Source: an uncultured Selenomonadales bacterium
Lineage (GTDB): Bacteria > Bacillota > Negativicutes > Selenomonadales > Selenomonadaceae
Direction: 5' to 3'
Assembly (NCBI GenBank): GCA_900314765.1
Contig: OMWN01000009.1
Coordinates: 1-61,087, forward strand
Length of the DNA: 61,087 nt
The position numbers were made by a program, and so were the translations under genes. The notes under the pieces were generated by a model that worked only from the letters and a program-made list of their open reading frames with translations, did no database searches and was not told where the DNA came from. Of the stretch, positions 1 through 61,087 are shown in pieces; within the stretch, counting starts at the first letter, position 1; each line of letters opens with the position of its first letter.

Positions 1-88
1 AGCGTCATAGGCCTTTGCCCCCTTTCAGGGGCTGAGAATTGACCGCCTACCGTTAGGCACGCACCTTCCGCATTGGATTATATCATAA
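1..88 (-). promoter_or_regulatory. Possible leftward promoter and structured leader or RNA at window edge
   Basis: Read on the minus strand, a perfect TATAAT lies at 82-77. The transcript that would follow runs out of the window through two short stems: GCCTA/TAGGC, and GCCCC/GGGGC near the edge. This could be the start of an RNA gene or a leader on the adjoining sequence. I matched it to no known RNA family, so only the -10 and the stems are observed. Confidence 0.25.
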
Positions 89-133
89 TAGCGCGATTAT
101 AGAAAGAATATTTATGGGTTTTGTCGATGTCGC

Positions 134-571
134 ATGATTGTGGCGTATTTTTTTGCGCGCGGGCGGGGAAAGTATGCCATCGCGCAAGATGCAAATGAAT
201 GTGTATGGTTGCAAAAAGATGGGTGGGGCAACGTGACTAAGCGTATTGAAGAGGGAATTGAGCGAGCCAAGGCTGAGGCACGCCGTGGGTTCGATAGAGA
301 ATGTGCTATGCGCATGATTGAAGGCAACTAGCCACTTGATAAGGTGGCAAAATACAGCAAGCTCTCATTAGATGAAGTCCGTGAGAAAATTTTGGTACGC
401 AGCGTCAGGGCGATGATGGAGATGCTCGGCTGTACGAAGGAAAACGCGATGGAGTTGTTGAAAATTCCGTACAAGGATTTTGGCAATGATGGAAGGAACA
501 AAACACGAATGAAGCGAAGGGATGTCGATGTCCCTTCGCTTTTTGCGTTTTGCGCCGTTTTAGTGTCTTAA
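134..571 (+). pseudogene. Decayed Rpn/PD-(D/E)XK nuclease family tail remnant
   Basis: The reading frame is open from 134 to 571 except for one TAG at 329-331. The text around the stop resembles the C-terminal tail of Rpn (recombination-promoting nuclease, YhgA-like) proteins: a stretch like RECAMRMIEGN, the stop, then PLDKVAKYSKLSLDEV. It is followed by a second tail-like unit ending in ENAMELLKIPYKDF. The same 'AM..L.IP' pattern ends the Rpn proteins at 3.4-4.8 kb and 36-37 kb. No N-terminal nuclease domain is present, and the end of the frame reads over an intrinsic terminator. The likely history is an old Rpn gene reduced to its tail. An unrelated small protein is possible. Confidence 0.4.
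512..545 (+). terminator. Intrinsic terminator
   Basis: An 11-bp perfect stem AAGCGAAGGGA/TCCCTTCGCTT with an 8-nt loop is followed by a T run. It closes the Rpn-like remnant on the plus strand and insulates pyk from upstream transcription. Confidence 0.8.
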
Positions 572-652
572 GCAGTATGGTGGGGGAATGATTTGTAAAT
601 CGATTGCCATATCCTCTCGCACATTTTTTTACATTTACTGAACATTGTGCTG

Positions 653-681
653 TTGTATTTGATATTTTTTCATACTATAAT
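653..681 (+). promoter_or_regulatory. SigA-type promoter of pyk
   Basis: TTGTAT at 653-658, a 17-bp spacer, and a perfect TATAAT at 676-681, about 50 nt upstream of the pyruvate kinase start. The spacing and -10 fit the vegetative sigma factor. Confidence 0.65.
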
Positions 682-733
682 GAAGGCGTACAGGAGAAGA
701 ATAGGAAGAGAATGAGCAGAGGAGGAGAAAAGA

Positions 734-2155
734 ATGGTGAAGAAGACGAAGATTGTGGCCACGATGGGGCCTGCCAGTGATAAGCCTGGCGTTATCGGTG
801 AGCTTATCGAGAGTGGAATGAATTGCGCGCGGTTCAATTTCTCGCATGGGACGCATGAGGAGCAGAAGGCGCGTATCGATGCGGTGCGCGCGGCCGCGGA
901 GGAGCGGGGCGCGGTGGTGTCGCTGCTCTTGGACACGAAGGGGCCAGAGATGAGGCTCGGGGAGTTTAAGGCCGGCAAGGTGGAGCTCAAGAAGGGCGCG
1001 AAGTTCACGCTGACGTATGACGACACGCCCGGCGATGAGACGCATGTCTCTGTCAATCACAAAGGGCTTTACACGGAGGTGAAGGCGGGCGACACGCTGC
1101 TTTTGTCGGACGGGCTCGTCGCGCTGAAGGTGGACGAGATACGGGGCAAGGACATCGTGACGACGGTGCAGAACTCGGGCGCGATGTCGACGAGGAAGCG
1201 CGTCGCGGCGCCGGGCATTTCGCTCGGCCTGCCGCCGATATCGGAGCAGGACAAGGCGGACATACTTTTCGGCATCGAGAATGACATGGATTTCGTGGCG
1301 GCGTCGTTCATTCAGCGGGCGGACGATGTGCGCGAGATTAGGCGGCTCATCGATGAGAACGGCGGGCACATGGAGATTATTCCGAAGATAGAAAATCTCG
1401 AAGGCGTGAAGAATTTCGATGAGATACTGAAGGTGTCGGACGGCATCATGGTGGCGCGCGGCGATCTCGGCGTCGAGATTCCTGCTGAGGATGTACCGCT
1501 CATTCAGAAGGAAATCATCGCGAAGTGCAACCGCGCGGGCAAGCCTGTCATCGTGGCGACGCAGATGCTGGAGTCGATGACGAGCAATCCGCGCCCGACG
1601 CGCGCTGAGGCGTCTGATGTGGCGAACGCGATACTCGACGGCACGGACGCCATCATGCTGTCGGGGGAGACGGCGAGCGGCGATTACCCCGTCGAGGCGG
1701 TGAAGACGATGGACCGCATTGCGCGGCGCATTGAGAGCTCGCTCCATTACAATACAATATACATGGGCAAGGGCATCGCGAAGCACACGCCGACGACGGA
1801 GGCGATTGCGCACGCGACGGTGCAGATGTCGTACGAGATCGACGCGCAGGCCATCATCACGCCGACGGAGAGCGGCTACACGACGCAGATGGTGTCGAAA
1901 TACCGCCCGAAGGCGACAATCATCGCGTTCACGCCGCATGACGAGGTCGCACGGCACCTCAATCTGCGCTGGGGCGTTTTCCCGATAGAGGCGGCGCACA
2001 ACTGGGACGATGTGGACGAGATGACGGCGATGGCGACGACGGCGGCGTTTGACCGCGGGCTGCTGCATCGCGGCGATGTCACGGTGATTACGTCGGGCAT
2101 AAAGGCGCGCTCGGGCAACACGAGCACGATACGCGTTTACACGCTGGAAAAATAA
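734..2155 (+). CDS. pyk: Pyruvate kinase
   Basis: The 473-residue protein transfers phosphate from phosphoenolpyruvate to ADP, giving pyruvate and ATP in the last step of glycolysis in the cytosol. Seen directly: the N-terminal TKIVATMGPAS strand, RFNFSHG, DTKGPEMR, the catalytic-barrel GDLGVEIP segment, and the signature PTRAEASDVANAILDGTDA followed by MLSGETA. The length fits a normal bacterial enzyme with A, B and C domains; the extra C-terminal PEP-utiliser-like domain of Bacillus enzymes is absent. The ATG follows an AGGAGGAG ribosome site. It is monocistronic, with its own promoter upstream and a terminator before that. The stop codon overlaps the first base of a 37-bp R2 repeat relic. 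Confidence 0.97.
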   Translation: MVKKTKIVATMGPASDKPGVIGELIESGMNCARFNFSHGTHEEQKARIDAVRAAAEERGAVVSLLLDTKGPEMRLGEFKAGKVELKKGAKFTLTYDDTPGDETHVSVNHKGLYTEVKAGDTLLLSDGLVALKVDEIRGKDIVTTVQNSGAMSTRKRVAAPGISLGLPPISEQDKADILFGIENDMDFVAASFIQRADDVREIRRLIDENGGHMEIIPKIENLEGVKNFDEILKVSDGIMVARGDLGVEIPAEDVPLIQKEIIAKCNRAGKPVIVATQMLESMTSNPRPTRAEASDVANAILDGTDAIMLSGETASGDYPVEAVKTMDRIARRIESSLHYNTIYMGKGIAKHTPTTEAIAHATVQMSYEIDAQAIITPTESGYTTQMVSKYRPKATIIAFTPHDEVARHLNLRWGVFPIEAAHNWDDVDEMTAMATTAAFDRGLLHRGDVTVITSGIKARSGNTSTIRVYTLEK

Positions 2156-2191
2156 AGGGAACGCTGATTAGTTGAATGATCGGTGTTCCTT
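2155..2191 (+). repeat. R2 relic: end-only, internally deleted copy
   Basis: This 37-bp sequence starts AAGGGAACGCTGATTA and ends with the imperfect complement CGGTGTTCCTT. These are the two ends of the 160-bp R2 element found at 3603-3762 and 41513-41672, joined with no middle. It forms a hairpin right at the pyk stop codon and could have been recruited as a transcript end, although no T run follows. Confidence 0.55.
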
Positions 2192-2211
2192 AACATCAAG
2201 GAGCAATCAAT

Positions 2212-3222
2212 ATGGATTTGGACTTTCACTTTGGCACAATTTATGTATTGTCACGCTGGTCGCATTTCGGCAGCGAGAATTCAAAGCTCATTGCGGCGAG
2301 CTCGCAGCTTGTCGATGACAATCTCGATGAGAATTCATTTTCCGACAAGCATGAGAATGAGCTCATCGCGAACGGTGTGCACGTGCGCTACTCGTGCCAG
2401 AATATCTGGAACAGCCTCACGGGCAAGGGCAACTGCGAGGTCTGGGTGCCGTTTCATTTTCTGCCGGGGCTCGAGGGCAATACGACGGACGAGCAGCTCA
2501 TTTGCAAGAAGCACAGCGTCCTCGCGAATAAGCTGCGTGACAGGCTGCTCGAGACGTCGCTTGACACGTCGACGTTCGCGTTCCGCCTCGGCGTCGGGTT
2601 TCACGTGTGGGCGGACACTTGGGCGCATCAAGAATTCGCGGGCATAAACACGGCCATCAACAAAGTCCAAAATCTCATATTCGCGACGCCGGGCGCGGGC
2701 ATGCAGGAGAGCATACTCGATTTCATAAAGAGTCATCCGACGATTGGCGACATCGTGCAGAAGCTCGACCCACTCGGCCACGTCGCGGCGGCGCACTGCC
2801 CGGACCTGCCGTTTTTGTGGTGGAAGACGAGCAAGAATTTCTCCGAGGGGCGTAAGAACTGGGTCGAGTTCATGGAGGCGTCGGACGAGATATTCCGCGT
2901 GCTGCAGGAAGTGAGCTGCGAGGAGGTCACGGGGCTCTCGGACGAGCAGAAGGAGCTCCTGCGGCGCTCGTTCCAGGAGCTCGCGTTCAACGACATCAAC
3001 GACAGGTACAATGGCTGGATTGACCGCATCCACGACAACTTCTTCGAGATAGAGGACTTCGACGAGGGCGACGAGAACGTGGCCTACGACGTCGACGACG
3101 TCATGAGCGACATAGACTTCTGCCGCGCGTTCTATGACGAAATCAACGACCACTTCGACTGGGTCAAGGGCGAGCTCGAAGACTTTGGCATCGACATCCT
3201 CAAAAGCGAGCCGATTTATTGA
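2212..3222 (+). CDS. DUF6765-like protein of unknown function
   Basis: A 336-residue soluble protein. The start (MDLDFHFGTIYVLSRWSHFG) and the central GFHVWADTWAHQEFAG segment match what I recall of the DUF6765 family, which is uncharacterised. Conserved His residues in these two segments and near 'AHCPDLPFLWW' suggest a possible metal site. That is inference. The C-terminal third is very acidic (EIEDFDEGDENVAYDVDD). There is no signal peptide or membrane helix. The gene follows pyk by 56 nt and ends in an intrinsic terminator, so it may be partly cotranscribed with pyk. No function is assigned. Confidence 0.65.
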   Translation: MDLDFHFGTIYVLSRWSHFGSENSKLIAASSQLVDDNLDENSFSDKHENELIANGVHVRYSCQNIWNSLTGKGNCEVWVPFHFLPGLEGNTTDEQLICKKHSVLANKLRDRLLETSLDTSTFAFRLGVGFHVWADTWAHQEFAGINTAINKVQNLIFATPGAGMQESILDFIKSHPTIGDIVQKLDPLGHVAAAHCPDLPFLWWKTSKNFSEGRKNWVEFMEASDEIFRVLQEVSCEEVTGLSDEQKELLRRSFQELAFNDINDRYNGWIDRIHDNFFEIEDFDEGDENVAYDVDDVMSDIDFCRAFYDEINDHFDWVKGELEDFGIDILKSEPIY

Positions 3223-3250
3223 GAGAGGAAATGGAAAGATAAAATATAAA

Positions 3251-3287
3251 AGGGGCTGCTGCAAATAACTGCAACAGCCCCCGTTTT
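3251..3287 (+). terminator. Intrinsic terminator after the DUF6765-like gene
   Basis: A hairpin with arms GGGGCTG.TGCA and TGCA.CAGCCCC, followed by CCGTTTTG. The T run is short. It ends the pyk-DUF6765 transcript. Confidence 0.65.
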
Positions 3288-3397
3288 GCTTTTACATACA
3301 TTTTTTACCATTTCTGAATTATTGGTGGCGATGTCAAGCAAGTTGTTGGATAGCACTTGGTCGATTTTTATTTCGTATAGTCTATGCCACGCAAAAA

Positions 3398-3406
3398 TGG
3401 TATAAT
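3398..3406 (+). promoter_or_regulatory. Extended -10 promoter of the split Rpn gene
   Basis: TGGTATAAT gives an extended -10 (TGn-TATAAT) with no good -35. It lies about 45 nt upstream of the ATG at 3450, which has the ribosome site GGCGGTGAGG. Confidence 0.45.
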
Positions 3407-3602
3407 ATAGCCAGATAACGTGACATTCGTTGTCAAAGGCGGTGAGGCTATGGAAAATGAAGATGGAAGAGAGACATCGCGCGTAAATGTGCAGCGAAAG
3501 CACAAGGACAGGCTGTTTGTGAATCTGTTCTCGTACAAGGAAAATGCGCTGTCGCTGTTCAATGCGGCGAACGATACGAACTACACTGACATCGATAATC
3601 TC

Positions 3603-3762
3603 AAGGAAACGCTGATTAATTGAGGTAGGAGTATTGACGAGATTTTTTTTCATATAGCAAGGAGAGGCGAAGAAGCGTAGTGGTGCTACGCTTATGAGCA
3701 TCGACGACGCTAGGCGGGAAAAAATCCGTCAAGACGACTGCTGAAATAATCAGCGTTTCCTT
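3603..3762 (+). mobile_element. R2 element: 160-bp MITE-like insertion in the Rpn gene
   Basis: The ends AAGGAAACGCTGATTA and TAATCAGCGTTTCCTT are inverted repeats. Inside, GACGAGATTTTTT pairs with AAAAAATCCGTC and AGCGTAG with CTACGCT, so the whole element can fold into one long hairpin. It encodes no protein. The copy at 41513-41672 has the same 160-bp length. Removing it restores the host reading frame precisely with no target duplication (an AA dinucleotide at each edge leaves a 2-bp ambiguity). It is probably moved in trans by a transposase not visible here. Confidence 0.85.
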
Positions 3763-4299
3763 AAAATCGTGACGCTTGAAAATGCGATTTACCTCACGAT
3801 GAAGAACGATGTCGCCGTGCTGTTCCACGATTCCATTGATTTATTCGAGCAGCAGAGCACGATAAATGAGAACATGGCGCTGCGTGGATTTTTCTACGCG
3901 GCGCGCGAATACGAGGAATGGCTTATCGCGAATGAGCTTGACCAGCGTATTTACTCAAAAAGACGCATCATGATACCCGCACCAAAATATTTCGTCATGT
4001 GCAACGCTGATGAGAAGATGCCCGAGATGTGGGATGAGAAACTCTCGGACGCGTTCATGAAGCCGTCGCATGGCTACGAGTGGACGGCGCACGTGATAAA
4101 CATCAACGCAGGCCACAACAAGAAAATCATGAGTCGCTGCGAAACACTCGAAGGCTACGCCATACTGATAAAGATGATACGCGGCAACAGAGCCGCGGGC
4201 ATGACGCTCGACGAAGCTGTGACACGCGCTGTCAATGAATGCATCGAAAAAGGCATACTGAAAAAATATCTTGCGATGAATAAGACGGAGGTGTTCGAT

Positions 4300-4518
4300 A
4301 TGATTCTATATGAATTCGACCAAAAAGCTCACGATAAAATTATGTATGAGGATGGAAAAGCGGATGGAAGGGTAGAAGGAAGGGTGGAAGGACGAGAAGA
4401 GGGAATCTTGTCATCGTTAAAGTCGCTGATGAAGACGATGAACCTAACACCAAAGCAAGCAATGCAGGCACTTAATCTGACAGTAGAACAGCAACGTCAA
4501 TTTGCGCCGTTGCTATAA
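4300..4518 (+). CDS. Candidate intragenic start: Rpn C-terminal small protein (antitoxin-like)
   Basis: An in-frame ATG at 4300 inside the Rpn gene is preceded by ACGGAGGTG, a good ribosome site 6-8 nt upstream. It would yield a 72-residue protein (MILYEFDQKAHDKIMYEDG..., ending QRQFAPLL) that is the complete C-terminal tail. In E. coli, rpn genes are known to make a short C-terminal RpnS protein from within the long gene, which inhibits the full-length toxin. Here that is inferred from the site and from the duplicate gene at 4554, which starts at the same residue with the same ribosome site. The split of the upstream nuclease part need not silence this internal product. Confidence 0.5.
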   Translation: MILYEFDQKAHDKIMYEDGKADGRVEGRVEGREEGILSSLKSLMKTMNLTPKQAMQALNLTVEQQRQFAPLL

Positions 4519-4553
4519 GTAAATCCTTCACTCGCAAGACGGAGGCGTTCGAT

Positions 4554-4754
4554 ATGATTCTCTATGAATTTGACCAAAAGACTCATGATAAAATTATGTA
4601 CGAGGATGGTAGAGAAGATGGAAGAGAAAATGAGCGTATTACCAATATCAAAAGTATTATGCAAAAATTAGGCATGTCAGCGCAAAAGGCAATGGATATA
4701 CTAAATATCACGCCCAGTGAGCAAACAAAGTATTTGCCACAATTACAAAATTAA
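4554..4754 (+). CDS. Stand-alone copy of the Rpn C-terminal cassette
   Basis: A 66-residue protein starting MILYEFDQKTHDKIMYEDG, nearly identical over its first 19 residues to the internal product at 4300. It then diverges in the linker (REDGRENERI) and helical tail (AMDILNITPSEQTKYLPQL). It carries its own GACGGAGG ribosome site, and the upstream sequence AAGACGGAGG.GTTCGATATG repeats the intragenic one, so the copied unit includes the translation signal. No nuclease domain is present. It could be an independent antitoxin, a spare C-terminal cassette for recombination with the upstream gene, or a decaying duplication. Confidence 0.6.
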   Translation: MILYEFDQKTHDKIMYEDGREDGRENERITNIKSIMQKLGMSAQKAMDILNITPSEQTKYLPQLQN

Positions 4755-4826
4755 GGCGTTTGATATAATTCTCTATGAGTTTGAAAAAAATCATTTTATG
4801 AAGATGTTCACTTCATCTCAACCATA
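4754..4826 (+). pseudogene. Third, degenerate Rpn tail-cassette copy
   Basis: Directly after the stop of the 66-residue cassette the sequence again reads GGCGTTTGATATAATTCTC. The start codon is now ATA and the ribosome site is lost. The frame reads ILYEFEKNHF and soon ends. It shows that the cassette unit was tandemly copied at least twice at this locus. Confidence 0.5.
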
Positions 4827-4837
4827 AACGAACAAGG

Positions 4838-4871
4838 CAGCAAGCGAGTCGCATCGCTTGCTGACTTTTAT
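4838..4871 (+). terminator. Intrinsic terminator of the Rpn cassette locus
   Basis: A 10-bp perfect stem CAGCAAGCGA/TCGCTTGCTG with a 6-nt loop, followed by ACTTTTAT. Confidence 0.7.
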
Positions 4872-4915
4872 CTATGCAGCGCTATACGGCAACACATCAT
4901 CATTACATCGTACGC

Positions 4916-4953
4916 AAAAAGGGAGCAATCGCAAATCGCGATTGCTCCCTTTT
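4916..4953 (-). terminator. Terminator of the nrf operon (bidirectional)
   Basis: A 12-bp stem GGGAGCAATCGC/GCGATTGCTCCC with an AAAAA run on one side and TTTT on the other. It lies downstream of nrfA on the minus strand and can work in both directions. The rest of 4755-5007 shows no other feature. Confidence 0.75.
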
Positions 4954-5007
4954 GTGTTACGCTATTCTACTTTACTTACTTTACTTCCGTTTCCCTCTCG
5001 TCCATTC

Positions 5008-6306
5008 TCAGAGGCTGCCTTTGACGGCGGCGTTGGCTGACTCTATGGACTGGTGGGCGAGGTCGATGGCGAGGCCGAGGGTACGCATGATTTTGTCTGG
5101 GTTATGGAATCCCATGCCGTTTTCTGCGGCGACCCAATCCCAGTACCACTGCGCTTCGCGGACTTTGTTGCGGGCGTCGACGAGCTGCGCGTCGCTCGCG
5201 CCGGCGGCCATCGCGGCCTGTATCGTCTTGTGCGCTTTCGCGACGGTCTGACCTGCTATGCGCTGGAGTTTGAACGTGTTGTCGTGGATGGTCTTGACGC
5301 GGGAAATGAGCGTTTCCTTGTCCTCGTCATGGCACTTGAGGCAGGACTCCTCGACGGTGAGGAGCGGGCTCGTCATCCAGTGCGACGTGTATTTCTTGCC
5401 GCCGTCGCGCATATACGGCATGTGGCAATCGACGCAGGTGACGCCGGCGTCAGCGTGGACGCTCGTCGACCATGTCTCGAAATCCGGATGCTGCGCTTTG
5501 AGCATGGACGCCTTGGAGTCGGCATGCGTCCAGTCCTGCGTGAATCCTTTTGCGAGCCCCGACTGGTAGTACTGGTACTCGCTCTCAGCGTCGAGGCCGA
5601 GGTCGTACGGCAGAACTACGCGGCCGTCTTCCTTCGCGAAGTAGTACTCGGTGTGGCACTGGCCGCAGACGTAGGCGCGCATCTCGTTGTGCGTTGCGTC
5701 GCCGATGTTCTTGCCCTGGCGGGCGAGCGCCTCGACGAATGCCTGGTTGTAGACGCGGAGTTCCATCGTCTCTGGGTCATGGCACGTAGAGCAGCCGAAC
5801 CACTGGTCGTCAGTGATAGGTGCCGCTACTTCCTCGAACGGCTTCGATGCAAATGCCCAGCCGCCTTCCTTGAAATAGACGTCGTACATGTACGAGCCCT
5901 TGCAGACGATGCAGCTGCCTTTCTGGCCCGGCAGGCGCTTCGTGTGCAGGATGTCGTAGCCCGCATAGGTGTGCCCGCGGTCATCGTCGTACTGGAGCGC
6001 GAATTTGTATCCGTTGAAATTCGTGAGCATCTCAGGCTGTGTCTTGAGGTGCGAGAGACCCTCCTTGCTTCCGCCGTAGCCGGTCGGGGTCATGTTGCCC
6101 TCGTTGTTTTTCATGAATGAATTGTACTGGAGCGGGTAGGCGTCCTTGTAGGCGTCCTTGCCGACCTGAGCGTTGCCCTCGGTCGGAATTTTTGCGAGCT
6201 TCACGGTGTCCCTCGGCTGCGCGACTCCGATGCGGATCACTATGAGGCCGAAGAATATGACGCACAAAGCGACGACTCCGACAAGATATTTCTGTATCTT
6301 ACTCAA
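5008..6306 (-). CDS. nrfA: Ammonia-forming cytochrome c nitrite reductase, catalytic subunit
   Basis: The 432-residue pentaheme enzyme reduces nitrite to ammonium with six electrons at the outer face of the cytoplasmic membrane. Visible haem sites: the diagnostic active-site CIVCK at residues 132-136 (lysine instead of histidine), CSTCH 172-176, CGQCH 214-218, CVDCH 291-295 and CLKCH 322-326. Residues 8-28 form a hydrophobic signal or anchor segment with no cleavage site that I can place confidently. The start is a TTG overlapping the end of nrfH by 8 nt. NrfH passes menaquinol electrons to it. It ends a crp-ccm-nrf operon that supplies its own haem-attachment machinery, so this is dissimilatory nitrite ammonification or nitrite detoxification. 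Confidence 0.96.
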   Translation of the reverse strand: MSKIQKYLVGVVALCVIFFGLIVIRIGVAQPRDTVKLAKIPTEGNAQVGKDAYKDAYPLQYNSFMKNNEGNMTPTGYGGSKEGLSHLKTQPEMLTNFNGYKFALQYDDDRGHTYAGYDILHTKRLPGQKGSCIVCKGSYMYDVYFKEGGWAFASKPFEEVAAPITDDQWFGCSTCHDPETMELRVYNQAFVEALARQGKNIGDATHNEMRAYVCGQCHTEYYFAKEDGRVVLPYDLGLDAESEYQYYQSGLAKGFTQDWTHADSKASMLKAQHPDFETWSTSVHADAGVTCVDCHMPYMRDGGKKYTSHWMTSPLLTVEESCLKCHDEDKETLISRVKTIHDNTFKLQRIAGQTVAKAHKTIQAAMAAGASDAQLVDARNKVREAQWYWDWVAAENGMGFHNPDKIMRTLGLAIDLAHQSIESANAAVKGSL

Positions 6307-6778
6307 TCTTTATCCCTCCCTCAAGGTGATTCGAACCATGCGCTATCCTGCTGTGGCATTTGAGGCAGTCCTTTTCGGTGCCCATCGGGCCATTGCTGAC
6401 GTTTTCCATCGTCTGCGAGTGGCACCTCAGACAGTTCGCATTGACTGTGTCTCTTGCGCTCTTTGACATCTTGATCTTTGCGGGGTAGTCACGCATGATT
6501 TCGTGGTACATGTCGACCATGCCCGTGCGGCCCTTTTCCACGTAGTACACGGCCATGCTCGTGTGTGGCAGGTGGCACTCGACGCAGTCCAGATTTTTGT
6601 GGCTCGACTCGGCGAACGTGGCCTGTTCCATTTTCATCGAATGGCAGGAGCCGCAGAACGTGGGCGTGCTGGAGAGTGCGCTCATGCCAGCGCCCGCGCC
6701 GCAGGCGATGACACCGACGATGAATCCGCCGATGACACATTTGAGCGTGTGCTCCGTGACAAGTTTTTTGATGTCCAA
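6299..6778 (-). CDS. nrfH: NrfH, membrane tetrahaem cytochrome c quinol dehydrogenase
   Basis: A 159-residue NapC/NirT-family protein that oxidises menaquinol and feeds NrfA. One N-terminal membrane anchor (about residues 14-34) is followed by four haem motifs: CGSCH, CVECH, CLRCH and CLKCH. The start is TTG at 6778 with GGAGGG upstream on the minus strand. The end overlaps nrfA, which fits translational coupling of a complex-forming pair. Confidence 0.94.
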   Translation of the reverse strand: MDIKKLVTEHTLKCVIGGFIVGVIACGAGAGMSALSSTPTFCGSCHSMKMEQATFAESSHKNLDCVECHLPHTSMAVYYVEKGRTGMVDMYHEIMRDYPAKIKMSKSARDTVNANCLRCHSQTMENVSNGPMGTEKDCLKCHSRIAHGSNHLEGGIKIE

Positions 6779-6814
6779 AGAAATCCCTCCTCTCTCATGG
6801 GGTCCTAGCCGGCT

Positions 6815-8734
6815 TTATTCGCGGCATGCCGCGATGAAGCTGCCAACCGTGACAATGGCGCATGCGCACCAGAGCATCCATATCATGGGCTTCGTGCTGA
6901 CCGTCGCGCGCACCGGGGCCTTTGCCTCTTCATCCTCGCTGGGCATGACCTCGACGCGGATGCGGCGCTCGTCGTCGGCGAGACCCGTGAGCCTCATCCG
7001 CCGGCTGCCGCCTGCGAATGGTACTGGACGCGATGTGCCGCCGTCGGCCGTCACGCTGATGCTCGGTCTGACGGTCTCAACGATGTCGCCGTCCGTCACG
7101 CTGACAGACGCGGTCACAATCATCCTGACATTTTCGTCGTCCCCTTCCTTTGCCTTTATGTCTATTCCATCATAAGTGTATGCGAATTGTTCATCCATCT
7201 CGACGCGCCCGCTCTTAATGATCATCTCAGTGCGTTCTTGTTTAGCGGGCGTCGGCGCAATATATATGTCGCCCGTCGCCGTGCGAATGATGGCGGGCTC
7301 CCTCGCGGCGTCCTCGCCATTGGCGTGGAGCTTCGTCACGGCCTCGGCCTCCGTGCCGTTCACGGTGTAGACGTAGCTCTTGCTCTTGCCATTTTCAGAA
7401 AATCGTTGGCCGCCATAAGTGATGTCATTTCCGAGCATCGTCACGGACTCGCCGACAGTGAGCTCCTGCGTCTCCGTGCCGCCGCCGTAGCCCGATATGA
7501 GTATGGCGATAAATCCGATGAGCACGCCGACGTGGACGATGAGGCCGCCCTTGCCAATGAATTTTTTGCTGAGGCACATCTTCGTCGCGATGACCATGAG
7601 CGCCATGATAATGATGGCGAGTGGGAGCGTCGTCCTCACGTAGAATGAGGCATCGACGGCGGCGGGCATCTCGAGGAGCTGCGTGAAAAGCGGCATCGAC
7701 ATGCCGATGAATACGATGACCGCGACGAACGCGATGAGCAGCATACCGAAGAGCGTCATGAAATCGACGCTTTTGAATGACTCATAGTAGCCATTCGTGG
7801 GAAATACGTTCGCGCGCCACGTGAGGATGATGAGGCTCGCGACGAGAATGATGCCGTCGATGGCGGCAAGCGCGAGGCCGATGCTCGAGCCGCTGAACGA
7901 GTGCACGGAAAAATCGCCGAGCACGCCGCTGCGCGCGAGGAATGTGCCGTATATGACGAGCGCGTATGTGAAAATCGCCGCGAGGTGCGCGAACAGGTTG
8001 ACACTACAGCGATGGCGCGCGAGGCCAAGCATGTGGATGAGCACGGCCGTGAGGAGCCACGGCACGAGCGACGAGTTCTCGACGGGGTCCCAGCCCCAAT
8101 AGCCGCCCCAGCCGAGGACTTTGTACGCCCAGTAGCCGCCGACGAATATGCCGGCGCCGAGGAACGCAAAGGCGATGAGCGCGGCTTTGCGCGCGGTGGC
8201 GAGCCAATCGAGATTTCTTGGCGCGTCCATGAGCTGGCCGAGTGAGTAGGAGAGCGGCACGGCGAGGAGCGCGTAGCCGATGAAAACGATGGGCGGATGG
8301 ATGGCCATCCACGGGTCCTGCAGCAGCGGATTGAGCCCGACGCCGTCGTGGAGCACCTGCGCGGCTGGCTCGAACGGGCTTTTCATGAGGACGATAACGG
8401 CAAGCAGTGCCTCGATGACGAGGTAGGCTGTGAGGCCGTGGGCGTCCATTTTATTTGTGACGGCGATGTATGCGCCGACCGCTGCGTGAATGAGGAGCCA
8501 CAGCAGGAACGAGCCCTGCTGCCCTGCCCAAAAAGCGGATATTTTGTAAATCGTGGGCAGTTTTCGCGACGAGTATGACGCGACGTATGCGACGTCGAAT
8601 TGGTTCGTGAATATGAGGTAGTAGAGATAGCCCGACGCCGCGAGAACAACGAGGAAAGTGACGCATGAAATGATTTTCAGCGCCTTCATTGTTTTTGTGG
8701 CGCTTTTATTTTGAATGTTATCGTATTTAGCCAT
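6815..8734 (-). CDS. ccmF: Cytochrome c haem lyase subunit CcmF
   Basis: A 639-residue polytopic membrane protein of the haem-handling family. The tryptophan-rich WWD signature is seen as GWGGYWGWDPVENS near residue 210, with many membrane helices before and after. A large outward-facing domain (about residues 410-600) precedes a last helix. CcmF attaches haem from CcmE to apocytochromes on the outer side of the membrane. It sits between ccmE and nrfH in the operon. The usual partners CcmH, CcmI and CcmG are not encoded here, so CcmF may act alone, as in other reduced Ccm systems. Confidence 0.93.
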   Translation of the reverse strand: MAKYDNIQNKSATKTMKALKIISCVTFLVVLAASGYLYYLIFTNQFDVAYVASYSSRKLPTIYKISAFWAGQQGSFLLWLLIHAAVGAYIAVTNKMDAHGLTAYLVIEALLAVIVLMKSPFEPAAQVLHDGVGLNPLLQDPWMAIHPPIVFIGYALLAVPLSYSLGQLMDAPRNLDWLATARKAALIAFAFLGAGIFVGGYWAYKVLGWGGYWGWDPVENSSLVPWLLTAVLIHMLGLARHRCSVNLFAHLAAIFTYALVIYGTFLARSGVLGDFSVHSFSGSSIGLALAAIDGIILVASLIILTWRANVFPTNGYYESFKSVDFMTLFGMLLIAFVAVIVFIGMSMPLFTQLLEMPAAVDASFYVRTTLPLAIIIMALMVIATKMCLSKKFIGKGGLIVHVGVLIGFIAILISGYGGGTETQELTVGESVTMLGNDITYGGQRFSENGKSKSYVYTVNGTEAEAVTKLHANGEDAAREPAIIRTATGDIYIAPTPAKQERTEMIIKSGRVEMDEQFAYTYDGIDIKAKEGDDENVRMIVTASVSVTDGDIVETVRPSISVTADGGTSRPVPFAGGSRRMRLTGLADDERRIRVEVMPSEDEEAKAPVRATVSTKPMIWMLWCACAIVTVGSFIAACRE

Positions 8735-8815
8735 TAATTATTGTCCTTTGTTAAAAGAACTAAGATAAAGTTGCAATCGTTATTTTGCCTTTTATATTTA
8801 CGGGATTTACGGCCG

Positions 8816-9193
8816 TCATTTTTGCTTTTCGTATTTTGATGGGCACTTTATGAGGAGCTTGTCGGCGACGAATGCGTCTTTGTCATTCGCGTATGTGCCA
8901 ATGGCGACGATGTGATGCGCCTCTTTGAATCTGTCGGGCTCCTCACTGTGGTAGCGAACGGTCATCGTCTCGCCCGTTTCCTCGTCCATGAGCCCGAATA
9001 CGAAGTCGCCGCCCTCTTGGTGCGGTGGCTGCGCGGCGGGGTTTAAGAGTCCCTTGACCTGCACGCTTTGCTTCGCGGTGCGCGCCGCGGCGATGCCGAC
9101 GTACGGCGTCACGGAGTCTGTGAATGCCCAAGCCGCATAAGCGAGAAAGGCGACGATGAGCATTATAAGGTAATATTTTTTATTGAAATTCAT
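8816..9193 (-). CDS. ccmE: Haem chaperone CcmE, CxxxY type
   Basis: A 125-residue protein with one N-terminal membrane anchor (residues 7-25) and an OB-fold domain with the typical VKGLLNP..., DEETGETMTVRYH and FKEAHHIVAIGTY segments. CcmE carries haem covalently to CcmF. The classical haem-binding histidine motif (H...Y, LAKHDENY in E. coli) is replaced by LLIKCPSKYE, a CxxxY motif. This variant is known from archaea and Desulfovibrio, where it goes with loss of CcmG/H, and the same genes are missing from this operon. It is shorter than proteobacterial CcmE. Confidence 0.9.
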   Translation of the reverse strand: MNFNKKYYLIMLIVAFLAYAAWAFTDSVTPYVGIAAARTAKQSVQVKGLLNPAAQPPHQEGGDFVFGLMDEETGETMTVRYHSEEPDRFKEAHHIVAIGTYANDKDAFVADKLLIKCPSKYEKQK

Positions 9194-9199
9194 TTCGCA

Positions 9200-9823
9200 T
9201 CATCTCAAATTATTTCGTATTAGTAACCATCCATATATCATCGTGGCGTCCAGCACGGCCGCCGCGAGCACGATGACCATCGTGGAGTCCATCATGAGCC
9301 CGCCGCCGATGATGGGCGAGGGGTGAAGCGAGAAGTAGAGCCTCGGCAGTATGAAGATGAGGAACGGCATCGCGAGGCACGAGAGCAGCGAGTAGACGGC
9401 GCTCGCACGCGCGCGTTTGCGCTCGTCGTGGATGGATGCGCGGAGCGTGAGGTACGCGCCGTAGATGAGTATGAGCACGAATATCGTCGTCTGCCGTGGG
9501 TCCCAGTTCCAGTACGCGCCCCATGTTAGCTTCGAGAATATCGCGCCGCTGATGGTCGCGAGCAGGACGAACACAAACCCTATGCGGGCGGAGCGTGCGC
9601 TGATTGCGTCGCTCACCATGTCGCCGCTGCGAAGCAGGTGTATCGCCTCGATGGCGCTCACGACGAACGCGATGACCGCGACCCACGCCATCGGGATGTG
9701 GAAATATATCACACGCACGAGATAGCCAAGCCCCTCAGCGGGCGGCACGATGAAAAATACAGCACCGATTACGGCAATCGTGAATATAATTGTAACAATC
9801 AACCATTTAGTGGATTTCGTCAA
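9200..9823 (-). CDS. ccmC: Haem exporter membrane protein CcmC
   Basis: A 207-residue, six-helix membrane protein of the haem-handling family. It has the WWD motif WGAYWNWDPRQT and the YFHIPMAWVA segment bearing a haem-ligand histidine. CcmC loads haem onto CcmE. The start is TTG at 9823 with a GAGG site upstream. The ccmE start lies 7 nt after its stop. An R1 repeat separates it from ccmB, an odd interruption of an otherwise tight operon. Confidence 0.93.
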   Translation of the reverse strand: MTKSTKWLIVTIIFTIAVIGAVFFIVPPAEGLGYLVRVIYFHIPMAWVAVIAFVVSAIEAIHLLRSGDMVSDAISARSARIGFVFVLLATISGAIFSKLTWGAYWNWDPRQTTIFVLILIYGAYLTLRASIHDERKRARASAVYSLLSCLAMPFLIFILPRLYFSLHPSPIIGGGLMMDSTMVIVLAAAVLDATMIYGWLLIRNNLR

Positions 9824-9877
9824 TCTGATTCCTCATTTCTTGGAATGAAGTTCAGTTTTCTGTTGGGATTGGAAAAA

Positions 9878-10135
9878 CCCTCTCCGCCCCTGCGGGGCAC
9901 CTCCCCCAGAGTGGGAGGCATAGGATGAGAGTCTTTTCGTTTAAAATTTAACGATGGAATCGAATATGTTACACTTTCATTAGCTGACTATTTTGCTACT
10001 TGGAAAGCTTCATACGTTCATACGTAGATTTTTGACTAGTGTAAATAATCACAGCACCTGTAACGCCAGCCTCCCCAATGGGGGGCAAACATGCCAGTGG
10101 CATGTTTGCGCGAGCGAATGCGAGGCGGAGAGGGT
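9878..10135 (+). repeat. R1 element copy 1 (forward, long-tip variant), between ccmB and ccmC
   Basis: 258 bp bounded by CCCTCTCCGCC and GGCGGAGAGGG. The left part carries CCCCTGCGGGG and the CTCCCCC.GTGGGAG palindrome. The right part carries GCCAGCCTCCCCAATGGGG, then the alternative tip with GCAAACATGCC/GGCATGTTTGC (11-bp stem). It lies inside the minus-strand ccm operon, so it is transcribed. The remainder of the 9824-10206 gap shows nothing else. Confidence 0.85.
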
Positions 10136-10206
10136 TAAGCGATTAGATTAAATGTTGCTTATGTCGCTAGCCCTCACGAAAAGCTACAGGAATATCGTCA
10201 TCAAAC

Positions 10207-10887
10207 TTACTCGCCGCTCTCCTCATACCAGAGGAAATCGAAAAGCATGGAGGCCGCGACGGTGATGAGCAAATCGTATATGAGCATGGCGCCGAGGTAT
10301 TTGACGCTCGCGGCGTCGCCGCCGAATGAGAAAGCGGTGAGCGCGATGGCGGGCAAAAATACCGGCAGTATCACGGGCAGCATGAGTATCGAGAAAAGGC
10401 CGCCGCCCTTGCCGTCTGTCGCCATCATGATGGCGGCCGTGAGCGTGCCCGCTGAGGCGATGCCCCATACGCCGAGCACGATTGATATGATAAATATCAG
10501 TGTTTCTGATACGCTGATGCCAATGAATATAATGAAGAGCGGCACGGTGAAAAGCGACATCACGATGAGGAGAATGAGCGTGTAAAAGAATTTGCCAAAC
10601 AGCACAGCGCTCGCCGAGCCGTAAATCCTCAGTGCAAGGAGTGTGCCGCTCGCCGACTCCGACGTGAATATGTTGCCGACGCCCGCCATCGACGAGAAGA
10701 ACAGGATGACCCAGAGCAGTGCGGCGGATATGGTGGGCGAGGGGATAGCACCGCGCAGTGCGAGGCTCACGGCCGAGAGCGTGACGAGCGCGAACATGAG
10801 CATCGTTGCCCACGATGAGCGGTCACGCAGCGACGTGACGAGCTCTTTTTTCAGCACGAGGCTAATCTGCGTGAAGCTCGATGACAT
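10207..10887 (-). CDS. ccmB: Haem exporter ABC permease CcmB
   Basis: A 226-residue protein with about six membrane helices, starting MSSSFTQISLVLKKELVTSL. The N-terminal pattern 'KELxxxLRDRSSW' and the multi-helix layout are those of CcmB, the membrane partner of CcmA. Together they power release of holo-CcmE. The frame is open further upstream inside ccmA, but the ATG at 10887 gives the family-length protein and overlaps ccmA by 26 nt, so I chose it. Confidence 0.9.
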   Translation of the reverse strand: MSSSFTQISLVLKKELVTSLRDRSSWATMLMFALVTLSAVSLALRGAIPSPTISAALLWVILFFSSMAGVGNIFTSESASGTLLALRIYGSASAVLFGKFFYTLILLIVMSLFTVPLFIIFIGISVSETLIFIISIVLGVWGIASAGTLTAAIMMATDGKGGGLFSILMLPVILPVFLPAIALTAFSFGGDAASVKYLGAMLIYDLLITVAASMLFDFLWYEESGE

Positions 10888-11488
10888 CGTCTGCCGCCTC
10901 GCTTTCTTTCTTGTCGTTCGTCGCCCAGAGGACGATGGCACCGCCTGCCGAGGCCTCCCACGCCTCGCGCATGACCATCTTTCGGCCTTTTTCGTCGAGC
11001 CCGAGCGTTGGCTCGTCGAGGAGCCACACGGGTGCTGCCGCCGCAATCATCATGGCGACCTTCAGCCTTTGCCTCATGCCCGTCGAGAATGTATCTATGC
11101 GCTTGCTCAATGCGTCGATGGGGAGCCCCACTTTATCGAAAAGTTTCTTTATATCATTATCTGACAGCGATTTGCCGCGAAGGCCGACGAAAAACGAGAG
11201 ATTTTCGCGCGCCGTGAGCCGCGTGTAGAGCGCCATTTCGGGTGTCGTCATGGCGACGGCGCCGATGTATGCGCCGCGCGTGAGTGGTTTATTATCAGAT
11301 GTTATCGTCACGCGCCCGCTTGTCGGCATTGTGAGATGCGCCGCGAGGCGCAGGAGCGTCGATTTGCCGCTGCCGTTCGCGCCTGTGATGGCGGTGATGG
11401 TGCTCGGCTCGAATGTGTGAGTGAAATCCTTTATGAGCTCTTTTGCGCCGAAGCGCATGCCGACGCTTTCAAATGATAGCTTCATCAT
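10862..11488 (-). CDS. ccmA: Haem exporter ATP-binding protein CcmA
   Basis: A 208-residue ABC ATPase: Walker A GANGSGKST, signature segment FSTGMRQRLKVAM, Walker B VWLLDEPTLGLD, switch residue region VLWATND. It hydrolyses ATP for the CcmAB complex during haem delivery. The ATG overlaps the end of the regulator gene by 4 nt, and its 3' end overlaps ccmB by 26 nt. The three genes are probably translated as a coupled set. Confidence 0.92.
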   Translation of the reverse strand: MMKLSFESVGMRFGAKELIKDFTHTFEPSTITAITGANGSGKSTLLRLAAHLTMPTSGRVTITSDNKPLTRGAYIGAVAMTTPEMALYTRLTARENLSFFVGLRGKSLSDNDIKKLFDKVGLPIDALSKRIDTFSTGMRQRLKVAMMIAAAAPVWLLDEPTLGLDEKGRKMVMREAWEASAGGAIVLWATNDKKESEAADDVIELHAD

Positions 11489-12228
11489 GGCTTTTCGCCT
11501 TTGCTTTTGTCGCTCGCATTGTTGCGCTTTTCAAATACGAATGGCGCGAGGCCGATCGCTTTTTTGTTGAGCGTGAGCCAATCGTCCTCACCATCGAGCA
11601 GTCCTTCGCGCTTCATCGCGGTGATCTCGCGCGTGAGAGCGCTTCTGTTGCAGTCGAGCTCCTGTGCGAGCCTCACGCGCCCTGGCACATCGACGTGGCC
11701 GTTTTTGCCGCTCTGCCGTTTTTCGCGCTGCAGGAGATAGACGATGAGCCTTTCGCGGAGCGTTTTCTGCGACAAAAGCTCAATTTTCTCCGTCAGCGTG
11801 ACATTTTTCGTCGAGAATGACTCAAGAAGGTGCATCATCACGATGCCGTGGATGCGGCCGAGCCTCACGCCCGACGTCAGCAGCGCCCTGAACGGTATCC
11901 AGAGCACGAGCACATCCGCGAGCGCGTCGATGGAGCTGATGTTGTACTGCGTGTCAGAGAGCACAGCCGACGTCGCGCCGATGAGCTCGCCGCGCCCGAG
12001 CGTGTGGCTCACGGACTCCTTGCCCCAGCAGTCCTCCGTGACGGTCTCGGCGCGCCCCTCTATGATGAGGCCGATGCTCGCGTTCTCAGCGTATGCCGAG
12101 AGCACGCGCTCGCCTCGCGCGTAGCGGCGAATGACGGCGCCGACCGCCTCGACGAATTTCTCAATCTCGGCGGGCTTCAGTCCCGCGAAAAGCGGCATCT
12201 CATGGAGCTTCAGATTAAGCACCTGCAC
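11485..12228 (-). CDS. Crp/Fnr-family transcription regulator of the ccm-nrf operon
   Basis: 247 residues: an N-terminal cyclic-nucleotide-fold sensor (about 5-120), a long dimerisation helix, and a C-terminal winged helix with recognition-helix text RVRLAQELDCNRSALTREITAM. No N-terminal cysteine cluster for an FeS centre is present (the few cysteines are scattered), so it is not a canonical FNR. The signal could be nitrite/NO, haem or redox. The start is GTG at 12228 with AGGAGG upstream. It heads the operon and has a palindrome at about -41.5 from the predicted start of transcription, suggesting it activates its own operon. Confidence 0.85.
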   Translation of the reverse strand: MQVLNLKLHEMPLFAGLKPAEIEKFVEAVGAVIRRYARGERVLSAYAENASIGLIIEGRAETVTEDCWGKESVSHTLGRGELIGATSAVLSDTQYNISSIDALADVLVLWIPFRALLTSGVRLGRIHGIVMMHLLESFSTKNVTLTEKIELLSQKTLRERLIVYLLQREKRQSGKNGHVDVPGRVRLAQELDCNRSALTREITAMKREGLLDGEDDWLTLNKKAIGLAPFVFEKRNNASDKSKGEKP

Positions 12229-12271
12229 TCGCTACGCCTCCTAAAAAGTCCACTGACACTTTTATGGATAG

Positions 12272-12315
12272 ATTATATCATCAATAATCACATGCGGATG
12301 TTGCCAATGCAACAT
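12272..12315 (-). promoter_or_regulatory. Promoter of the crp-ccm-nrf operon with a class II activator palindrome
   Basis: On the minus strand a perfect TATAAT occupies 12277-12272. No -35 match is seen at the right distance. Instead there is a palindrome ATGTTGC-N4-GCAACAT (12298-12315), the TTGN-N4-NCAA geometry of Crp/Fnr sites. With transcription starting near 12265, the palindrome centre lies at about -41.5, the standard position of a class II activator. A weak -35 plus a site here implies activator dependence, most simply on the first gene product. Confidence 0.6.
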
Positions 12316-12359
12316 AAATGAAAATTCTCTAAAAATAATTTTGCGCGGCGAATTATAAA

Positions 12360-12612
12360 CCCTCTCCGCCTCGCATTCGCTCGGCACCTCCCCCAGAGTG
12401 GGAGGCTGGCGTTACAGATTCTGAGATTATTTACATTAGTTGAATCGATTCATTAGGAAAAATGTAATTGCACATCTTAATTGAAAGTGAAAGTGCGTAG
12501 CTTGCTGCCTGTAAAGTTAGAGATTATCGTTTACTTTCAATTATATCGTGAAGCATCGCTTTCGCTATGCCTCCCACTCTGGGGGAGGTGGCCCCGCAGG
12601 GGCCGGAGAGGG
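12360..12612 (-). repeat. R1 element copy 2 (reverse orientation, short tip)
   Basis: 253 bp. Its left end begins CCCTCTCCGCCTCGCATTCG (the 'right' tip of forward copies), and its right end is GGCCCCGCAGGGGCC with GGAGAGGG. It lies between the divergent crp operon and sbcDC. The other parts of 12316-12747 hold only AT-rich spacer and a weak -10 (TATACT, 12705-12710) ahead of sbcD. Confidence 0.85.
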
Positions 12613-12747
12613 TTATGCATTTGCGTCGTTTAGCCGTGACGAAATTTTCAATACCCAGTTCACATAAACGCATCAAAATTCATTCGCGGCGGCGCGATTT
12701 ATGATATACTCACTTTATAGAAATCATCACATCGAGGGGGAATATTC

Positions 12748-13941
12748 GTGAAATTTCTTCATTTGGCAGACCTTCATCTCGGCAAGGAAGTGCGCGAGAT
12801 ACGCATGACGGACGACCAGCGCGATTTTTTGATGAATACGGTGCTGCCCGTCGTGGATGAGCGCAAAGTCGACGCCGTCGTCATCGCGGGCGATGTCTAC
12901 GACCAGAGCGTGCCCGAGGAAAATGCGGTGACGCTTTTCAGCGATTTCCTCGCGGCACTCGCAGAGAGGGGCGTCGAGACGCTCATCATCAATGGCAATC
13001 ACGACTCGGCAAAGCGGCTCGCGTTCGCGCAGTCGCTTCTCGCGTTCGCGCATGTGCACATCGTGAGCCGCTGCACGGGCGCGCTCGAGTCTTTCACGAT
13101 GAATGACGAGCACGGGCCTGTCAATTTTTATTTTCTGCCGTTCTTCCATCGCGTTGATATCGCATCTATTTATAAGGAAGAAAAAATCGCGACAATAGAA
13201 GACGCTGTCGCCGCCGTGCTCGCGCGCGCGCCCATCAACACGGCAGAGCGCAACGTCATCATCGCGCATCTTTTCGTGACGGCGGGCGGCGTCGAGCCAG
13301 AGAAAGCGGGCTCAGAGCGCATATCGGAGAGCCTCGGAACGATAGAGCGTGTGCCGTCGAGCCTTTTTGACGATTTCGACTACGTTGCGCTCGGTCACAT
13401 CCATCGCGCACAGAAAGTCGGGCGCGAGACGTGCCGATACGCGGGCTCGCCGCTCCGCTATTCGCTCGGCGAGGTTGAGGCGCTAGACGGCGTGCCGTAT
13501 GCGAAGACGATGGCGCTCGTGACGATGGGCGCGAAGGGTGACATCAGCGTCGAGAAAATCCCCATAAAGCCGACGCACGAGATGATTCACTACACCGACA
13601 CGTTTGACAACATCATCGCGCGCGGGCAGAAAATCATCGACGATGACCCCGCAAGCGAGCCATCCAAGGACTACATCTATGCGACGCTGACGGACAAGGA
13701 CACCGTCATAAACGCTATGTCAAGGCTACGGCGCGTCTATCCGAATGCGATGAGCCTCAGATACGCGCCGAGGGGTCGCGCGAAGGAGACGGCGACATCG
13801 TTAAGTGTTGAGGCGAAAAGGACGTTTGAGGAAATCATCGATGATTTCTACCGCGAGAAGCACGACAAAGACGACAAGATGAGCGACGAGGAATTCAAGA
13901 TTTTATATGACGCAGCGAGAGAGGCAGGTATCATCGAATGA
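12748..13941 (+). CDS. sbcD: SbcD (Mre11-type) nuclease subunit
   Basis: A 397-residue metallophosphoesterase of the SbcCD complex, which cuts DNA hairpins and processes blocked DNA ends. Metal-binding motifs in order: HLADLHLG near the start, VIAGDVYD, INGNHDS, and later HLFVTAGG and LGHIHR. It starts at GTG 12748 behind GAGGGGG. The ATGA overlap with sbcC shows translational coupling. The window is rich in inverted-repeat elements, the kind of hairpin DNA this nuclease acts on. That link is only an inference. Confidence 0.95.
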   Translation: MKFLHLADLHLGKEVREIRMTDDQRDFLMNTVLPVVDERKVDAVVIAGDVYDQSVPEENAVTLFSDFLAALAERGVETLIINGNHDSAKRLAFAQSLLAFAHVHIVSRCTGALESFTMNDEHGPVNFYFLPFFHRVDIASIYKEEKIATIEDAVAAVLARAPINTAERNVIIAHLFVTAGGVEPEKAGSERISESLGTIERVPSSLFDDFDYVALGHIHRAQKVGRETCRYAGSPLRYSLGEVEALDGVPYAKTMALVTMGAKGDISVEKIPIKPTHEMIHYTDTFDNIIARGQKIIDDDPASEPSKDYIYATLTDKDTVINAMSRLRRVYPNAMSLRYAPRGRAKETATSLSVEAKRTFEEIIDDFYREKHDKDDKMSDEEFKILYDAAREAGIIE

Positions 13942-16900
13942 AGCCACTGAAGCTTACGATGGAAGCGTTCGGCGCCTACGCGGAGCGCACGGAGATAGAT
14001 TTCACTAAGCTCGGCGACAAAGGCGTGTTCCTCATCACGGGGCAGACGGGCGCGGGCAAGACGACGATTTTTGACGCTATTGCGTATGCGCTTTACGGCG
14101 AGACGAGCGCCGTCGCGGATGGCCGCGAGGTGCGGTCGATGCGCTCAGATTTTGCGGCGCCGCTGACAGACCCGCGCGTCGAGCTCATATTCACGCATCG
14201 CGGCAAACGCTACGAGATAAAGCGCTGGGTGCACATCACGCAGAAGACGGAGACGGCGAAGGCGACGCTAGAAGCCGAGGGCATGGACCCCATATCCGAC
14301 GCGAGGAAGGTCACGAACTACGTGCAGAGCGAGCTCCTGCATCTTTCGGCGGACGAATTCAAGCGCGTGATGATGATCGCGCAGGGCGAATTCTCCGACC
14401 TGCTCGTCGACAGCGACCATAAGCGCGGGGAGATTTTGCGGAAAATTTTCAACACAGATAAATATCGGCGCATGACTGAAATCCTCAAGGAGAAGTCAAA
14501 CAAGGCGCGGGACGAGGCTAATGCGAGCGCTGAGCGCGTCCTGCAGCAGTTCAGCCGCGTCGAGTGTGACGCGAAAAGCGAGCACGCCGCACCGCTTGAG
14601 GCTGAGAAAAATCGCTATAGCGACGCAAAATCTTTCGAGACGGCGGACGACATGGTGAAATTGCTCGAGGCCGTCATCGCTGAGGATGAGGCGGCAAGCA
14701 CCGCGCGTGAAAATGATATCAGTGAGCGCGACAAGGCGGCGCGAGACTTAAGCGCACAGCTCACGCAGGCAGAGGAAATCAATCAGACCATCAGAAATCG
14801 CGACGCGATAAAGGCGAGCGTCGAAAAGCTCAAGGCCGTGGCGCCGCTCTACGACAAAAAGCGCGATGAACTCGCGGTAAAAAAGCGCGCGAACGAGATG
14901 AAGCCGACGGCGATGACGTACGAGCGGGCGCGCGAGACGCTGGAAAAGAGCAAGACAGAGTGCGAGGCGGCGGCGAGGGCGCAGGAAGCGGCGCAGAGAG
15001 CGGCACGGGCGAAGCAGAGCGCCGCCGCCGAGGCTGAGAAATCGCGCTCCGACGCAGAGGCGAAGCGCGACAAGGCCGCGCAGATGAAGCGCGATGAAGA
15101 GAAATACGAAAATCGTGACGTGCTCCGTGCGGACGAAGCGCGGCTCGCGCGGGACATCGCGACGAAGGAGCGGGAGCAGGCTACGGCGCGCGAAGCTATA
15201 GAAAAGGCGCGTGCATTCATCGAGCAGCACGCAGGCGCAGACGAGGCGCACAAAGACGCGATGGAAAAGCGCATGGCCGCAGAGCAGCGCCATGAGCGCA
15301 TTGCGGACGAGATGAGCGAGCTGAAAAATCTCCATGAGGTTGTCGTGCCGAAGTTTAAGTCGCTCGCGGGCGATTGGCAGAGGAAAACGGACGCGCAGAA
15401 AGCGATTGCGACTAAGCACACGTCGCTTGATGGCTTCATTAAAGCGGAGCGCGAAAAAATAAACCGCAACAAATTCGGCATCATCGCGGAGAATCTGCAC
15501 GACGGCGAGGCATGCCCCGTCTGCGGCTCTCTCACGCATCCGCGCCTCGCAGTGAAGGCGGACGGCGTGATGACGGAGGCCGAGCTCGAAAAAAAGGAAA
15601 AGGAGCTCGAGGCGCTCACGAAGAAAAAAAGCGCGGCTGACAACGCGGCGAGTCTCGCGGAAGGCAACTGCCGCGAGAACGCGAAGCACCTGCGCGAGAC
15701 GGCGAACAAGCTCCTGTCGAAGATAAAGCAAAATGGCGACATGGCGCTCGCGTACTATACGGTCATCACGATTGATAAGCCGTCGATGCACGATGTCTAC
15801 GCCATCATATCGCGTGCGGCGGCGGATATGGGAGCAGCGCTTGACGATGCGACGCGCGAGCTCGAGCGCGCGAAAAGCGACGAGGCGCGTCTTGCGGATA
15901 TTGCTGCGTCCGTGAAGCGTGCGGCAGACGAAGAAAAGGCGCGGCGCGACACGCTCGACGTCATCGGAAAGTCCATCGCGGGGTTCACGGCGCGGCTCGC
16001 CGAGACGCGAGGCAAGCTCGATGGCGTCAAGGGGCTCGCGTTTGAGACGCTGAAAGACGCGAAGGACGCGCGCGTGGCGCTCGAGCGTGAGGCAGAGAGA
16101 ATATTTACGGCGATTGACGCGGCGCAGGCGGCGGAAGTCAAGGCGAAGAACGAAGAGACTGCCGCGGTGACGAGGCGCAGTCTAGCCGACGAGGCACAGG
16201 CGCGGGCGACAGAGGAAACGGGCAAGGCGACGCGCGCGCTCGAGGCGGCGCTCAAAGCGGCGGGATTTACGGATTACGACGCGTACAGGGCGGCCGTGCC
16301 GAAAGCGGGCGAGCTCGACACGCTCGAGGCGGACATAAAGGTCTACGACGACAGCGTGAAGACGAGCGCGGCGCGGCTTGGCGAAGCGGAGCGCGCGGCG
16401 GCAGGCAAGGAGCCGCAGGACGAGGCAAAGCTAAAAGCAGCGCTCGCCGAGGCGAATGAGGCACTTGCAAAGCTCAGAAAGGAAAATCAAGACACTAGCA
16501 CGCGGCTCAAAATCAACCGCGACACGAAGCGCACGATTGAGGCCGAGAGCGCGCACCAAAAGAAAGCGCGCGACAAAGCGGGATTGATGGACAGCATCTA
16601 TAATTTCGTCGCGGGCAGCAACAAAGATGGGTACGGTTCGAAACTGTCGCTTGAGGAATACGTGCAGCGCTCGGGACTGCGCGGCATCATTGACGCGGCC
16701 AATACGCAGTTCGACCGCATGTCGGGCGGCAAATTTGAATTCACGGAGCACGAGATGGGGACGGGCAAGAAAAACGAAAAGAACGCGCTCGACCTCTCCG
16801 TCGTGGACATGATGACGAATAAGACGCGCGACGTGAAGACGCTCTCGGGCGGCGAGAAATTCATGGCGGCGCTCTCGCTCGCGCTTGGCATGGCCGACAC

Positions 16901-17132
16901 CATATCGAGTGCGGCGGGCGGCATCACCATCGACACCCTCTTCATCGACGAGGGATTTGGCTCGCTCGACGGCGACCTCCTCGACAACACCCTCGACATG
17001 CTCGGCGCGCTCTCTGAGGACGACAAGCTCATCGGCGTCATCAGCCATCGCGAGGAAATGAAAGCCATCGGCCGCAAAATCATCGTGACGAAATCGGCGA
17101 AAGGCAGCACCGCAAAAGTCGTCGTCGATTGA
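13938..17132 (+). CDS. sbcC: SbcC (Rad50-type) SMC-like ATPase subunit
   Basis: A 1064-residue ATPase that partners SbcD. N-terminal Walker A GQTGAGKTT (near residue 35). Long Ala/Glu/Lys/Arg-rich coiled coils follow, interrupted by the zinc hook CPVCG (about residue 530), where two molecules clasp a metal ion. C-terminal signature LSGGEKFMAALSLALG and Walker B TLFIDEGFGSLD. The length fits the family. It ends with a strong terminator 50 nt downstream. Confidence 0.95.
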   Translation: MKPLKLTMEAFGAYAERTEIDFTKLGDKGVFLITGQTGAGKTTIFDAIAYALYGETSAVADGREVRSMRSDFAAPLTDPRVELIFTHRGKRYEIKRWVHITQKTETAKATLEAEGMDPISDARKVTNYVQSELLHLSADEFKRVMMIAQGEFSDLLVDSDHKRGEILRKIFNTDKYRRMTEILKEKSNKARDEANASAERVLQQFSRVECDAKSEHAAPLEAEKNRYSDAKSFETADDMVKLLEAVIAEDEAASTARENDISERDKAARDLSAQLTQAEEINQTIRNRDAIKASVEKLKAVAPLYDKKRDELAVKKRANEMKPTAMTYERARETLEKSKTECEAAARAQEAAQRAARAKQSAAAEAEKSRSDAEAKRDKAAQMKRDEEKYENRDVLRADEARLARDIATKEREQATAREAIEKARAFIEQHAGADEAHKDAMEKRMAAEQRHERIADEMSELKNLHEVVVPKFKSLAGDWQRKTDAQKAIATKHTSLDGFIKAEREKINRNKFGIIAENLHDGEACPVCGSLTHPRLAVKADGVMTEAELEKKEKELEALTKKKSAADNAASLAEGNCRENAKHLRETANKLLSKIKQNGDMALAYYTVITIDKPSMHDVYAIISRAAADMGAALDDATRELERAKSDEARLADIAASVKRAADEEKARRDTLDVIGKSIAGFTARLAETRGKLDGVKGLAFETLKDAKDARVALEREAERIFTAIDAAQAAEVKAKNEETAAVTRRSLADEAQARATEETGKATRALEAALKAAGFTDYDAYRAAVPKAGELDTLEADIKVYDDSVKTSAARLGEAERAAAGKEPQDEAKLKAALAEANEALAKLRKENQDTSTRLKINRDTKRTIEAESAHQKKARDKAGLMDSIYNFVAGSNKDGYGSKLSLEEYVQRSGLRGIIDAANTQFDRMSGGKFEFTEHEMGTGKKNEKNALDLSVVDMMTNKTRDVKTLSGGEKFMAALSLALGMADTISSAAGGITIDTLFIDEGFGSLDGDLLDNTLDMLGALSEDDKLIGVISHREEMKAIGRKIIVTKSAKGSTAKVVVD

Positions 17133-17178
17133 GGCGCAAAGCGGAATATTCTAATATGAAGGAAACTTGAGTAAAATG

Positions 17179-17231
17179 AAAAGAGAACTGTGCAGCAGCG
17201 AAAAATCGCTAACTGCAATAGTTCTCTTTTG
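17179..17231 (+). terminator. Intrinsic terminator of sbcDC
   Basis: Outer stem AAGAGAACT/AGTTCTCTT with an inner TGCAG/CTGCA stem, followed by TTTTGTTTT. It lies right after sbcC. Confidence 0.7.
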
Positions 17232-17252
17232 TTTTGCGACGAACTAGCACGA

Positions 17253-17465
17253 CCCTCTCCGCCCCCTGCGGGGGCACCTCCCCCAGAGTGGGAGGCATAG
17301 CGAAAGCGGTGCGTTACGGTGTGATTAAGAACGAACATAAAGCCTTCCTTTCATATAGTAAGAAGGGCATCAGTTTTACGATTCAGCTAGTGTAAATAAT
17401 TTCAGCGTCTGTGACGCCAGCCTCCCCAATGGGGGAGGTGCCGAGCGAATGCGAGGCGGAGAGGG
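17253..17465 (+). repeat. R1 element copy 3 (forward, short tip)
   Basis: 213 bp, the smallest copy. It has CCCTCTCCGCCCCCTGCGGG at the left and GAGGTGCCGAGCGAATGCG plus GGCGGAGAGGG at the right. It lies between sbcC and the EamA gene. The rest of 17133-17665 holds a terminator, unremarkable AT-rich DNA and the EamA promoter. Confidence 0.85.
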
Positions 17466-17585
17466 TTGGTTATGTCGTAATTGGCTAAAGGCATCACAGT
17501 GGTTCAGACTTGGGATTTTCATAAAAAATATTTGACAACACTTTAATGAATCCGTGAGAGAAATTCTTGCGGATTCATTTTTTAG

Positions 17586-17645
17586 TTGCAATATCCCCCT
17601 GCAGGGGTTATAATCGATAGAAGGAAATAACCCCCATAGGGGGAT
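17586..17645 (+). promoter_or_regulatory. EamA promoter with two C5/G5 palindromes (CsoR/RcnR-like operator candidates)
   Basis: TTGCAA (17586-17591), a 17-bp spacer and TATAAT (17609-17614) form a strong promoter. The spacer is largely filled by the palindrome CCCCTGCAGGGG (17596-17607), flanked by AT. A second palindrome CCCCC-ATA-GGGGG (17631-17643) follows just after the expected transcription start. AT-flanked G/C tracts in a two-fold arrangement resemble the operators of the CsoR/RcnR/FrmR repressor family. No such repressor gene is in the window, so the regulator is inferred. Confidence 0.55.
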
Positions 17646-17665
17646 AGATAAAGGAAGGTTTTAAA

Positions 17666-18685
17666 ATGGCTTTTCATTCAAGCGACTATCAGACAGAAGT
17701 CGCATATAATCCGTTCGCGCGCCTGCGCATGGCCATCGTCGCGACGCGCAAAAATGGCAGCATGATGGTGTGGGGTGTGCTCGCCGCCATCGGCGCATCG
17801 CTTGCATTCACGCTCATGGACGTTTTCGTCAAGGCCATGCCCGACATACCGTCGAGCGAGCTGACATTTTTCCGTGGCGTCGTCGGGCTCCTTGTTATCC
17901 CCCTCCTATGCATGAGGACGGGCGAGGCATTCTTCACGCATCACAATAAGCGGCTCCTTTGCCTGCGCGGCTTTTTCGGCAGCATGGGGCTCCTCTTTTA
18001 TTTCCTCTCAATACATGGCCTGACACTCGGCGACTCGCAGATACTCGCGCAGCTCTCGGCGTTCTTCATGTGCATCCTCTCGCCGATATTCCTGCATGAG
18101 CGACTGCCTCTGCGCGCCGTGCCCGCGCTCGTCATCATCACGGCTGGCACATTCTCCGTCATCGAGATTTGGAACTTCTCCTCGTTCAACATATACGCGC
18201 TCTACGGCATAGCGGGGGGATTTTGCTCCGCCGCCGCGTACATCGTCATCAGCACGCTCGCCGAGCGCGGCATGAAAAACGGCACGGAGATTGTCTTCTA
18301 CTTTCAGATTTTCAGCATCATCATCGGCCTCGCGCTCATGGATGGCTTCGTCATGCCGCACGGCCTCGAGTGGCTTTGGATTTTCGGCATGGGCGTCATG
18401 GCGCTCGCCGCGCAAATGCTCATGACATGGGCGTTCCAGCATATCAACTCCATACTCGTCTCGTTCCTCATGTACACGGAAATACTGTTCCACATCCTCT
18501 CGGGCTGGGCGCTCTGGGGCGAGCGCATGGGGATATACTCATGGATCGGCGGCACGCTCATCGTCCTCGGCTCCATGATGCTCCTCGTCTACAAGCCGCG
18601 CGACGACAAGAGACGCAGCACACACGTCATCGTCGGCGACAAAAAAACAGAAGAAAATGACAGCACACTGCCACAAACAGTGTGA
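17666..18685 (+). CDS. EamA/DMT-family membrane exporter
   Basis: A 339-residue protein of the drug/metabolite transporter superfamily with two EamA repeats (about residues 35-165 and 180-315) and ten predicted helices (WGVLAAIGASLAFTLMDVF, ELTFFRGVVGLLVI, YGIAGGFCSAAAYIVIS and others). Both the N-terminal 30 residues and the charged C-tail (KPRDDKRRSTHV...) are cytosolic-looking. Substrates of such proteins range from amino acids to metabolites and dyes, so none is assigned. The ribosome site is AAAGGAAGG before ATG 17666. The unusual promoter suggests induction by a metal or reactive small molecule. It stands alone between terminators. Confidence 0.88.
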   Translation: MAFHSSDYQTEVAYNPFARLRMAIVATRKNGSMMVWGVLAAIGASLAFTLMDVFVKAMPDIPSSELTFFRGVVGLLVIPLLCMRTGEAFFTHHNKRLLCLRGFFGSMGLLFYFLSIHGLTLGDSQILAQLSAFFMCILSPIFLHERLPLRAVPALVIITAGTFSVIEIWNFSSFNIYALYGIAGGFCSAAAYIVISTLAERGMKNGTEIVFYFQIFSIIIGLALMDGFVMPHGLEWLWIFGMGVMALAAQMLMTWAFQHINSILVSFLMYTEILFHILSGWALWGERMGIYSWIGGTLIVLGSMMLLVYKPRDDKRRSTHVIVGDKKTEENDSTLPQTV

Positions 18686-18700
18686 AGTTGTGGGAAATAT

Positions 18701-18737
18701 AAAATCCGACCGTGATTTTTCGCAGTCGGATTTTTCA
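18701..18737 (+). terminator. Intrinsic terminator of the EamA gene
   Basis: AAAATCCGAC...GTCGGATTTTT, a 9-10 bp stem with a T run. Almost the same hairpin recurs at 19521-19558 and, with changes, at 58100-58137. Confidence 0.8.
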
Positions 18738-18851
18738 CTTTATATGGAGTTCCTTTCCACGATGCGTGCTATGACATATTCTGTCAAAACTGTAGCACTT
18801 GCCTGCTTTTCGAAAATGTTATAAAATTATCTCCAAAGGGAGGTACTCGTG

Positions 18852-19139
18852 ATGCAAATAATTGACACGTTCCTCAAAAACAGAAAGCACGCCAACGACC
18901 AAATGGACAGCTTGAACGATAAGCTGTTCAAGACGTTTGGTCATTCGCCCATCTATAGGGCGTGGGGCGTTATCGTCATCATTGGTTTCAGCTTTGTGTT
19001 TTCGTGCATTATCACATTCGTGTTGTCAATTCTGTTGTCCGCTTTTGGCCTGTTCTCTCCGACCGTTTTTTGGATTCTCGCGGCGCTGTTCACGTTCATG
19101 ATTGCGAGAAAGCCTATCGGGAATTTTTGGGCTAAATGA
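18852..19139 (+). CDS. Small two-helix membrane protein, unknown function
   Basis: 95 residues starting at ATG 18852 (a GTG codon lies 3 nt earlier). The ribosome site GGGAGG lies 8 nt upstream. The N-terminal third is polar and charged (FLKNRKHANDQMDSLNDKLF). Two hydrophobic segments follow (about residues 40-63 and 68-83), and the end is IARKPIGNFWAK. I recognise no family. It has its own upstream spacer after the EamA terminator and is followed by R1 copy 4. Confidence 0.6.
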   Translation: MQIIDTFLKNRKHANDQMDSLNDKLFKTFGHSPIYRAWGVIVIIGFSFVFSCIITFVLSILLSAFGLFSPTVFWILAALFTFMIARKPIGNFWAK

Positions 19140-19217
19140 CGCCAATCGTCTTTATGCCATTGTCCTCAGATATTTCTCGCTATTGATGATTTGCATATTG
19201 AGCGTAATATGCGCTGA

Positions 19218-19473
19218 CCCTCTCCGCCCCCTGCGGGGGCACCTCCCCCAGAGTGGGAGGCATAGCGAAAGCGGTGCTTCACGGTGTGATAAAAAATGAA
19301 CATACGACCTTCACTTCATATAGAGTAAGCTGCATGATTCCGATTTCGAGAGGAACGTGCAGGGAATTGCACTTTCTCTCATGAATCGATTCAGCTAGCG
19401 TAAATAATCTCAGTGTCTGTGAAGCCAGCCTCCCCAATGGGGGAGGTGCCGAGCGAATGCGAGGCGGAGAGGG
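19218..19473 (+). repeat. R1 element copy 4 (forward, short tip)
   Basis: 256 bp with full forward ends. It lies 5' of the MmeI-like gene, while copy 5 lies 3' of it in the same orientation. The remaining parts of 19140-19673 contain only the orphan terminator at 19521-19558. Confidence 0.85.
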
Positions 19474-19520
19474 TCGTCTTTATGCCGTCTTTTGCTGAGC
19501 ATCACTCCATTCACTCGCAC

Positions 19521-19558
19521 AAAAAATCCGACCGCGATTTTTCGCAGTCGGATTTTTC
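19521..19558 (+). terminator. Orphan intrinsic terminator
   Basis: AAAAAATCCGACCGCG...TCGCAGTCGGATTTTTC. It is nearly identical to the EamA terminator but has no gene directly upstream, only an R1 element. It could be a leftover of a duplicated segment, and it stops read-through into the restriction gene. Confidence 0.65.
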
Positions 19559-19673
19559 TTTGCGCGCCCACTTTCCCATTACAAAATTTTCTCCCCTCTC
19601 ACATTTTTGCAGGGATTTTCAAGCGAACGGCGAATTATAATATCACACACAACAAATTTTTGAGGTGAGCTGT

Positions 19674-22457
19674 ATGAATAACGAGCAGAAAGCGGCGGAA
19701 GCATTCGCGAAGAAGTGGGCGGGGAAGGGCGACGAGAAGCAGGACAGCCAGCGGTTTTGGATTGAGCTCCTCGGCACAGTGTACGGCGTCGAGAACCCCG
19801 CCGAGTTCGTGCGCTTCGAGCAGCGCGTGAAGCTCAGCCACACGAGCTACATTGACGTGATGATACCCGCGACGCACACGATGATAGAGCAGAAGAGCCT
19901 CGGCAAAGACCTCTCCGCGCCGATACGCCAGAGCGACGGCACGATGCTCAAGCCCATAGAGCAGGCGAAGCGCTACGCCGCCGCGCTCCCGTATTCCGAC
20001 CGTCCGCGCTGGATCGTCTCGTGCAACTTCGCCGAGTTCCAAATCTACAACATGGAGCGGCCAAACGACGAGCCCGAGCGCGTCGCCCTCAAAGACCTCG
20101 GCAACGAATACTACCGCCTCAAGTTCCTCGTCGACGTCAAGGACAGCCACATACAGCGCGAAATGCAAATCTCGCGCGACGCGGGCACGCTCGTCGGCAA
20201 AATCTACGACGCCCTCCTGCCGTGCTACGGCGCCGCCCCGACCGCCAAAGACCTGCAGGACCTCAACAAGCTCATCGTGCGCCTCGTCTTCTGCTTCTAC
20301 GCCGAGGACGCGGGGCTCTTCGGCGGCAGAAACGCGTTCCGCGACCTCATGGAGACATTCAACGCCGAAAACTTCCGCCTCGCGCTCATCACGCTGTTTC
20401 ACGTGCTCGACCAGAAAGAAGACGCGCGTGACAAATTCATGGACAAAAAATTCGCCGCATTTCCCTACGTCAATGGCTCGCTTTTCACCGAGGACGTCCC
20501 CGTGCCGCCCATCGACGAGGCCACGCGCCGACTCATTTTGGACGAAGGCTGCGGCTTTGACTGGTCGAAAATCAGCCCGACCATATTCGGCGCCATATTC
20601 GAGAGCACGCTGAACCCCGCGACGCGCCGCCACGGCGGCATGCACTACACCAGCATTGAAAACATCCACAAAGTCATCGACCCGCTGTTCCTCGACGACT
20701 ACAAAGAAAAATTTCAGGCCGCCATGAGCATCAAGAAAAAGGCCGAGCGCCGCGACGCACTCATGCGCCTGCAGCGCGAGCTCGCGTCCGTCAAATATTT
20801 CGACCCCGCCTGCGGCAGCGGCAATTTCCTCACAGAGTCCTACCTCTCGCTCCGCCGCCTCGAGAACGACATCCTGCGCGAAGTGCTCACCGACAGCGCG
20901 GGCACGGGCGCACTTGGCCTCGAATTCGCCGACGAAAGCGAGAGCTTCATCCAAGTCTCCATAAAACAGTTCCACGGCATCGAAATCAACGACTTCGCCG
21001 TCTCCGTCGCAAAGACCGCCATGTGGATTGCCGAGGCGCAAATGCTCGAAGAGACCGAGACCATCGTCCACCAGCGAATAGAATTCCTGCCGCTCACCAC
21101 CAACGCCAACATCCACGAAGGCAACGCCCTCACGATGGACTGGCGCGCCGTCCTGCCGCCGACGGACGACGTCAAAATCATGGGCAACCCGCCGTTCGTG
21201 GGATATTCGCTTCAATCGAAGGAACAAAAAGCCGACATGCTCGCGACCTACGTCGATGAAAATGGCAAGCCCTACAAAAAAGCGGGCAAAATTGACTACG
21301 TTGCGGCGTGGTACTACAAAGCCGCTGAATATATGCAGGGTCACGCCATACGCGCGGCGTTCGTCTCGACGAACTCCATCACGCAGGGCGAGCAAGTCGC
21401 GGACGTCTGGGAGCCGCTGTACAATCGTTTCGGCATACACATCGATTTCGCCTATCGCACATTCCGCTGGGACAGCGAATCAACAAGCAAGGCGCACGTC
21501 CATGTCGTTGTTATTGGATTTAGCTCATGCGAATACAATAAGGACAAACTTCTGTTTACCGACAACACCGCAAATATCGTCAAAAATATAAACCCATACT
21601 TGATTGACGCGTCATTGCTTTTCGTCAAGAGTATGAAAAATGCAATTTGCGATGTGCCCGAAATGATAACGGGAAACAGACCTGCGGACGGCGGCGCGCT
21701 GATAATCGAGCAAGGTGACTATGACAAATTTGTAGCAGAGGAACCGAAAGCCATTCCATATATAAAGAAATTCATTGGCTCAAAAGAATTTATAAACGGT
21801 ATACCGAGGTGGTGCTTATGGCTTGTTGGTGTGTCGCCGTCGGAAATTCGCAAAATGCCATTGGTTGCGAAACGGGTTGCAGCGTGCAGAGAGAACAGAC
21901 TGGGCGGTGCACCCGACAGGCAGAAATTAGCCGATACGCCGACAATTTTCAGAGAGACGAATAACCCCGATTACTTCATAGTTGTGCCCAAGGTTTCATC
22001 AGAGCGCAGAAGATATGTTCCTATGGGATTTCATGGCAACGACGTAATAGCAAGTGATTTACTTTTTATAATCCCAAATGGGAGTATTTACCATTTTGGC
22101 GTCCTCGAGTCGAACGTGCACATGGCATGGATGCGAGCCGTCGCGGGGCGATTAAAGAGCGACTATCGCTATTCAAGGGATGTCGTCTACAACACATTCC
22201 CGTGGCCGACACCGACAGACGAGCAGCGCACGGACATAGAGCGCACAGCGCAGAGCATACTCGACGCGCGCGCACTCTACCCCGAAAGCAGCCTCGCCGA
22301 CCTCTACGACGAAGTCCTCATGCCGAAAGAACTCCGCGAGGCGCACCGCGCCAACGACCGCGCCGTCATGCGCGCCTATGGATTTTCCACGAAGATGAGC
22401 GAATCCGAATGTGTCGCAGAGCTAATGAAGATGTACGAGGAGCTCACGAGAGGATGA
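19674..22457 (+). CDS. MmeI-like (type IIL) restriction-modification enzyme
   Basis: A single-chain 927-residue protein that should both methylate and cleave DNA. Domain order as in MmeI: an N-terminal nuclease with a D-x10-E-x-K pattern (YIDVMIPATHTMIEQKS, about residues 60-75); a helical spacer; a gamma-class adenine methyltransferase with the SAM motif FDPACGSGNFL (about residue 377) and catalytic NPPF (IMGNPPFVGYS, about residue 504); a target recognition domain (about 620-820); and a C-terminal helical part. In this family one subunit does everything and methylates one strand. The start ATG 19674 has GAGGTGAG upstream. The recognition region is visibly more AT-rich than the rest, suggesting it was swapped in. 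R1 repeats bracket the gene. Confidence 0.87.
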   Translation: MNNEQKAAEAFAKKWAGKGDEKQDSQRFWIELLGTVYGVENPAEFVRFEQRVKLSHTSYIDVMIPATHTMIEQKSLGKDLSAPIRQSDGTMLKPIEQAKRYAAALPYSDRPRWIVSCNFAEFQIYNMERPNDEPERVALKDLGNEYYRLKFLVDVKDSHIQREMQISRDAGTLVGKIYDALLPCYGAAPTAKDLQDLNKLIVRLVFCFYAEDAGLFGGRNAFRDLMETFNAENFRLALITLFHVLDQKEDARDKFMDKKFAAFPYVNGSLFTEDVPVPPIDEATRRLILDEGCGFDWSKISPTIFGAIFESTLNPATRRHGGMHYTSIENIHKVIDPLFLDDYKEKFQAAMSIKKKAERRDALMRLQRELASVKYFDPACGSGNFLTESYLSLRRLENDILREVLTDSAGTGALGLEFADESESFIQVSIKQFHGIEINDFAVSVAKTAMWIAEAQMLEETETIVHQRIEFLPLTTNANIHEGNALTMDWRAVLPPTDDVKIMGNPPFVGYSLQSKEQKADMLATYVDENGKPYKKAGKIDYVAAWYYKAAEYMQGHAIRAAFVSTNSITQGEQVADVWEPLYNRFGIHIDFAYRTFRWDSESTSKAHVHVVVIGFSSCEYNKDKLLFTDNTANIVKNINPYLIDASLLFVKSMKNAICDVPEMITGNRPADGGALIIEQGDYDKFVAEEPKAIPYIKKFIGSKEFINGIPRWCLWLVGVSPSEIRKMPLVAKRVAACRENRLGGAPDRQKLADTPTIFRETNNPDYFIVVPKVSSERRRYVPMGFHGNDVIASDLLFIIPNGSIYHFGVLESNVHMAWMRAVAGRLKSDYRYSRDVVYNTFPWPTPTDEQRTDIERTAQSILDARALYPESSLADLYDEVLMPKELREAHRANDRAVMRAYGFSTKMSESECVAELMKMYEELTRG

Positions 22458-22541
22458 TAGTGGGCGAGAAAGCAAAAGGAAGCAGCGAAAGAAAAAGATG
22501 AAGCGAAAGTGAAGGTAACGAAAAAAACGAAAGTGCGCCGA

Positions 22542-22816
22542 CCCTCTCCGCCCCCTGCGGGGGCACCTCCCCCAGAGTGGGAGGCATAGCGAAAGCAGTG
22601 CTTCACGGTGTGATTGAAAACGAACAGCAGACCTTCACTTCGGATAGAGCAAGCCATACGATTTCAGTTACAATGAAAAGTGAAAGTAATTGCGCTTTTG
22701 CCAGTGTATCGATTCAGCTAGTATAAATAATCACAGCGTCTGTGGAGGTAGCCTCCCCAATGGGGGGCAAACATGCCAGTGGCATGTTTGCGCGAGCGAA
22801 TGCGAGGCGGAGAGGG
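22542..22816 (+). repeat. R1 element copy 5 (forward, long tip)
   Basis: 275 bp with the GCAAACATGCC/GGCATGTTTGC hairpin in the right tip. It follows the MmeI-like gene. Confidence 0.85.
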
Positions 22817-22833
22817 TTATGCGCTTTACAAAC

Positions 22834-22868
22834 AAAAAACGACCGCGAAAAAAAGCGGTCGAGTTTTG
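22834..22868 (+). terminator. Hairpin terminator before the small two-ORF operon
   Basis: The 7-bp stem CGACCGC/GCGGTCG with an A-rich loop and AGTTTTG. It may close read-through from the MmeI-like gene. Confidence 0.55.
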
Positions 22869-22922
22869 TAATGAACTGTTATTTTTATGAAAGAAATTAC
22901 GCAACAGAAAGAGGTGCTGTAA

Positions 22923-23108
22923 ATGGCCACATCAAGCGTAACTCATAATTTTGTGATAACAACAAACGAGGGTGTCGAAAAATTCGTAAGCGCAATGGAG
23001 GTAGCAGAAAAAGAGCATTTTCCTGCGATAAAAGTCAATGGGCGCAGATGGACGGACGCGAAGGAAATAGCATTGCTCATGAAAAAGAGGAGGCGGAACG
23101 ATGCTTAA
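22923..23108 (+). CDS. Small protein, possible antitoxin-like
   Basis: 61 residues (MATSSVTHNFVITTNEGVEK..., basic end MKKRRRNDA) with the ribosome site AGAGGTG. Charge pattern and size resemble the first gene of small toxin-antitoxin operons, but I do not recognise a family. Its last 8 nt overlap a second tiny ORF that has a strong AGGAGG site, which implies translational coupling. Confidence 0.5.
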   Translation: MATSSVTHNFVITTNEGVEKFVSAMEVAEKEHFPAIKVNGRRWTDAKEIALLMKKRRRNDA

Positions 23109-23175
23109 TTCGCTTTATGTCGCAAATGTTAAAGATTATTATAGCCATTCCTTGGCGCGCAAAGGCTTCAAATAA
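23101..23175 (+). CDS. 24-residue coupled ORF, probably a truncated second gene
   Basis: ATG 23101 is preceded by AGGAGGCGGAACG, an excellent ribosome site inside the upstream gene. The frame reads MLNSLYVANVKDYYSHSLAR and stops after 24 codons. It may be a genuine micro-protein or the stump of a toxin gene cut by deletion, since the following 90 nt have stops in all useful frames. Confidence 0.35.
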   Translation: MLNSLYVANVKDYYSHSLARKGFK

Positions 23176-23265
23176 TTCTTTTTCAAGTCGCAGATATTCT
23201 AAAAACTGTTCAGCTTTAGAAAACATGTTAGCTAAGCTCTTTCATATAATCTCCATAAGGACATG

Positions 23266-23335
23266 AAAAAAGCGGGGAACTTCCCCGCCGGTGATGGACC
23301 TGGGTCATAAGACCAGCCCTCTTACTAGCTTAAGT
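23266..23335 (+). other. Unidentified structured element upstream of the ASKHA gene
   Basis: Consecutive short stems: GCGGGGAA-c-TTCCCCGC (23272-23288), GGT-gatgg-ACC, and CTGGGTC-ataa-GACCAG, then CCCTCTTACTAGCTTAAG. No T run follows. The arrangement looks like a conserved RNA fold rather than random spacer. It vaguely recalls RNAs of small type I toxin loci, but no hydrophobic mini-protein was found. The rest of 23176-23451 is AT-rich, with a coding-looking stretch (ALASSKLYDNFDSFIIAAEE) in frame with the next gene that may be a gene remnant. Confidence 0.3.
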
Positions 23336-23451
23336 ATATATGTTCATGTTGGTCTTGTCAAACAGAATTTGATAAAGAATTTGCGTTGGCGAGTTCTAAG
23401 TTATATGATAATTTTGATTCATTTATAATTGCAGCGGAAGAGGCGGGGAGA

Positions 23452-25407
23452 ATGAAGTATCAGGTGGTGTTTCAGCCGTCGGGGCGGTGCGGCGAGGTCG
23501 AGGCAGGGACGACGCTGCTTGCGGCAGCGCAAGGGCTCGGCGTGCACGTGGAGGCGAGCTGCGGCGGCGCGGGGGTGTGCGGCAAGTGCGTGGTGACGGT
23601 GAAGACGGCGCGGCTCGATGAGCTCGACATGGTGTCGTCGATGGCGCATATGTCGCCGCTCACGGATGAGGAGCGGCGGTGCCTCGCGGATGAGGATATA
23701 GAGCGCGGGGCGCGGCTCGCGTGCCAAGCGCGCGTATTCGGCGATGTGGCGGTGACGGTGCCAGAGGCGCCCCAGAGCGACGCGCATGTGATACTCGAGA
23801 GCGGCGAGGCGCACGAAGTGGTGCCAGACCCCGTGGTGCGGCGCTATGAGCTGCGGCTTGCGCCCGCGACGCTCGATGATGCGCGGGACGATATGACGCG
23901 GCTCATAGACGGGCTTCATGGCGCGGGCGTCGATGGCGATGTCACGATTGACACGACGGTGCTGCGCGAGTTGCCGTCGAGGCTTAGGCGCGCGGGGTAT
24001 CATGTGTTCGTGACGATGCGGCGCGGACTCGATGAGAGCGCGGGCGTCGAGGTGATACGTGTCGAGCCGTTTTCTGATGAGGGAAATCGCGGAAATATGC
24101 GCGGCGGCGTCGGCATCGCCGTCGATGTGGGCACGACGACGATTGCGGCGTATCTCGTGGAGCTTGAGAGCGGGCGGCTCATCGGCACGGCGTCGCGCAT
24201 GAATTCGGAGATCGCAATCGGCGGCGATGTGCTTGCGCGCATTTCGTACGCGATAGGGAACGAGCACGGGCGCGAGCGGCTGCAAAAGCTCGTCATTGGC
24301 GACATCAATGACCTCGTGCGCGAGCTCGTGTCGCCCGCCCAAATGGATGTGACGGACGTCGATGAGATGGTGCTCGTCTACAATACGGCGATGGAGCACC
24401 TCACGCTCGGGCTCGACCCGTCGTTCGTCGGCAAATCGCCGTTCGTGCCAGCCGTGAGTGCGCCGCTCGATTTGAAGGCGCGGGACCTCGGCATTGCGAT
24501 AAATCCTGCGGCGTATGTTCATTCACTGCCGATAGAGGCGGGATTTGTCGGCGCGGACAATGTCGCGGTGCTCATTGCGGAGGAGCCGTACAAAAGCGAG
24601 AAGACGCGGCTCATCATCGATATCGGCACGAATGGCGAAATCGACCTCGGCTCAAGGACGCGGCTCCTGTCGACGTCGTGCGCGACGGGGCCTGCGCTCG
24701 AGGGCGCGGCGATAAAGCATGGCATGAGGGCGGCGCGCGGCGCGATAGAGCGCGTGAAAATAGACGCGAAGACGTATGAGCCAAGCTACAAGGTGATAGG
24801 GAATGATAAGTGGCAATCAATAAAGACGGGCGAGCCAGTCGAGGAAAATGACGTGAAGCCGCGCGGGATATGCGGCAGCGGCATCATCGATGTGATGGCG
24901 GCACTGTATGACGCGGGCGTCATCGCGAAGAGCGGGCGCATCAAGAGCGCGCTCGCGAGTGTGACGACGCGCGTGCGTGAGACGGGCGGCATGTGGGAGT
25001 ATGTCGTCGCGTGGGCGAGCGAGACGGAGACGGGGCGCGACATCGTGGTGACGCAGGCCGACGTGCGCGCGGTGCAGCTCGCGAAGGCGGCACTCTATGT
25101 CGGCGCGCGGTATCTGATGGAGCAGTACGGCGTCAGCGAGGTGGACGAGGTCATACTCGCGGGCGCGTTTGGCAGCTACATTGACAAAAAAAGCGCGATG
25201 ACGATAGGCATGTTCCCCGCGTGTGACATAGAGCGCGTCCGAGCTGTCGGAAACGCGGCGGGCGAGGGCGCGCGCATGGCGCTCATATCGCTCGCGAAAA
25301 GGAGAGAAGCCGCGCGCGTCGCGCGCGAGGTCGAATTCGTCGAGACGGCAGTAGAGCCCGACTTCCAAGAGAGATTCATGGATGCGCTCGCGTTCGGGGA
25401 GAGGTGA
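23452..25407 (+). CDS. Ferredoxin-ASKHA protein (DUF4445/RACo-like corrinoid activator)
   Basis: 651 residues. Residues 1-95 form a plant-type [2Fe-2S] ferredoxin (CGGAGVCGKC, later RLACQARV). A linker follows. Residues about 210-630 hold an actin-like ATPase fold with phosphate loops GIAVDVGTTTIAAYLVE and LIIDIGTNGEIDLGS, CATGPALEGA, GICGSGIIDVMA and VILAGAFGSYI. Relatives (RamA, RACo) use ATP to drive electrons onto inactive Co(II) corrinoids of methyltransferases. Which corrinoid protein this one serves is not shown here. I chose ATG 23452 (GAGGCGGGGAGA upstream), which begins exactly at the ferredoxin domain. A longer frame upstream lacks a good start. Confidence 0.88.
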   Translation: MKYQVVFQPSGRCGEVEAGTTLLAAAQGLGVHVEASCGGAGVCGKCVVTVKTARLDELDMVSSMAHMSPLTDEERRCLADEDIERGARLACQARVFGDVAVTVPEAPQSDAHVILESGEAHEVVPDPVVRRYELRLAPATLDDARDDMTRLIDGLHGAGVDGDVTIDTTVLRELPSRLRRAGYHVFVTMRRGLDESAGVEVIRVEPFSDEGNRGNMRGGVGIAVDVGTTTIAAYLVELESGRLIGTASRMNSEIAIGGDVLARISYAIGNEHGRERLQKLVIGDINDLVRELVSPAQMDVTDVDEMVLVYNTAMEHLTLGLDPSFVGKSPFVPAVSAPLDLKARDLGIAINPAAYVHSLPIEAGFVGADNVAVLIAEEPYKSEKTRLIIDIGTNGEIDLGSRTRLLSTSCATGPALEGAAIKHGMRAARGAIERVKIDAKTYEPSYKVIGNDKWQSIKTGEPVEENDVKPRGICGSGIIDVMAALYDAGVIAKSGRIKSALASVTTRVRETGGMWEYVVAWASETETGRDIVVTQADVRAVQLAKAALYVGARYLMEQYGVSEVDEVILAGAFGSYIDKKSAMTIGMFPACDIERVRAVGNAAGEGARMALISLAKRREAARVAREVEFVETAVEPDFQERFMDALAFGER

Positions 25408-25412
25408 AATAA

Positions 25413-25662
25413 CCCTCTCCGCCTCGCATTCGCTCGGCACCTCCCCCATTGGGGAGGCTGGCGTTACAGAGTCTGAGATTATTTACATTAGCTGTATCGG
25501 TTCATTAGGAAAAATGTAATTGCGCATTTCCATTGTAATCGAAAGTGCGTAGCTTGCTGCTTGTAGAGTGAATGACTGTCATTCGCTTTCAATTATATCG
25601 TAAAGCACCGCTTTCGCGATGCCTCCCACCTTGGGGGAGGTGCCCCGCAGGGGCGGAGAGGG
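25413..25662 (-). repeat. R1 element copy 6 (reverse orientation, short tip)
   Basis: 250 bp starting only 5 nt after the stop of the ASKHA gene. Left CCCTCTCCGCCTCGCATTCG, right GCCCCGCAGGGGCGGAGAGGG. Confidence 0.85.
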
Positions 25663-25691
25663 TTGTGAAGTTATTCGAGAAAGTTATTATA

Positions 25692-25738
25692 AAAATTCGC
25701 AGGAAAAATTTTAAAATTTCTTGCGAATTTTTTGTTTT
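25692..25738 (+). terminator. Intrinsic terminator
   Basis: AAATTCGC.GGAAA...TTTC.TGCGAATTT with a TTTTTTG tail. It probably serves the ASKHA gene from beyond R1 copy 6. From here to 26052 there is no large gene, only AT-rich DNA and a candidate leader ORF. Confidence 0.65.
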
Positions 25739-25873
25739 TGCTATTGCATACTAAACCTATATGATATATAATAAGGCACATAAAACATAGCAAGCCAATA
25801 TGAATTGATAAACAAATTGGCGAGCAAATACGAATTGATGGTAAGACATCGATTTCAGAGGTGATGTGCTACG

Positions 25874-25954
25874 ATGGACACGAGGATTTATTGGGAAAGG
25901 CGTTATCGTAATGGCAGGGATTATCGAATGTGTTGCTGTTCGATGGCAGCCTGA
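25874..25954 (+). CDS. Candidate leader peptide rich in Cys/Met upstream of metY
   Basis: A 26-codon ORF with AGAGGTG about 10 nt upstream, ending ...RMCCCSMAA. Five of seven consecutive residues (M,C,C,C,S,M) are sulfur amino acids, as expected for a leader whose translation senses Cys/Met supply ahead of a sulfur-assimilation gene. Several ACGAT/ATCGT pieces nearby could form alternative stems, but no T-run terminator precedes metY. Two other frames are also open across part of this stretch, so chance is possible. Confidence 0.3.
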   Translation: MDTRIYWERRYRNGRDYRMCCCSMAA

Positions 25955-26052
25955 CGATGAAGAAGCAAAATCGTGATGAACGATTAGAAATTTAATGAAG
26001 AAAATTGAAAGCGAAAATAAAATTCAAGACGAATAGAAAGAGGGACATTATC

Positions 26053-27351
26053 ATGAGCAAGAATTATAAATTTGAGACACTTCAGATTCATGTTGGCCAG
26101 GAGAAGGCAGACCCCGTCACGGACTCGCGCGCGGTGCCTATTTATCAGACGACGTCGTATGTGTTCCACAATGCGCAGCACGCGGCTGACAGGTTCGGCC
26201 TCCGCGATGCCGGCAATATCTACGGCCGCCTCACGAATTCGACGGTCGATGTGCTCGAGAAAAGGGTCGCGGCTCTCGAGGGCGGCGCGGCTGGCCTCGC
26301 TGTCGCGTCAGGCGCGGCGGCTGTGACGTACGCGATCACGGCGCTCGCGAAGGCGGGCGATCATGTCGTTGCGCAGAACACGATTTACGGCGGCACGTTC
26401 AATCTTTTGAAGCTCACGCTGAAGGAGTTCGGCATTGAGACGACGTTCGTCGACGCGCACAATCTCGATGAGGTCGAGGGCGCGATAAAGGAGAACACGA
26501 AGCTCGTCTATCTCGAGACGCTCGGCAACCCGAACAGCGACATCCCGGACATCGACGCCATTTCCGCCATTGCGAAGAAGCACGGCCTGCCCGTCGTCGT
26601 TGACAATACGTTCGGCACGCCGTATCTTTTCCGTCCGCTCGAGCACGGCGCGAATATCGTCGTCCACTCGGCGACGAAGTTCCTCGGCGGCCACGGCACG
26701 ACGCTCGGCGGCGTCATCGTCGACGGCGGCAATTTCGATTGGAAGGCGAGCGGCCGCTATCCGCAGATTTCCGCGCCGAATGAGAGCTATCATGGCATCT
26801 CGTTCGCCGATGCCGCGGGTCCTGCCGCATTTGCCACGTATATCCGCGCGATACTCCTGCGCGATGAGGGCGCGACGCTTTCGCCGTTCAACGCGTTCAT
26901 CTTGCTGCAGGGCATAGAGACGCTGTCGCTGCGCATCGAGCGCCATGTCGAGAACACGAAGAAGGTCATCGAGTATCTCTCGAAGCATCCGCTCGTCGAG
27001 CATGTCAATCATCCGTCGCTCCCAGAGCATCCAGACCATGCGCTGTATGAGCGCTATTTCCCGAATGGCGGCGCATCGATATTCACGTTCGAAATCAAGG
27101 GCGGCCAGAAGGAAGCGTTCACGTTCATCGATCATCTCGAGCTGTTCTCGCTGCTCGCGAATGTCGCCGATGTCAAGAGCCTCGTCATTCACCCGTACAC
27201 GACGACGCACGCGGAGCTCTCGCCGGAGGAGCTCGCGGAGGCGGGCATAAAGGTCAACACGATACGTCTCTCCATCGGCACGGAGAATGTCGATGACATC
27301 ATCGCCGACCTCGAGCAGGGCTTCGATGCCGTCCGTGCGCTGAAGAAGTAA
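26053..27351 (+). CDS. metY: O-acetylhomoserine sulfhydrylase (aminocarboxypropyltransferase)
   Basis: A 432-residue PLP enzyme of the Cys/Met metabolism family. It makes homocysteine (or methionine) from O-acetylhomoserine and sulfide or methanethiol. Visible: N-terminal FETLQIHVGQEKADP, IYQTTSYVF, YGRLTNST, the PLP-stacking region VASGAAAVTYA, D-x-T in VVVDNTFGTP, and the Schiff-base lysine in VHSATKFLGGHGT. The C-terminal IRLSIGTENVDDIIADL is typical. Start ATG 26053 after AAAGAGGG. A terminator follows. Confidence 0.95.
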   Translation: MSKNYKFETLQIHVGQEKADPVTDSRAVPIYQTTSYVFHNAQHAADRFGLRDAGNIYGRLTNSTVDVLEKRVAALEGGAAGLAVASGAAAVTYAITALAKAGDHVVAQNTIYGGTFNLLKLTLKEFGIETTFVDAHNLDEVEGAIKENTKLVYLETLGNPNSDIPDIDAISAIAKKHGLPVVVDNTFGTPYLFRPLEHGANIVVHSATKFLGGHGTTLGGVIVDGGNFDWKASGRYPQISAPNESYHGISFADAAGPAAFATYIRAILLRDEGATLSPFNAFILLQGIETLSLRIERHVENTKKVIEYLSKHPLVEHVNHPSLPEHPDHALYERYFPNGGASIFTFEIKGGQKEAFTFIDHLELFSLLANVADVKSLVIHPYTTTHAELSPEELAEAGIKVNTIRLSIGTENVDDIIADLEQGFDAVRALKK

Positions 27352-27381
27352 TACTCTATCTCTCACAATTTCATAAAAAAT

Positions 27382-27436
27382 ATGCTCCTATTTTTGAAGG
27401 CAGGTTGCCAATCAAAGTAGGAGCATTATTTTTTTA
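27382..27436 (+). terminator. Intrinsic terminator of metY
   Basis: 9-bp stem ATGCTCCTA/TAGGAGCAT with a 27-nt loop and ATTTTTTTAT. Confidence 0.75.
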
Positions 27437-27534
27437 TGTTACGGTATTTAATTGAAAACGTAGTACGTTCAATAAATCACAATAATTTTTGATACGATTT
27501 TTATTGCGAGAGCGTAAATTTTGTTCAGATGATT

Positions 27535-28851
27535 TTATTTTGATGATGCGGCTTTGTGGGCGAGGCCAATGACGAGTCCCAGTATTGCGGGAGCGACCCA
27601 GCCCATGCCCGCGTCGGCGAGCGGCATGGATTTCGAGATGGATGATGCGATGGGGACGCCGAGCGATGCGACGAGGTCGATGGCGGCCGAGATAATCGTG
27701 ATGGCGAGTGTCCATGTGAATACGCGCCTGTCGTAGGAGAATGAGCGTCCGACGATGCAGAGGATGATGAGCACGATGGTCAGCGGGTAGAGGAACATGA
27801 GCACGGGGATAGAGACGGAGATGATTTTCGAGAGGCCCTCGTTCGCGATGATGAACGATATGACGGAGAAGAGGACGGCGCATTTTTTCTGCGTGCAGTA
27901 TTTCGGGAAGAGCTCGGCGAATGTCGTGCTGATGGCGGTGACGAGGCCGATGGATGTTTTCGCGCAGGCGACGGTCACCATGATGCCGAAAAAGACGCTG
28001 CCAGCGATGCCGAAGTAGTGGCGCGCGATGGCCGCGAGCGCGAGACCGCCGTCGGCGCTGATGCCGATGACGGTGCGCGACTGTGCGCCGATGAATGTGA
28101 GCGCGCAGTATATGAGCGCCATGAGTCCCATCGAGAATACGCCGGATTTGATGGCGGCGAACGATGTTTTCGTCGGCGACTTCACGCCGAGGTCGTGAAT
28201 GACGTTGATGAGTATGATGCCGAAGGCGAGCGATGCGAGCGCGTCCATCGTGTTGTAGCCCTCGAGGAAGCCTTTGGAGAATGGGCGCGTGAGATAGTCG
28301 GCTGTCGGCGCGGCGTCGGCCATGCTGCCCATCGGGCTGATGAGCGACGTGACGACGAGGATAGCGAGCAGTACGAGGAAAATCGGGTTGAGGATTTTGC
28401 CGACCCATGTGAGGATGCCCGACGGACGAAGCGAGAAGAACAGGACGACGGCGAAGAAGATGAGCGAGAAGATGAAGAGCACGAGGCGCACGGTGTCGTC
28501 GGAGAGAAATGGTGCGACGCCGACCTGAAACGATGTGGTCGCCGTCCTTGGTATGGCAAAGAGTGGGCCAATCGTGAGGTAGAGCGCGACGGTGAAGAAG
28601 TAGGCGAACGCTTTGCCCGCCTTTTGGCTCATGTCGAAAAGGCCGTTGCTTTCGGAGAGCGCCATGGCCGCGATGCCCGCGAGCGGGAGTCCTACGCCCG
28701 TGATGGCGAAGCCAATGGCTGCGGGCACGGCCGCCGAGCCCGCCATCTGTCCCATGAGCACGGGGAATATGAGATTGCCCGCGCCAAAAAATAATCCAAA
28801 CAGCATTGATGAAATGACCGTGTATTGTTTCATGGTCAGCTTTTCGTTCAT
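27535..28851 (-). CDS. brnQ: Branched-chain amino acid:cation symporter (BrnQ/LivCS family)
   Basis: 438 residues with about twelve hydrophobic helices, starting MNEKLTMKQYTVISSMLFGL and FFGAGNLIFPVLMGQ, the hallmark of LIVCS carriers that import Leu, Ile and Val with Na+ or H+. The frame is open 31 codons further upstream into R1 copy 7, but AGGAGGTG sits just before ATG 28851, which fixes the start. It converges with metY across the shared spacer 27352-27534. Confidence 0.93.
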   Translation of the reverse strand: MNEKLTMKQYTVISSMLFGLFFGAGNLIFPVLMGQMAGSAAVPAAIGFAITGVGLPLAGIAAMALSESNGLFDMSQKAGKAFAYFFTVALYLTIGPLFAIPRTATTSFQVGVAPFLSDDTVRLVLFIFSLIFFAVVLFFSLRPSGILTWVGKILNPIFLVLLAILVVTSLISPMGSMADAAPTADYLTRPFSKGFLEGYNTMDALASLAFGIILINVIHDLGVKSPTKTSFAAIKSGVFSMGLMALIYCALTFIGAQSRTVIGISADGGLALAAIARHYFGIAGSVFFGIMVTVACAKTSIGLVTAISTTFAELFPKYCTQKKCAVLFSVISFIIANEGLSKIISVSIPVLMFLYPLTIVLIILCIVGRSFSYDRRVFTWTLAITIISAAIDLVASLGVPIASSISKSMPLADAGMGWVAPAILGLVIGLAHKAASSK

Positions 28852-28900
28852 GCTGCTGCACCTCCTATTGTTGTGTGATATGATGATGTAATAAGTGAAA

Positions 28901-29150
28901 CCCTCTCCGCCCCTGCGGGGCACCTCCCCCAAAGTGGGAGGCATAGCGAAAGCGGTGCTTCACAATATAATTGAAAGTGAACGGTAGTCTTTAACTTTAC
29001 AAACAGCAAGCTACGCGATTTCAATTACGATGGAAATGTGCAATTACGCTTTTCCTGATGAATCGATTTGGCTAATGTAAATAATCTCAGAATCTGTGAC
29101 GCCAGCCTCCCCAATGGGGGAGGTGCCGAGCGAATGCGAGGCGGAGAGGG
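28901..29150 (+). repeat. R1 element copy 7 (forward, short tip)
   Basis: 250 bp directly upstream of brnQ's ribosome site, so any brnQ promoter must lie in or beyond it. From 29151 to 29447 I see only AT-rich DNA leading to the next gene's GAGAGGGAG ribosome site. Confidence 0.85.
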
Positions 29151-29447
29151 TTATGAATTGAATGAAGCGATTACTGCAGTTCATCCACATGACGCAAACT
29201 ATGTTATTATACACGAATTTGTTGATTAATGAAATATAAATTTTCAATATGTGTGCTGACTGGGTGAAGTGTTAATAAATCACATCATAATTGATACGCA
29301 GTTCACTTATCATTATCGTCATTTCTCGAAATATCTTTGAATTTTATAAAGGAATCTCATGATTTGCGTCGAATAGATATGTATAGGCATCATGATTAAA
29401 CGATAAATAAACATTCAAATTTTAAAATTATAGAGAGGGAGTTTTTC

Positions 29448-31598
29448 ATGGGAAAGGTCAGTATCACAAAGGGGCAGGTGCTTCACCGCATGACCGACGC
29501 TGTGGAGACGGTCGAGATCGTGCTGAAGGGCAGCGTCGCCGTGACGGATGGGGCGGACATCACGATGCACGCGCGGCAGGGGTCCATCATCGGCGCTTTC
29601 CACGACGCGGGCGACAAGTACGGCTACGACTACATCGCGGACGAGGACACGCTGCTTTTCACGTATGACTACAGCAATGAGGAGGACCTCGTTTCGACGC
29701 TGAAATCGAACGACGCCATTTTGCCGGTCATCGCGGCGCAGAGTTTCGCGATGGTGAACAGTTTCCTCGATGTGCTCGTGTCGATTTACGAGGAGGGCAA
29801 TGAGCTCTACAACGACCTTAAAGCGGGTTACGAGGATTACCGCGACATCTGCGTGAAGTTCATGACGGCGCCGAAGAGGTACGATGCCGTCGAATTTCTC
29901 ATGCCGCCCGAGCGCCCGAGCATGGTCGGCGGCTGGCAGGAGGAGCTGTGCCGCGCGTATCGCGACAAGGATGCGCAGCTGAAAAAAGGCTACTACACGG
30001 TCGATGAGGGGCTCAGCATCGGCAGCATCATGATTGCGGGTGAATTCGCGCGGACGATACACAAGGAAATCGGCGACGCGCAGGCGTACATAAAGGCGAC
30101 GAAAGTTCGCACGGACGAGTTTCTCAAGGACTACTACATGCAGAAGGCGAAGCTCGACCACGCGAACAGCGCCGAGGCAAAGGCGGCGGGCACGGGCACA
30201 CTGCCGAAGATAACGAACGCGATGGACAAGATACTGACGTACGCAGGCGTGAGCACGGAGATTGCGGAGGCGCTGAAGCGCGACATAAAGGCATTCGTGA
30301 ATGCGCCGAACCAGCGCGAGAAGTCGGACGAGATGAGAAAACTGCGCGCGGACATTGGCAAGAATTTCTACGCAGTCTACGAGGCGGCATTTTTCAAGAG
30401 CATGGAGGTGCCCATCATCCCCGCCGAGGTGAAGATGATGTTCCTGTTCGGCTTCATCGACGAGGAGCTCGCGGGCGAGGCGAATACGGCCGCGCTCTAT
30501 AAGATTTCGCTCTTGTGGGAGGATGACCCGAGCGGCAACGTGCTGACTGTCTACGATTGGCTCAAGAAAATCTACAGCGGCGAGGTCATGCCGTCGAAGA
30601 ACGATCTCGACACCGATTGGCCGGAGCACCTACGGGAGCAGGTCCGCTACGCGAATATCACACAGGAGCAGGCCGATGCGCTCGCGAACGACCGCCGTGC
30701 GATGGTGCATTTCGAGATAACGAACATGGTTGCGTCGGCGAACCGCATCACGCATGGCAGCCTGTTCTCATTCATACCGACGTTCTACGCAGGCGTCGTG
30801 ACGAAATCGCTCGACTCGTGCTTCGCGAGCCCGAAACGCGTTCATGAGGCGATTGACAAAATCCGCGACATCGATTTCGGCTGCTTCTACAGGCCGACGT
30901 TCACGACGTACCCTGAGCTCAAAATCAATCGCTTCGACTACGACGTCGAGGTGCTGCCGTACGTCATACTCATGCCGAATTTCGGCAGCCGCGGCGCGAT
31001 GTGGCAGGAGATCGAGGGCCGCGTGCGCACGACGCCGTCGCGCATGATGATTTCGATTTTCCACTCCGTGAGCATCGAGGATACGATGATACAGCTGTGC
31101 GCGCAGTTCCGCTGGGAGATGTGCCGCCGCATACAGGGCGTGCACTACAGCGACATCACGGACAAATCGCTCACGTCGGAGTACATCAATTATCTGCAGT
31201 TCTACAAGAAAAATCACGAGCTCTCGGGCGAGATGAAGGACAAGGTGAAGTCGGAGCTGCAGCGGTTCCATAATAATTACCGCAACGTCTTCGCCTCGGA
31301 CTATGAGATGTTCCTCAAAAATGAGGCGAACGGACTGCCGCGTCTCACGAAAGTTGCGCGTGAGATACTGTTCCGCTACTGCACGTTCTCGACGAAATAC
31401 AGGCGCGCGCTCGCCATCAACCCGCAGTATCAGCCCGTCATAGAGCGCTGGAAAGTGAAGGTCGCCGCAAAGCTCCACGCTTTCGACCTCTACCGCCGCA
31501 AGATACTCACCATGACGGATAAACTGCCGCCCGAGGTCGAGCTCGAGGCCGAGTATATGAAACTGTTCACGAGCAACCCAGGGCAGGATAGGGTGTGA
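29448..31598 (+). CDS. Large uncharacterised protein with N-terminal cyclic-nucleotide-binding-like fold
   Basis: 716 residues. The first about 110 (MGKVSITKGQVLHRMTDAVETVEIVLKG..., ITMHARQGSIIGAF) look like a cyclic-nucleotide-binding beta barrel of the Crp type, but no helix-turn-helix follows. The remaining 600 residues are mixed helical with no motif I recognise, and no signal peptide or membrane helix. Conserved-looking segments include NRITHGSLFSFIPTFYAGV and YVILMPNFGSRGAMWQEIEG (about 510). Relatives in anaerobic Firmicutes are unannotated as far as I know. It may be a cytosolic sensor-scaffold. Function unknown. It is monocistronic. Confidence 0.6.
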   Translation: MGKVSITKGQVLHRMTDAVETVEIVLKGSVAVTDGADITMHARQGSIIGAFHDAGDKYGYDYIADEDTLLFTYDYSNEEDLVSTLKSNDAILPVIAAQSFAMVNSFLDVLVSIYEEGNELYNDLKAGYEDYRDICVKFMTAPKRYDAVEFLMPPERPSMVGGWQEELCRAYRDKDAQLKKGYYTVDEGLSIGSIMIAGEFARTIHKEIGDAQAYIKATKVRTDEFLKDYYMQKAKLDHANSAEAKAAGTGTLPKITNAMDKILTYAGVSTEIAEALKRDIKAFVNAPNQREKSDEMRKLRADIGKNFYAVYEAAFFKSMEVPIIPAEVKMMFLFGFIDEELAGEANTAALYKISLLWEDDPSGNVLTVYDWLKKIYSGEVMPSKNDLDTDWPEHLREQVRYANITQEQADALANDRRAMVHFEITNMVASANRITHGSLFSFIPTFYAGVVTKSLDSCFASPKRVHEAIDKIRDIDFGCFYRPTFTTYPELKINRFDYDVEVLPYVILMPNFGSRGAMWQEIEGRVRTTPSRMMISIFHSVSIEDTMIQLCAQFRWEMCRRIQGVHYSDITDKSLTSEYINYLQFYKKNHELSGEMKDKVKSELQRFHNNYRNVFASDYEMFLKNEANGLPRLTKVAREILFRYCTFSTKYRRALAINPQYQPVIERWKVKVAAKLHAFDLYRRKILTMTDKLPPEVELEAEYMKLFTSNPGQDRV

Positions 31599-31703
31599 GC
31601 GGAGAATTGTAAGCATCTGTAAACGTTTGCTGAGTGTAAATTTCATTGATTTGCTTAACAACAGCAAATTTGAACAATACGTTCAAATTCATACGTTTTG
31701 CGA

Positions 31704-31918
31704 CCCTCTCCGCCCCCTGCGGGGGCACCTCCCCCAGAGTGGGAGGCATAGGATGAGAGGGCTTTGCGCTAAAACTGTACGAATGAATAAAGCTGCACGA
31801 CTTCATTAGTCGATTATTTAGCTAGTAAATCGATTCATCTAAATGTAAATAATCTCAGAATTTGTGGAGCCAGCCTCCCCAATGGGGGAGGTGCCGAGCG
31901 AATGCGAGGCGGAGAGGG
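31704..31918 (+). repeat. R1 element copy 8 (forward, short tip)
   Basis: 215 bp between the convergent cyclic-nucleotide-fold and zinc-ribbon genes. The rest of 31599-32042 holds only the terminator at 31946-31990. Confidence 0.85.
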
Positions 31919-31945
31919 TCAATCGTTCATCAAAATATACAAAAA

Positions 31946-31990
31946 TAAAATCACCGCATAGGTTTCGTCATCCTGTGCGGTGATTTTTTA
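31946..31990 (-). terminator. Bidirectional terminator between convergent genes
   Basis: Stem AAATCACCGCATAGG/CCTGTGCGGTGATTT, with A runs on the left and T runs on the right. It ends the minus-strand zinc-ribbon gene and read-through from the left. Confidence 0.75.
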
Positions 31991-32042
31991 TGGAAAATTT
32001 TCGCTTGATTCGTTTAATTCGTTTAATATGTCACGCGCATCA

Positions 32043-35000
32043 TCATCCTCCGATGATGCGCTTTATGAGGTTCACGGTGAATTCGCAGGTCTCGTCCGAG
32101 GTGATGTGTATGGATTTTGTGCCGTTTATGGAGAGGGTGCTGTCATCGAAGCTCACTTCTTCGATGTCGTCGTATTTGAAGAATTTAGGCTCCTCAGAAA
32201 GCACGATGCCCGTCGGTGTGATGAGGTAGCCCTCGTCGCCTTTGCCGAAGAGCGTGTCGTCGTAGAGGAGGAACACATCGTCGAGATATTCGATGTAGCC
32301 TGCTCCGTAGCTCTTCGCCGCATTGATGCATTTTTTGTTGAATTTTTCCGGCGACGGTCTATAGGCGAGGTAGACGCCGCTCGGCAGCTCGCCCATGTCG
32401 TTCAATATGGAGAGAACTCGTTTGCGCGTAAGCGGCAGTGTGTTTATGATTGGCTCGTTTTCAACGATGTTCATGATGGCGGTCAGCACGTCGCGCTCGA
32501 AAAGATTAGAGCCGTCGCTGGCCTTCGACGCGATTTTGACGCCGTTGACGATGAGCGCGTCTTTTTTCGTGCTGACGTCATTGATGGCTTCGTACGGAAT
32601 GAAGAATGGCTTGTCGGGCAGGACAATGCCGCTCCGCGTCAGGAAGTAGCCTGCCTCGCCGCTGCCGAACGTCGTGTCGTCGTGGAGCATCATGACGTGC
32701 GATGGGCCGTCGGCATAATTGTGGCCGTATTTTTTGATGGCGTTGTGGCATTTTTTCTGAAATTTCTCAGCCGATGGCACGCGCGTCGCGTATGTATAGC
32801 TCTCGGGGAACGTGCTGTTGATGGACTGAATGATTTCGTCGAATGAGTCTTTCGTGAGTGGCAACATGGTCTGACCTCCTTCGGCGTCGTCCGCTGGCGA
32901 ATCCGCCTCTGCGGGCGCATTTGTCGGCTCTGTCTCATCTGTGGTCGCAGGCGTATCCGCTGGCTCAACGGCATGCGCCTGCTCTGCCGCTGTAGCTAAT
33001 TCCATAGAATCGTTTTGCGCCGCTGCATCCGTTGGTGCTGTTGTCGCTGTCGTCTCTGTCTGCTCTGGCAAATCTGCTGATGTCGCCAAATCAGCTGAGG
33101 CGGCCAAATCGGACGCCGCTGTGGGCACTGTGTCGTCGGCTATTGCATTGGGCTGAACGGCGCTTTCGGCTTCGCTCGCGATGTCACCTGTGACGCTTGG
33201 TGTAACGTCTGTCGCGTTTGATTCGGATTCATTCGCGATGTCAACTGTTGTGATTGTCGTGCTTGTCTCGTTTCCGCCCGCGCCGCTTTGCGTCATATCC
33301 GTCGCTTTCATTTCTCCTGCGCCGCTTTGCGTTTCGCTCGTCGCATCGCTCATCGTCGGCGCCGCGAGCGGCGCCTCCTTTTCGCTCTCGCTTGCGCCGT
33401 CGTGCGGCTCGCTTGCGCTCGCCGCCGCTTGCGCTTGTGCCGCGCCCACGCTTGCGGCCGCGTCCGTCGCTTCTTTGGCCGCGAGCGCTGCGGCAGCGAC
33501 AGCGGCGACGCCGGCGACCTTTGCCGCACCGCTCGAGATGCTTGGGTCTGTCGCCTCGCTCGCTGACGATGTCAGCTCGCTTTGCGTTGTTGACGCGCTT
33601 TCATCGATTGGCGCGTCTGCGCTCGGCGTCTCGCCTTGAGCCGATTCAGCGTGGTTGTCATTTTCCGTATCATTATCGACTGGCATCTCGTTTTGTCTAT
33701 CAGCGTTCAAATTTTCTTGTTCGGCTTCTTCTTCCGCCTTTTTCTGCTCGAGCACGTCCTCTGTCTCTTCGGCGAGCTGAGACAGTAGAGCCGAGCGCTC
33801 ATTTTCGTTCTTGCATTTGTCGACGTATTCTTTCGCCGCGCCGACGAAATTCAGCCGCGCGAAATAGACATTGTGACCCGCCCAGTCCGTCGTGTCGGGA
33901 TTTTCGAGGTCCACGTCCACATCGTCGTCGACACCCCAGAATTTCACATCGTGGACGGAGGCGGGTATCCAGTACGTGCCGCGCTGAAGCCCGATATTCG
34001 TGAGCCCCTCGTCATCCTCGTTGGCGTATATCTCGGGCATGAATTCGAGCATCGTGAGGAGGGCGGAGAGCACGGCGGGCGAGTCGACGAAAAGCATATT
34101 GATGTCGTCCGTCCATTCGGGGGTATCATCATCGCCTTCGAGCCCTTCGCCATCGAGCTCATACTTTGCCAGTATGTAGTCCGCCGTGAAGATGTCCGCA
34201 CCCTCGAATGATGCGATGCGGAATATGTCAGGTGCGGCCTCTGGCATCAGCTCTAGAATGTCACGATAAGCGAGCTCGGAGCCGGGATTTTCGAGGCAGC
34301 GGCAGAGCCCTTCTATCGTCTGCTCCTTCGTCTGCCTGCCATTCTCATACCGTTTCATGATGTTTATCCTGCGGCCCTCGTTTTTGTCCGGCGTCTCAGT
34401 GATGGGAGGTATGCAGTCATCGTCGAGCAGCGTGGAATACAATTTATAGAAGAGCGCGAAGAAGCAGACGTTTCTAATGAAACTGTAAGCGAGCGACGGA
34501 TAGTTGCGTTTCGTGATGGTGTCATTGATGAACCGCTTCGTGCGCGCCGAGTAAGAATTGCCTGTGATGGAGCGGCCGAGCGAGCTCAGCGCGTCCTGCG
34601 CCGTGTTCATGATTTCAGCCTTCACGGCGCCCTTTATCGCGCCGAATATGCCAAATCCGCCGCCCTGCCAGTTCGCCTTGTTCGCCTGCTCCTCGCTGGC
34701 GATCGCGTTGCGGAAATCCTGTATCGCCGCCTTGTCCTCGCTGATGGCCTGCGCGAGCTTCGTCTTGTTGACGGCGTCATCGACCATGTCCCAGAGGTCG
34801 CTTTTCGTGATGTGGTCGATGCCGAACTGCATCAGCACGTCAACGGCGTGGTCAAACAGCGGGTCGCACGACGACACGCAGAGGTGAGTGGTGAAATCGA
34901 AAAATTCATCGGGGTCGTCGAGGTCATGCTCATTGAGATAATGTCTGACTTTTTCCTCGACAAGATCGCCCCTGCGGCACGATTCGAAATTGAAAACGGC

Positions 35001-35309
35001 GCCCATTCGCTTGAAGAGCGCGTTGCCCTCGGGGATATTGACCTCGTATTCATCGGCGATGGTGAAATGGACGGCATGATCATCGTCGTCGTCATATTCG
35101 TCGTCATCCAGATCATCGAGCTCATCGTCATCGACGGATGCGATTTCCTCGTCATCATCGATGGGCGCCGATGATTGTATTGGCTCATCAGGCTCAGACA
35201 CAGGCGCGGCGCTCCCTCCAGCAGCCGCCACATCGGCGACCTTCGTGCCGCAGTTGAAGCAAAACTTTGCGCCTTCAGGCAGCTTCGTTCCGCAATTATA
35301 ACAAAACAT
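32043..35309 (-). CDS. Zinc-ribbon protein with acidic region, Ala/Ser/Thr-rich linker and two C-terminal PH-like repeats
   Basis: 1088 residues. Two CxxC pairs at the N-terminus (FCYNCGTK, FCFNCGTK) form a zinc ribbon. A strongly acidic stretch follows (residues about 45-85). Residues about 90-520 form a folded helical region. Residues about 530-850 are a low-complexity Ala/Ser/Thr/Glu linker. The end has two similar units of about 110 residues (KFxKKCxNAxKxYG, DDTxFGxGxxGYxLTxxGIVL, ING-K), which look like bacterial PH-type domains. One hydrophobic patch in the linker (AAKVAGVAAVAAAALAA) might insert in a membrane. Such zinc-ribbon proteins often sit at the envelope or in stress responses, but the function is unknown. 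It is transcribed alone. Confidence 0.7.
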   Translation of the reverse strand: MFCYNCGTKLPEGAKFCFNCGTKVADVAAAGGSAAPVSEPDEPIQSSAPIDDDEEIASVDDDELDDLDDDEYDDDDDHAVHFTIADEYEVNIPEGNALFKRMGAVFNFESCRRGDLVEEKVRHYLNEHDLDDPDEFFDFTTHLCVSSCDPLFDHAVDVLMQFGIDHITKSDLWDMVDDAVNKTKLAQAISEDKAAIQDFRNAIASEEQANKANWQGGGFGIFGAIKGAVKAEIMNTAQDALSSLGRSITGNSYSARTKRFINDTITKRNYPSLAYSFIRNVCFFALFYKLYSTLLDDDCIPPITETPDKNEGRRINIMKRYENGRQTKEQTIEGLCRCLENPGSELAYRDILELMPEAAPDIFRIASFEGADIFTADYILAKYELDGEGLEGDDDTPEWTDDINMLFVDSPAVLSALLTMLEFMPEIYANEDDEGLTNIGLQRGTYWIPASVHDVKFWGVDDDVDVDLENPDTTDWAGHNVYFARLNFVGAAKEYVDKCKNENERSALLSQLAEETEDVLEQKKAEEEAEQENLNADRQNEMPVDNDTENDNHAESAQGETPSADAPIDESASTTQSELTSSASEATDPSISSGAAKVAGVAAVAAAALAAKEATDAAASVGAAQAQAAASASEPHDGASESEKEAPLAAPTMSDATSETQSGAGEMKATDMTQSGAGGNETSTTITTVDIANESESNATDVTPSVTGDIASEAESAVQPNAIADDTVPTAASDLAASADLATSADLPEQTETTATTAPTDAAAQNDSMELATAAEQAHAVEPADTPATTDETEPTNAPAEADSPADDAEGGQTMLPLTKDSFDEIIQSINSTFPESYTYATRVPSAEKFQKKCHNAIKKYGHNYADGPSHVMMLHDDTTFGSGEAGYFLTRSGIVLPDKPFFIPYEAINDVSTKKDALIVNGVKIASKASDGSNLFERDVLTAIMNIVENEPIINTLPLTRKRVLSILNDMGELPSGVYLAYRPSPEKFNKKCINAAKSYGAGYIEYLDDVFLLYDDTLFGKGDEGYLITPTGIVLSEEPKFFKYDDIEEVSFDDSTLSINGTKSIHITSDETCEFTVNLIKRIIGG

Positions 35310-35464
35310 AATGGAGCCTCCTTAATAATGATGAAATTTTGACCGATGAAAAACATTTCATTTAATTTGGTGATTCGGCGTGAGATATTCTCTTTGTCGC
35401 AATCATACCAAAATCAAATGAAAAAATCCATATTTAATGAAACAATTATATTTGAAAAAAGCAC

Positions 35465-35511
35465 TTGAAAAAATTTTCCGTGCATGTATAATGTAAGTAT
35501 AATGCTTACAA
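35465..35511 (+). promoter_or_regulatory. Promoter with overlapping inverted repeat, upstream of the small Cys protein
   Basis: TTGAAA (35465-35470), a 16-bp spacer and TATAAT (35487-35492). Just downstream, TGTAAG-N7-CTTACA (35493-35511) straddles the expected transcription start and is a candidate repressor site. Confidence 0.5.
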
Positions 35512-35572
35512 TAAATTTGTAGCCAGCATTGAAGCTCATTTAATTTTACGAGATGTCACAGGAGGAATTTTC

Positions 35573-35932
35573 ATGAGTGAGAAAGCAATCGAGCAAGTGA
35601 AGGAAAACGTGAAGGCCATGATGGCGGCGCCGAGCTGCTGCGCAGAGGCGAAGGCGGCGGGCGAGAAGTGGCTCAAGGCGGTTGGCACGGCCGACGAAAA
35701 GAGGGAGACGGCCGCGCTCATAAAGGAGCTCGAGGAAGACGTCACGACGATTGACGGGCTCATAGCGTTCGCATCGTCGGCGGACGGCGAGAAAGTATTC
35801 GGCAAAGAGGCCGCCGCGTCCATGACGAAGAGCGCGAAAGAAGCAAAAGCCAAAGGCGAGAAATATTGCATCTGCCCAGCCTGCCAAGCCATCGCGAAAA
35901 TTCTCCCGCTAAAGGGCGAGCTGCTTAAGTAA
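35573..35932 (+). CDS. Small conserved Cys-containing protein of unknown function
   Basis: 119 residues. N-terminal helix with APSCCAEAKAAGEKWL, then AVGTADEKRETAALIKELEE, IDGLIAFASSADG, and C-terminal YCICPACQAIAKIL. The CC and CxCPAC pairs suggest a metal or disulfide site. Close relatives in Firmicutes are, as I recall, labelled 'molecular chaperone Hsp90' in databases. That label is misleading because no Hsp90 ATPase domain fits in 119 residues. It has its own promoter and terminator. Confidence 0.7.
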   Translation: MSEKAIEQVKENVKAMMAAPSCCAEAKAAGEKWLKAVGTADEKRETAALIKELEEDVTTIDGLIAFASSADGEKVFGKEAAASMTKSAKEAKAKGEKYCICPACQAIAKILPLKGELLK

Positions 35933-35951
35933 AAGCGAAAAATGATTTCAA

Positions 35952-35987
35952 TAAAAATGCACCCTACGTTTGCGGGGCGCATTTTTT
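35952..35987 (+). terminator. Intrinsic terminator
   Basis: AAAATGC.CCC and GGGG.GCATTTTTT pair across a 9-nt loop. Confidence 0.65.
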
Positions 35988-36055
35988 GTTGGCGCATGCA
36001 TCATTTTATGATGACAGCGCGAGTGAAGGTGAAAGATTTTAGCGAGGACAAAATC

Positions 36056-36084
36056 TTGAAATGGCGAGAAAAAACATTTAAAAT
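36056..36084 (+). promoter_or_regulatory. Promoter of the intact Rpn locus
   Basis: TTGAAA (36056-36061), a 17-bp spacer, TAAAAT (36079-36084). Transcription would start near 36091, only about 15 nt before the TTG start at 36106. This favours that start over the GTG at 36097. Confidence 0.55.
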
Positions 36085-36105
36085 AGTAGAAAAGAGGTGA
36101 GTCTA

Positions 36106-36939
36106 TTGACGAACGCAAACAGAGAGAAGTATCTCGAAAAAGTGAAGCACTTGAGGCTTATCGATGATATATTCTTTAATATTTGCTTTGATGACAATAT
36201 CAAGTGCATGAATCTCTTGCTGCGCATTATACTGAACAACAGGAATATTTCTGTAATAAAGGTGACAACGCAGAAAACGATGCCGAATCTCTACGGTCGC
36301 GGCGTGCGGTTTGATGTGCTCGCCACGGATGGAAAGCAGTTCTTCGAGTGCGAGGTGCAGCGTAGCGACGAGGGTGCAAATCCGCGACGCACGCGTTTCC
36401 ATGTCAGCATGATAGACTCGCGCGAGGTCGCAAAAGGCACGAAATTCAAGGAATTGCCAGAAATATATGTCATATTCATAACAGAAAATGATGTGTGGGG
36501 CAATGGGTTGCCGCTCTATCACGTCAAAAAGACGATAGCGGAGAACGGCAAGAGCTTTGATGACGGCACGCATGCGGTGTACGTGAATGGCGCGTACCGT
36601 GACGACAGCGACATAGGGAAGTTGATGCATGATTTCTTCTGCGAAGATCCAGACGACATGTATTTCGAGGATTTGAAAAACACAGCGAAAATATTCAAGG
36701 GGACAGAAGGAGGGCGAAATACCATGTGCAATGCGATTGAGGATTTAGTAGTGGCTGAAAGAGCCGAGTCGGAGGCAAAAGGCAGAGCTGAGGGCAGAGC
36801 TGAGGGCAAAAAGGAGACACGTATTGAAAGCATCAAGAACATCATGAGAAATTTTAACGTGACAGCGGAGAAAGCCATGCAAGCATTGGAAATCCCTGCT
36901 GATGAACGCGCGATATATTTGCCCTTGATTCTGAACTGA
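36106..36939 (+). CDS. Rpn-family PD-(D/E)XK nuclease (transposase/recombination-promoting type)
   Basis: 277 residues from TTG 36106 (ribosome site AAGAGGTG). The N-terminal two thirds match the Rpn/YhgA-like nuclease: HLRLIDDIFFNICFDDN, then the core GRGVRFDVLATDGKQFFECEVQ with the D...E-x-Q/K-type active-site arrangement, then RRTRFHVSMIDSREVAKG and PEIYVIFITEN. The last 71 residues carry the charged linker (EAKGRAEGRAEGK) and a helical tail (AEKAMQALEIPADERAIYLP). Known family members are DNA nucleases whose activity limits phage growth and is restrained by a C-terminal small protein made from the same gene. An internal ribosome site and a downstream tail copy here fit that scheme. Confidence 0.88.
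   Translation: MTNANREKYLEKVKHLRLIDDIFFNICFDDNIKCMNLLLRIILNNRNISVIKVTTQKTMPNLYGRGVRFDVLATDGKQFFECEVQRSDEGANPRRTRFHVSMIDSREVAKGTKFKELPEIYVIFITENDVWGNGLPLYHVKKTIAENGKSFDDGTHAVYVNGAYRDDSDIGKLMHDFFCEDPDDMYFEDLKNTAKIFKGTEGGRNTMCNAIEDLVVAERAESEAKGRAEGRAEGKKETRIESIKNIMRNFNVTAEKAMQALEIPADERAIYLPLILN
36724..36939 (+). CDS. Intragenic Rpn small protein (candidate antitoxin)
   Basis: Within the Rpn gene, AAGGAGGG (36707-36714) lies 9 nt before an in-frame ATG at 36724, a stronger ribosome site than that of the full gene. The product would be the C-terminal 71 residues (MCNAIEDLVVAERAESEAKG... to LPLILN). The stand-alone cassette at 36980 repeats the same ribosome-site text GGAGGGCGAAATACC and start MC.AIEDLVV, which supports the site being functional. 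By analogy with E. coli RpnS it may bind and block the full-length nuclease. Confidence 0.6.
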   Translation: MCNAIEDLVVAERAESEAKGRAEGRAEGKKETRIESIKNIMRNFNVTAEKAMQALEIPADERAIYLPLILN

Positions 36940-36979
36940 AACGGGAGAACCATACACGGGCACAGGAGGGCGAAATACC

Positions 36980-37207
36980 ATGTGCAAGGCGATTGAGGAT
37001 TTAGTAGTGGCTGAGAGAGCTGAATCAGAGGCAAAAGGCAGGATTGAGGGCAGAGCCGAGGGGAGAGCAGAAGGTAAAAAAGAGACAAGCATAGAAAATA
37101 TCAAAAAAATTATGGAAAGCCTCAATACAGATGTGTATAGAGCTATGGATATTTTGCAGATACCAGCCGATGAGCGTGCGATATATTTGCCGCTGGTTTC
37201 AAATTGA
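36980..37207 (+). CDS. Stand-alone copy of the Rpn C-terminal cassette
   Basis: 75 residues starting MCKAIEDLVVAERAESEAKG with its own AGGAGGG site (36964-36970). It is almost identical to the intragenic product at the start, has an extra RAEG repeat in the linker, and diverges in the helical part (IMESLNTDVYRAMDILQIPA) before the shared end DERAIYLPL. The copied unit begins around the ribosome site, not at a domain border. It is cotranscribed with the nuclease gene 40 nt upstream. It may be a dedicated antitoxin or a recombination partner that can replace the tail of the nuclease. Confidence 0.65.
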   Translation: MCKAIEDLVVAERAESEAKGRIEGRAEGRAEGKKETSIENIKKIMESLNTDVYRAMDILQIPADERAIYLPLVSN

Positions 37208-37219
37208 ATAGTTACGAAA

Positions 37220-37255
37220 ACGGAGCTGTTGCCGCGAAGTGCAATGGCTCTTTTT
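37220..37255 (+). terminator. Intrinsic terminator of the Rpn locus
   Basis: GAGC.TTGC...GCAA.GGCTC stem followed by TTTTTTG. The spacer 37256-37496 before iorA has a -10-like TATAAT near 37420 (ATATAATAAATG). Confidence 0.65.
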
Positions 37256-37496
37256 TGATGCGCGGTCAAATCGTTTGGTAAAATTTTTGTTTCGTCAAAT
37301 CGTCTTCATGGCGGAGCGATTTTCACTGCTTAAAAATTTTTTCGTGGCATTTGCTTTTGAATCGACGATATTCACGACACATTTCATTTAATTGTTTTAT
37401 ATGATTCTCATAGATGATATAATAAATGCTATGTTATGAGTGAACGCTATCACAAAAATGAAGTGGGAGGTGGGCAGCGCTCGGCGCTGGTACACG

Positions 37497-39380
37497 ATGA
37501 GGAAGACATTTCTGATGGGGAATGAGGCCATCGCGATGGGGGCCATCGCGGCGGGGGTGAATCTCGTCGCGGGCTATCCCGGCACGCCGTCTACGGAGGT
37601 GCTCGAGACGGTGGCGAAGCACAACGACGGCAGCATCTATGTCGAGTGGTCGACGAATGAGAAGTCGGGCATGGAGGTCGCGGCAGGCGCGGCGTACACG
37701 GGCGCGCGCTCGATGGTGACGATGAAGCAGGTCGGGCTGAACGTGGCGTCTGACCCGCTGATGTCGCTCGAGTACATCGGCGTGAAGGGCGGCATGGTCG
37801 TGATGGTCGCCGACGACCCGGGCCCCATATCGTCGCAGACGGAGCAGGACACGCGTCACTATGCGGCGTTCTCGAAGCTGCCGTGCTTCGACCCGTCGAG
37901 CGTCGAGGAGGCGTACTGGATGATACAGGACGCCTTCGCGCTGTCGGAGCGGTACGGCACGCCTGTTTTTTTCCGTCCGACGACGCGCGTCTGCCACGGC
38001 TACGCCTCAATAGAGATAAAGGAAAAATCGGAGTACTATGTGAACAAGCCCGAGGGCTTCAAAAAGGACACGATGCGATGGGTCATTTTCCCGCGCACGG
38101 CGTTCCTCAATCATCAGAAGATAGAGAAACGAAACGAACAGCTCGGCGATGCGTTTTCAGATTACAGGAGAAATATCATAACGCTTGGCAATGGGGAAAC
38201 AACGTCGCGGCGTGGCATCGCGACGCACGGCATCAGCTATACATATACGCAGGAGGCACTCGAGGCGCTGCGTTCGTTCGTAAATGACGATGAGCGAGCG
38301 GCCATGCCCGACGTGATGAAGGTGTCGACGCCGTTCCCGTTCCCCGAGCGGCTCGCGGTCGATTTCCTGCGGGGCAAGGACGAGGTGCTCTGCATCGAGG
38401 AACTTGACCCCGTCATTGAGCGCGAGCTCACGTACGTATGCGGCAAGTATGGCCTTCATGTGAAAATTCGTGGCAAGCTCACGCACGACGTCGTAAATGC
38501 GGGCGAGAACACGATCGACTCCGTGAAAAAGAGCATCGTGGACTTCATGGGATGGCAGGATGCGGCGACGGTGCGCGACGCCACGATGAATGGCGACACG
38601 TGCGAGACACCGGAGCTGCCTGTGCGCCCGCCCGTGCTCTGCGCAGGCTGTCCGCATCGTGCGTCGTTCTATGCCGTGAAGGTGGCCATGCGCGGCAAAA
38701 AGACGATATTCTGCGGCGACATCGGCTGCTACACGCTCGGCAACGCCATGCCGCTCGACATGGTCGACACGTGCCTCTGCATGGGCGCGGGGCTTGGCAT
38801 TGCGCAGGGTGTCGGCCACATCGAGCCAGACACGACGTGCTTTGCCTTCGTCGGCGACTCGACGTTTTTCGCGTCGGCTATGACGGGCGTCGTGAATGCC
38901 GTCTACAATGAGGCGGACATGGTGCTCGTCGTGCTTGACAATTCGACGACGGCGATGACAGGCCACCAGCCGCACCCGGGCACGGGTCACCGCATGATGG
39001 AGCTCGCGGAAAACTACAAGAAGTCCGCTGAGGATGTCGCGAACCGTGTCAGCATCGAGAAAGTCCTCGAGGGCATGGGCGTCGCGGCTGTCGAGGTCGT
39101 CAATCCACTCGACCACAAAAAGGCAGTCGAGGTCGTGAAGCGCATGGCGGCCATGCGCGGCGTGAAGGCCATCATCATGCGCTCGCCATGCGTGATGATC
39201 GTGAAGCACGACAAGCCGCTCGCAGTTGACTCGCAGAAGTGCGTTGCCTGCAAAAAGTGTATAAATTCGATTGGCTGTCCTGCCGTCATCATGAAGGGCG
39301 GCAAAGCGTTTATCGATGCGTCGTCGTGCACGGGCTGTGCGCTCTGCGCGAAGGTCTGCCCATTCGGGGCGATAGGATGA
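37497..39380 (+). CDS. iorA: Indolepyruvate:ferredoxin oxidoreductase, alpha subunit
   Basis: A 627-residue TPP enzyme subunit that with IorB oxidatively decarboxylates aryl pyruvates (from Trp, Phe, Tyr) to aryl-acetyl-CoA and reduces ferredoxin. Seen: MGNEAIAMGAIAAGVN and GYPGTPST at the start, CAGCPHR in the middle, the TPP region GDIGCYTLG...MGAGLGIAQG and VGDSTFFAS, and two C-terminal 4Fe-4S clusters (CVACKKC...CP and CTGCALCAKVCP). The frame is open upstream to 37440, but family alignment favours ATG 37497. No clear ribosome site is seen for any start. iorB follows after 18 nt. Confidence 0.93.
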   Translation: MRKTFLMGNEAIAMGAIAAGVNLVAGYPGTPSTEVLETVAKHNDGSIYVEWSTNEKSGMEVAAGAAYTGARSMVTMKQVGLNVASDPLMSLEYIGVKGGMVVMVADDPGPISSQTEQDTRHYAAFSKLPCFDPSSVEEAYWMIQDAFALSERYGTPVFFRPTTRVCHGYASIEIKEKSEYYVNKPEGFKKDTMRWVIFPRTAFLNHQKIEKRNEQLGDAFSDYRRNIITLGNGETTSRRGIATHGISYTYTQEALEALRSFVNDDERAAMPDVMKVSTPFPFPERLAVDFLRGKDEVLCIEELDPVIERELTYVCGKYGLHVKIRGKLTHDVVNAGENTIDSVKKSIVDFMGWQDAATVRDATMNGDTCETPELPVRPPVLCAGCPHRASFYAVKVAMRGKKTIFCGDIGCYTLGNAMPLDMVDTCLCMGAGLGIAQGVGHIEPDTTCFAFVGDSTFFASAMTGVVNAVYNEADMVLVVLDNSTTAMTGHQPHPGTGHRMMELAENYKKSAEDVANRVSIEKVLEGMGVAAVEVVNPLDHKKAVEVVKRMAAMRGVKAIIMRSPCVMIVKHDKPLAVDSQKCVACKKCINSIGCPAVIMKGGKAFIDASSCTGCALCAKVCPFGAIG

Positions 39381-39398
39381 CAGGGAGGGAGCTTTCTG

Positions 39399-39971
39399 AT
39401 GAAGAATAACATTTTTTTCTGCGGCGTGGGCGGCCAAGGCACCGTGCTCGCATCGAAGCTCATTGCGTCGGCCGCAATGAAGCGCGGCATTCCCGTGATG
39501 AGTGCCGAGACAATCGGCATGGCGCAGAAAGGCGGCTCCGTTTTCAGCTTTCTTAGGCTCGGCGATGGGCTCCACTGTCCGATGCTCGCGTCGGGCGCGG
39601 CTGACATCATCATCGGATTTGAGCCGGCGGAGACGGTGAGGAGTCTCAGGTATTTGAAACCGGATGGCTGTGTCATCGTCAGCAGCCATCCGATAATGCC
39701 TGTCACGGCGGTGCTCAAAGGCTCGAACTACACGGGCGCGGAGATGATAGACTATTTGAAGAAGAAAGTAAAAAATCTCACGGTCGTCGACACCGATGAG
39801 GCGACGCGCTCGATTGGCTCGGCGAAATCGATGAACATGGTGCTGCTCGGCGCGGCAATACGCACGGGTGCGATTGACCTCTCGATTGACGACATCAAAG
39901 CGGCAATGAGGGAACGCGTGAAGCCCGAGTTTGTCACGATGAATGAGAAAGCGCTTGATTATGTGAAATAA
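39399..39971 (+). CDS. iorB: Indolepyruvate:ferredoxin oxidoreductase, beta subunit
   Basis: A 190-residue gamma/beta-type subunit of 2-oxoacid:ferredoxin oxidoreductases. It begins IFFCGVGGQGTVLASKLIA, with MSAETIGMAQKGGSV and IIGFEPAETVRSL as usual. It forms the enzyme with IorA. Start ATG 39399 after GGGAGG. The paaK gene follows 62 nt later. Confidence 0.93.
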   Translation: MKNNIFFCGVGGQGTVLASKLIASAAMKRGIPVMSAETIGMAQKGGSVFSFLRLGDGLHCPMLASGAADIIIGFEPAETVRSLRYLKPDGCVIVSSHPIMPVTAVLKGSNYTGAEMIDYLKKKVKNLTVVDTDEATRSIGSAKSMNMVLLGAAIRTGAIDLSIDDIKAAMRERVKPEFVTMNEKALDYVK

Positions 39972-40033
39972 TAATCGTAACGCGTGAGCGTTATTTTAAT
40001 AGATAGATGTATCATCATAAGGGGGAGAATGAA

Positions 40034-41275
40034 ATGAAAATCAGCGAGAAACAGCTGGAGGAAGTCAATGACCGCATAAGAGCGCTTGTCGCGGCGGACA
40101 GTTTCTATGGCAAGAAGCTCGAGGCTGCGGGCATCACGGAGGTGCACAGCGCAGAGGAGTTCGAGGCGTTGCCGTTTTCGGAGAAAAAGGATTTGCGCGA
40201 CGCGTATCCGCTCGGCCTCATGACCGCGCCGGAGAAGGACATCGTGCGCATTCATTCGTCGTCGGGCACGACGGGGCTGCCGGTCATCATTCCGTACACG
40301 GCGAAGGACGTCGATGACTGGGCGATACAGTTCAAGCGCTGCTATGAGATGGCGGGCGTCACGAAGTTTGACCGCGTGCAGATAACGCCGGGCTATGGCC
40401 TCTGGACGGCGGGCATCGGATTTCAGAACGGTGCGGAGAAGCTCGGCGCGATGGTCATTCCGATGGGACCGGGCAACACGGAGAAGCAGATACAGATGAT
40501 GGTGGACATGAAGTCGACGGTGCTGTGCTCGACGTCGTCGTATGCGCTGCTGCTCGCCGAGGAAATCGAGAAACGCGGCATCCGCGACAAAATTCATCTC
40601 AAGACGGGTGTCATCGGCTCCGAGCGCTGGAGCGAGGCGATGCGGCGCAGCATCAGGGAGAAGCTTGGCATCGAGCTCTACGACATATACGGTCTGACGG
40701 AGGCATACGGCCCGGGCATCGGCATCAGCTGCAAATACGAGTGCGGCATGCACTACTGGGACGACTACGTTTATATAGAAATCATCGACCCTCATACGCT
40801 CAAAACCGTGCCGGACGGCGTGGAGGGCGAGATCGTCATCACGACGCTCGTAAAGGAAGGGGCGCCGCTCATACGCTACCGCACGCACGACATATCGCGC
40901 ATACTGCCGGGCGACTGCGAATGCGGCTCGAAATTCCCGCGTCTCGACACGATAAAGGGACGCACGGACGACATGGTGAAGATAAAGGGCGTCAACGTGT
41001 TCCCAAGCCAGATCGAGGAAATACTCGCGTCGATCCCCGAGGCGAGCAGCGAGTACCAGATACGCATCTCGCATCTCGACGGCAAGGACACGATGCGCCT
41101 CTATGTCGAGACGACGGGCCATACGGACTTCGCGGAGCTCGCAAAGAAAGTCGCGCGCAAAGTAAAATCGAAGATTGGCTTCACGCCGCTCGTCAAGGTC
41201 GTCGAAGTCGGCCTCCTGCCGCGCAGCGAGAAGAAGACAAAGCGCGTATACGATGAGAGATATGATACGAAATAA
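40034..41275 (+). CDS. paaK: Phenylacetate-CoA ligase family protein
   Basis: A 413-residue adenylate-forming enzyme: ATP-binding loop IHSSSGTTGLPV, TPGYGLWTAG, LYDIYGLTEAYGPG, RYRTHDISR, and GRTDDMVKIKGVNVFPSQIE in the C-terminal lid. The family interconverts aryl-acetates and aryl-acetyl-CoA using ATP, CoA and AMP/PPi. Next to iorAB it most simply handles the phenylacetyl- or indoleacetyl-CoA made from aromatic amino acids. In a fermenter it may run towards the free acid. Direction and substrate are inferred. Start ATG 40034 with GGGGGAG. Confidence 0.9.
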   Translation: MKISEKQLEEVNDRIRALVAADSFYGKKLEAAGITEVHSAEEFEALPFSEKKDLRDAYPLGLMTAPEKDIVRIHSSSGTTGLPVIIPYTAKDVDDWAIQFKRCYEMAGVTKFDRVQITPGYGLWTAGIGFQNGAEKLGAMVIPMGPGNTEKQIQMMVDMKSTVLCSTSSYALLLAEEIEKRGIRDKIHLKTGVIGSERWSEAMRRSIREKLGIELYDIYGLTEAYGPGIGISCKYECGMHYWDDYVYIEIIDPHTLKTVPDGVEGEIVITTLVKEGAPLIRYRTHDISRILPGDCECGSKFPRLDTIKGRTDDMVKIKGVNVFPSQIEEILASIPEASSEYQIRISHLDGKDTMRLYVETTGHTDFAELAKKVARKVKSKIGFTPLVKVVEVGLLPRSEKKTKRVYDERYDTK

Positions 41276-41294
41276 TACGTCTAGTTGTATGCAT

Positions 41295-41329
41295 TTTTGA
41301 ATTTGTACCCGTCGGGTACAAATTCAAAA
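41295..41329. other. Perfect 16-bp palindromic hairpin downstream of paaK
   Basis: TTTTGAATTTGTACCC, loop GTC, then the exact complement. It is symmetric, with no T run on either side beyond the stem, so it is unusual as a terminator. It could be a 3'-end stabiliser or a protein-binding site. Confidence 0.5.
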
Positions 41330-41348
41330 TCAGTCGCCGCGATATGAA

Positions 41349-41397
41349 GAAGGACTGCCAAAAGTGACTAAATTTAGGCGCTTTGGCAGTCCTTTTG
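41349..41397 (+). terminator. Intrinsic terminator of iorAB-paaK
   Basis: Stem AAGGACTGCCAAA/TTTGGCAGTCCTT with a 19-nt loop and TTTT tail. Confidence 0.75.
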
Positions 41398-41423
41398 ATG
41401 TGAGCTTATGGCTATCCCCGAGG

Positions 41424-41720
41424 CGATGCCAGTCCGAAGTAGCCTAGCGATTTCATATAGGCTCTTTGGCTGGCTCCGAAGCGGCGTGTTTTCGCTTTTG
41501 CCGCGAGGAGCAAAGGAAACGCTGATTAATTGAGGTAGGAGTATTGACGAGAGATTTTTTCGTATAGCAAGGAGATGCAAAGAAGCGTAGTGGTGCTACG
41601 CTGATGAGCATCGACGAAGATATACGGAAAAAAATCCGTCAAGACGACTGCCGAAATAATCAGTGTTTCCTTAAGCCTTAGAGCCTATCGAAATTGCGCA
41701 GTGGATGAGGACTGGCATCG
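41424..41720 (-). repeat. R3 element interrupted by R2
   Basis: Ends CGATGCCAGTCC/GGACTGGCATCG. After removing the 160-bp R2 at 41513-41672, exactly 137 bp remain, the size of the intact R3 at 49373-49509. The two R3 copies are in opposite orientation. Inside, TAGGCTCT/AGAGCCTA forms an inner inverted repeat and TGGCTCCGAAGCGGCGTG is shared text. Confidence 0.8.
41513..41672 (+). mobile_element. R2 element, 160-bp MITE-like copy nested in R3
   Basis: Same length and same terminal inverted repeats (AAGGAAACGCTGATTA...AATCAGTGTTTCCTT) as the copy at 3603-3762, with scattered substitutions. It is inserted in R3 without detectable target duplication. Confidence 0.85.
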
Positions 41721-41794
41721 CCGAGTCATTTTCTATCTGATTTTTGATTTAAGATTTTGTATACAGTATTATTTAATATTATTCACCATTTCTA

Positions 41795-41823
41795 TTGACA
41801 ACTCAGTTGTATAGTTGTAAACT
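41795..41823 (+). promoter_or_regulatory. Promoter of the urt-ure operon with overlapping operator-like repeats
   Basis: TTGACA (41795-41800), a 17-bp spacer, TAAACT (41818-41823). The palindrome ACAACT-c-AGTTGT (41798-41810) overlaps the -35, and a further AGTTGT at 41813-41818 touches the -10, giving three hexamers on one promoter. This suggests tight control, for example by nitrogen supply. No regulator gene is adjacent. Confidence 0.55.
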
Positions 41824-41844
41824 TACAGACAGTAAAGCATTGGA

Positions 41845-41881
41845 GCTTGCAGATGGATTTATTCCGTCTGCAGGCTTTTTT
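41845..41881 (+). terminator. Intrinsic terminator in the urt leader (attenuator candidate)
   Basis: A 13-bp stem GCTTGCAGATGGA/TCCGTCTGCAGGC (two G-T wobbles), 5-nt loop, then TTTTTTGTTTT. It lies between the operon promoter and urtA (ATG 41964), about 15 nt after the expected transcription start, so the operon needs read-through, antitermination or a promoter further down that I cannot see. Confidence 0.65.
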
Positions 41882-41963
41882 GTTTTCAAAACAATTTTCA
41901 GCGGAGACGACGACATTTCGCGCAAACGATTTGTGGTGGTCGAGGAAAATGGAGGGATGAAGC

Positions 41964-43214
41964 ATGGGATTCATGAACTGGGTGAAGCACTGGAAAACGC
42001 TTGTCGGCGTGTCGGTCGTCTCGGCGGCACTGCTCGTGAGCGGCTGCGGCGGCAGCGGGAGCGCGGTCGGCGGCTCGTCGTCGGGCGGCGCGGCAAAGTC
42101 GGACACGGTGAAGGTCGGACTTCTCCATTCGCTGAGCGGCACGATGGCCATCAGCGAGACATCGGTCAGAGACGCGGAGAAGCTCGCGATTGACGAAATC
42201 AATGCGGCTGGCGGCGTGATGGGCAAGAAGATTGAAATCGTCGAGGAAGACGGCGCATCAGACCCGCAGATTTTCGCAGAGAAGGCAAAGAAGCTCCTGT
42301 CGAGCGACAAGGTCGCGACGATATTCGGCTGCTGGACGTCGGCATCGAGGAAAGCGGTTCTGCCGGTCGTCGAGCAGCAGAACGGGCTCCTCTGGTACCC
42401 GACGCAGTACGAGGGCATGGAAGCGTCGAAGAACATCATGTACATGGGCTCAGCGCCAAACCAGCAGATTGTTCCAGCTGTCGAGTTCTTCTTGAAGCAG
42501 GGCAAAAAGAAGATTTTCCTCGTCGGCAGCGACTATGTGTTCCCGCAGACGGCTAACCGCATCATAAAGGCACAGCTCGCAGCGCAGGGCGGCGAGTGTG
42601 TCGGCGAGGAGTACACGCCGATGGGCTACACGGACTACGCGACGATCATCAGCAAGATCAAGGCCGCAAAGCCAGACGCAATCATCAACACGCTCAACGG
42701 CGACTCGAACGTCGCATTCTTCAAGCAGCTCAAGGACGCCGGGATTTCGGCGGCTGACATGCCGGTCATGTCGTTCAGCATCGCTGAGGAAGAAATAAAG
42801 GGCATCGGCGCACAGAACGTCGCCGGCCACTATGTATCGTGGAACTATTACCAGACGACGAAGACTCCTGCGAACGAGAAATTCGTCGCGGCATACAAGA
42901 AGGCGTACGGCGCAGACCGCGTGACGGACGACCCGATCGAAGCAGCATACGATGCGGTCTATCTCTGGAAGGCAGCCGTCGAGAAGGCGAAGAGCTTCGA
43001 CGTTGCCGAGGTCACGAAGGCAGCGAAGGGCCTCACGTTCGACGCGCCTGAGGGCCAGGTCAAGATCGACGGCGACAATCAGCACCTCTTCAAGACGGTG
43101 CGCATCGGCATCGTGAAGGACGACGGTCTCATCTACGAGGTCGAGGCAACAGAGCCTGTGAAGCCAGACCCATACCTCAAGACTTATGACTGGGCAAAGG
43201 GCCTCGGCGAGTAA
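41964..43214 (+). CDS. urtA: Urea ABC transporter substrate-binding lipoprotein
   Basis: 416 residues. The signal peptide ends at the lipobox LVSGC (Cys about residue 29), followed by a Gly/Ser linker. The mature part is a periplasmic-binding type 1 protein ([85 protein letters not shown]), closely fitting UrtA-type urea binders. It captures urea for UrtBCDE. Ribosome site GGAGGG, ATG 41964. A hairpin follows, which may raise UrtA over the permeases. Confidence 0.93.
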
Positions 43215-43301
43215 GATGATTTGATTTGAAATAAGATATAGTGAAATGAACGCAAAATAATTTACCTGTATCTGGAATGGTGATTAATAATTGAATTTGG
43301 T

Positions 43302-43350
43302 GGCTGTTGTAATTTCAATGTTGATTGTCATTACAACAGCCTATATTTTT
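43302..43350 (+). terminator. Hairpin between urtA and urtB (partial terminator)
   Basis: 12-bp perfect stem GGCTGTTGTAAT/ATTACAACAGCC with a 16-nt loop and TATATTTTTAG tail. Such intra-operon hairpins commonly let the binding protein be made in excess over the membrane parts. Confidence 0.65.
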
Positions 43351-43364
43351 AGGGGTGATAGTGT

Positions 43365-44258
43365 ATGGATGTGTCATTGTTTGCCGTTGCTTTCAACGGC
43401 GTGAGCCTAGCGTCGATTCTCCTGCTCGCGGCGGTTGGCTTGTCCGTGACGTTCGGGCTCATGGGCATCATAAACATGGCTCACGGTGAATTCATCATGA
43501 TTGGCGCGTACACCGCCTACGTCGTGCAGGGACTCCTCTTGAAATCGATAGGTGATGTGTACTACTTCGTGGCACTCATAGCGTCGTTTTTCGTTGCGGC
43601 GGCGTTCGGACTCGTACTCGAGCAGCTCGTCATAAAAAGGCTGTACGGCAGGGAAACAGACAGCCTGCTCGCGACATGGGGCGTGAGCCTCGTCATGCAG
43701 CAGCTCGCGCGCTCGATTTTCGGTGCGCCGAACGTGAACGTCGTGGCGCCGTCGTTCCTTAATGGCGGCATCACGCTGCTCGGCGCCACAATATCTTTCA
43801 AGCGCCTTTTCATCATCGCGCTCGTCGGCGTGACGCTCTTCTTCGTCTGGGCGCTCTTCTATCGCACGCGCTACGGCCGCAGGATGCGCGCCTGCATCCA
43901 GAACCGCGAGATGGCGCAGTGCCTCGGCATTCGCTCTGACCGCATCGACTCTACGACGTTCGCGCTCGGCAGCGGGCTCGCAGGCATCGCGGGCTGTGCG
44001 CTGACGCTCCTTGGCTCCATCGGCCCATCGCTCGGGCAGAACTACATCGTTGACACGTTCATGGTCGTCGTGCTCGGCGGCGTCGGCAAAATCATCGGTG
44101 CCGTGGCGGGCGCGTTCATCATCGGACTCTCGAGCACGGGCCTTGAGTTCCTCACGACGGCGTCCATCGCGAAAGCCGCCGTGCTGTTCCTCGTCATACT
44201 CTTCCTGCAGAAGAAGCCGCAGGGGCTTTTCGTCATTCGCAGTCGTTCGCTCGACTAG
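43365..44258 (+). CDS. urtB: Urea ABC transporter permease UrtB
   Basis: 297 residues, LivH-type permease with about eight helices. FGLMGIINMAHGEFIMIGAYTAYV at the start and the EAA-like cytoplasmic loop (CIQNREMAQCLGIRSDRID) near residue 185 contact the ATPases. Followed after 27 nt by urtC. Here named as the urea permease because urease genes complete the operon. Confidence 0.92.
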   Translation: MDVSLFAVAFNGVSLASILLLAAVGLSVTFGLMGIINMAHGEFIMIGAYTAYVVQGLLLKSIGDVYYFVALIASFFVAAAFGLVLEQLVIKRLYGRETDSLLATWGVSLVMQQLARSIFGAPNVNVVAPSFLNGGITLLGATISFKRLFIIALVGVTLFFVWALFYRTRYGRRMRACIQNREMAQCLGIRSDRIDSTTFALGSGLAGIAGCALTLLGSIGPSLGQNYIVDTFMVVVLGGVGKIIGAVAGAFIIGLSSTGLEFLTTASIAKAAVLFLVILFLQKKPQGLFVIRSRSLD

Positions 44259-44285
44259 CGGTCTCAATCAAATGGGGTGATTAGG

Positions 44286-45374
44286 TTGGCAAACATAAAA
44301 TATTGGCTTAAGGAGCCGAAAAATCTCATATTCATGGCGCTCATCGCGGTCATGCTGTTCATGCCGTTCACGCTGTCGCTTTTCAGGCTCACGCTGCTCG
44401 GCAAATTCATCTGCTACGCGATTGTCGCCATCGGCATTGACCTCATCTGGGGCTACACCGGCATATTGAGCCTCGGGCACGGCGTGTTCTTTGGCCTCGG
44501 CGCCTACGCAATGGCAATGGGCATGAAGATGGTCGCGACGGGCGGCGGCCTCGCGGATTTCATGAAAAATGGTGGCCTTACGTCGTTGCCCGCGATTTGG
44601 CGGCCATTCACGTCTGAGCCTGTCGCGTTCGCGCTCGTCGTCTTGATTCCGCTCGCGCTTGCGTTCTTCATGGGCATCATGACATTCACGAACCGCATAC
44701 GCGGCGTCTATTTCTCGATACTTTCGCAGGCGCTCGCATGGGCGTTCGTCACGATTTTCATCGGCATGCAGAAATACACGGGCGGCACGAACGGCATCAC
44801 GGGCTTCACGACGGTGTTCGGGCTGAAGCTCTCCGAGCCGATGACGATTGTCTACATATATTATGCGGCGGTCGTCGCGCTGTTCCTCGTCTACGTGTTC
44901 GCGACGTGGCTCATGAGCCGCCAGATGGGCAAGCTCCTCATCGCCATCCGCGACGGCGAGAACCGCACGTACTTCTCCGGCTACGACTCCAGCCGCTACA
45001 AGACGTTCATATACTGCATATCGGCTGTGCTCGCGGGCATCGCGGGCGCGCTCTACGTGCCGTTCGCCGGCATGATTTCGCCGCGCGAGATGGACATCGC
45101 GTTCTCGGTCGAGATGGTCATTTGGGTCGCCGTCGGCGGGCGCGGGACGCTCATCGGCGCCGTGATTGGCGCGATACTCGTCAGCGTCATGAAGACGGGC
45201 ATCAGCGAGACATTCCCGAATATTTGGTCGTATTTCCTCGGCATACTGTTCGTGTGCGTCGTGCTCTTCCTGCCGAAAGGGCTCATGGGCATCTGGGACA
45301 GCATCAGAGGAAAGATGAAGTCGCGGCAGACGAAGGAAAATGAATCCGCCGCTGTGGAAGGGGGCGCAGCGTGA
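44286..45374 (+). CDS. urtC: Urea ABC transporter permease UrtC
   Basis: About 362 residues, LivM-type permease. Helices include IGIDLIWGYTGILSLGHGVF, SILSQALAWAFVTIFIGMQ and YVPFAGMISPREMDIAFSV. I chose TTG 44286 behind GGGGTGA; a GTG 9 nt upstream is possible. The stop overlaps the urtD start by one base. Confidence 0.91.
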   Translation: MANIKYWLKEPKNLIFMALIAVMLFMPFTLSLFRLTLLGKFICYAIVAIGIDLIWGYTGILSLGHGVFFGLGAYAMAMGMKMVATGGGLADFMKNGGLTSLPAIWRPFTSEPVAFALVVLIPLALAFFMGIMTFTNRIRGVYFSILSQALAWAFVTIFIGMQKYTGGTNGITGFTTVFGLKLSEPMTIVYIYYAAVVALFLVYVFATWLMSRQMGKLLIAIRDGENRTYFSGYDSSRYKTFIYCISAVLAGIAGALYVPFAGMISPREMDIAFSVEMVIWVAVGGRGTLIGAVIGAILVSVMKTGISETFPNIWSYFLGILFVCVVLFLPKGLMGIWDSIRGKMKSRQTKENESAAVEGGAA

Positions 45375-46135
45375 TGGATCCGCTGCTGGAATTAAAACAT
45401 ATATCGGTCGAATTTGATGGGTTCAAGGCGGTCGATGATGTCAATGCGAGCATTGACGACAAGACGATACATTTCTTCATTGGCCCGAACGGCGCGGGCA
45501 AGACGACGCTGCTCGACGTCATCTGCGGCAAGACGCGCGCGGCATCGGGCGAGGCGGACTACCGAGGCGTCGGTGATCTTTTAAAGATGCGCGAGTTTGA
45601 AATCGTGAAGCACGGCGTCTGCCGAAAATTTCAGGTGCCGTCCATTTTCGCAAATCTATCTGTTTACGATAACATGCGCATATCAGTGAATCGCAACAAG
45701 AGCGTGTTCGGCGCAATTTTCGGTCACAATCAGTACCGTGACTCGCTCAAAATCATGGAGACACTTCATCTCGTCGGACTCGAGAAGAAAAAGCAGGACA
45801 TAGCGCGCTCGCTCTCGCATGGGCAGAAGCAGTGGCTCGAAATCGCGATGCTGCTCGTGCAGGAGCCGAAGCTTTTGCTCCTCGATGAGCCGGTCGCCGG
45901 CATGGGCAAGCCCGAGACGGAGAAGACGGGCGAGATACTCGCGGCGATAAAGGACCGCTGTGCCGTCGCCGTCGTCGAGCACGACATGGACTTCGTCAAA
46001 AATTTCGCGGACGTCGTGACGGTCATGCACGAGGGCAAAGTGCTCACGGAGGGCAGCGCGGAGGAAGTCATGAAAAACGAGACGGTGCGCGACGTGTACC
46101 TCGGCCGCGGCGAAAAGGACGGGGATGGCAAATGA
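45374..46135 (+). CDS. urtD: Urea ABC transporter ATP-binding protein UrtD
   Basis: 253 residues, LivG-type ATPase. Walker A GPNGAGKTT, the Q-loop region KFQVPSIFANLSVYDNMRIS, a divergent signature SLSHGQKQWLEIAM, Walker B LLLLDEPVAGM, and VVEHDMDFV with the switch histidine. Coupled to urtE by an ATGA-type overlap. Confidence 0.92.
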   Translation: MDPLLELKHISVEFDGFKAVDDVNASIDDKTIHFFIGPNGAGKTTLLDVICGKTRAASGEADYRGVGDLLKMREFEIVKHGVCRKFQVPSIFANLSVYDNMRISVNRNKSVFGAIFGHNQYRDSLKIMETLHLVGLEKKKQDIARSLSHGQKQWLEIAMLLVQEPKLLLLDEPVAGMGKPETEKTGEILAAIKDRCAVAVVEHDMDFVKNFADVVTVMHEGKVLTEGSAEEVMKNETVRDVYLGRGEKDGDGK

Positions 46136-46839
46136 TAGATATAAGGCATCTTGATGCGTGCTACGGCGAGAGCCGCGTGCTGAATGACGTGTCGCTCTCT
46201 GTCGGCGACGGCGAGATCGTCGCGCTCGTCGGCAGGAACGGCGTCGGCAAGACGACGACGCTCAAGAGCATCATGGGGCTCGTCAAAACGCCTGCGGGCA
46301 GCATAAAGCTCGGCGACACGGAGCTCATAGAGCTAGAGCCATACGAGCGGGCGCGGCTCGGCATCGGCTACGTGCCGCAGGGGCGCGACATTTTCCCGCA
46401 GATGACGGTCGAGGAAAATCTCATGCTCGGGCTCGAGGCGCGGACTGAGGAGAGCACGGACCTCGACGCAGTGCTTAATGACCTTTACGAGCTTTTCCCG
46501 ATTGTGAAGAAATTTTTGCCGCGCAAGGGCGGCGACCTATCGGGCGGCCAGCAGCAGCAGCTTGCGATTGCGCGCGCGCTCATATCGGAGCCGAGGCTCC
46601 TCATTCTCGACGAGCCGACGGAGGGCATTCAGCCGTCCATCATTCAGGAAATCGGCGCCGCCATAAAGAAAATCAACAAGACGCGTGGGATTTCTATACT
46701 GATTGTCGAGCAATATCTCGATTTTGTCTTGTCAATTTCAGAAAAATATTATGTAATGGATAAAGGCCAGATTGTCATGGATGGTCTCGTGAGCGAGGCG
46801 GACCCAGCGGCAATTCAGGCAAAAATGATGGTGTCTTGA
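46132..46839 (+). CDS. urtE: Urea ABC transporter ATP-binding protein UrtE
   Basis: 235 residues, LivF-type ATPase. Walker A GRNGVGKTT, Q-loop YVPQGRDIFPQMTVEENL, signature LSGGQQQQLAIARAL, Walker B LLILDEPTEGIQPSI, switch IVEQYLDFV. The TEGIQPSIIQEI text is typical of UrtE rather than amino-acid LivF. ureA starts 67 nt downstream. The gap can form a GGAACC/GGTTCC hairpin. Confidence 0.92.
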   Translation: MIDIRHLDACYGESRVLNDVSLSVGDGEIVALVGRNGVGKTTTLKSIMGLVKTPAGSIKLGDTELIELEPYERARLGIGYVPQGRDIFPQMTVEENLMLGLEARTEESTDLDAVLNDLYELFPIVKKFLPRKGGDLSGGQQQQLAIARALISEPRLLILDEPTEGIQPSIIQEIGAAIKKINKTRGISILIVEQYLDFVLSISEKYYVMDKGQIVMDGLVSEADPAAIQAKMMVS

Positions 46840-46905
46840 GGAACCACTTAGTAATTGAAGATTTGAAAATTAATCTGCGGTTCCTTAGAAGGAGGCAAAA
46901 GAAAA

Positions 46906-47220
46906 ATGAGACTTGTGCCGAAGGACATGGAAAAGCTCATGCTGCATTACGCGGGCGCTCTTGCGCACGAGCGGCGGGCGCGCGGCCTGAAGCTGAACTA
47001 CGTCGAGGCCGTGGCGTACATCAGCATGGAGCTCATGGAGATGGCGCGCGACGGGAAAAGCGTGACGGAGCTCATGCGCGACGGCCGTCACATACTGACG
47101 GCGGACGACGTGATGGACGGTGTGCCGTCGATGGTGCACGAGATACAGGTCGAGGCGACGTTCCGCGACGGGACGAAGCTCGTCACGGTGCATGAGCCGA
47201 TACTGGAGCGGGAGGAGTGA
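46906..47220 (+). CDS. ureA: Urease subunit gamma
   Basis: 104 residues: [67 protein letters not shown]. It matches UreA along its full length. One of three structural subunits of the nickel enzyme that splits urea to ammonia and carbamate. AGGAGGC precedes the ATG. ureB starts 4 nt after the stop. Confidence 0.96.
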
Positions 47221-47224
47221 GACG

Positions 47225-47604
47225 ATGAGACCAGGCGAGATAATGACGGAGGACGGCGACATTGAGCTCAACGCTGGGCGCAAGACGCTCAAGATTTCCG
47301 TGAAAAATCTAGGCGACAGGCCGATACAGGTCGGCTCGCATTTTCATTTTTTCGAGGTAAATAAATTTCTCTCATTCCCACGCGACAAGGCGTATGGCAT
47401 GAGGCTCGACATACCGTCGGGCACGTCGGTGAGGTTTGAGCCGGGCGAGGAGCGCGAGGTGACGCTCGTCGAGCTCGGCGGCAGCAAGAGGGCATTCGGA
47501 GCGAATAATCTGACGTGTGCGCGGGCGGACGAGACGACGCTGAAGCGGTCGCTTTTCAATGCGTATGTCAGGGGCTTTCGTGGCGCGAAATGGGGGGCAG
47601 AAGA

Positions 47605-47608
<4 letters not shown>
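47225..47608 (+). CDS. ureB: Urease subunit beta
   Basis: 127 residues: [69 protein letters not shown]. It is separate from ureA and ureC (three-subunit bacterial arrangement). The frame is open upstream inside ureA, but ATG 47225 gives the family start. Its end overlaps ureC by 4 nt. Confidence 0.96.
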
Positions 47609-49329
<1,721 letters not shown>

Positions 49330-49372
49330 TATTTATGCTTATGTTATCAGAATATATTATGAAATGACTCGA

Positions 49373-49509
49373 CGATGCCAGTCCTCATCCACTGCGCGAT
49401 TTCGACAGGCTCTAATGCTGGCTTCCTCGCGGCAAAAGCGAAAACACGCCGCTTCGGAGCCAGCTAAAGAGCCTGTATGAAATTGCTAAGTTACTTCGGA
49501 CTGGCATCG
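49373..49509 (+). repeat. R3 element, intact 137-bp copy
   Basis: Terminal inverted repeats CGATGCCAGTCC/GGACTGGCATCG, inner inverted pair AGGCTCT/AGAGCCT, and the AAAAGCGAAAACACGCCGC core. No ORF. It is inverted relative to the copy at 41424-41720, so the two bracket urtABCDE-ureABC. Confidence 0.8.
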
Positions 49510-49542
49510 CCTCGGGATAGTCGTAAAATAGCAGCTCTGCTT

Positions 49543-49590
49543 GCCCTCCATGTCAAGGGAGGGAGGGCCGCTTGCGGCGGGAGGGTTCGG
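49543..49590 (+). repeat. Short palindromic repeat unit upstream of ureE
   Basis: CCCTCC...GGGAGGG followed by GCCGCTTGCGGC and GGGAGGG. It resembles REP-type sequences and is loosely similar in style to R1, but it is present once here, so its family is unknown. Confidence 0.4.
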
Positions 49591-49642
49591 TTTTTATTTT
49601 TTTGAAATCTAGACTTAAACTTAAGGGTGAAGGTGGACCATA

Positions 49643-50203
49643 ATGGTTATTGAGAAAATCATCGGAAACGTCAAGGACGCAAAATTTGCGCCATTGACGA
49701 AAGATTACGTCCATATCGAATGGCATGACGCGCGAAAAAAGATACATCGTCTCACGAGCGATGGCGGGCGCGATGTGGCGATACGACTCACGGAGGGCGA
49801 GGGACTATCCGACGGCGATGTGCTGACGGTCGATGGCGATGCGGCTGTCGTCGTTGACATATTGCCCGTCGATTGCCTCGTCGTCGAGCCGCAGGATTTG
49901 CGCACGATGGCGCGCGCGGCGTACGAGATTGGCAATCGCCACGCGCCGCTCTATTTCACGGGCGATGACACGGCGGCGCTCGCCGTCGTCTATGATGAGC
50001 TCATGGAGCACATGATAGCGCACCTGGGCTGCCCGTGCGAGCGAAAGGCCGTGAAGCTCGACGCGCATCTCCTCATACCGGCAACGGCGCATCACCATCA
50101 TCATGGTGACGAGGGTCATGACCACGACCATCATCATGAGCATCATCATGAGCATCATCATGAGTGCAATCATAGGCATCATCATGAGCATGACGCAGAG
50201 TGA
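49643..50203 (+). CDS. ureE: Urease accessory protein UreE (nickel chaperone)
   Basis: 186 residues. N-terminal peptide-binding-like domain (about 1-75), a metal-binding domain (about 76-145; AYEIGNRHAPLYF, MEHMIAHLGCPCERK), and a long His-rich tail (about 150-183, mostly H, D, E with one C). The tail stores or delivers Ni2+ to the urease assembly complex. ATG 49643 lies behind AAGGTGGACC. The 3' end overlaps ureF by about 14 nt. Confidence 0.94.
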   Translation: MVIEKIIGNVKDAKFAPLTKDYVHIEWHDARKKIHRLTSDGGRDVAIRLTEGEGLSDGDVLTVDGDAAVVVDILPVDCLVVEPQDLRTMARAAYEIGNRHAPLYFTGDDTAALAVVYDELMEHMIAHLGCPCERKAVKLDAHLLIPATAHHHHHGDEGHDHDHHHEHHHEHHHECNHRHHHEHDAE

Positions 50204-50894
50204 GCAAGAATATTTCCTCATGCAGGTCAATGACGCTGTCTTCCCGATTGGCGCCTACGCCCATTCGTATGGGCTTGAGACGTACGTCGCGCGCGGCATC
50301 GTGCACGACACAGCGTCGGCGCGCGAATGGATAGACGCGTACATGCGCGAAAGCTTCCTATATAATGGTATGATGGCGGCGCGGGCGGCGTTCATGGCAG
50401 CGGCGAGCGGTGACACAGCGCGCGCACTCAGCATCGAGAAAGCGATGCGCGCGATGAGGACGGCGCGCGAGACACGCGAGGCATGCTACAAGCTCGGACA
50501 AAGGCTCGTGAAAAATGTCCTCTCCATGATGGACGATGTGCCAGAGCTTTTCAGCAGCTACGTCGAGGCCGCGCGGCCTATTGGCTACTCTCAGCCCGTC
50601 ATATACGGCGTGATTTGCGCATCGTACGGCATTGGGCTCGAGCGTGCGATGCGGTTTTATGCGTATGCGAAGCTTTCGTCGCTCGTCACGACATGCGTGA
50701 AGCTCATACCGCTGAGCCAGCGCGACGGGCAGATTATTCTTCGGCACGAGCTCGCCACATGGGAGAGCGTCGTCACCGAGGCGGCGCAGGAGAGCGACGA
50801 CGATGGCGACATGGCATTCGGATTTTCGACGCCGGGGCTTGATATTCGCTCCATGCAGCATGAGACACTTTATTCACGGCTTTATATGTCGTAG
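50190..50894 (+). CDS. ureF: Urease accessory protein UreF
   Basis: About 234 residues from ATG 50190 (another ATG at 50184). All-helical: VNDAVFPIGAYAHSYGLETYV at the start, PELFSSYVEAARPIGYSQPVIYGVICASYGI in the middle, LSSLVTTCVKLIPLSQRDGQ near the end. It joins UreG and UreD to carry nickel and CO2 to UreC. An upstream open frame inside ureE's His-tail codons is a shadow. R1 copy 9 separates it from ureG. Confidence 0.93.
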   Translation: MTQSEQEYFLMQVNDAVFPIGAYAHSYGLETYVARGIVHDTASAREWIDAYMRESFLYNGMMAARAAFMAAASGDTARALSIEKAMRAMRTARETREACYKLGQRLVKNVLSMMDDVPELFSSYVEAARPIGYSQPVIYGVICASYGIGLERAMRFYAYAKLSSLVTTCVKLIPLSQRDGQIILRHELATWESVVTEAAQESDDDGDMAFGFSTPGLDIRSMQHETLYSRLYMS

Positions 50895-50905
50895 AATTAT
50901 CAAGA

Positions 50906-51132
50906 CCCTCTCCGGCCCCTGCGGGGCCACCTCCCCCAGAGTGGGAGGCAACGCGAAAGCAGTGATTCAAGGTATGGCAGAGGTTGAATACATTTACTTT
51001 ATGTTGTCACACTTTCATTATTCAATTACTCAGCTAGAGTAAATAATCTCAGAATTTGTGACGCTAGCCTCCCCAATGGGGGGCAAACATGCCAGTGGCA
51101 TGTTTGCGCGAGCGAATGCGAGGCGGAGAGGG
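50906..51132 (+). repeat. R1 element copy 9 (forward, long tip), between ureF and ureG
   Basis: 227 bp starting 11 nt after the ureF stop. It carries the GCAAACATGCC/GGCATGTTTGC hairpin. The urease operon must be transcribed through it or restart behind it. Nothing else is seen in 50895-51240 except the ureG ribosome site (GAGGGTG). Confidence 0.85.
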
Positions 51133-51240
51133 TTGGCGCTTATGCCATTTGCAGCTGAGGGCGATATGCTTGGAACAAATTTAATAGAAACATGAAATTG
51201 CATTAATCTCATTAAATGATGATTTTCAGAGGGTGAAAAA

Positions 51241-51849
51241 ATGAGCTATGTAAAAATCGGCGTCGCGGGGCCTGTCGGCTCGGGCAAGACGGCGCTCATA
51301 GAGGCGCTCACGCGCAGGCTTCACGATGAGTACAGCATATCGGTCGTCACGAACGACATCTACACGAAAGAAGACGCGGAGTTTCTCGTCAAAAATTCCG
51401 TCATGGAGCGTGACCGCATTGTCGGCATTGAGACGGGCGGCTGTCCGCACACGGCCATTCGCGAGGACGCGTCGATGAATCTCGAGGCGATAGACGAGCT
51501 CGTCGCGAAATTCCCAGACACAGAGATCGTATTCATCGAAAGCGGCGGCGATAATCTTTCGGCGACGTTCAGCCCAGAGCTCGCTGACGCGACGATTTTC
51601 GTCATAGACGTGTCGGAGGGCGACAAGATACCGCGCAAGGGCGGCCCGGGCATCACGCGCTCTGACCTGCTTGTCATAAACAAAATCGACCTCGCTCCGT
51701 ATGTTGGCGCGAGCCTCGCCGTGATGGAGCGCGACTCGAAGAAAATGAGAGGAGAGAGGCCATTTATTTTCACGAATATCCGTGAGGGCAAAGGTGTGGA
51801 TGATATCATAACATGGATAAAGCATAATGTGCTGCTCGAGGACGCATGA
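51241..51849 (+). CDS. ureG: Urease accessory GTPase UreG
   Basis: A 202-residue SIMIBI GTPase. P-loop [18 protein letters not shown], the metal motif [17 protein letters not shown] (Cys-Pro-His), [15 protein letters not shown], and [13 protein letters not shown] for guanine. It uses GTP to deliver nickel to apo-urease with UreE/F/D. The N-terminus lacks the His-rich extension found in some relatives. ureD follows 32 nt later. Confidence 0.96.
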
Positions 51850-51881
51850 GTGGAAATGAAACGAAAATGGAATGAGACAAA

Positions 51882-52691
51882 ATGGCAGATGAGAGCGTAA
51901 GCGCATACGGCAAAAAATCTATACTGCGCCTCTCCGTCTCACGCGCAGGCATCGAGGATGCGTACTTCACATCGCCGCTCAAGGTCATGAAGCCGTTTCG
52001 CGAGCATGGACTGACGCGCGTGATGATCATCAGTGTGTCGGCGGGCATCATGGCGGGCGACACGCAGGAGTACGACATCAGTGCCCTCGACAATGCGCGC
52101 GCCGAAATATCGTCGCAGTCGTTTGAGAAACTGCACGATATGGCGGGCGGCTCGGCATCGCAGCACTCGCGCGTCACGGTGGGGCGAGGCGCGGAGCTCA
52201 TGTATCGGCCGCTGCCTGTCATACCGTTCGCGGGCTCAGCGTTCGACAGCACGATGGATATTCAGCTTGCCGATGACACGAGCAAGCTCATTTATGCGGA
52301 GATACTCTCGTGCGGGCGAGCCGCGCGCGGCGAGGACTTCATGTATCGGCGATATTTTTCCGACGTGAGCATATCACGCGCGGGCGAGCTCATTTACCTC
52401 GACCGTGTGCGGTATACGCCGGAGACATTCGCGATGAGCGGCCTCTGCATGTACGAGGAATATACGCACCTCGGTACGTTCGTGCTTGCAGGCTATGGAG
52501 AAAATGGTGCGGGCGAGGAACTCGCCGCCGAGGCGCGTGAAGCAATCGGAGAAATGAAAATAGACGGCGGCGCGAGCGTCCTTTTCTCGGGCGACGTCGT
52601 CGTGAAAGCGCTCGCGCACGGCAGCGAACCACTCATGCGGCTAGAGGAAAAACTGAAAAATCTCGTCGAGTCAAAAGGCGTGAGGGCATAA
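51882..52691 (+). CDS. ureD: Urease accessory protein UreD/UreH
   Basis: A 269-residue beta-rich scaffold of the urease activation complex. Conserved pieces: ARAEISSQSFEKLHDM, ELMYRPLPVIPFAGSAFDSTMDI, LIYAEILSCGRAARGEDFMY, RYFSDVSISR. The sequence is diverged from proteobacterial UreD, but the pattern and its place at the end of the operon are clear. A strong terminator follows at once. Confidence 0.9.
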   Translation: MADESVSAYGKKSILRLSVSRAGIEDAYFTSPLKVMKPFREHGLTRVMIISVSAGIMAGDTQEYDISALDNARAEISSQSFEKLHDMAGGSASQHSRVTVGRGAELMYRPLPVIPFAGSAFDSTMDIQLADDTSKLIYAEILSCGRAARGEDFMYRRYFSDVSISRAGELIYLDRVRYTPETFAMSGLCMYEEYTHLGTFVLAGYGENGAGEELAAEAREAIGEMKIDGGASVLFSGDVVVKALAHGSEPLMRLEEKLKNLVESKGVRA

Positions 52692-52730
52692 AAAATAGCC
52701 ATGACGAATTTTCGTCATGGCTCTTTTTTG
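52692..52730 (+). terminator. Intrinsic terminator of the urease operon
   Basis: 12-bp perfect stem AGCCATGACGAA/TTCGTCATGGCT with CTTTTTTG tail. Confidence 0.85.
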
Positions 52731-52822
52731 TGTGTGGATGTGTGCAGGGCGACATAAAACGTAAAAGATATGCCTTCGTAATTTTACATTGTTGTTATTA
52801 TGCAACATCATCGCAGAGCCGA

Positions 52823-53133
52823 CCCCCTCCGCCCCCTGCGGGGGCACCTCCCCCAAAGTGGGAGGCAACGCGAAAGCGACGCTTTACGATATAATTGAAA
52901 GTAAACAGCGATCCTTCAATTTGAAGGCGGGCAAGTAGCACCTTTATTGAAGGATACAGTAAATATTTAATGAAAATCATTCACTTTAAGGCAAAGCAGA
53001 CTGCATGATTTCAATTACAAATTAATCGTTTTGAGGTATGTAAATAATTCTAGCATCTGTAACGCCAGCCTCCCCAATGGGGGGTAAACATGCCAGTGGC
53101 ATGTTTACGCGAGCGAATGCGAGGCGGAGAGGG
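52823..53133 (+). repeat. R1 element copy 10 (forward, long tip, largest)
   Basis: 311 bp. The first bases read CCCCCTCCGCC (one change). About 60 bp of extra sequence (around AAGTAGCACCTTTATTGAAGG) is inserted in the middle, and the right tip has the ATGCC/GGCAT hairpin. With copy 9 it brackets ureG-ureD. The remainder of 52731-53162 is spacer. Confidence 0.8.
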
Positions 53134-53162
53134 TTGGCGCATTTCACAACCTCACGCTTTTC

Positions 53163-55565
53163 TTATCCTTTATGCCGCTTTACGAGTCTTCGTATTTCCG
53201 TCACGAGTTCGTCGGGATTGATGGGCTTTGAGAGGTGGCCGTTCATGCCGGACTCGACGGATTTTTTGACGTCGCTTTCGTAGGCGTCGGCGGAGAGCGC
53301 GAGTATCGGTATTGTCTTTGCGTCGAGGTGGCTTGACGCGCGAATGTTTCTCGTCGCGGTGAAGCCGTCCATGATGGGCATCCGTAGGTCCATGAGTATG
53401 ACGTCGTACGTGCCCGCAGGCGAGTCAGTGAATCGTTTCACGCCCTCGGCGCCGTTTTTCTCTGTGTCGACTTTCGCGCCGCACCACTCTAGCACCGTCG
53501 TCGCAATCTCGGCGTTCATGCTGTTGTCCTCGCACATGAGTATGTGGAGCCCGATGAGCGCATCTTCCGTCGTGACGGTTTTTTGCTTTTTCGATTTGTC
53601 CGTCGTCTCGCTCGCGAGCTCGAAGTCGAGCGTCACGGTGAATGTCGTGCCCTTGCCGAGCTTGCTTTCGACGGCAATGTGGCCGTCCATCATCTCGACC
53701 GTCTTCTTGACTATGGGGAGGCCGAGGCCCGAGCCGCCGATGTGGCGAGTCTTTTCATTGCGCTCCTGCGCGAATGGCTCAAAAAGCCGCTCACGCGCGA
53801 ATTCCTCCGACATGCCGATGCCGTTGTCGCGCACAGTGATTTCTTCTGTAATACTGTTACTGTTTACATTATTTATTGGCGGTACACGCCTGATGATGAA
53901 ATCGATTCTGCCGTTCTCGGGCGTGTACTTCGTCGCGTTCGACAGCAGATTGACGAAAATCTGCCGCACGCGCACAGGGTCCATCATCACCATGATGCCG
54001 CCGTTGTCGCCTGCGTCGAAATGAAGGCTGATTTTCTTTTCGCCGACCATCGGCTCTATCGAGTTCACGATGTCGCCCATGAATTTCGTGAGGTTCGTCG
54101 GCTCGGGCTTTATTGTGACTTCGCCCGACTCGAGGCGCTGTAGGTCGAGCGTGTCATTGACGAGCAGCAGCATCGTCTCGCCGGCGCGCTTTATTTTCTC
54201 GAGGTAGCCCTCGAGCTTTTCCGTGTCGTGCATGGCGCGGCGGGCGAGATTGTCATAGCCGAGTATTGCGTTGAGCGGCGTCCTGAGGTCGTGGCTCACG
54301 TTGCCGAAAAACGCCATCTTGTTTTTGTTCGCAAGCTGCGCCGCCTTGAGTGCCGCCTGTATCATCTCGACATTTTCCTTGCGCCGGCGCGCCATTCGCG
54401 TGACATCGCGCCGCATGAATATGATTTTCGTCCTGTATTTGTCGAGATAGCGGAACGTCATGAGCTGATTTCGCTTCAGCATTTCAAAGGTCACCGTGAC
54501 GACGGGTGTGTATTGGAGCCTCTTTATTATGGAATGAGTGGAAAGCTTCTCGCGGACGTTGTCGCGTTCCTCGGGCGTCCCTATGCCGGCGCAGATAGCG
54601 TCTATTTTCTCCTTAAGAGTATTTGTAACATATGATAAATATATATCGGCGTCTTTTTTCATCGAATAGTAGGAAATGGTCTGGCTTTCGACGTCGATGG
54701 CGCCAATCGTCTCGAAGTCGTGCGTCGTGATCGCCGCGAGCACACGCTCCTCGAGGTATTTGTTCGTGTAGTCCTCAGCGTAAAATATCGCCTCGACGTC
54801 CGGCGTGATGGGATTTCTGAGGAGCCTCACGGATATGCGCGACCAGAAAATCGATTTGTCGCGCCCATGGCAGCGCCTTACCCACGAAAGCGTGTCCTGC
54901 CCCTTGTCGGATTTTTCGATGAGATTTTCGCGCGTGAGCTCGTGGCGTAGCTCCTCTGCATCGTCATCATCCACGAGGCAATCCGCAATATATTTGAGGC
55001 AATCGTCAGCCGTCTCGCAGTACGCGAGCTCCTCGACGTAGATATGACGCTCTTCGCAGAGGTTGCGCGTGAGATTGAGGTGCATGGCGTATATCGTCGA
55101 GAGATTGGCGCGCAGCAGCATTTTCACGCCGCGCCTGTACGAGTCCTCAGCGGAGCGGCGCGCCGTGATGTCCGTGAACACGCAGTAGATGAGGAACGTC
55201 CCGTCGTCCTGCTTTTCGCTGAGGCCGCGGATGTGTGTCCATTTGATTTTTTTCGACTCGCGGCCCTCGAGCCTGAGCTCGCAGTCGGCCTCGGCGTGAT
55301 CTGCCGCGACGAGCTTTTTCACGAGCTCCCACGCGATGTGTACGTCCGCGCCGTTTACTGCGTCCATGATGACGTCGGTGCTCGCGTCCATGATTGTGTC
55401 GCGGTCTGCTTCCACGAGCTTTGACATGTAGTCATTCGCCCACAGGATGCTCATGCTCGGCGCGTCATATCGATATATGGCGAGACCCGCGCGGACGGCG
55501 TCGATGCCGTGCGCGACGATTTCCCTATATGATGGGGCTTGCTTTTCCTTTTCCTCGGGTGTCAC
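53163..55565 (-). CDS. Hybrid sensor histidine kinase with receiver domain
   Basis: 800 residues, no membrane helices. A PAS-like sensor (about 20-150, GLAIYRYDAPSMSILWANDY), a second PAS-like region (about 270-400), HisKA with the phospho-accepting His (FFGNVSHDLRTPLNAILGY), HATPase_c (GNDGG-type pocket around DNGIGMSEEF and IGGSGLGLPIVKK), and a C-terminal receiver with ILMCEDNSMNAEI, phospho-acceptor D in DVILMDLRMPIMDG and K in GHLSKPIN. It is cytosolic, so it senses an internal signal. No DNA-binding partner is adjacent. The start is GTG 55565 with GAGGCG upstream. Confidence 0.88.
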   Translation of the reverse strand: MTPEEKEKQAPSYREIVAHGIDAVRAGLAIYRYDAPSMSILWANDYMSKLVEADRDTIMDASTDVIMDAVNGADVHIAWELVKKLVAADHAEADCELRLEGRESKKIKWTHIRGLSEKQDDGTFLIYCVFTDITARRSAEDSYRRGVKMLLRANLSTIYAMHLNLTRNLCEERHIYVEELAYCETADDCLKYIADCLVDDDDAEELRHELTRENLIEKSDKGQDTLSWVRRCHGRDKSIFWSRISVRLLRNPITPDVEAIFYAEDYTNKYLEERVLAAITTHDFETIGAIDVESQTISYYSMKKDADIYLSYVTNTLKEKIDAICAGIGTPEERDNVREKLSTHSIIKRLQYTPVVTVTFEMLKRNQLMTFRYLDKYRTKIIFMRRDVTRMARRRKENVEMIQAALKAAQLANKNKMAFFGNVSHDLRTPLNAILGYDNLARRAMHDTEKLEGYLEKIKRAGETMLLLVNDTLDLQRLESGEVTIKPEPTNLTKFMGDIVNSIEPMVGEKKISLHFDAGDNGGIMVMMDPVRVRQIFVNLLSNATKYTPENGRIDFIIRRVPPINNVNSNSITEEITVRDNGIGMSEEFARERLFEPFAQERNEKTRHIGGSGLGLPIVKKTVEMMDGHIAVESKLGKGTTFTVTLDFELASETTDKSKKQKTVTTEDALIGLHILMCEDNSMNAEIATTVLEWCGAKVDTEKNGAEGVKRFTDSPAGTYDVILMDLRMPIMDGFTATRNIRASSHLDAKTIPILALSADAYESDVKKSVESGMNGHLSKPINPDELVTEIRRLVKRHKG

Positions 55566-55835
55566 TTTCGTATCGCCTCAATCCTTGAAAACGGTGGTTA
55601 AAGATGATTTTTTCACGTTAATCGTATTCTCCCTAACTTTCATTAATCGCATTATATCATATGAATAGGAAAGATGTTAATTAATTTTGATAAATTTTTG
55701 TGACGCATGTAATATATTATTTAACGGCGGAGTGGCGTGGCGACTAAGAAAAGTTCACAAAATTTTCTTTTCTCATCATTCGTTTTTGTGGTATAATCCT
55801 TATTTGTGTGAAAAATTAATGAATGGGTGGTTTTA

Positions 55836-57752
55836 ATGGAAAGCAACAATGAATTCAAGCCGTACATCGCGGCCGACAAATCGCTGCCGGAGATGACGGT
55901 GTTCTCCGTCGTGCTCGGCGCGATACTGGCCATCGTGTTCGGCGGAGCGAACGCGTACCTTGGCCTCCGCGTCGGCATGACGGTGTCGGCGTCTATCCCG
56001 GCCGCGGTCATATCGATGGGCATCATTCGCATGATACTCAATCGTGACTCCATACTCGAGAACAACATGGTGCAGACGATTGGCTCGGCGGGTGAGTCTG
56101 TCGCGGCGGGCGCCATCTTCACGCTGCCTGCTCTTTTCATGTGGGCGGACGAGGGCGCGGCCGTGACGCCGTCCATCATAACGATTGCCATCATTGCCTT
56201 CATCGCGGGTTCGCTCGGCGTGTTCTTCATGATACCGCTGAGGAGCGCGCTCATCGTGAAGGAGCACGGCATCCTGCCGTATCCCGAGGGCACGGCGTGC
56301 GCTGAGGTGTAGCTCGCGGGCGAGAAGGGCGGCACGTCGGCCAGCACTGTGTTCAAAGGTCTCGGCATCGCGGCGCTTTACAAATTCGTCGCCGACGGCA
56401 TGAAGATATTCCCGAGCGAAGTCGACTACTCGCTCACGAGCTACAAGGGCGCGGGCATCGGCATGGACGTCCTGCCGGCGCTGCTCGGCGTCGGCTACAT
56501 CTGCGGCGCGAGGGTGTCGAGCTACCTCTTCGCGGGCGGCATCACGGGCTGGTTCGTGCTCATGCCGCTCATCTGCATGTTCGGCGGCACAACTACATTC
56601 TTCCCCGCGAAGGTGCCCGTCTCCGAGCTCGGCACATGGGGACTCTGGTCGAACTACATAAAATACATCGGCGCGGGCGCTGTCGCGGCGGGCGGCATCA
56701 TGAGCCTCATAAAGTCCACGCCGCTCATCCTGCGCACGTTCCGCGACGCCATGCGCGACTACGGCAAAACCGCCGCGGGCACGAGCCGCCTCGACAAAGA
56801 TTTGAACTTCAAGCTTGTCGGCATTTCCATCATCGTATGCGCCGTGCTGCTCTGGGTGATTCCGTCCATACCTGTTTCGCTATTGGGTGCTGTTATTATT
56901 GTTGTATTTGGATTTTTCTTTGCGACGGTCTCGTCGAGAATGGTTGGCATCGTCGGCAGCTCGAACAACCCTGTCTCGGGCATGTGCATCGCGACGCTCC
57001 TCATAGCGACCGCGACACTCAAGGCGACGGGCAACATCGGCACGACAGGCATGGTCGCGGCTATCTCCATCGGCACGATTGTCTGCATCATCGCGGCCAT
57101 CGCGGGCGACACGTCGCAGGACCTAAAGACCGGCTACATCGTCGGCGCGACGCCGTATCGCCAGCAGATTGGTGAAATCATCGGCGTCGTGTTCTCGGCG
57201 GCGGCCATCGGCGCTATACTCTACCTCCTCAATGCCGCGTGGGGCTACGGCTCGCCTGAGCTCCCAGCGCCGCAGGCATCGCTCATGAAAATGGTCGTCG
57301 AGGGCGTCATGAATGGCAACTTGCCGTGGACGCTCGTGTTCGTCGGCGTCGCCATCGCCATTGTCATCGAGATACTCGGCATCCCCGTCCTGCCGTTCGC
57401 CGTCGGCCTCTACCTGCCGATACACCTGAGCACGCCGATGATTGTCGGCGGCCTCATCCGCTATTACTTCGAGAACAGAAACAGCGTCGGCGAGACAGAG
57501 ACAGACAAAAAGGAAATGACAAATCGCGGCATCCTCTACGCCTCGGGTCTTATCGCGGGCGAGGGGCTCATCGGCATATTGCTTGCTGTATTCGCTATCA
57601 TACACGTTACTGATACGAAATCACTTGGCGACATCATCAACGTCTCTGCCTCGTTCAACATCGGTCAGATTGGTGCGCTCGTCGTGTTCGCGCTCCTCGC
57701 CATGACGATCGTCCAGACGATGAAGGGCGGACACAAAAAAGGTAACGACTGA
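55836..57752 (+). pseudogene. OPT-family oligopeptide transporter with an in-frame amber codon
   Basis: 638 codons from ATG 55836 (GGGTGG upstream), about 15 hydrophobic helices (VFGGANAYLGLRVGMTVSAS, GTACAEV). The frame is intact except for TAG at 56310-56312 (codon 159), exactly where relatives have a leucine in the segment GTACAEV-L-LAGEKGG. TTG to TAG is one base. Downstream text (VFKGLGIAALYKFVADG to the end) is undamaged, which points to a recent mutation, a sequencing error or suppression. OPT carriers import peptides or metal chelates. The stop overlaps the next gene (TGATG), implying a transcriptional unit with the PqqD-like protein. Confidence 0.85.
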
Positions 57753-58093
57753 TGAAGCGCGACAATCTCCTCGACTACGTGCCGAGACACAACAGCCTCC
57801 ACACGTACACGAAAAATGAAAAGGGGAACGTGGAGCTCCGTGTCGAGAACAGAGGCTTTTTCAACGGCGTCGCGCAGAAATTTTTCGGCACGCCGCGCTA
57901 CTCGAGCATCGAGCTCGTCGGCCTCGGCTCATTCGTCTGGGAAACGATTGACGGCAAGCGGACGGTCTACGACATCGGCCAGCTCGTGAAAGAAAAATAC
58001 GGCGACGAGGCCGAGCTGCTGTACGAGCGCCTTGCCGAGTACATCAAAACCCTCCACAAGCTCGGCTACATCGTCTACGAAAACAAAAAATAA
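57752..58093 (+). CDS. PqqD-family small protein
   Basis: 113 residues ending in a PqqD-like peptide-chaperone fold (GLGSFVWETIDGKRTVYDIGQLVKEKYGDEAELLYERLAEYIKTLHKLGYI). In PQQ and other RiPP pathways PqqD presents a precursor peptide to a radical-SAM enzyme. None is present here. Coupled (one-base overlap) to the OPT transporter, it may serve that transporter instead. Role unknown. Confidence 0.75.
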   Translation: MKRDNLLDYVPRHNSLHTYTKNEKGNVELRVENRGFFNGVAQKFFGTPRYSSIELVGLGSFVWETIDGKRTVYDIGQLVKEKYGDEAELLYERLAEYIKTLHKLGYIVYENKK

Positions 58094-58099
58094 TCAAAC

Positions 58100-58137
58100 A
58101 GAAATCCGACTGCGCATGAGCGTGGTCGGATTTTTTG
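58100..58137 (+). terminator. Intrinsic terminator of the OPT-PqqD unit
   Basis: AAATCCGAC.GCGC/GCG.GGTCGGATTTTTTG. Same core (TCCGAC/GTCGGA) as the terminators at 18701 and 19521. Confidence 0.75.
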
Positions 58138-58177
58138 TGTGCGGTTATTTCAGTGTTATGTGTTGCAGAAATTCAAA

Positions 58178-58403
58178 CCCTCTCCGCCTCGCATTCGCTC
58201 GCGCAAACATGCCACTGGCATGTTTGCCCCCCCATTGGGGAGGCTGGCGCCACAGATGCTGTGATTATTTATTCACAGCTAAAATTTTCATTAAGGAAGA
58301 CGTAAAGTGAATGCCTATCGTTCAATCTTCATCATATCATAAAGCACTGCTTTCGTGTTGCCTCCCACTATGGGGGAGGTGGCCCCGCAGGGGCCGGAGA
58401 GGG
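58178..58403 (-). repeat. R1 element copy 11 (reverse, long tip)
   Basis: 226 bp. Left end CCCTCTCCGCCTCGCATTCG followed by the GCAAACATGCC/GGCATGTTTGC hairpin, right end GGCCCCGCAGGGGCCGGAGA. The rest of 58404-58618 is AT-rich DNA before the receptor gene. Confidence 0.85.
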
Positions 58404-58618
58404 TTTGTTTCTCATTAGTGATTAGAGAGTGATATTGGCGATTTCACGAAAAGAGAAGTCACTCGATAAAATTAATTCATATTTATTATTGCATAAATAA
58501 TTCATTTTATGTAGAATAGCGTTAGATGACAAAGATAAATAAATAATTTATAAATGAAATGATATGAGTGTGCAATAAGCTGAAAATCTATATGAGAACT
58601 CTATAGGGAGGGAATTTT

Positions 58619-60628
58619 ATGTTCTAAAGTATTCGGACAAAGTTTTTGTCAGTGCTTTTGCCGCTCTTTGTTGTGTGCTTCATCGTGCTGACGGAGCTCA
58701 GCTATTATCTGTCGAACGCTGAGCTCGTGGAGAGCGCGGACAATCAGGCAAAGGCCATCAGCGGGCAAGCCGGTATGGCCATCGAAAAGGAGCTGGAGGG
58801 AAAGTCCATTCGCCTCGAGGAACTCGCGGACAATCCCGTCATTCATCAGGGCACGAACAAGCAGGCCATCATGGCCGCACTCGGCGCGGTGAAATCGCGC
58901 ACGACGGGGTTTGACATGGTGGCGTACGCCGACACTAGAGGCTATGCGTTTGATGAGAAGGGCACGGACATGGATCGCGGCTCGCGTGACTATTTCAAGG
59001 CGGTCATGTCGACAGGAAAGCCGTACATGACTGGGCCGTCCATTTCGGGGACGACGGGCAAGCTCATCACGGTCATGGCGTACCCAGTCAAGGACGCCGC
59101 GGGCAAGGTGACGGGCTGCGTCTACGGCACGATCAGCCTCGCGGAAATCTCCGACCTCGTTGGCGAATTCAAATACATGAAGACGGGCTACGTCTATGTC
59201 GTGGATGAGGGCGGCATCACGATTGGCTACAAGCAGCTCCCCGAGGCGGTGGGCAAGCTCGACCTCACGAAATCGAATGAGGAACAGCCGCTCGACCAGA
59301 GGTTGCTCGATGGATTTAGGCAGGCGCTCGACACGAACAACGTCGTCTCGACATATTACAAAACGCGCAAGGGCAAGGAGTCTAAGGCGGTATTCGCGCC
59401 GATACAGCTCACGGGTCGCCGCTGGGTCGCGATCGCTGCCGCGCCGCAGTCGGAAATTGAGGAGGCATCGAGTCACGTCCTCAAGGCGATGGTCGGCGTC
59501 TCTATTGTCACAATAATCATTGCTGTAATCATAATTGTAATCGTTGCGAATAATCTCACACGTCCGATAATGGCGCTGCTCGATGATTGCAATGTCATCA
59601 ACAGCGGCGATCTCCGAAAGGACAAGGTGGCTGTCGAGTCGTCGGACGAGATTGGCCAGCTCGCGGTTGGATTTAACAACATGTGGCAGACGATGCGCGC
59701 GCTGCTGATGTCGATACGCGAAAAGGCGGAGCATGTCGCGTCGGCGAGCGAGGAGCTGACGGCCGCGGCTCATCAGTCGGCAGAGGCGGCAAACCAAGTG
59801 GCGGGCTCAATCACGCAGATTGCGGACGGCGTCACGGAGCAGTCGCATGAGGCCGACAAAGCGAACAACGTCGCGCTCGGCATTGCGGAGAAATCGACGG
59901 ACATTGCCGACAAGGCGAAGGGCATGGCAGGCATCAGCGAGTCCGCCGTCAGCAAGGTCAGCGACGGCAGGTCGTCCATCAGCGAAGTCGTGAGCCACAT
60001 GGGCACGATCAGCGACACGGCGAAGACGATTGAGACGTCCATCAACCAGCTTGCAAAAGGCTCAAGCGAGATACAGTCCATCGTCGATTTGATTTCAAAT
60101 ATCGCGGGGCAGACAAACCTCCTCGCGCTCAACGCTGCCATCGAGGCGGCGCGTGCCGGCGAAGCGGGCAGGGGATTTGCCGTCGTCGCTGAGGAAGACA
60201 GGAAGCTCGCCGAGGAGTCGAACCAGTCGACGAAGAAGATTGCCGACCTCGTCGCGCGGAATCAGGTTGACATGGACAAGGCCGTCACGGCGGCGCACGA
60301 TGGCATGGAGAGCGTCGAGAACGGCATGGTCGCTGTCAAGAAGGCCGACGAGGTATTCGATGCGATCTCGGGCTCCATCGATTCGCTTACGAACGGCGTC
60401 CACAGCGTGGCGGACAACATAAAAGAAATGGCAGACGCAAGCGACACGATGCGCTCGTCGATGGACAGCATAAAGACCGTCTCCACGCACAACTCCGACG
60501 AAGCGCAGACCGTCTCCGCCGCAACAGAGGAGCAGTCCGCATCCATGCAGGAAATCGCATCCGCATCTAGAAGCCTTGCAAACCTCGCAACAGATTTGCA
60601 GGGCGCAGTCGAGAAATTCAAGCTGTAA
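58619..60628 (+). CDS. Methyl-accepting chemotaxis protein with an ochre codon at position 3
   Basis: The natural start is ATG 58619 (AGGGAGGGA upstream). The third codon is TAA, where relatives have a charged residue (Phe-Lys-Ser-Ile-Arg), so AAA to TAA is likely. A TTG at 58646 could restart, giving 660 residues. Then: a membrane helix (about 10-30), a dCache-type sensor (about 40-285; [20 protein letters not shown]), a second helix, HAMP ([15 protein letters not shown]), and a signalling hairpin with [20 protein letters not shown]. Slight change at the tip: [11 protein letters not shown] where AxEVRKLAEES is usual. It would sense a small molecule outside the cell. Whether it is made is uncertain. 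Confidence 0.8.
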
Positions 60629-60682
60629 CGAAAACGATGTGATAAATAATAGAATATAGTGTGATGGCTTTATTGTCACAAT

Positions 60683-60726
60683 AAAAATGCCGTGCGGCAG
60701 GAAAATTCCTTCGCACGGCATTTTTG
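60683..60726 (+). terminator. Intrinsic terminator of the chemotaxis receptor gene
   Basis: AAAAATGCCGTGCG and CGCACGGCATTTTT pair around an inner AGGAAAATTCCT stem. Symmetric A/T runs make it bidirectional. Confidence 0.85.
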
Positions 60727-60758
60727 CGTTATGGGAAATTGTTTGTTCATCGTGAATT

Positions 60759-60774
60759 GTCACTAGCTAGTGAC
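60759..60774. other. Perfect 16-bp palindrome near the left edge of the transposon
   Basis: GTCACTAGCTAGTGAC lies about 125 bp upstream of the transposase start. It may mark the outer end of the insertion sequence or a binding site. Confidence 0.35.
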
Positions 60775-60899
60775 TGTTCAATAACAAAATTTGACAATAA
60801 CACAATATAACTAGCACATCGTACATCAAATATGCTATAATTAGTGCAAAGATAAACTCATATCATCCTAATATCCTTGCACTTTTGGAGGCAGCGACG

Positions 60900-61087
60900 A
60901 TGTACAAGACCGAGAAAATGCACCAGATCACATTCTGCGACTTCAACCAGTCCTGCGGCATGCAGCTCGACATGCACAACCAGTGGGTCATCGCCGCCAA
61001 GAAAATCCCCTGGGACAAGCTCGAGGAACGCTACGCCAAGATGTTCCCCGCAAGAACGGGGAGGCCTGCGAAGCCTTTGCGCATGGC
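60900..61087 (+). CDS. Transposase, N-terminal part (IS1182/IS5-like), cut by window edge
   Basis: The first 62 codons, from ATG 60900 behind TTGGAGGCAGCG: MYKTEKMHQITFCDFNQSCG, then VIAAKKIPWDKLEERYAKMF and TGRPAKPLRMA. The IPWDKLE...Y..MF and GRPA.PLRM pattern is that of the N-terminal domain of IS1182-type (IS4/IS5 superfamily) transposases. The catalytic DDE part lies beyond the window. TTGACA at 60791 and TATAAT at 60836-60841 are present upstream but too far apart to pair. Confidence 0.8.
   Translation, partial: MYKTEKMHQITFCDFNQSCGMQLDMHNQWVIAAKKIPWDKLEERYAKMFPARTGRPAKPLRM

Follow-up and report, generated by a model that had tools for sequence, protein, structure and literature searches.

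A perfect palindrome in a 61,087-nucleotide stretch of DNA from an uncultured Selenomonadales bacterium (contig OMWN01000009.1; the whole stretch is called the window) is, with good confidence, the operator of the Crp/Fnr-family protein encoded by its own operon. By this reading of sequence and conservation, the protein would resemble HcpR, control its own gene and act as a class II activator reserved for cytochrome c maturation (ccm) and nitrite reductase (nrf) genes. The palindrome, ATGTTGC-N4-GCAACAT at 12298-12315 (ATGTTGCCAATGCAACAT; central nucleotides CAAT), is a 7-4-7 inverted repeat with 0 mismatches and with the Crp/Fnr-type spacing that a first-pass annotation of this DNA had pointed out. 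The genome search for the 18-bp palindrome proposed there returned one exact match across the 2.33 Mb of the genome (2,326,076 bases), the runners-up having 2 mismatches; within the window no other match had fewer than 3 mismatches. The palindrome core and a TATAAT hexamer make up a module, GTTGC-N4-GCAAC-N22-TATAAT, whose 16 fixed bases are expected by chance about 0.001 times per genome. In exact pattern searches, as used for all genome-wide site searches, this module was detected once in the window's genome and in 107/380 Negativicutes genomes, whereas the reversed-pattern control gave 0. The combination of palindrome and TATAAT is not due to chance.

Downstream of the palindrome, the regulator gene, ccmA, ccmB, ccmC, ccmE, ccmF, nrfH and nrfA follow each other on the same strand (Table 1). 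An AGGAGG sequence lies upstream of the regulator's GTG start (12228), and the divergent sbcD gene starts at 12748. The haem-binding motifs of NrfA (one CxxCK, four CxxCH) are those expected of a pentahaem nitrite reductase. The neighbourhood maps of the relatives do not include ccmB. Transcription of the operon as one unit is uncertain, because the gap of about 380 nt between ccmB and ccmC in the window's genome bears a repeat. This interspersed repeat (CCTCCCCCAGAGTGGGAGG) has 12 copies in the window (0.01 by chance), at 9900, 12387, 12570, 17277, 19242, 22566, 25622, 28923, 31728, 50930, 52847 and 58361; one copy lies inside the ccmB-ccmC gap, and two copies that converge bracket 12387-12588, within the gap between the regulator gene and sbcD. 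Further sites before nrfH, ccmC, ccmE or ccmF were sought in the window and none was convincing; the operon has one site only, and nrfHA has none of its own here. In many relatives nrfHA carries its own site.

Table 1. Features of the operon and its promoter region in the window
Feature	Position	Strand	Basis or remark
Operator (candidate), palindrome ATGTTGC-N4-GCAACAT	12298..12315	.	centre 12306.5 (-41.5); sequence and conservation in orthologues
Extended -10 TGATATAAT	12272..12280	-	TATAAT at 12277-12272; spacing to palindrome fixed among relatives
Predicted transcription start	12265..12265	-	inferred from -10, unmapped
Crp/Fnr-family regulator, 247 aa, GTG start	11485..12228	-	Pfam cNMP_binding, orthologues, Crp/Fnr fold of model
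Recognition helix CNRSALTRE codons (residues 193-201)	11626..11652	-	alignment to CRP
ccmA (ABC ATPase)	10862..11488	-	conserved beside regulator
ccmB	10207..11046	-	Pfam CcmB; open frame as listed, true start probably further in
ccmC	9200..9823	-	
ccmE	8816..9193	-	
ccmF	6815..8734	-	
nrfH	6299..6778	-	four CxxCH motifs
nrfA	5008..6306	-	one CxxCK and four CxxCH motifs

Many of the 150 other family genomes sampled encode an orthologue of the regulator (43-59% identity). Genome contigs searched with an alignment query gave relatives in Selenomonas, Mitsuokella, Schwartzia, Quinella and further Selenomonadaceae; Mitsuokella jalaludinii DSM 13811 is one strain with an orthologue. For 71 Selenomonadaceae orthologues, chosen by protein only, all perfect inverted repeats of the 5-4-5 type within 250 nt upstream were tallied and compared with 200 Markov shuffles. 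The arm GTTGC occurred in 43/71 upstream regions, against 7 for the next arm and a shuffle maximum of 4 for any arm; GTTGC-N4-GCAAC is thus the dominant palindrome upstream of the regulator genes. Measured from the start of the arm, TATAAT stands at precisely 36 nt in 40 of the 46 regions in which the palindrome matches at 9/10 positions or better, and at 37 nt in 2 of them. Alignment of the 108 distinct family sites with sequence examined revealed near-random bases at the four central positions and a mostly weakly conserved 22-nt spacer. The module is followed by the regulator gene at 45 of these sites, by nrfH (nrfHA) at 39, by ccmE at 23 and by napGH-like genes at 1, and 107/108 modules lie 15-190 nt ahead of the regulator gene, nrfH or ccmE. 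In a Quinella-like genus (g13) many regulator promoters display a degenerate GTGAC-N4-(G/A)(C/T)AAC with the same spacing (read by eye), and the exact module is found before ccmE. The one other family target, the napG-/napH-like genes (G041, contig 100), lies behind a third exact module; its likeness to NapG and NapH was taken from reading the protein sequences and not from a family search. Outside Selenomonadaceae, some exact modules look unrelated or sit within genes.

On the minus strand, TATAAT begins 20 nt past the last base of the palindrome and is preceded by T12280, G12279 and A12278, giving an extended -10. No -35-like hexamer was found ahead of TATAAT, and a sigma-70 scan made no call for this promoter. 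The TG of the extended -10, which is outside the search pattern for the module, is nevertheless conserved in homologous modules (T 106/108, G 108/108). With +1 placed 7 nt downstream of the -10, the centre of the palindrome falls at -41.5 from the predicted start, the class II position that the first-pass annotation had assigned to it relative to a perfect TATAAT. Its further statement, that the palindrome replaces a missing -35, agrees with the absence of such an element but had overlooked the extended -10. E. coli CRP and FNR activate class II promoters from -41.5. The position, the absent -35, the extended -10 and the rigid spacing across three operon types together fit a class II activator. 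Alternatively, the regulator bound to the palindrome could repress, keeping its own operon off until it is released by a signal: promoters with an extended -10 can do without a -35, so that a protein covering the -35 region could block transcription, and repression has been predicted at some HcpR sites that overlap promoters (PMC545781). We consider this improbable, since the fixed class II spacing in three kinds of operon is explained by contact with RNA polymerase whereas blocking needs no such spacing, and the site has no -35 element.

Binding by the operon's own regulator is favoured by the co-occurrence of site and protein. The exact module was found in 75/85 genomes with the regulator but in 1/66 without it. 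Among nrfA-bearing genomes only, the numbers were 65/72 and 1/20 (p=5e-13), which means that the module is not simply tied to nrfA. This p-value, like the others given here, overstates independence, since the sample consists of related genomes, many of them metagenome-assembled. Ten regulator-bearing genomes have no exact module, some of them carrying degenerate sites with the same spacing. In genus g7, whose regulators fall within the same clade (support 0.94), the site precedes a lone regulator gene that has neither ccm nor nrf genes as neighbours. Genus g9 (e.g. genomes G008 and G068) has an NrfA 75-77% identical to that of the window and neither a close regulator orthologue nor an exact module, which implies that nrf is regulated otherwise there. 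The earlier proposals that the operon's own regulator binds the palindrome and that the site is autoregulatory are borne out as predictions: adjacency, co-occurrence, helix conservation and fixed spacing all point to this protein, and the putative operator precedes its gene.

Another DNA-binding protein, either a Crp/Fnr paralogue or a member of another family, might bind the palindrome, with the regulator gene being merely a member of the operon; related families do contain Crp/Fnr proteins with this type of helix, and each of these has GTTGC sites. This is very unlikely, as the module tracks the presence of the regulator within the nrfA-bearing genomes too, g7 has it ahead of nothing but the regulator gene, and the window's genome encodes a single protein matching the regulator at E <= 1e-10. 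A role as RNA hairpin or terminator was rejected and has a negligible chance of being right: the palindrome can form a 7-bp hairpin, but its minus-strand fold is no stronger than shuffles (z -0.36), a T-run is absent and a terminator scan did not report it, the arm sequence itself recurs among orthologues beyond mere pairing, and the palindrome lies upstream of the predicted start.

Alignment of the recognition helix with E. coli CRP equates R195 with R180, S196 with E181 and R200 with R185, and CNRSALTRE is near invariant among the orthologues. For Crp/Fnr sites, Rodionov et al. 2005 (PMC1274295) describe a pairing of R180 with G at position 3 and of E181 with A at position 6; HcpR2 proteins in which residue 181 is Ser or Gln have deviating motifs in the same study. 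TGTTGC keeps the G of this co-variation rule and lacks its A, in agreement with the rule. The half-site is, as first proposed, unlike those of CRP (TGTGA) and FNR (TTGAT), and Ser replaces Glu181. The proposed novelty of the specificity holds against CRP and FNR but is reduced by the deviating motifs already recorded there for Ser181 HcpR2 proteins (PMC1274295), and if GTTGCnnnnGCAAC is the HcpR motif of Clostridioides difficile, the specificity is already on record. A restriction of the half-site to this operon did not hold, because GTTGC is shared by further Crp/Fnr proteins whose recognition helix has the pattern Arg-Ser-x-x-x-Arg.

For relatives outside Selenomonadaceae, with the count confined to those sampled independently of the site, an R-S-x-x-x-R helix was accompanied by the site in 7/11 cases and other helices in 0/14 (p=7e-4, weakened by shared genera). 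Relatives with Ala or Ser at the place of R185, or Thr at that of E181, carry no such site; an adjacent site is also missing from four relatives that do share the helix (L286, L303-L305). In other Negativicutes families, two GTTGC-bearing Crp/Fnr genes (L277, L289) are divergent from Hcp-like genes. One family (f2; L274-L276, L288, L306, L311, L316) has RSALTRE-helix Crp/Fnr genes with upstream GTTGC palindromes, mostly at least 2, near permease-like genes, a related regulon with other targets. Outside the class, one exact module (L290) precedes an frdX-like ferredoxin gene and two (L291, L292) lie directly 3' of Crp/Fnr genes with RSSLSRE or RSALSRE helices. As judged from these sequences, the GTTGC specificity is a group trait and no oddity of a single operon.

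The sensor domain of the regulator matches Pfam PF00027 (cNMP_binding; 30.7 bits, cut-off 27.5). PF13545 (HTH_Crp_2) scored 22.1 bits, under its cut-off of 27 (E 1.5e-4), and the HTH helix aligns to CRP. An AlphaFold model of moderate confidence (pLDDT 77) matched Crp/Fnr structures over the whole chain, which speaks for the general fold only. C67 and C193 are the only cysteines, so the first gene encodes a Crp/Fnr protein without the FNR cysteines, as had been noted earlier. An FNR iron-sulphur oxygen sensor was rejected, since the cluster cysteines are absent; a CRP cAMP receptor was rejected as well, the contacts E72 and R82 being replaced by A85 and N96 and the half-site being TGTTG, not TGTGA. 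N49, H75, H127 and M131 are invariant across the 71 orthologues though not in more distant relatives, and are candidate signal-pocket residues. P. gingivalis HcpR senses NO through haem (PMC12750200). This and the haem-protein genes among the targets make NO, nitrite or haem the likeliest signals, and by analogy the regulator probably responds to one of them.

Taking up the site, the fixed spacing, the regulon, the co-occurrence and the helix pattern computed here, binding and activation can be pictured as follows. A regulator dimer would occupy the two GTTGC half-sites, with Arg195 (CRP Arg180) probably contacting the G, Arg200 (CRP Arg185) being retained, and Ser196 in place of Glu181 removing the usual preference for a TGA core. 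From -41.5, on a promoter with an extended -10 but no -35, the bound protein would contact RNA polymerase in class II activation, and would thereby switch on its own gene together with the ccm and nrfHA genes. Positive autoregulation would be the simplest reading because the regulator's own promoter carries the site. A wider proposal, to which we give about even chances, is that GTTGC-N4-GCAAC is read by a distinct Arg180-Ser181-Arg185 class, widespread among Negativicutes and found in further anaerobic Firmicutes. In Selenomonadaceae this class would have become a dedicated self-activating regulator of ccm and nitrite ammonification, whose clade-specific sensor (N49, H75, H127) may link nitrite reduction to haem or NO status.

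The relatives include many rumen selenomonads, and feeding nitrate has been studied as a means of lowering rumen methane (PMC4777734). A literature search found no description of the present regulator or of any regulator of rumen selenomonad nrf genes. The analysis offers a specific, testable regulator, site and regulon common to Selenomonadaceae, and the Crp/Fnr protein-DNA recognition code gains a clear case of Ser at 181 with a GTTGC half-site.

Among known regulators, NnrR, DNR and NssR likewise belong to Crp/Fnr, govern nitrogen-oxide metabolism and have N4-spaced sites, but they are proteobacterial, have different targets and differ in half-site or register (TTGcg, TTGAT, TTAAC; PMC1274295). 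E. coli CRP and FNR share the superfamily, helix position and spacing, and differ in their half-sites (TGTGA/TTGAT) and in Glu181 (Ser here); the present protein has neither the CRP residues E72 and R82 that contact cAMP nor the cysteines of FNR. CooA gives class II-type activation. Its palindrome TGTCGGCNNGCCGACA has the half-site TGTCG, one base off TGTTG and in the same register (PMC545781); in contrast to the predicted regulon here, CooA is CO-responsive and regulates coo genes, and orthology was unsupported by the searches run. HcpR and HcpR2, described in PMC1274295 as Crp/Fnr regulators of hcp and frdX, come closest. Like the present regulator they have no FNR cysteines (PMC1274295; P. 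gingivalis HcpR, PMC12750200), and their targets include nitrogen-oxide genes, with nrfHA in Geobacter and Desulfuromonas (PMC1274295). The HcpR2 site GTAACnnnnGTTAC given there is an N4-spaced palindrome whose G, T and C agree in position with those of the window's site, and two Clostridium HcpR2 proteins, those of C. difficile and C. thermocellum, have Ser181; HcpR2 proteins in that account differ in the half-site (GTAAC versus GTTGC) and mostly have Pro at 181 where Ser is found here. P. gingivalis HcpR uses Met68 as haem ligand (PMC12750200). HcpR2 targets hcp and the present module ccm/nrf: the hcp of the window's genome, which an HcpR would control or adjoin, lies on another contig, and the short stretch examined upstream of it showed no GTTGC palindrome. 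We make no claim of HcpR membership because this defining target is outside the regulon as far as tested; the best reading of the regulator is a Selenomonadaceae member of the HcpR-like group.
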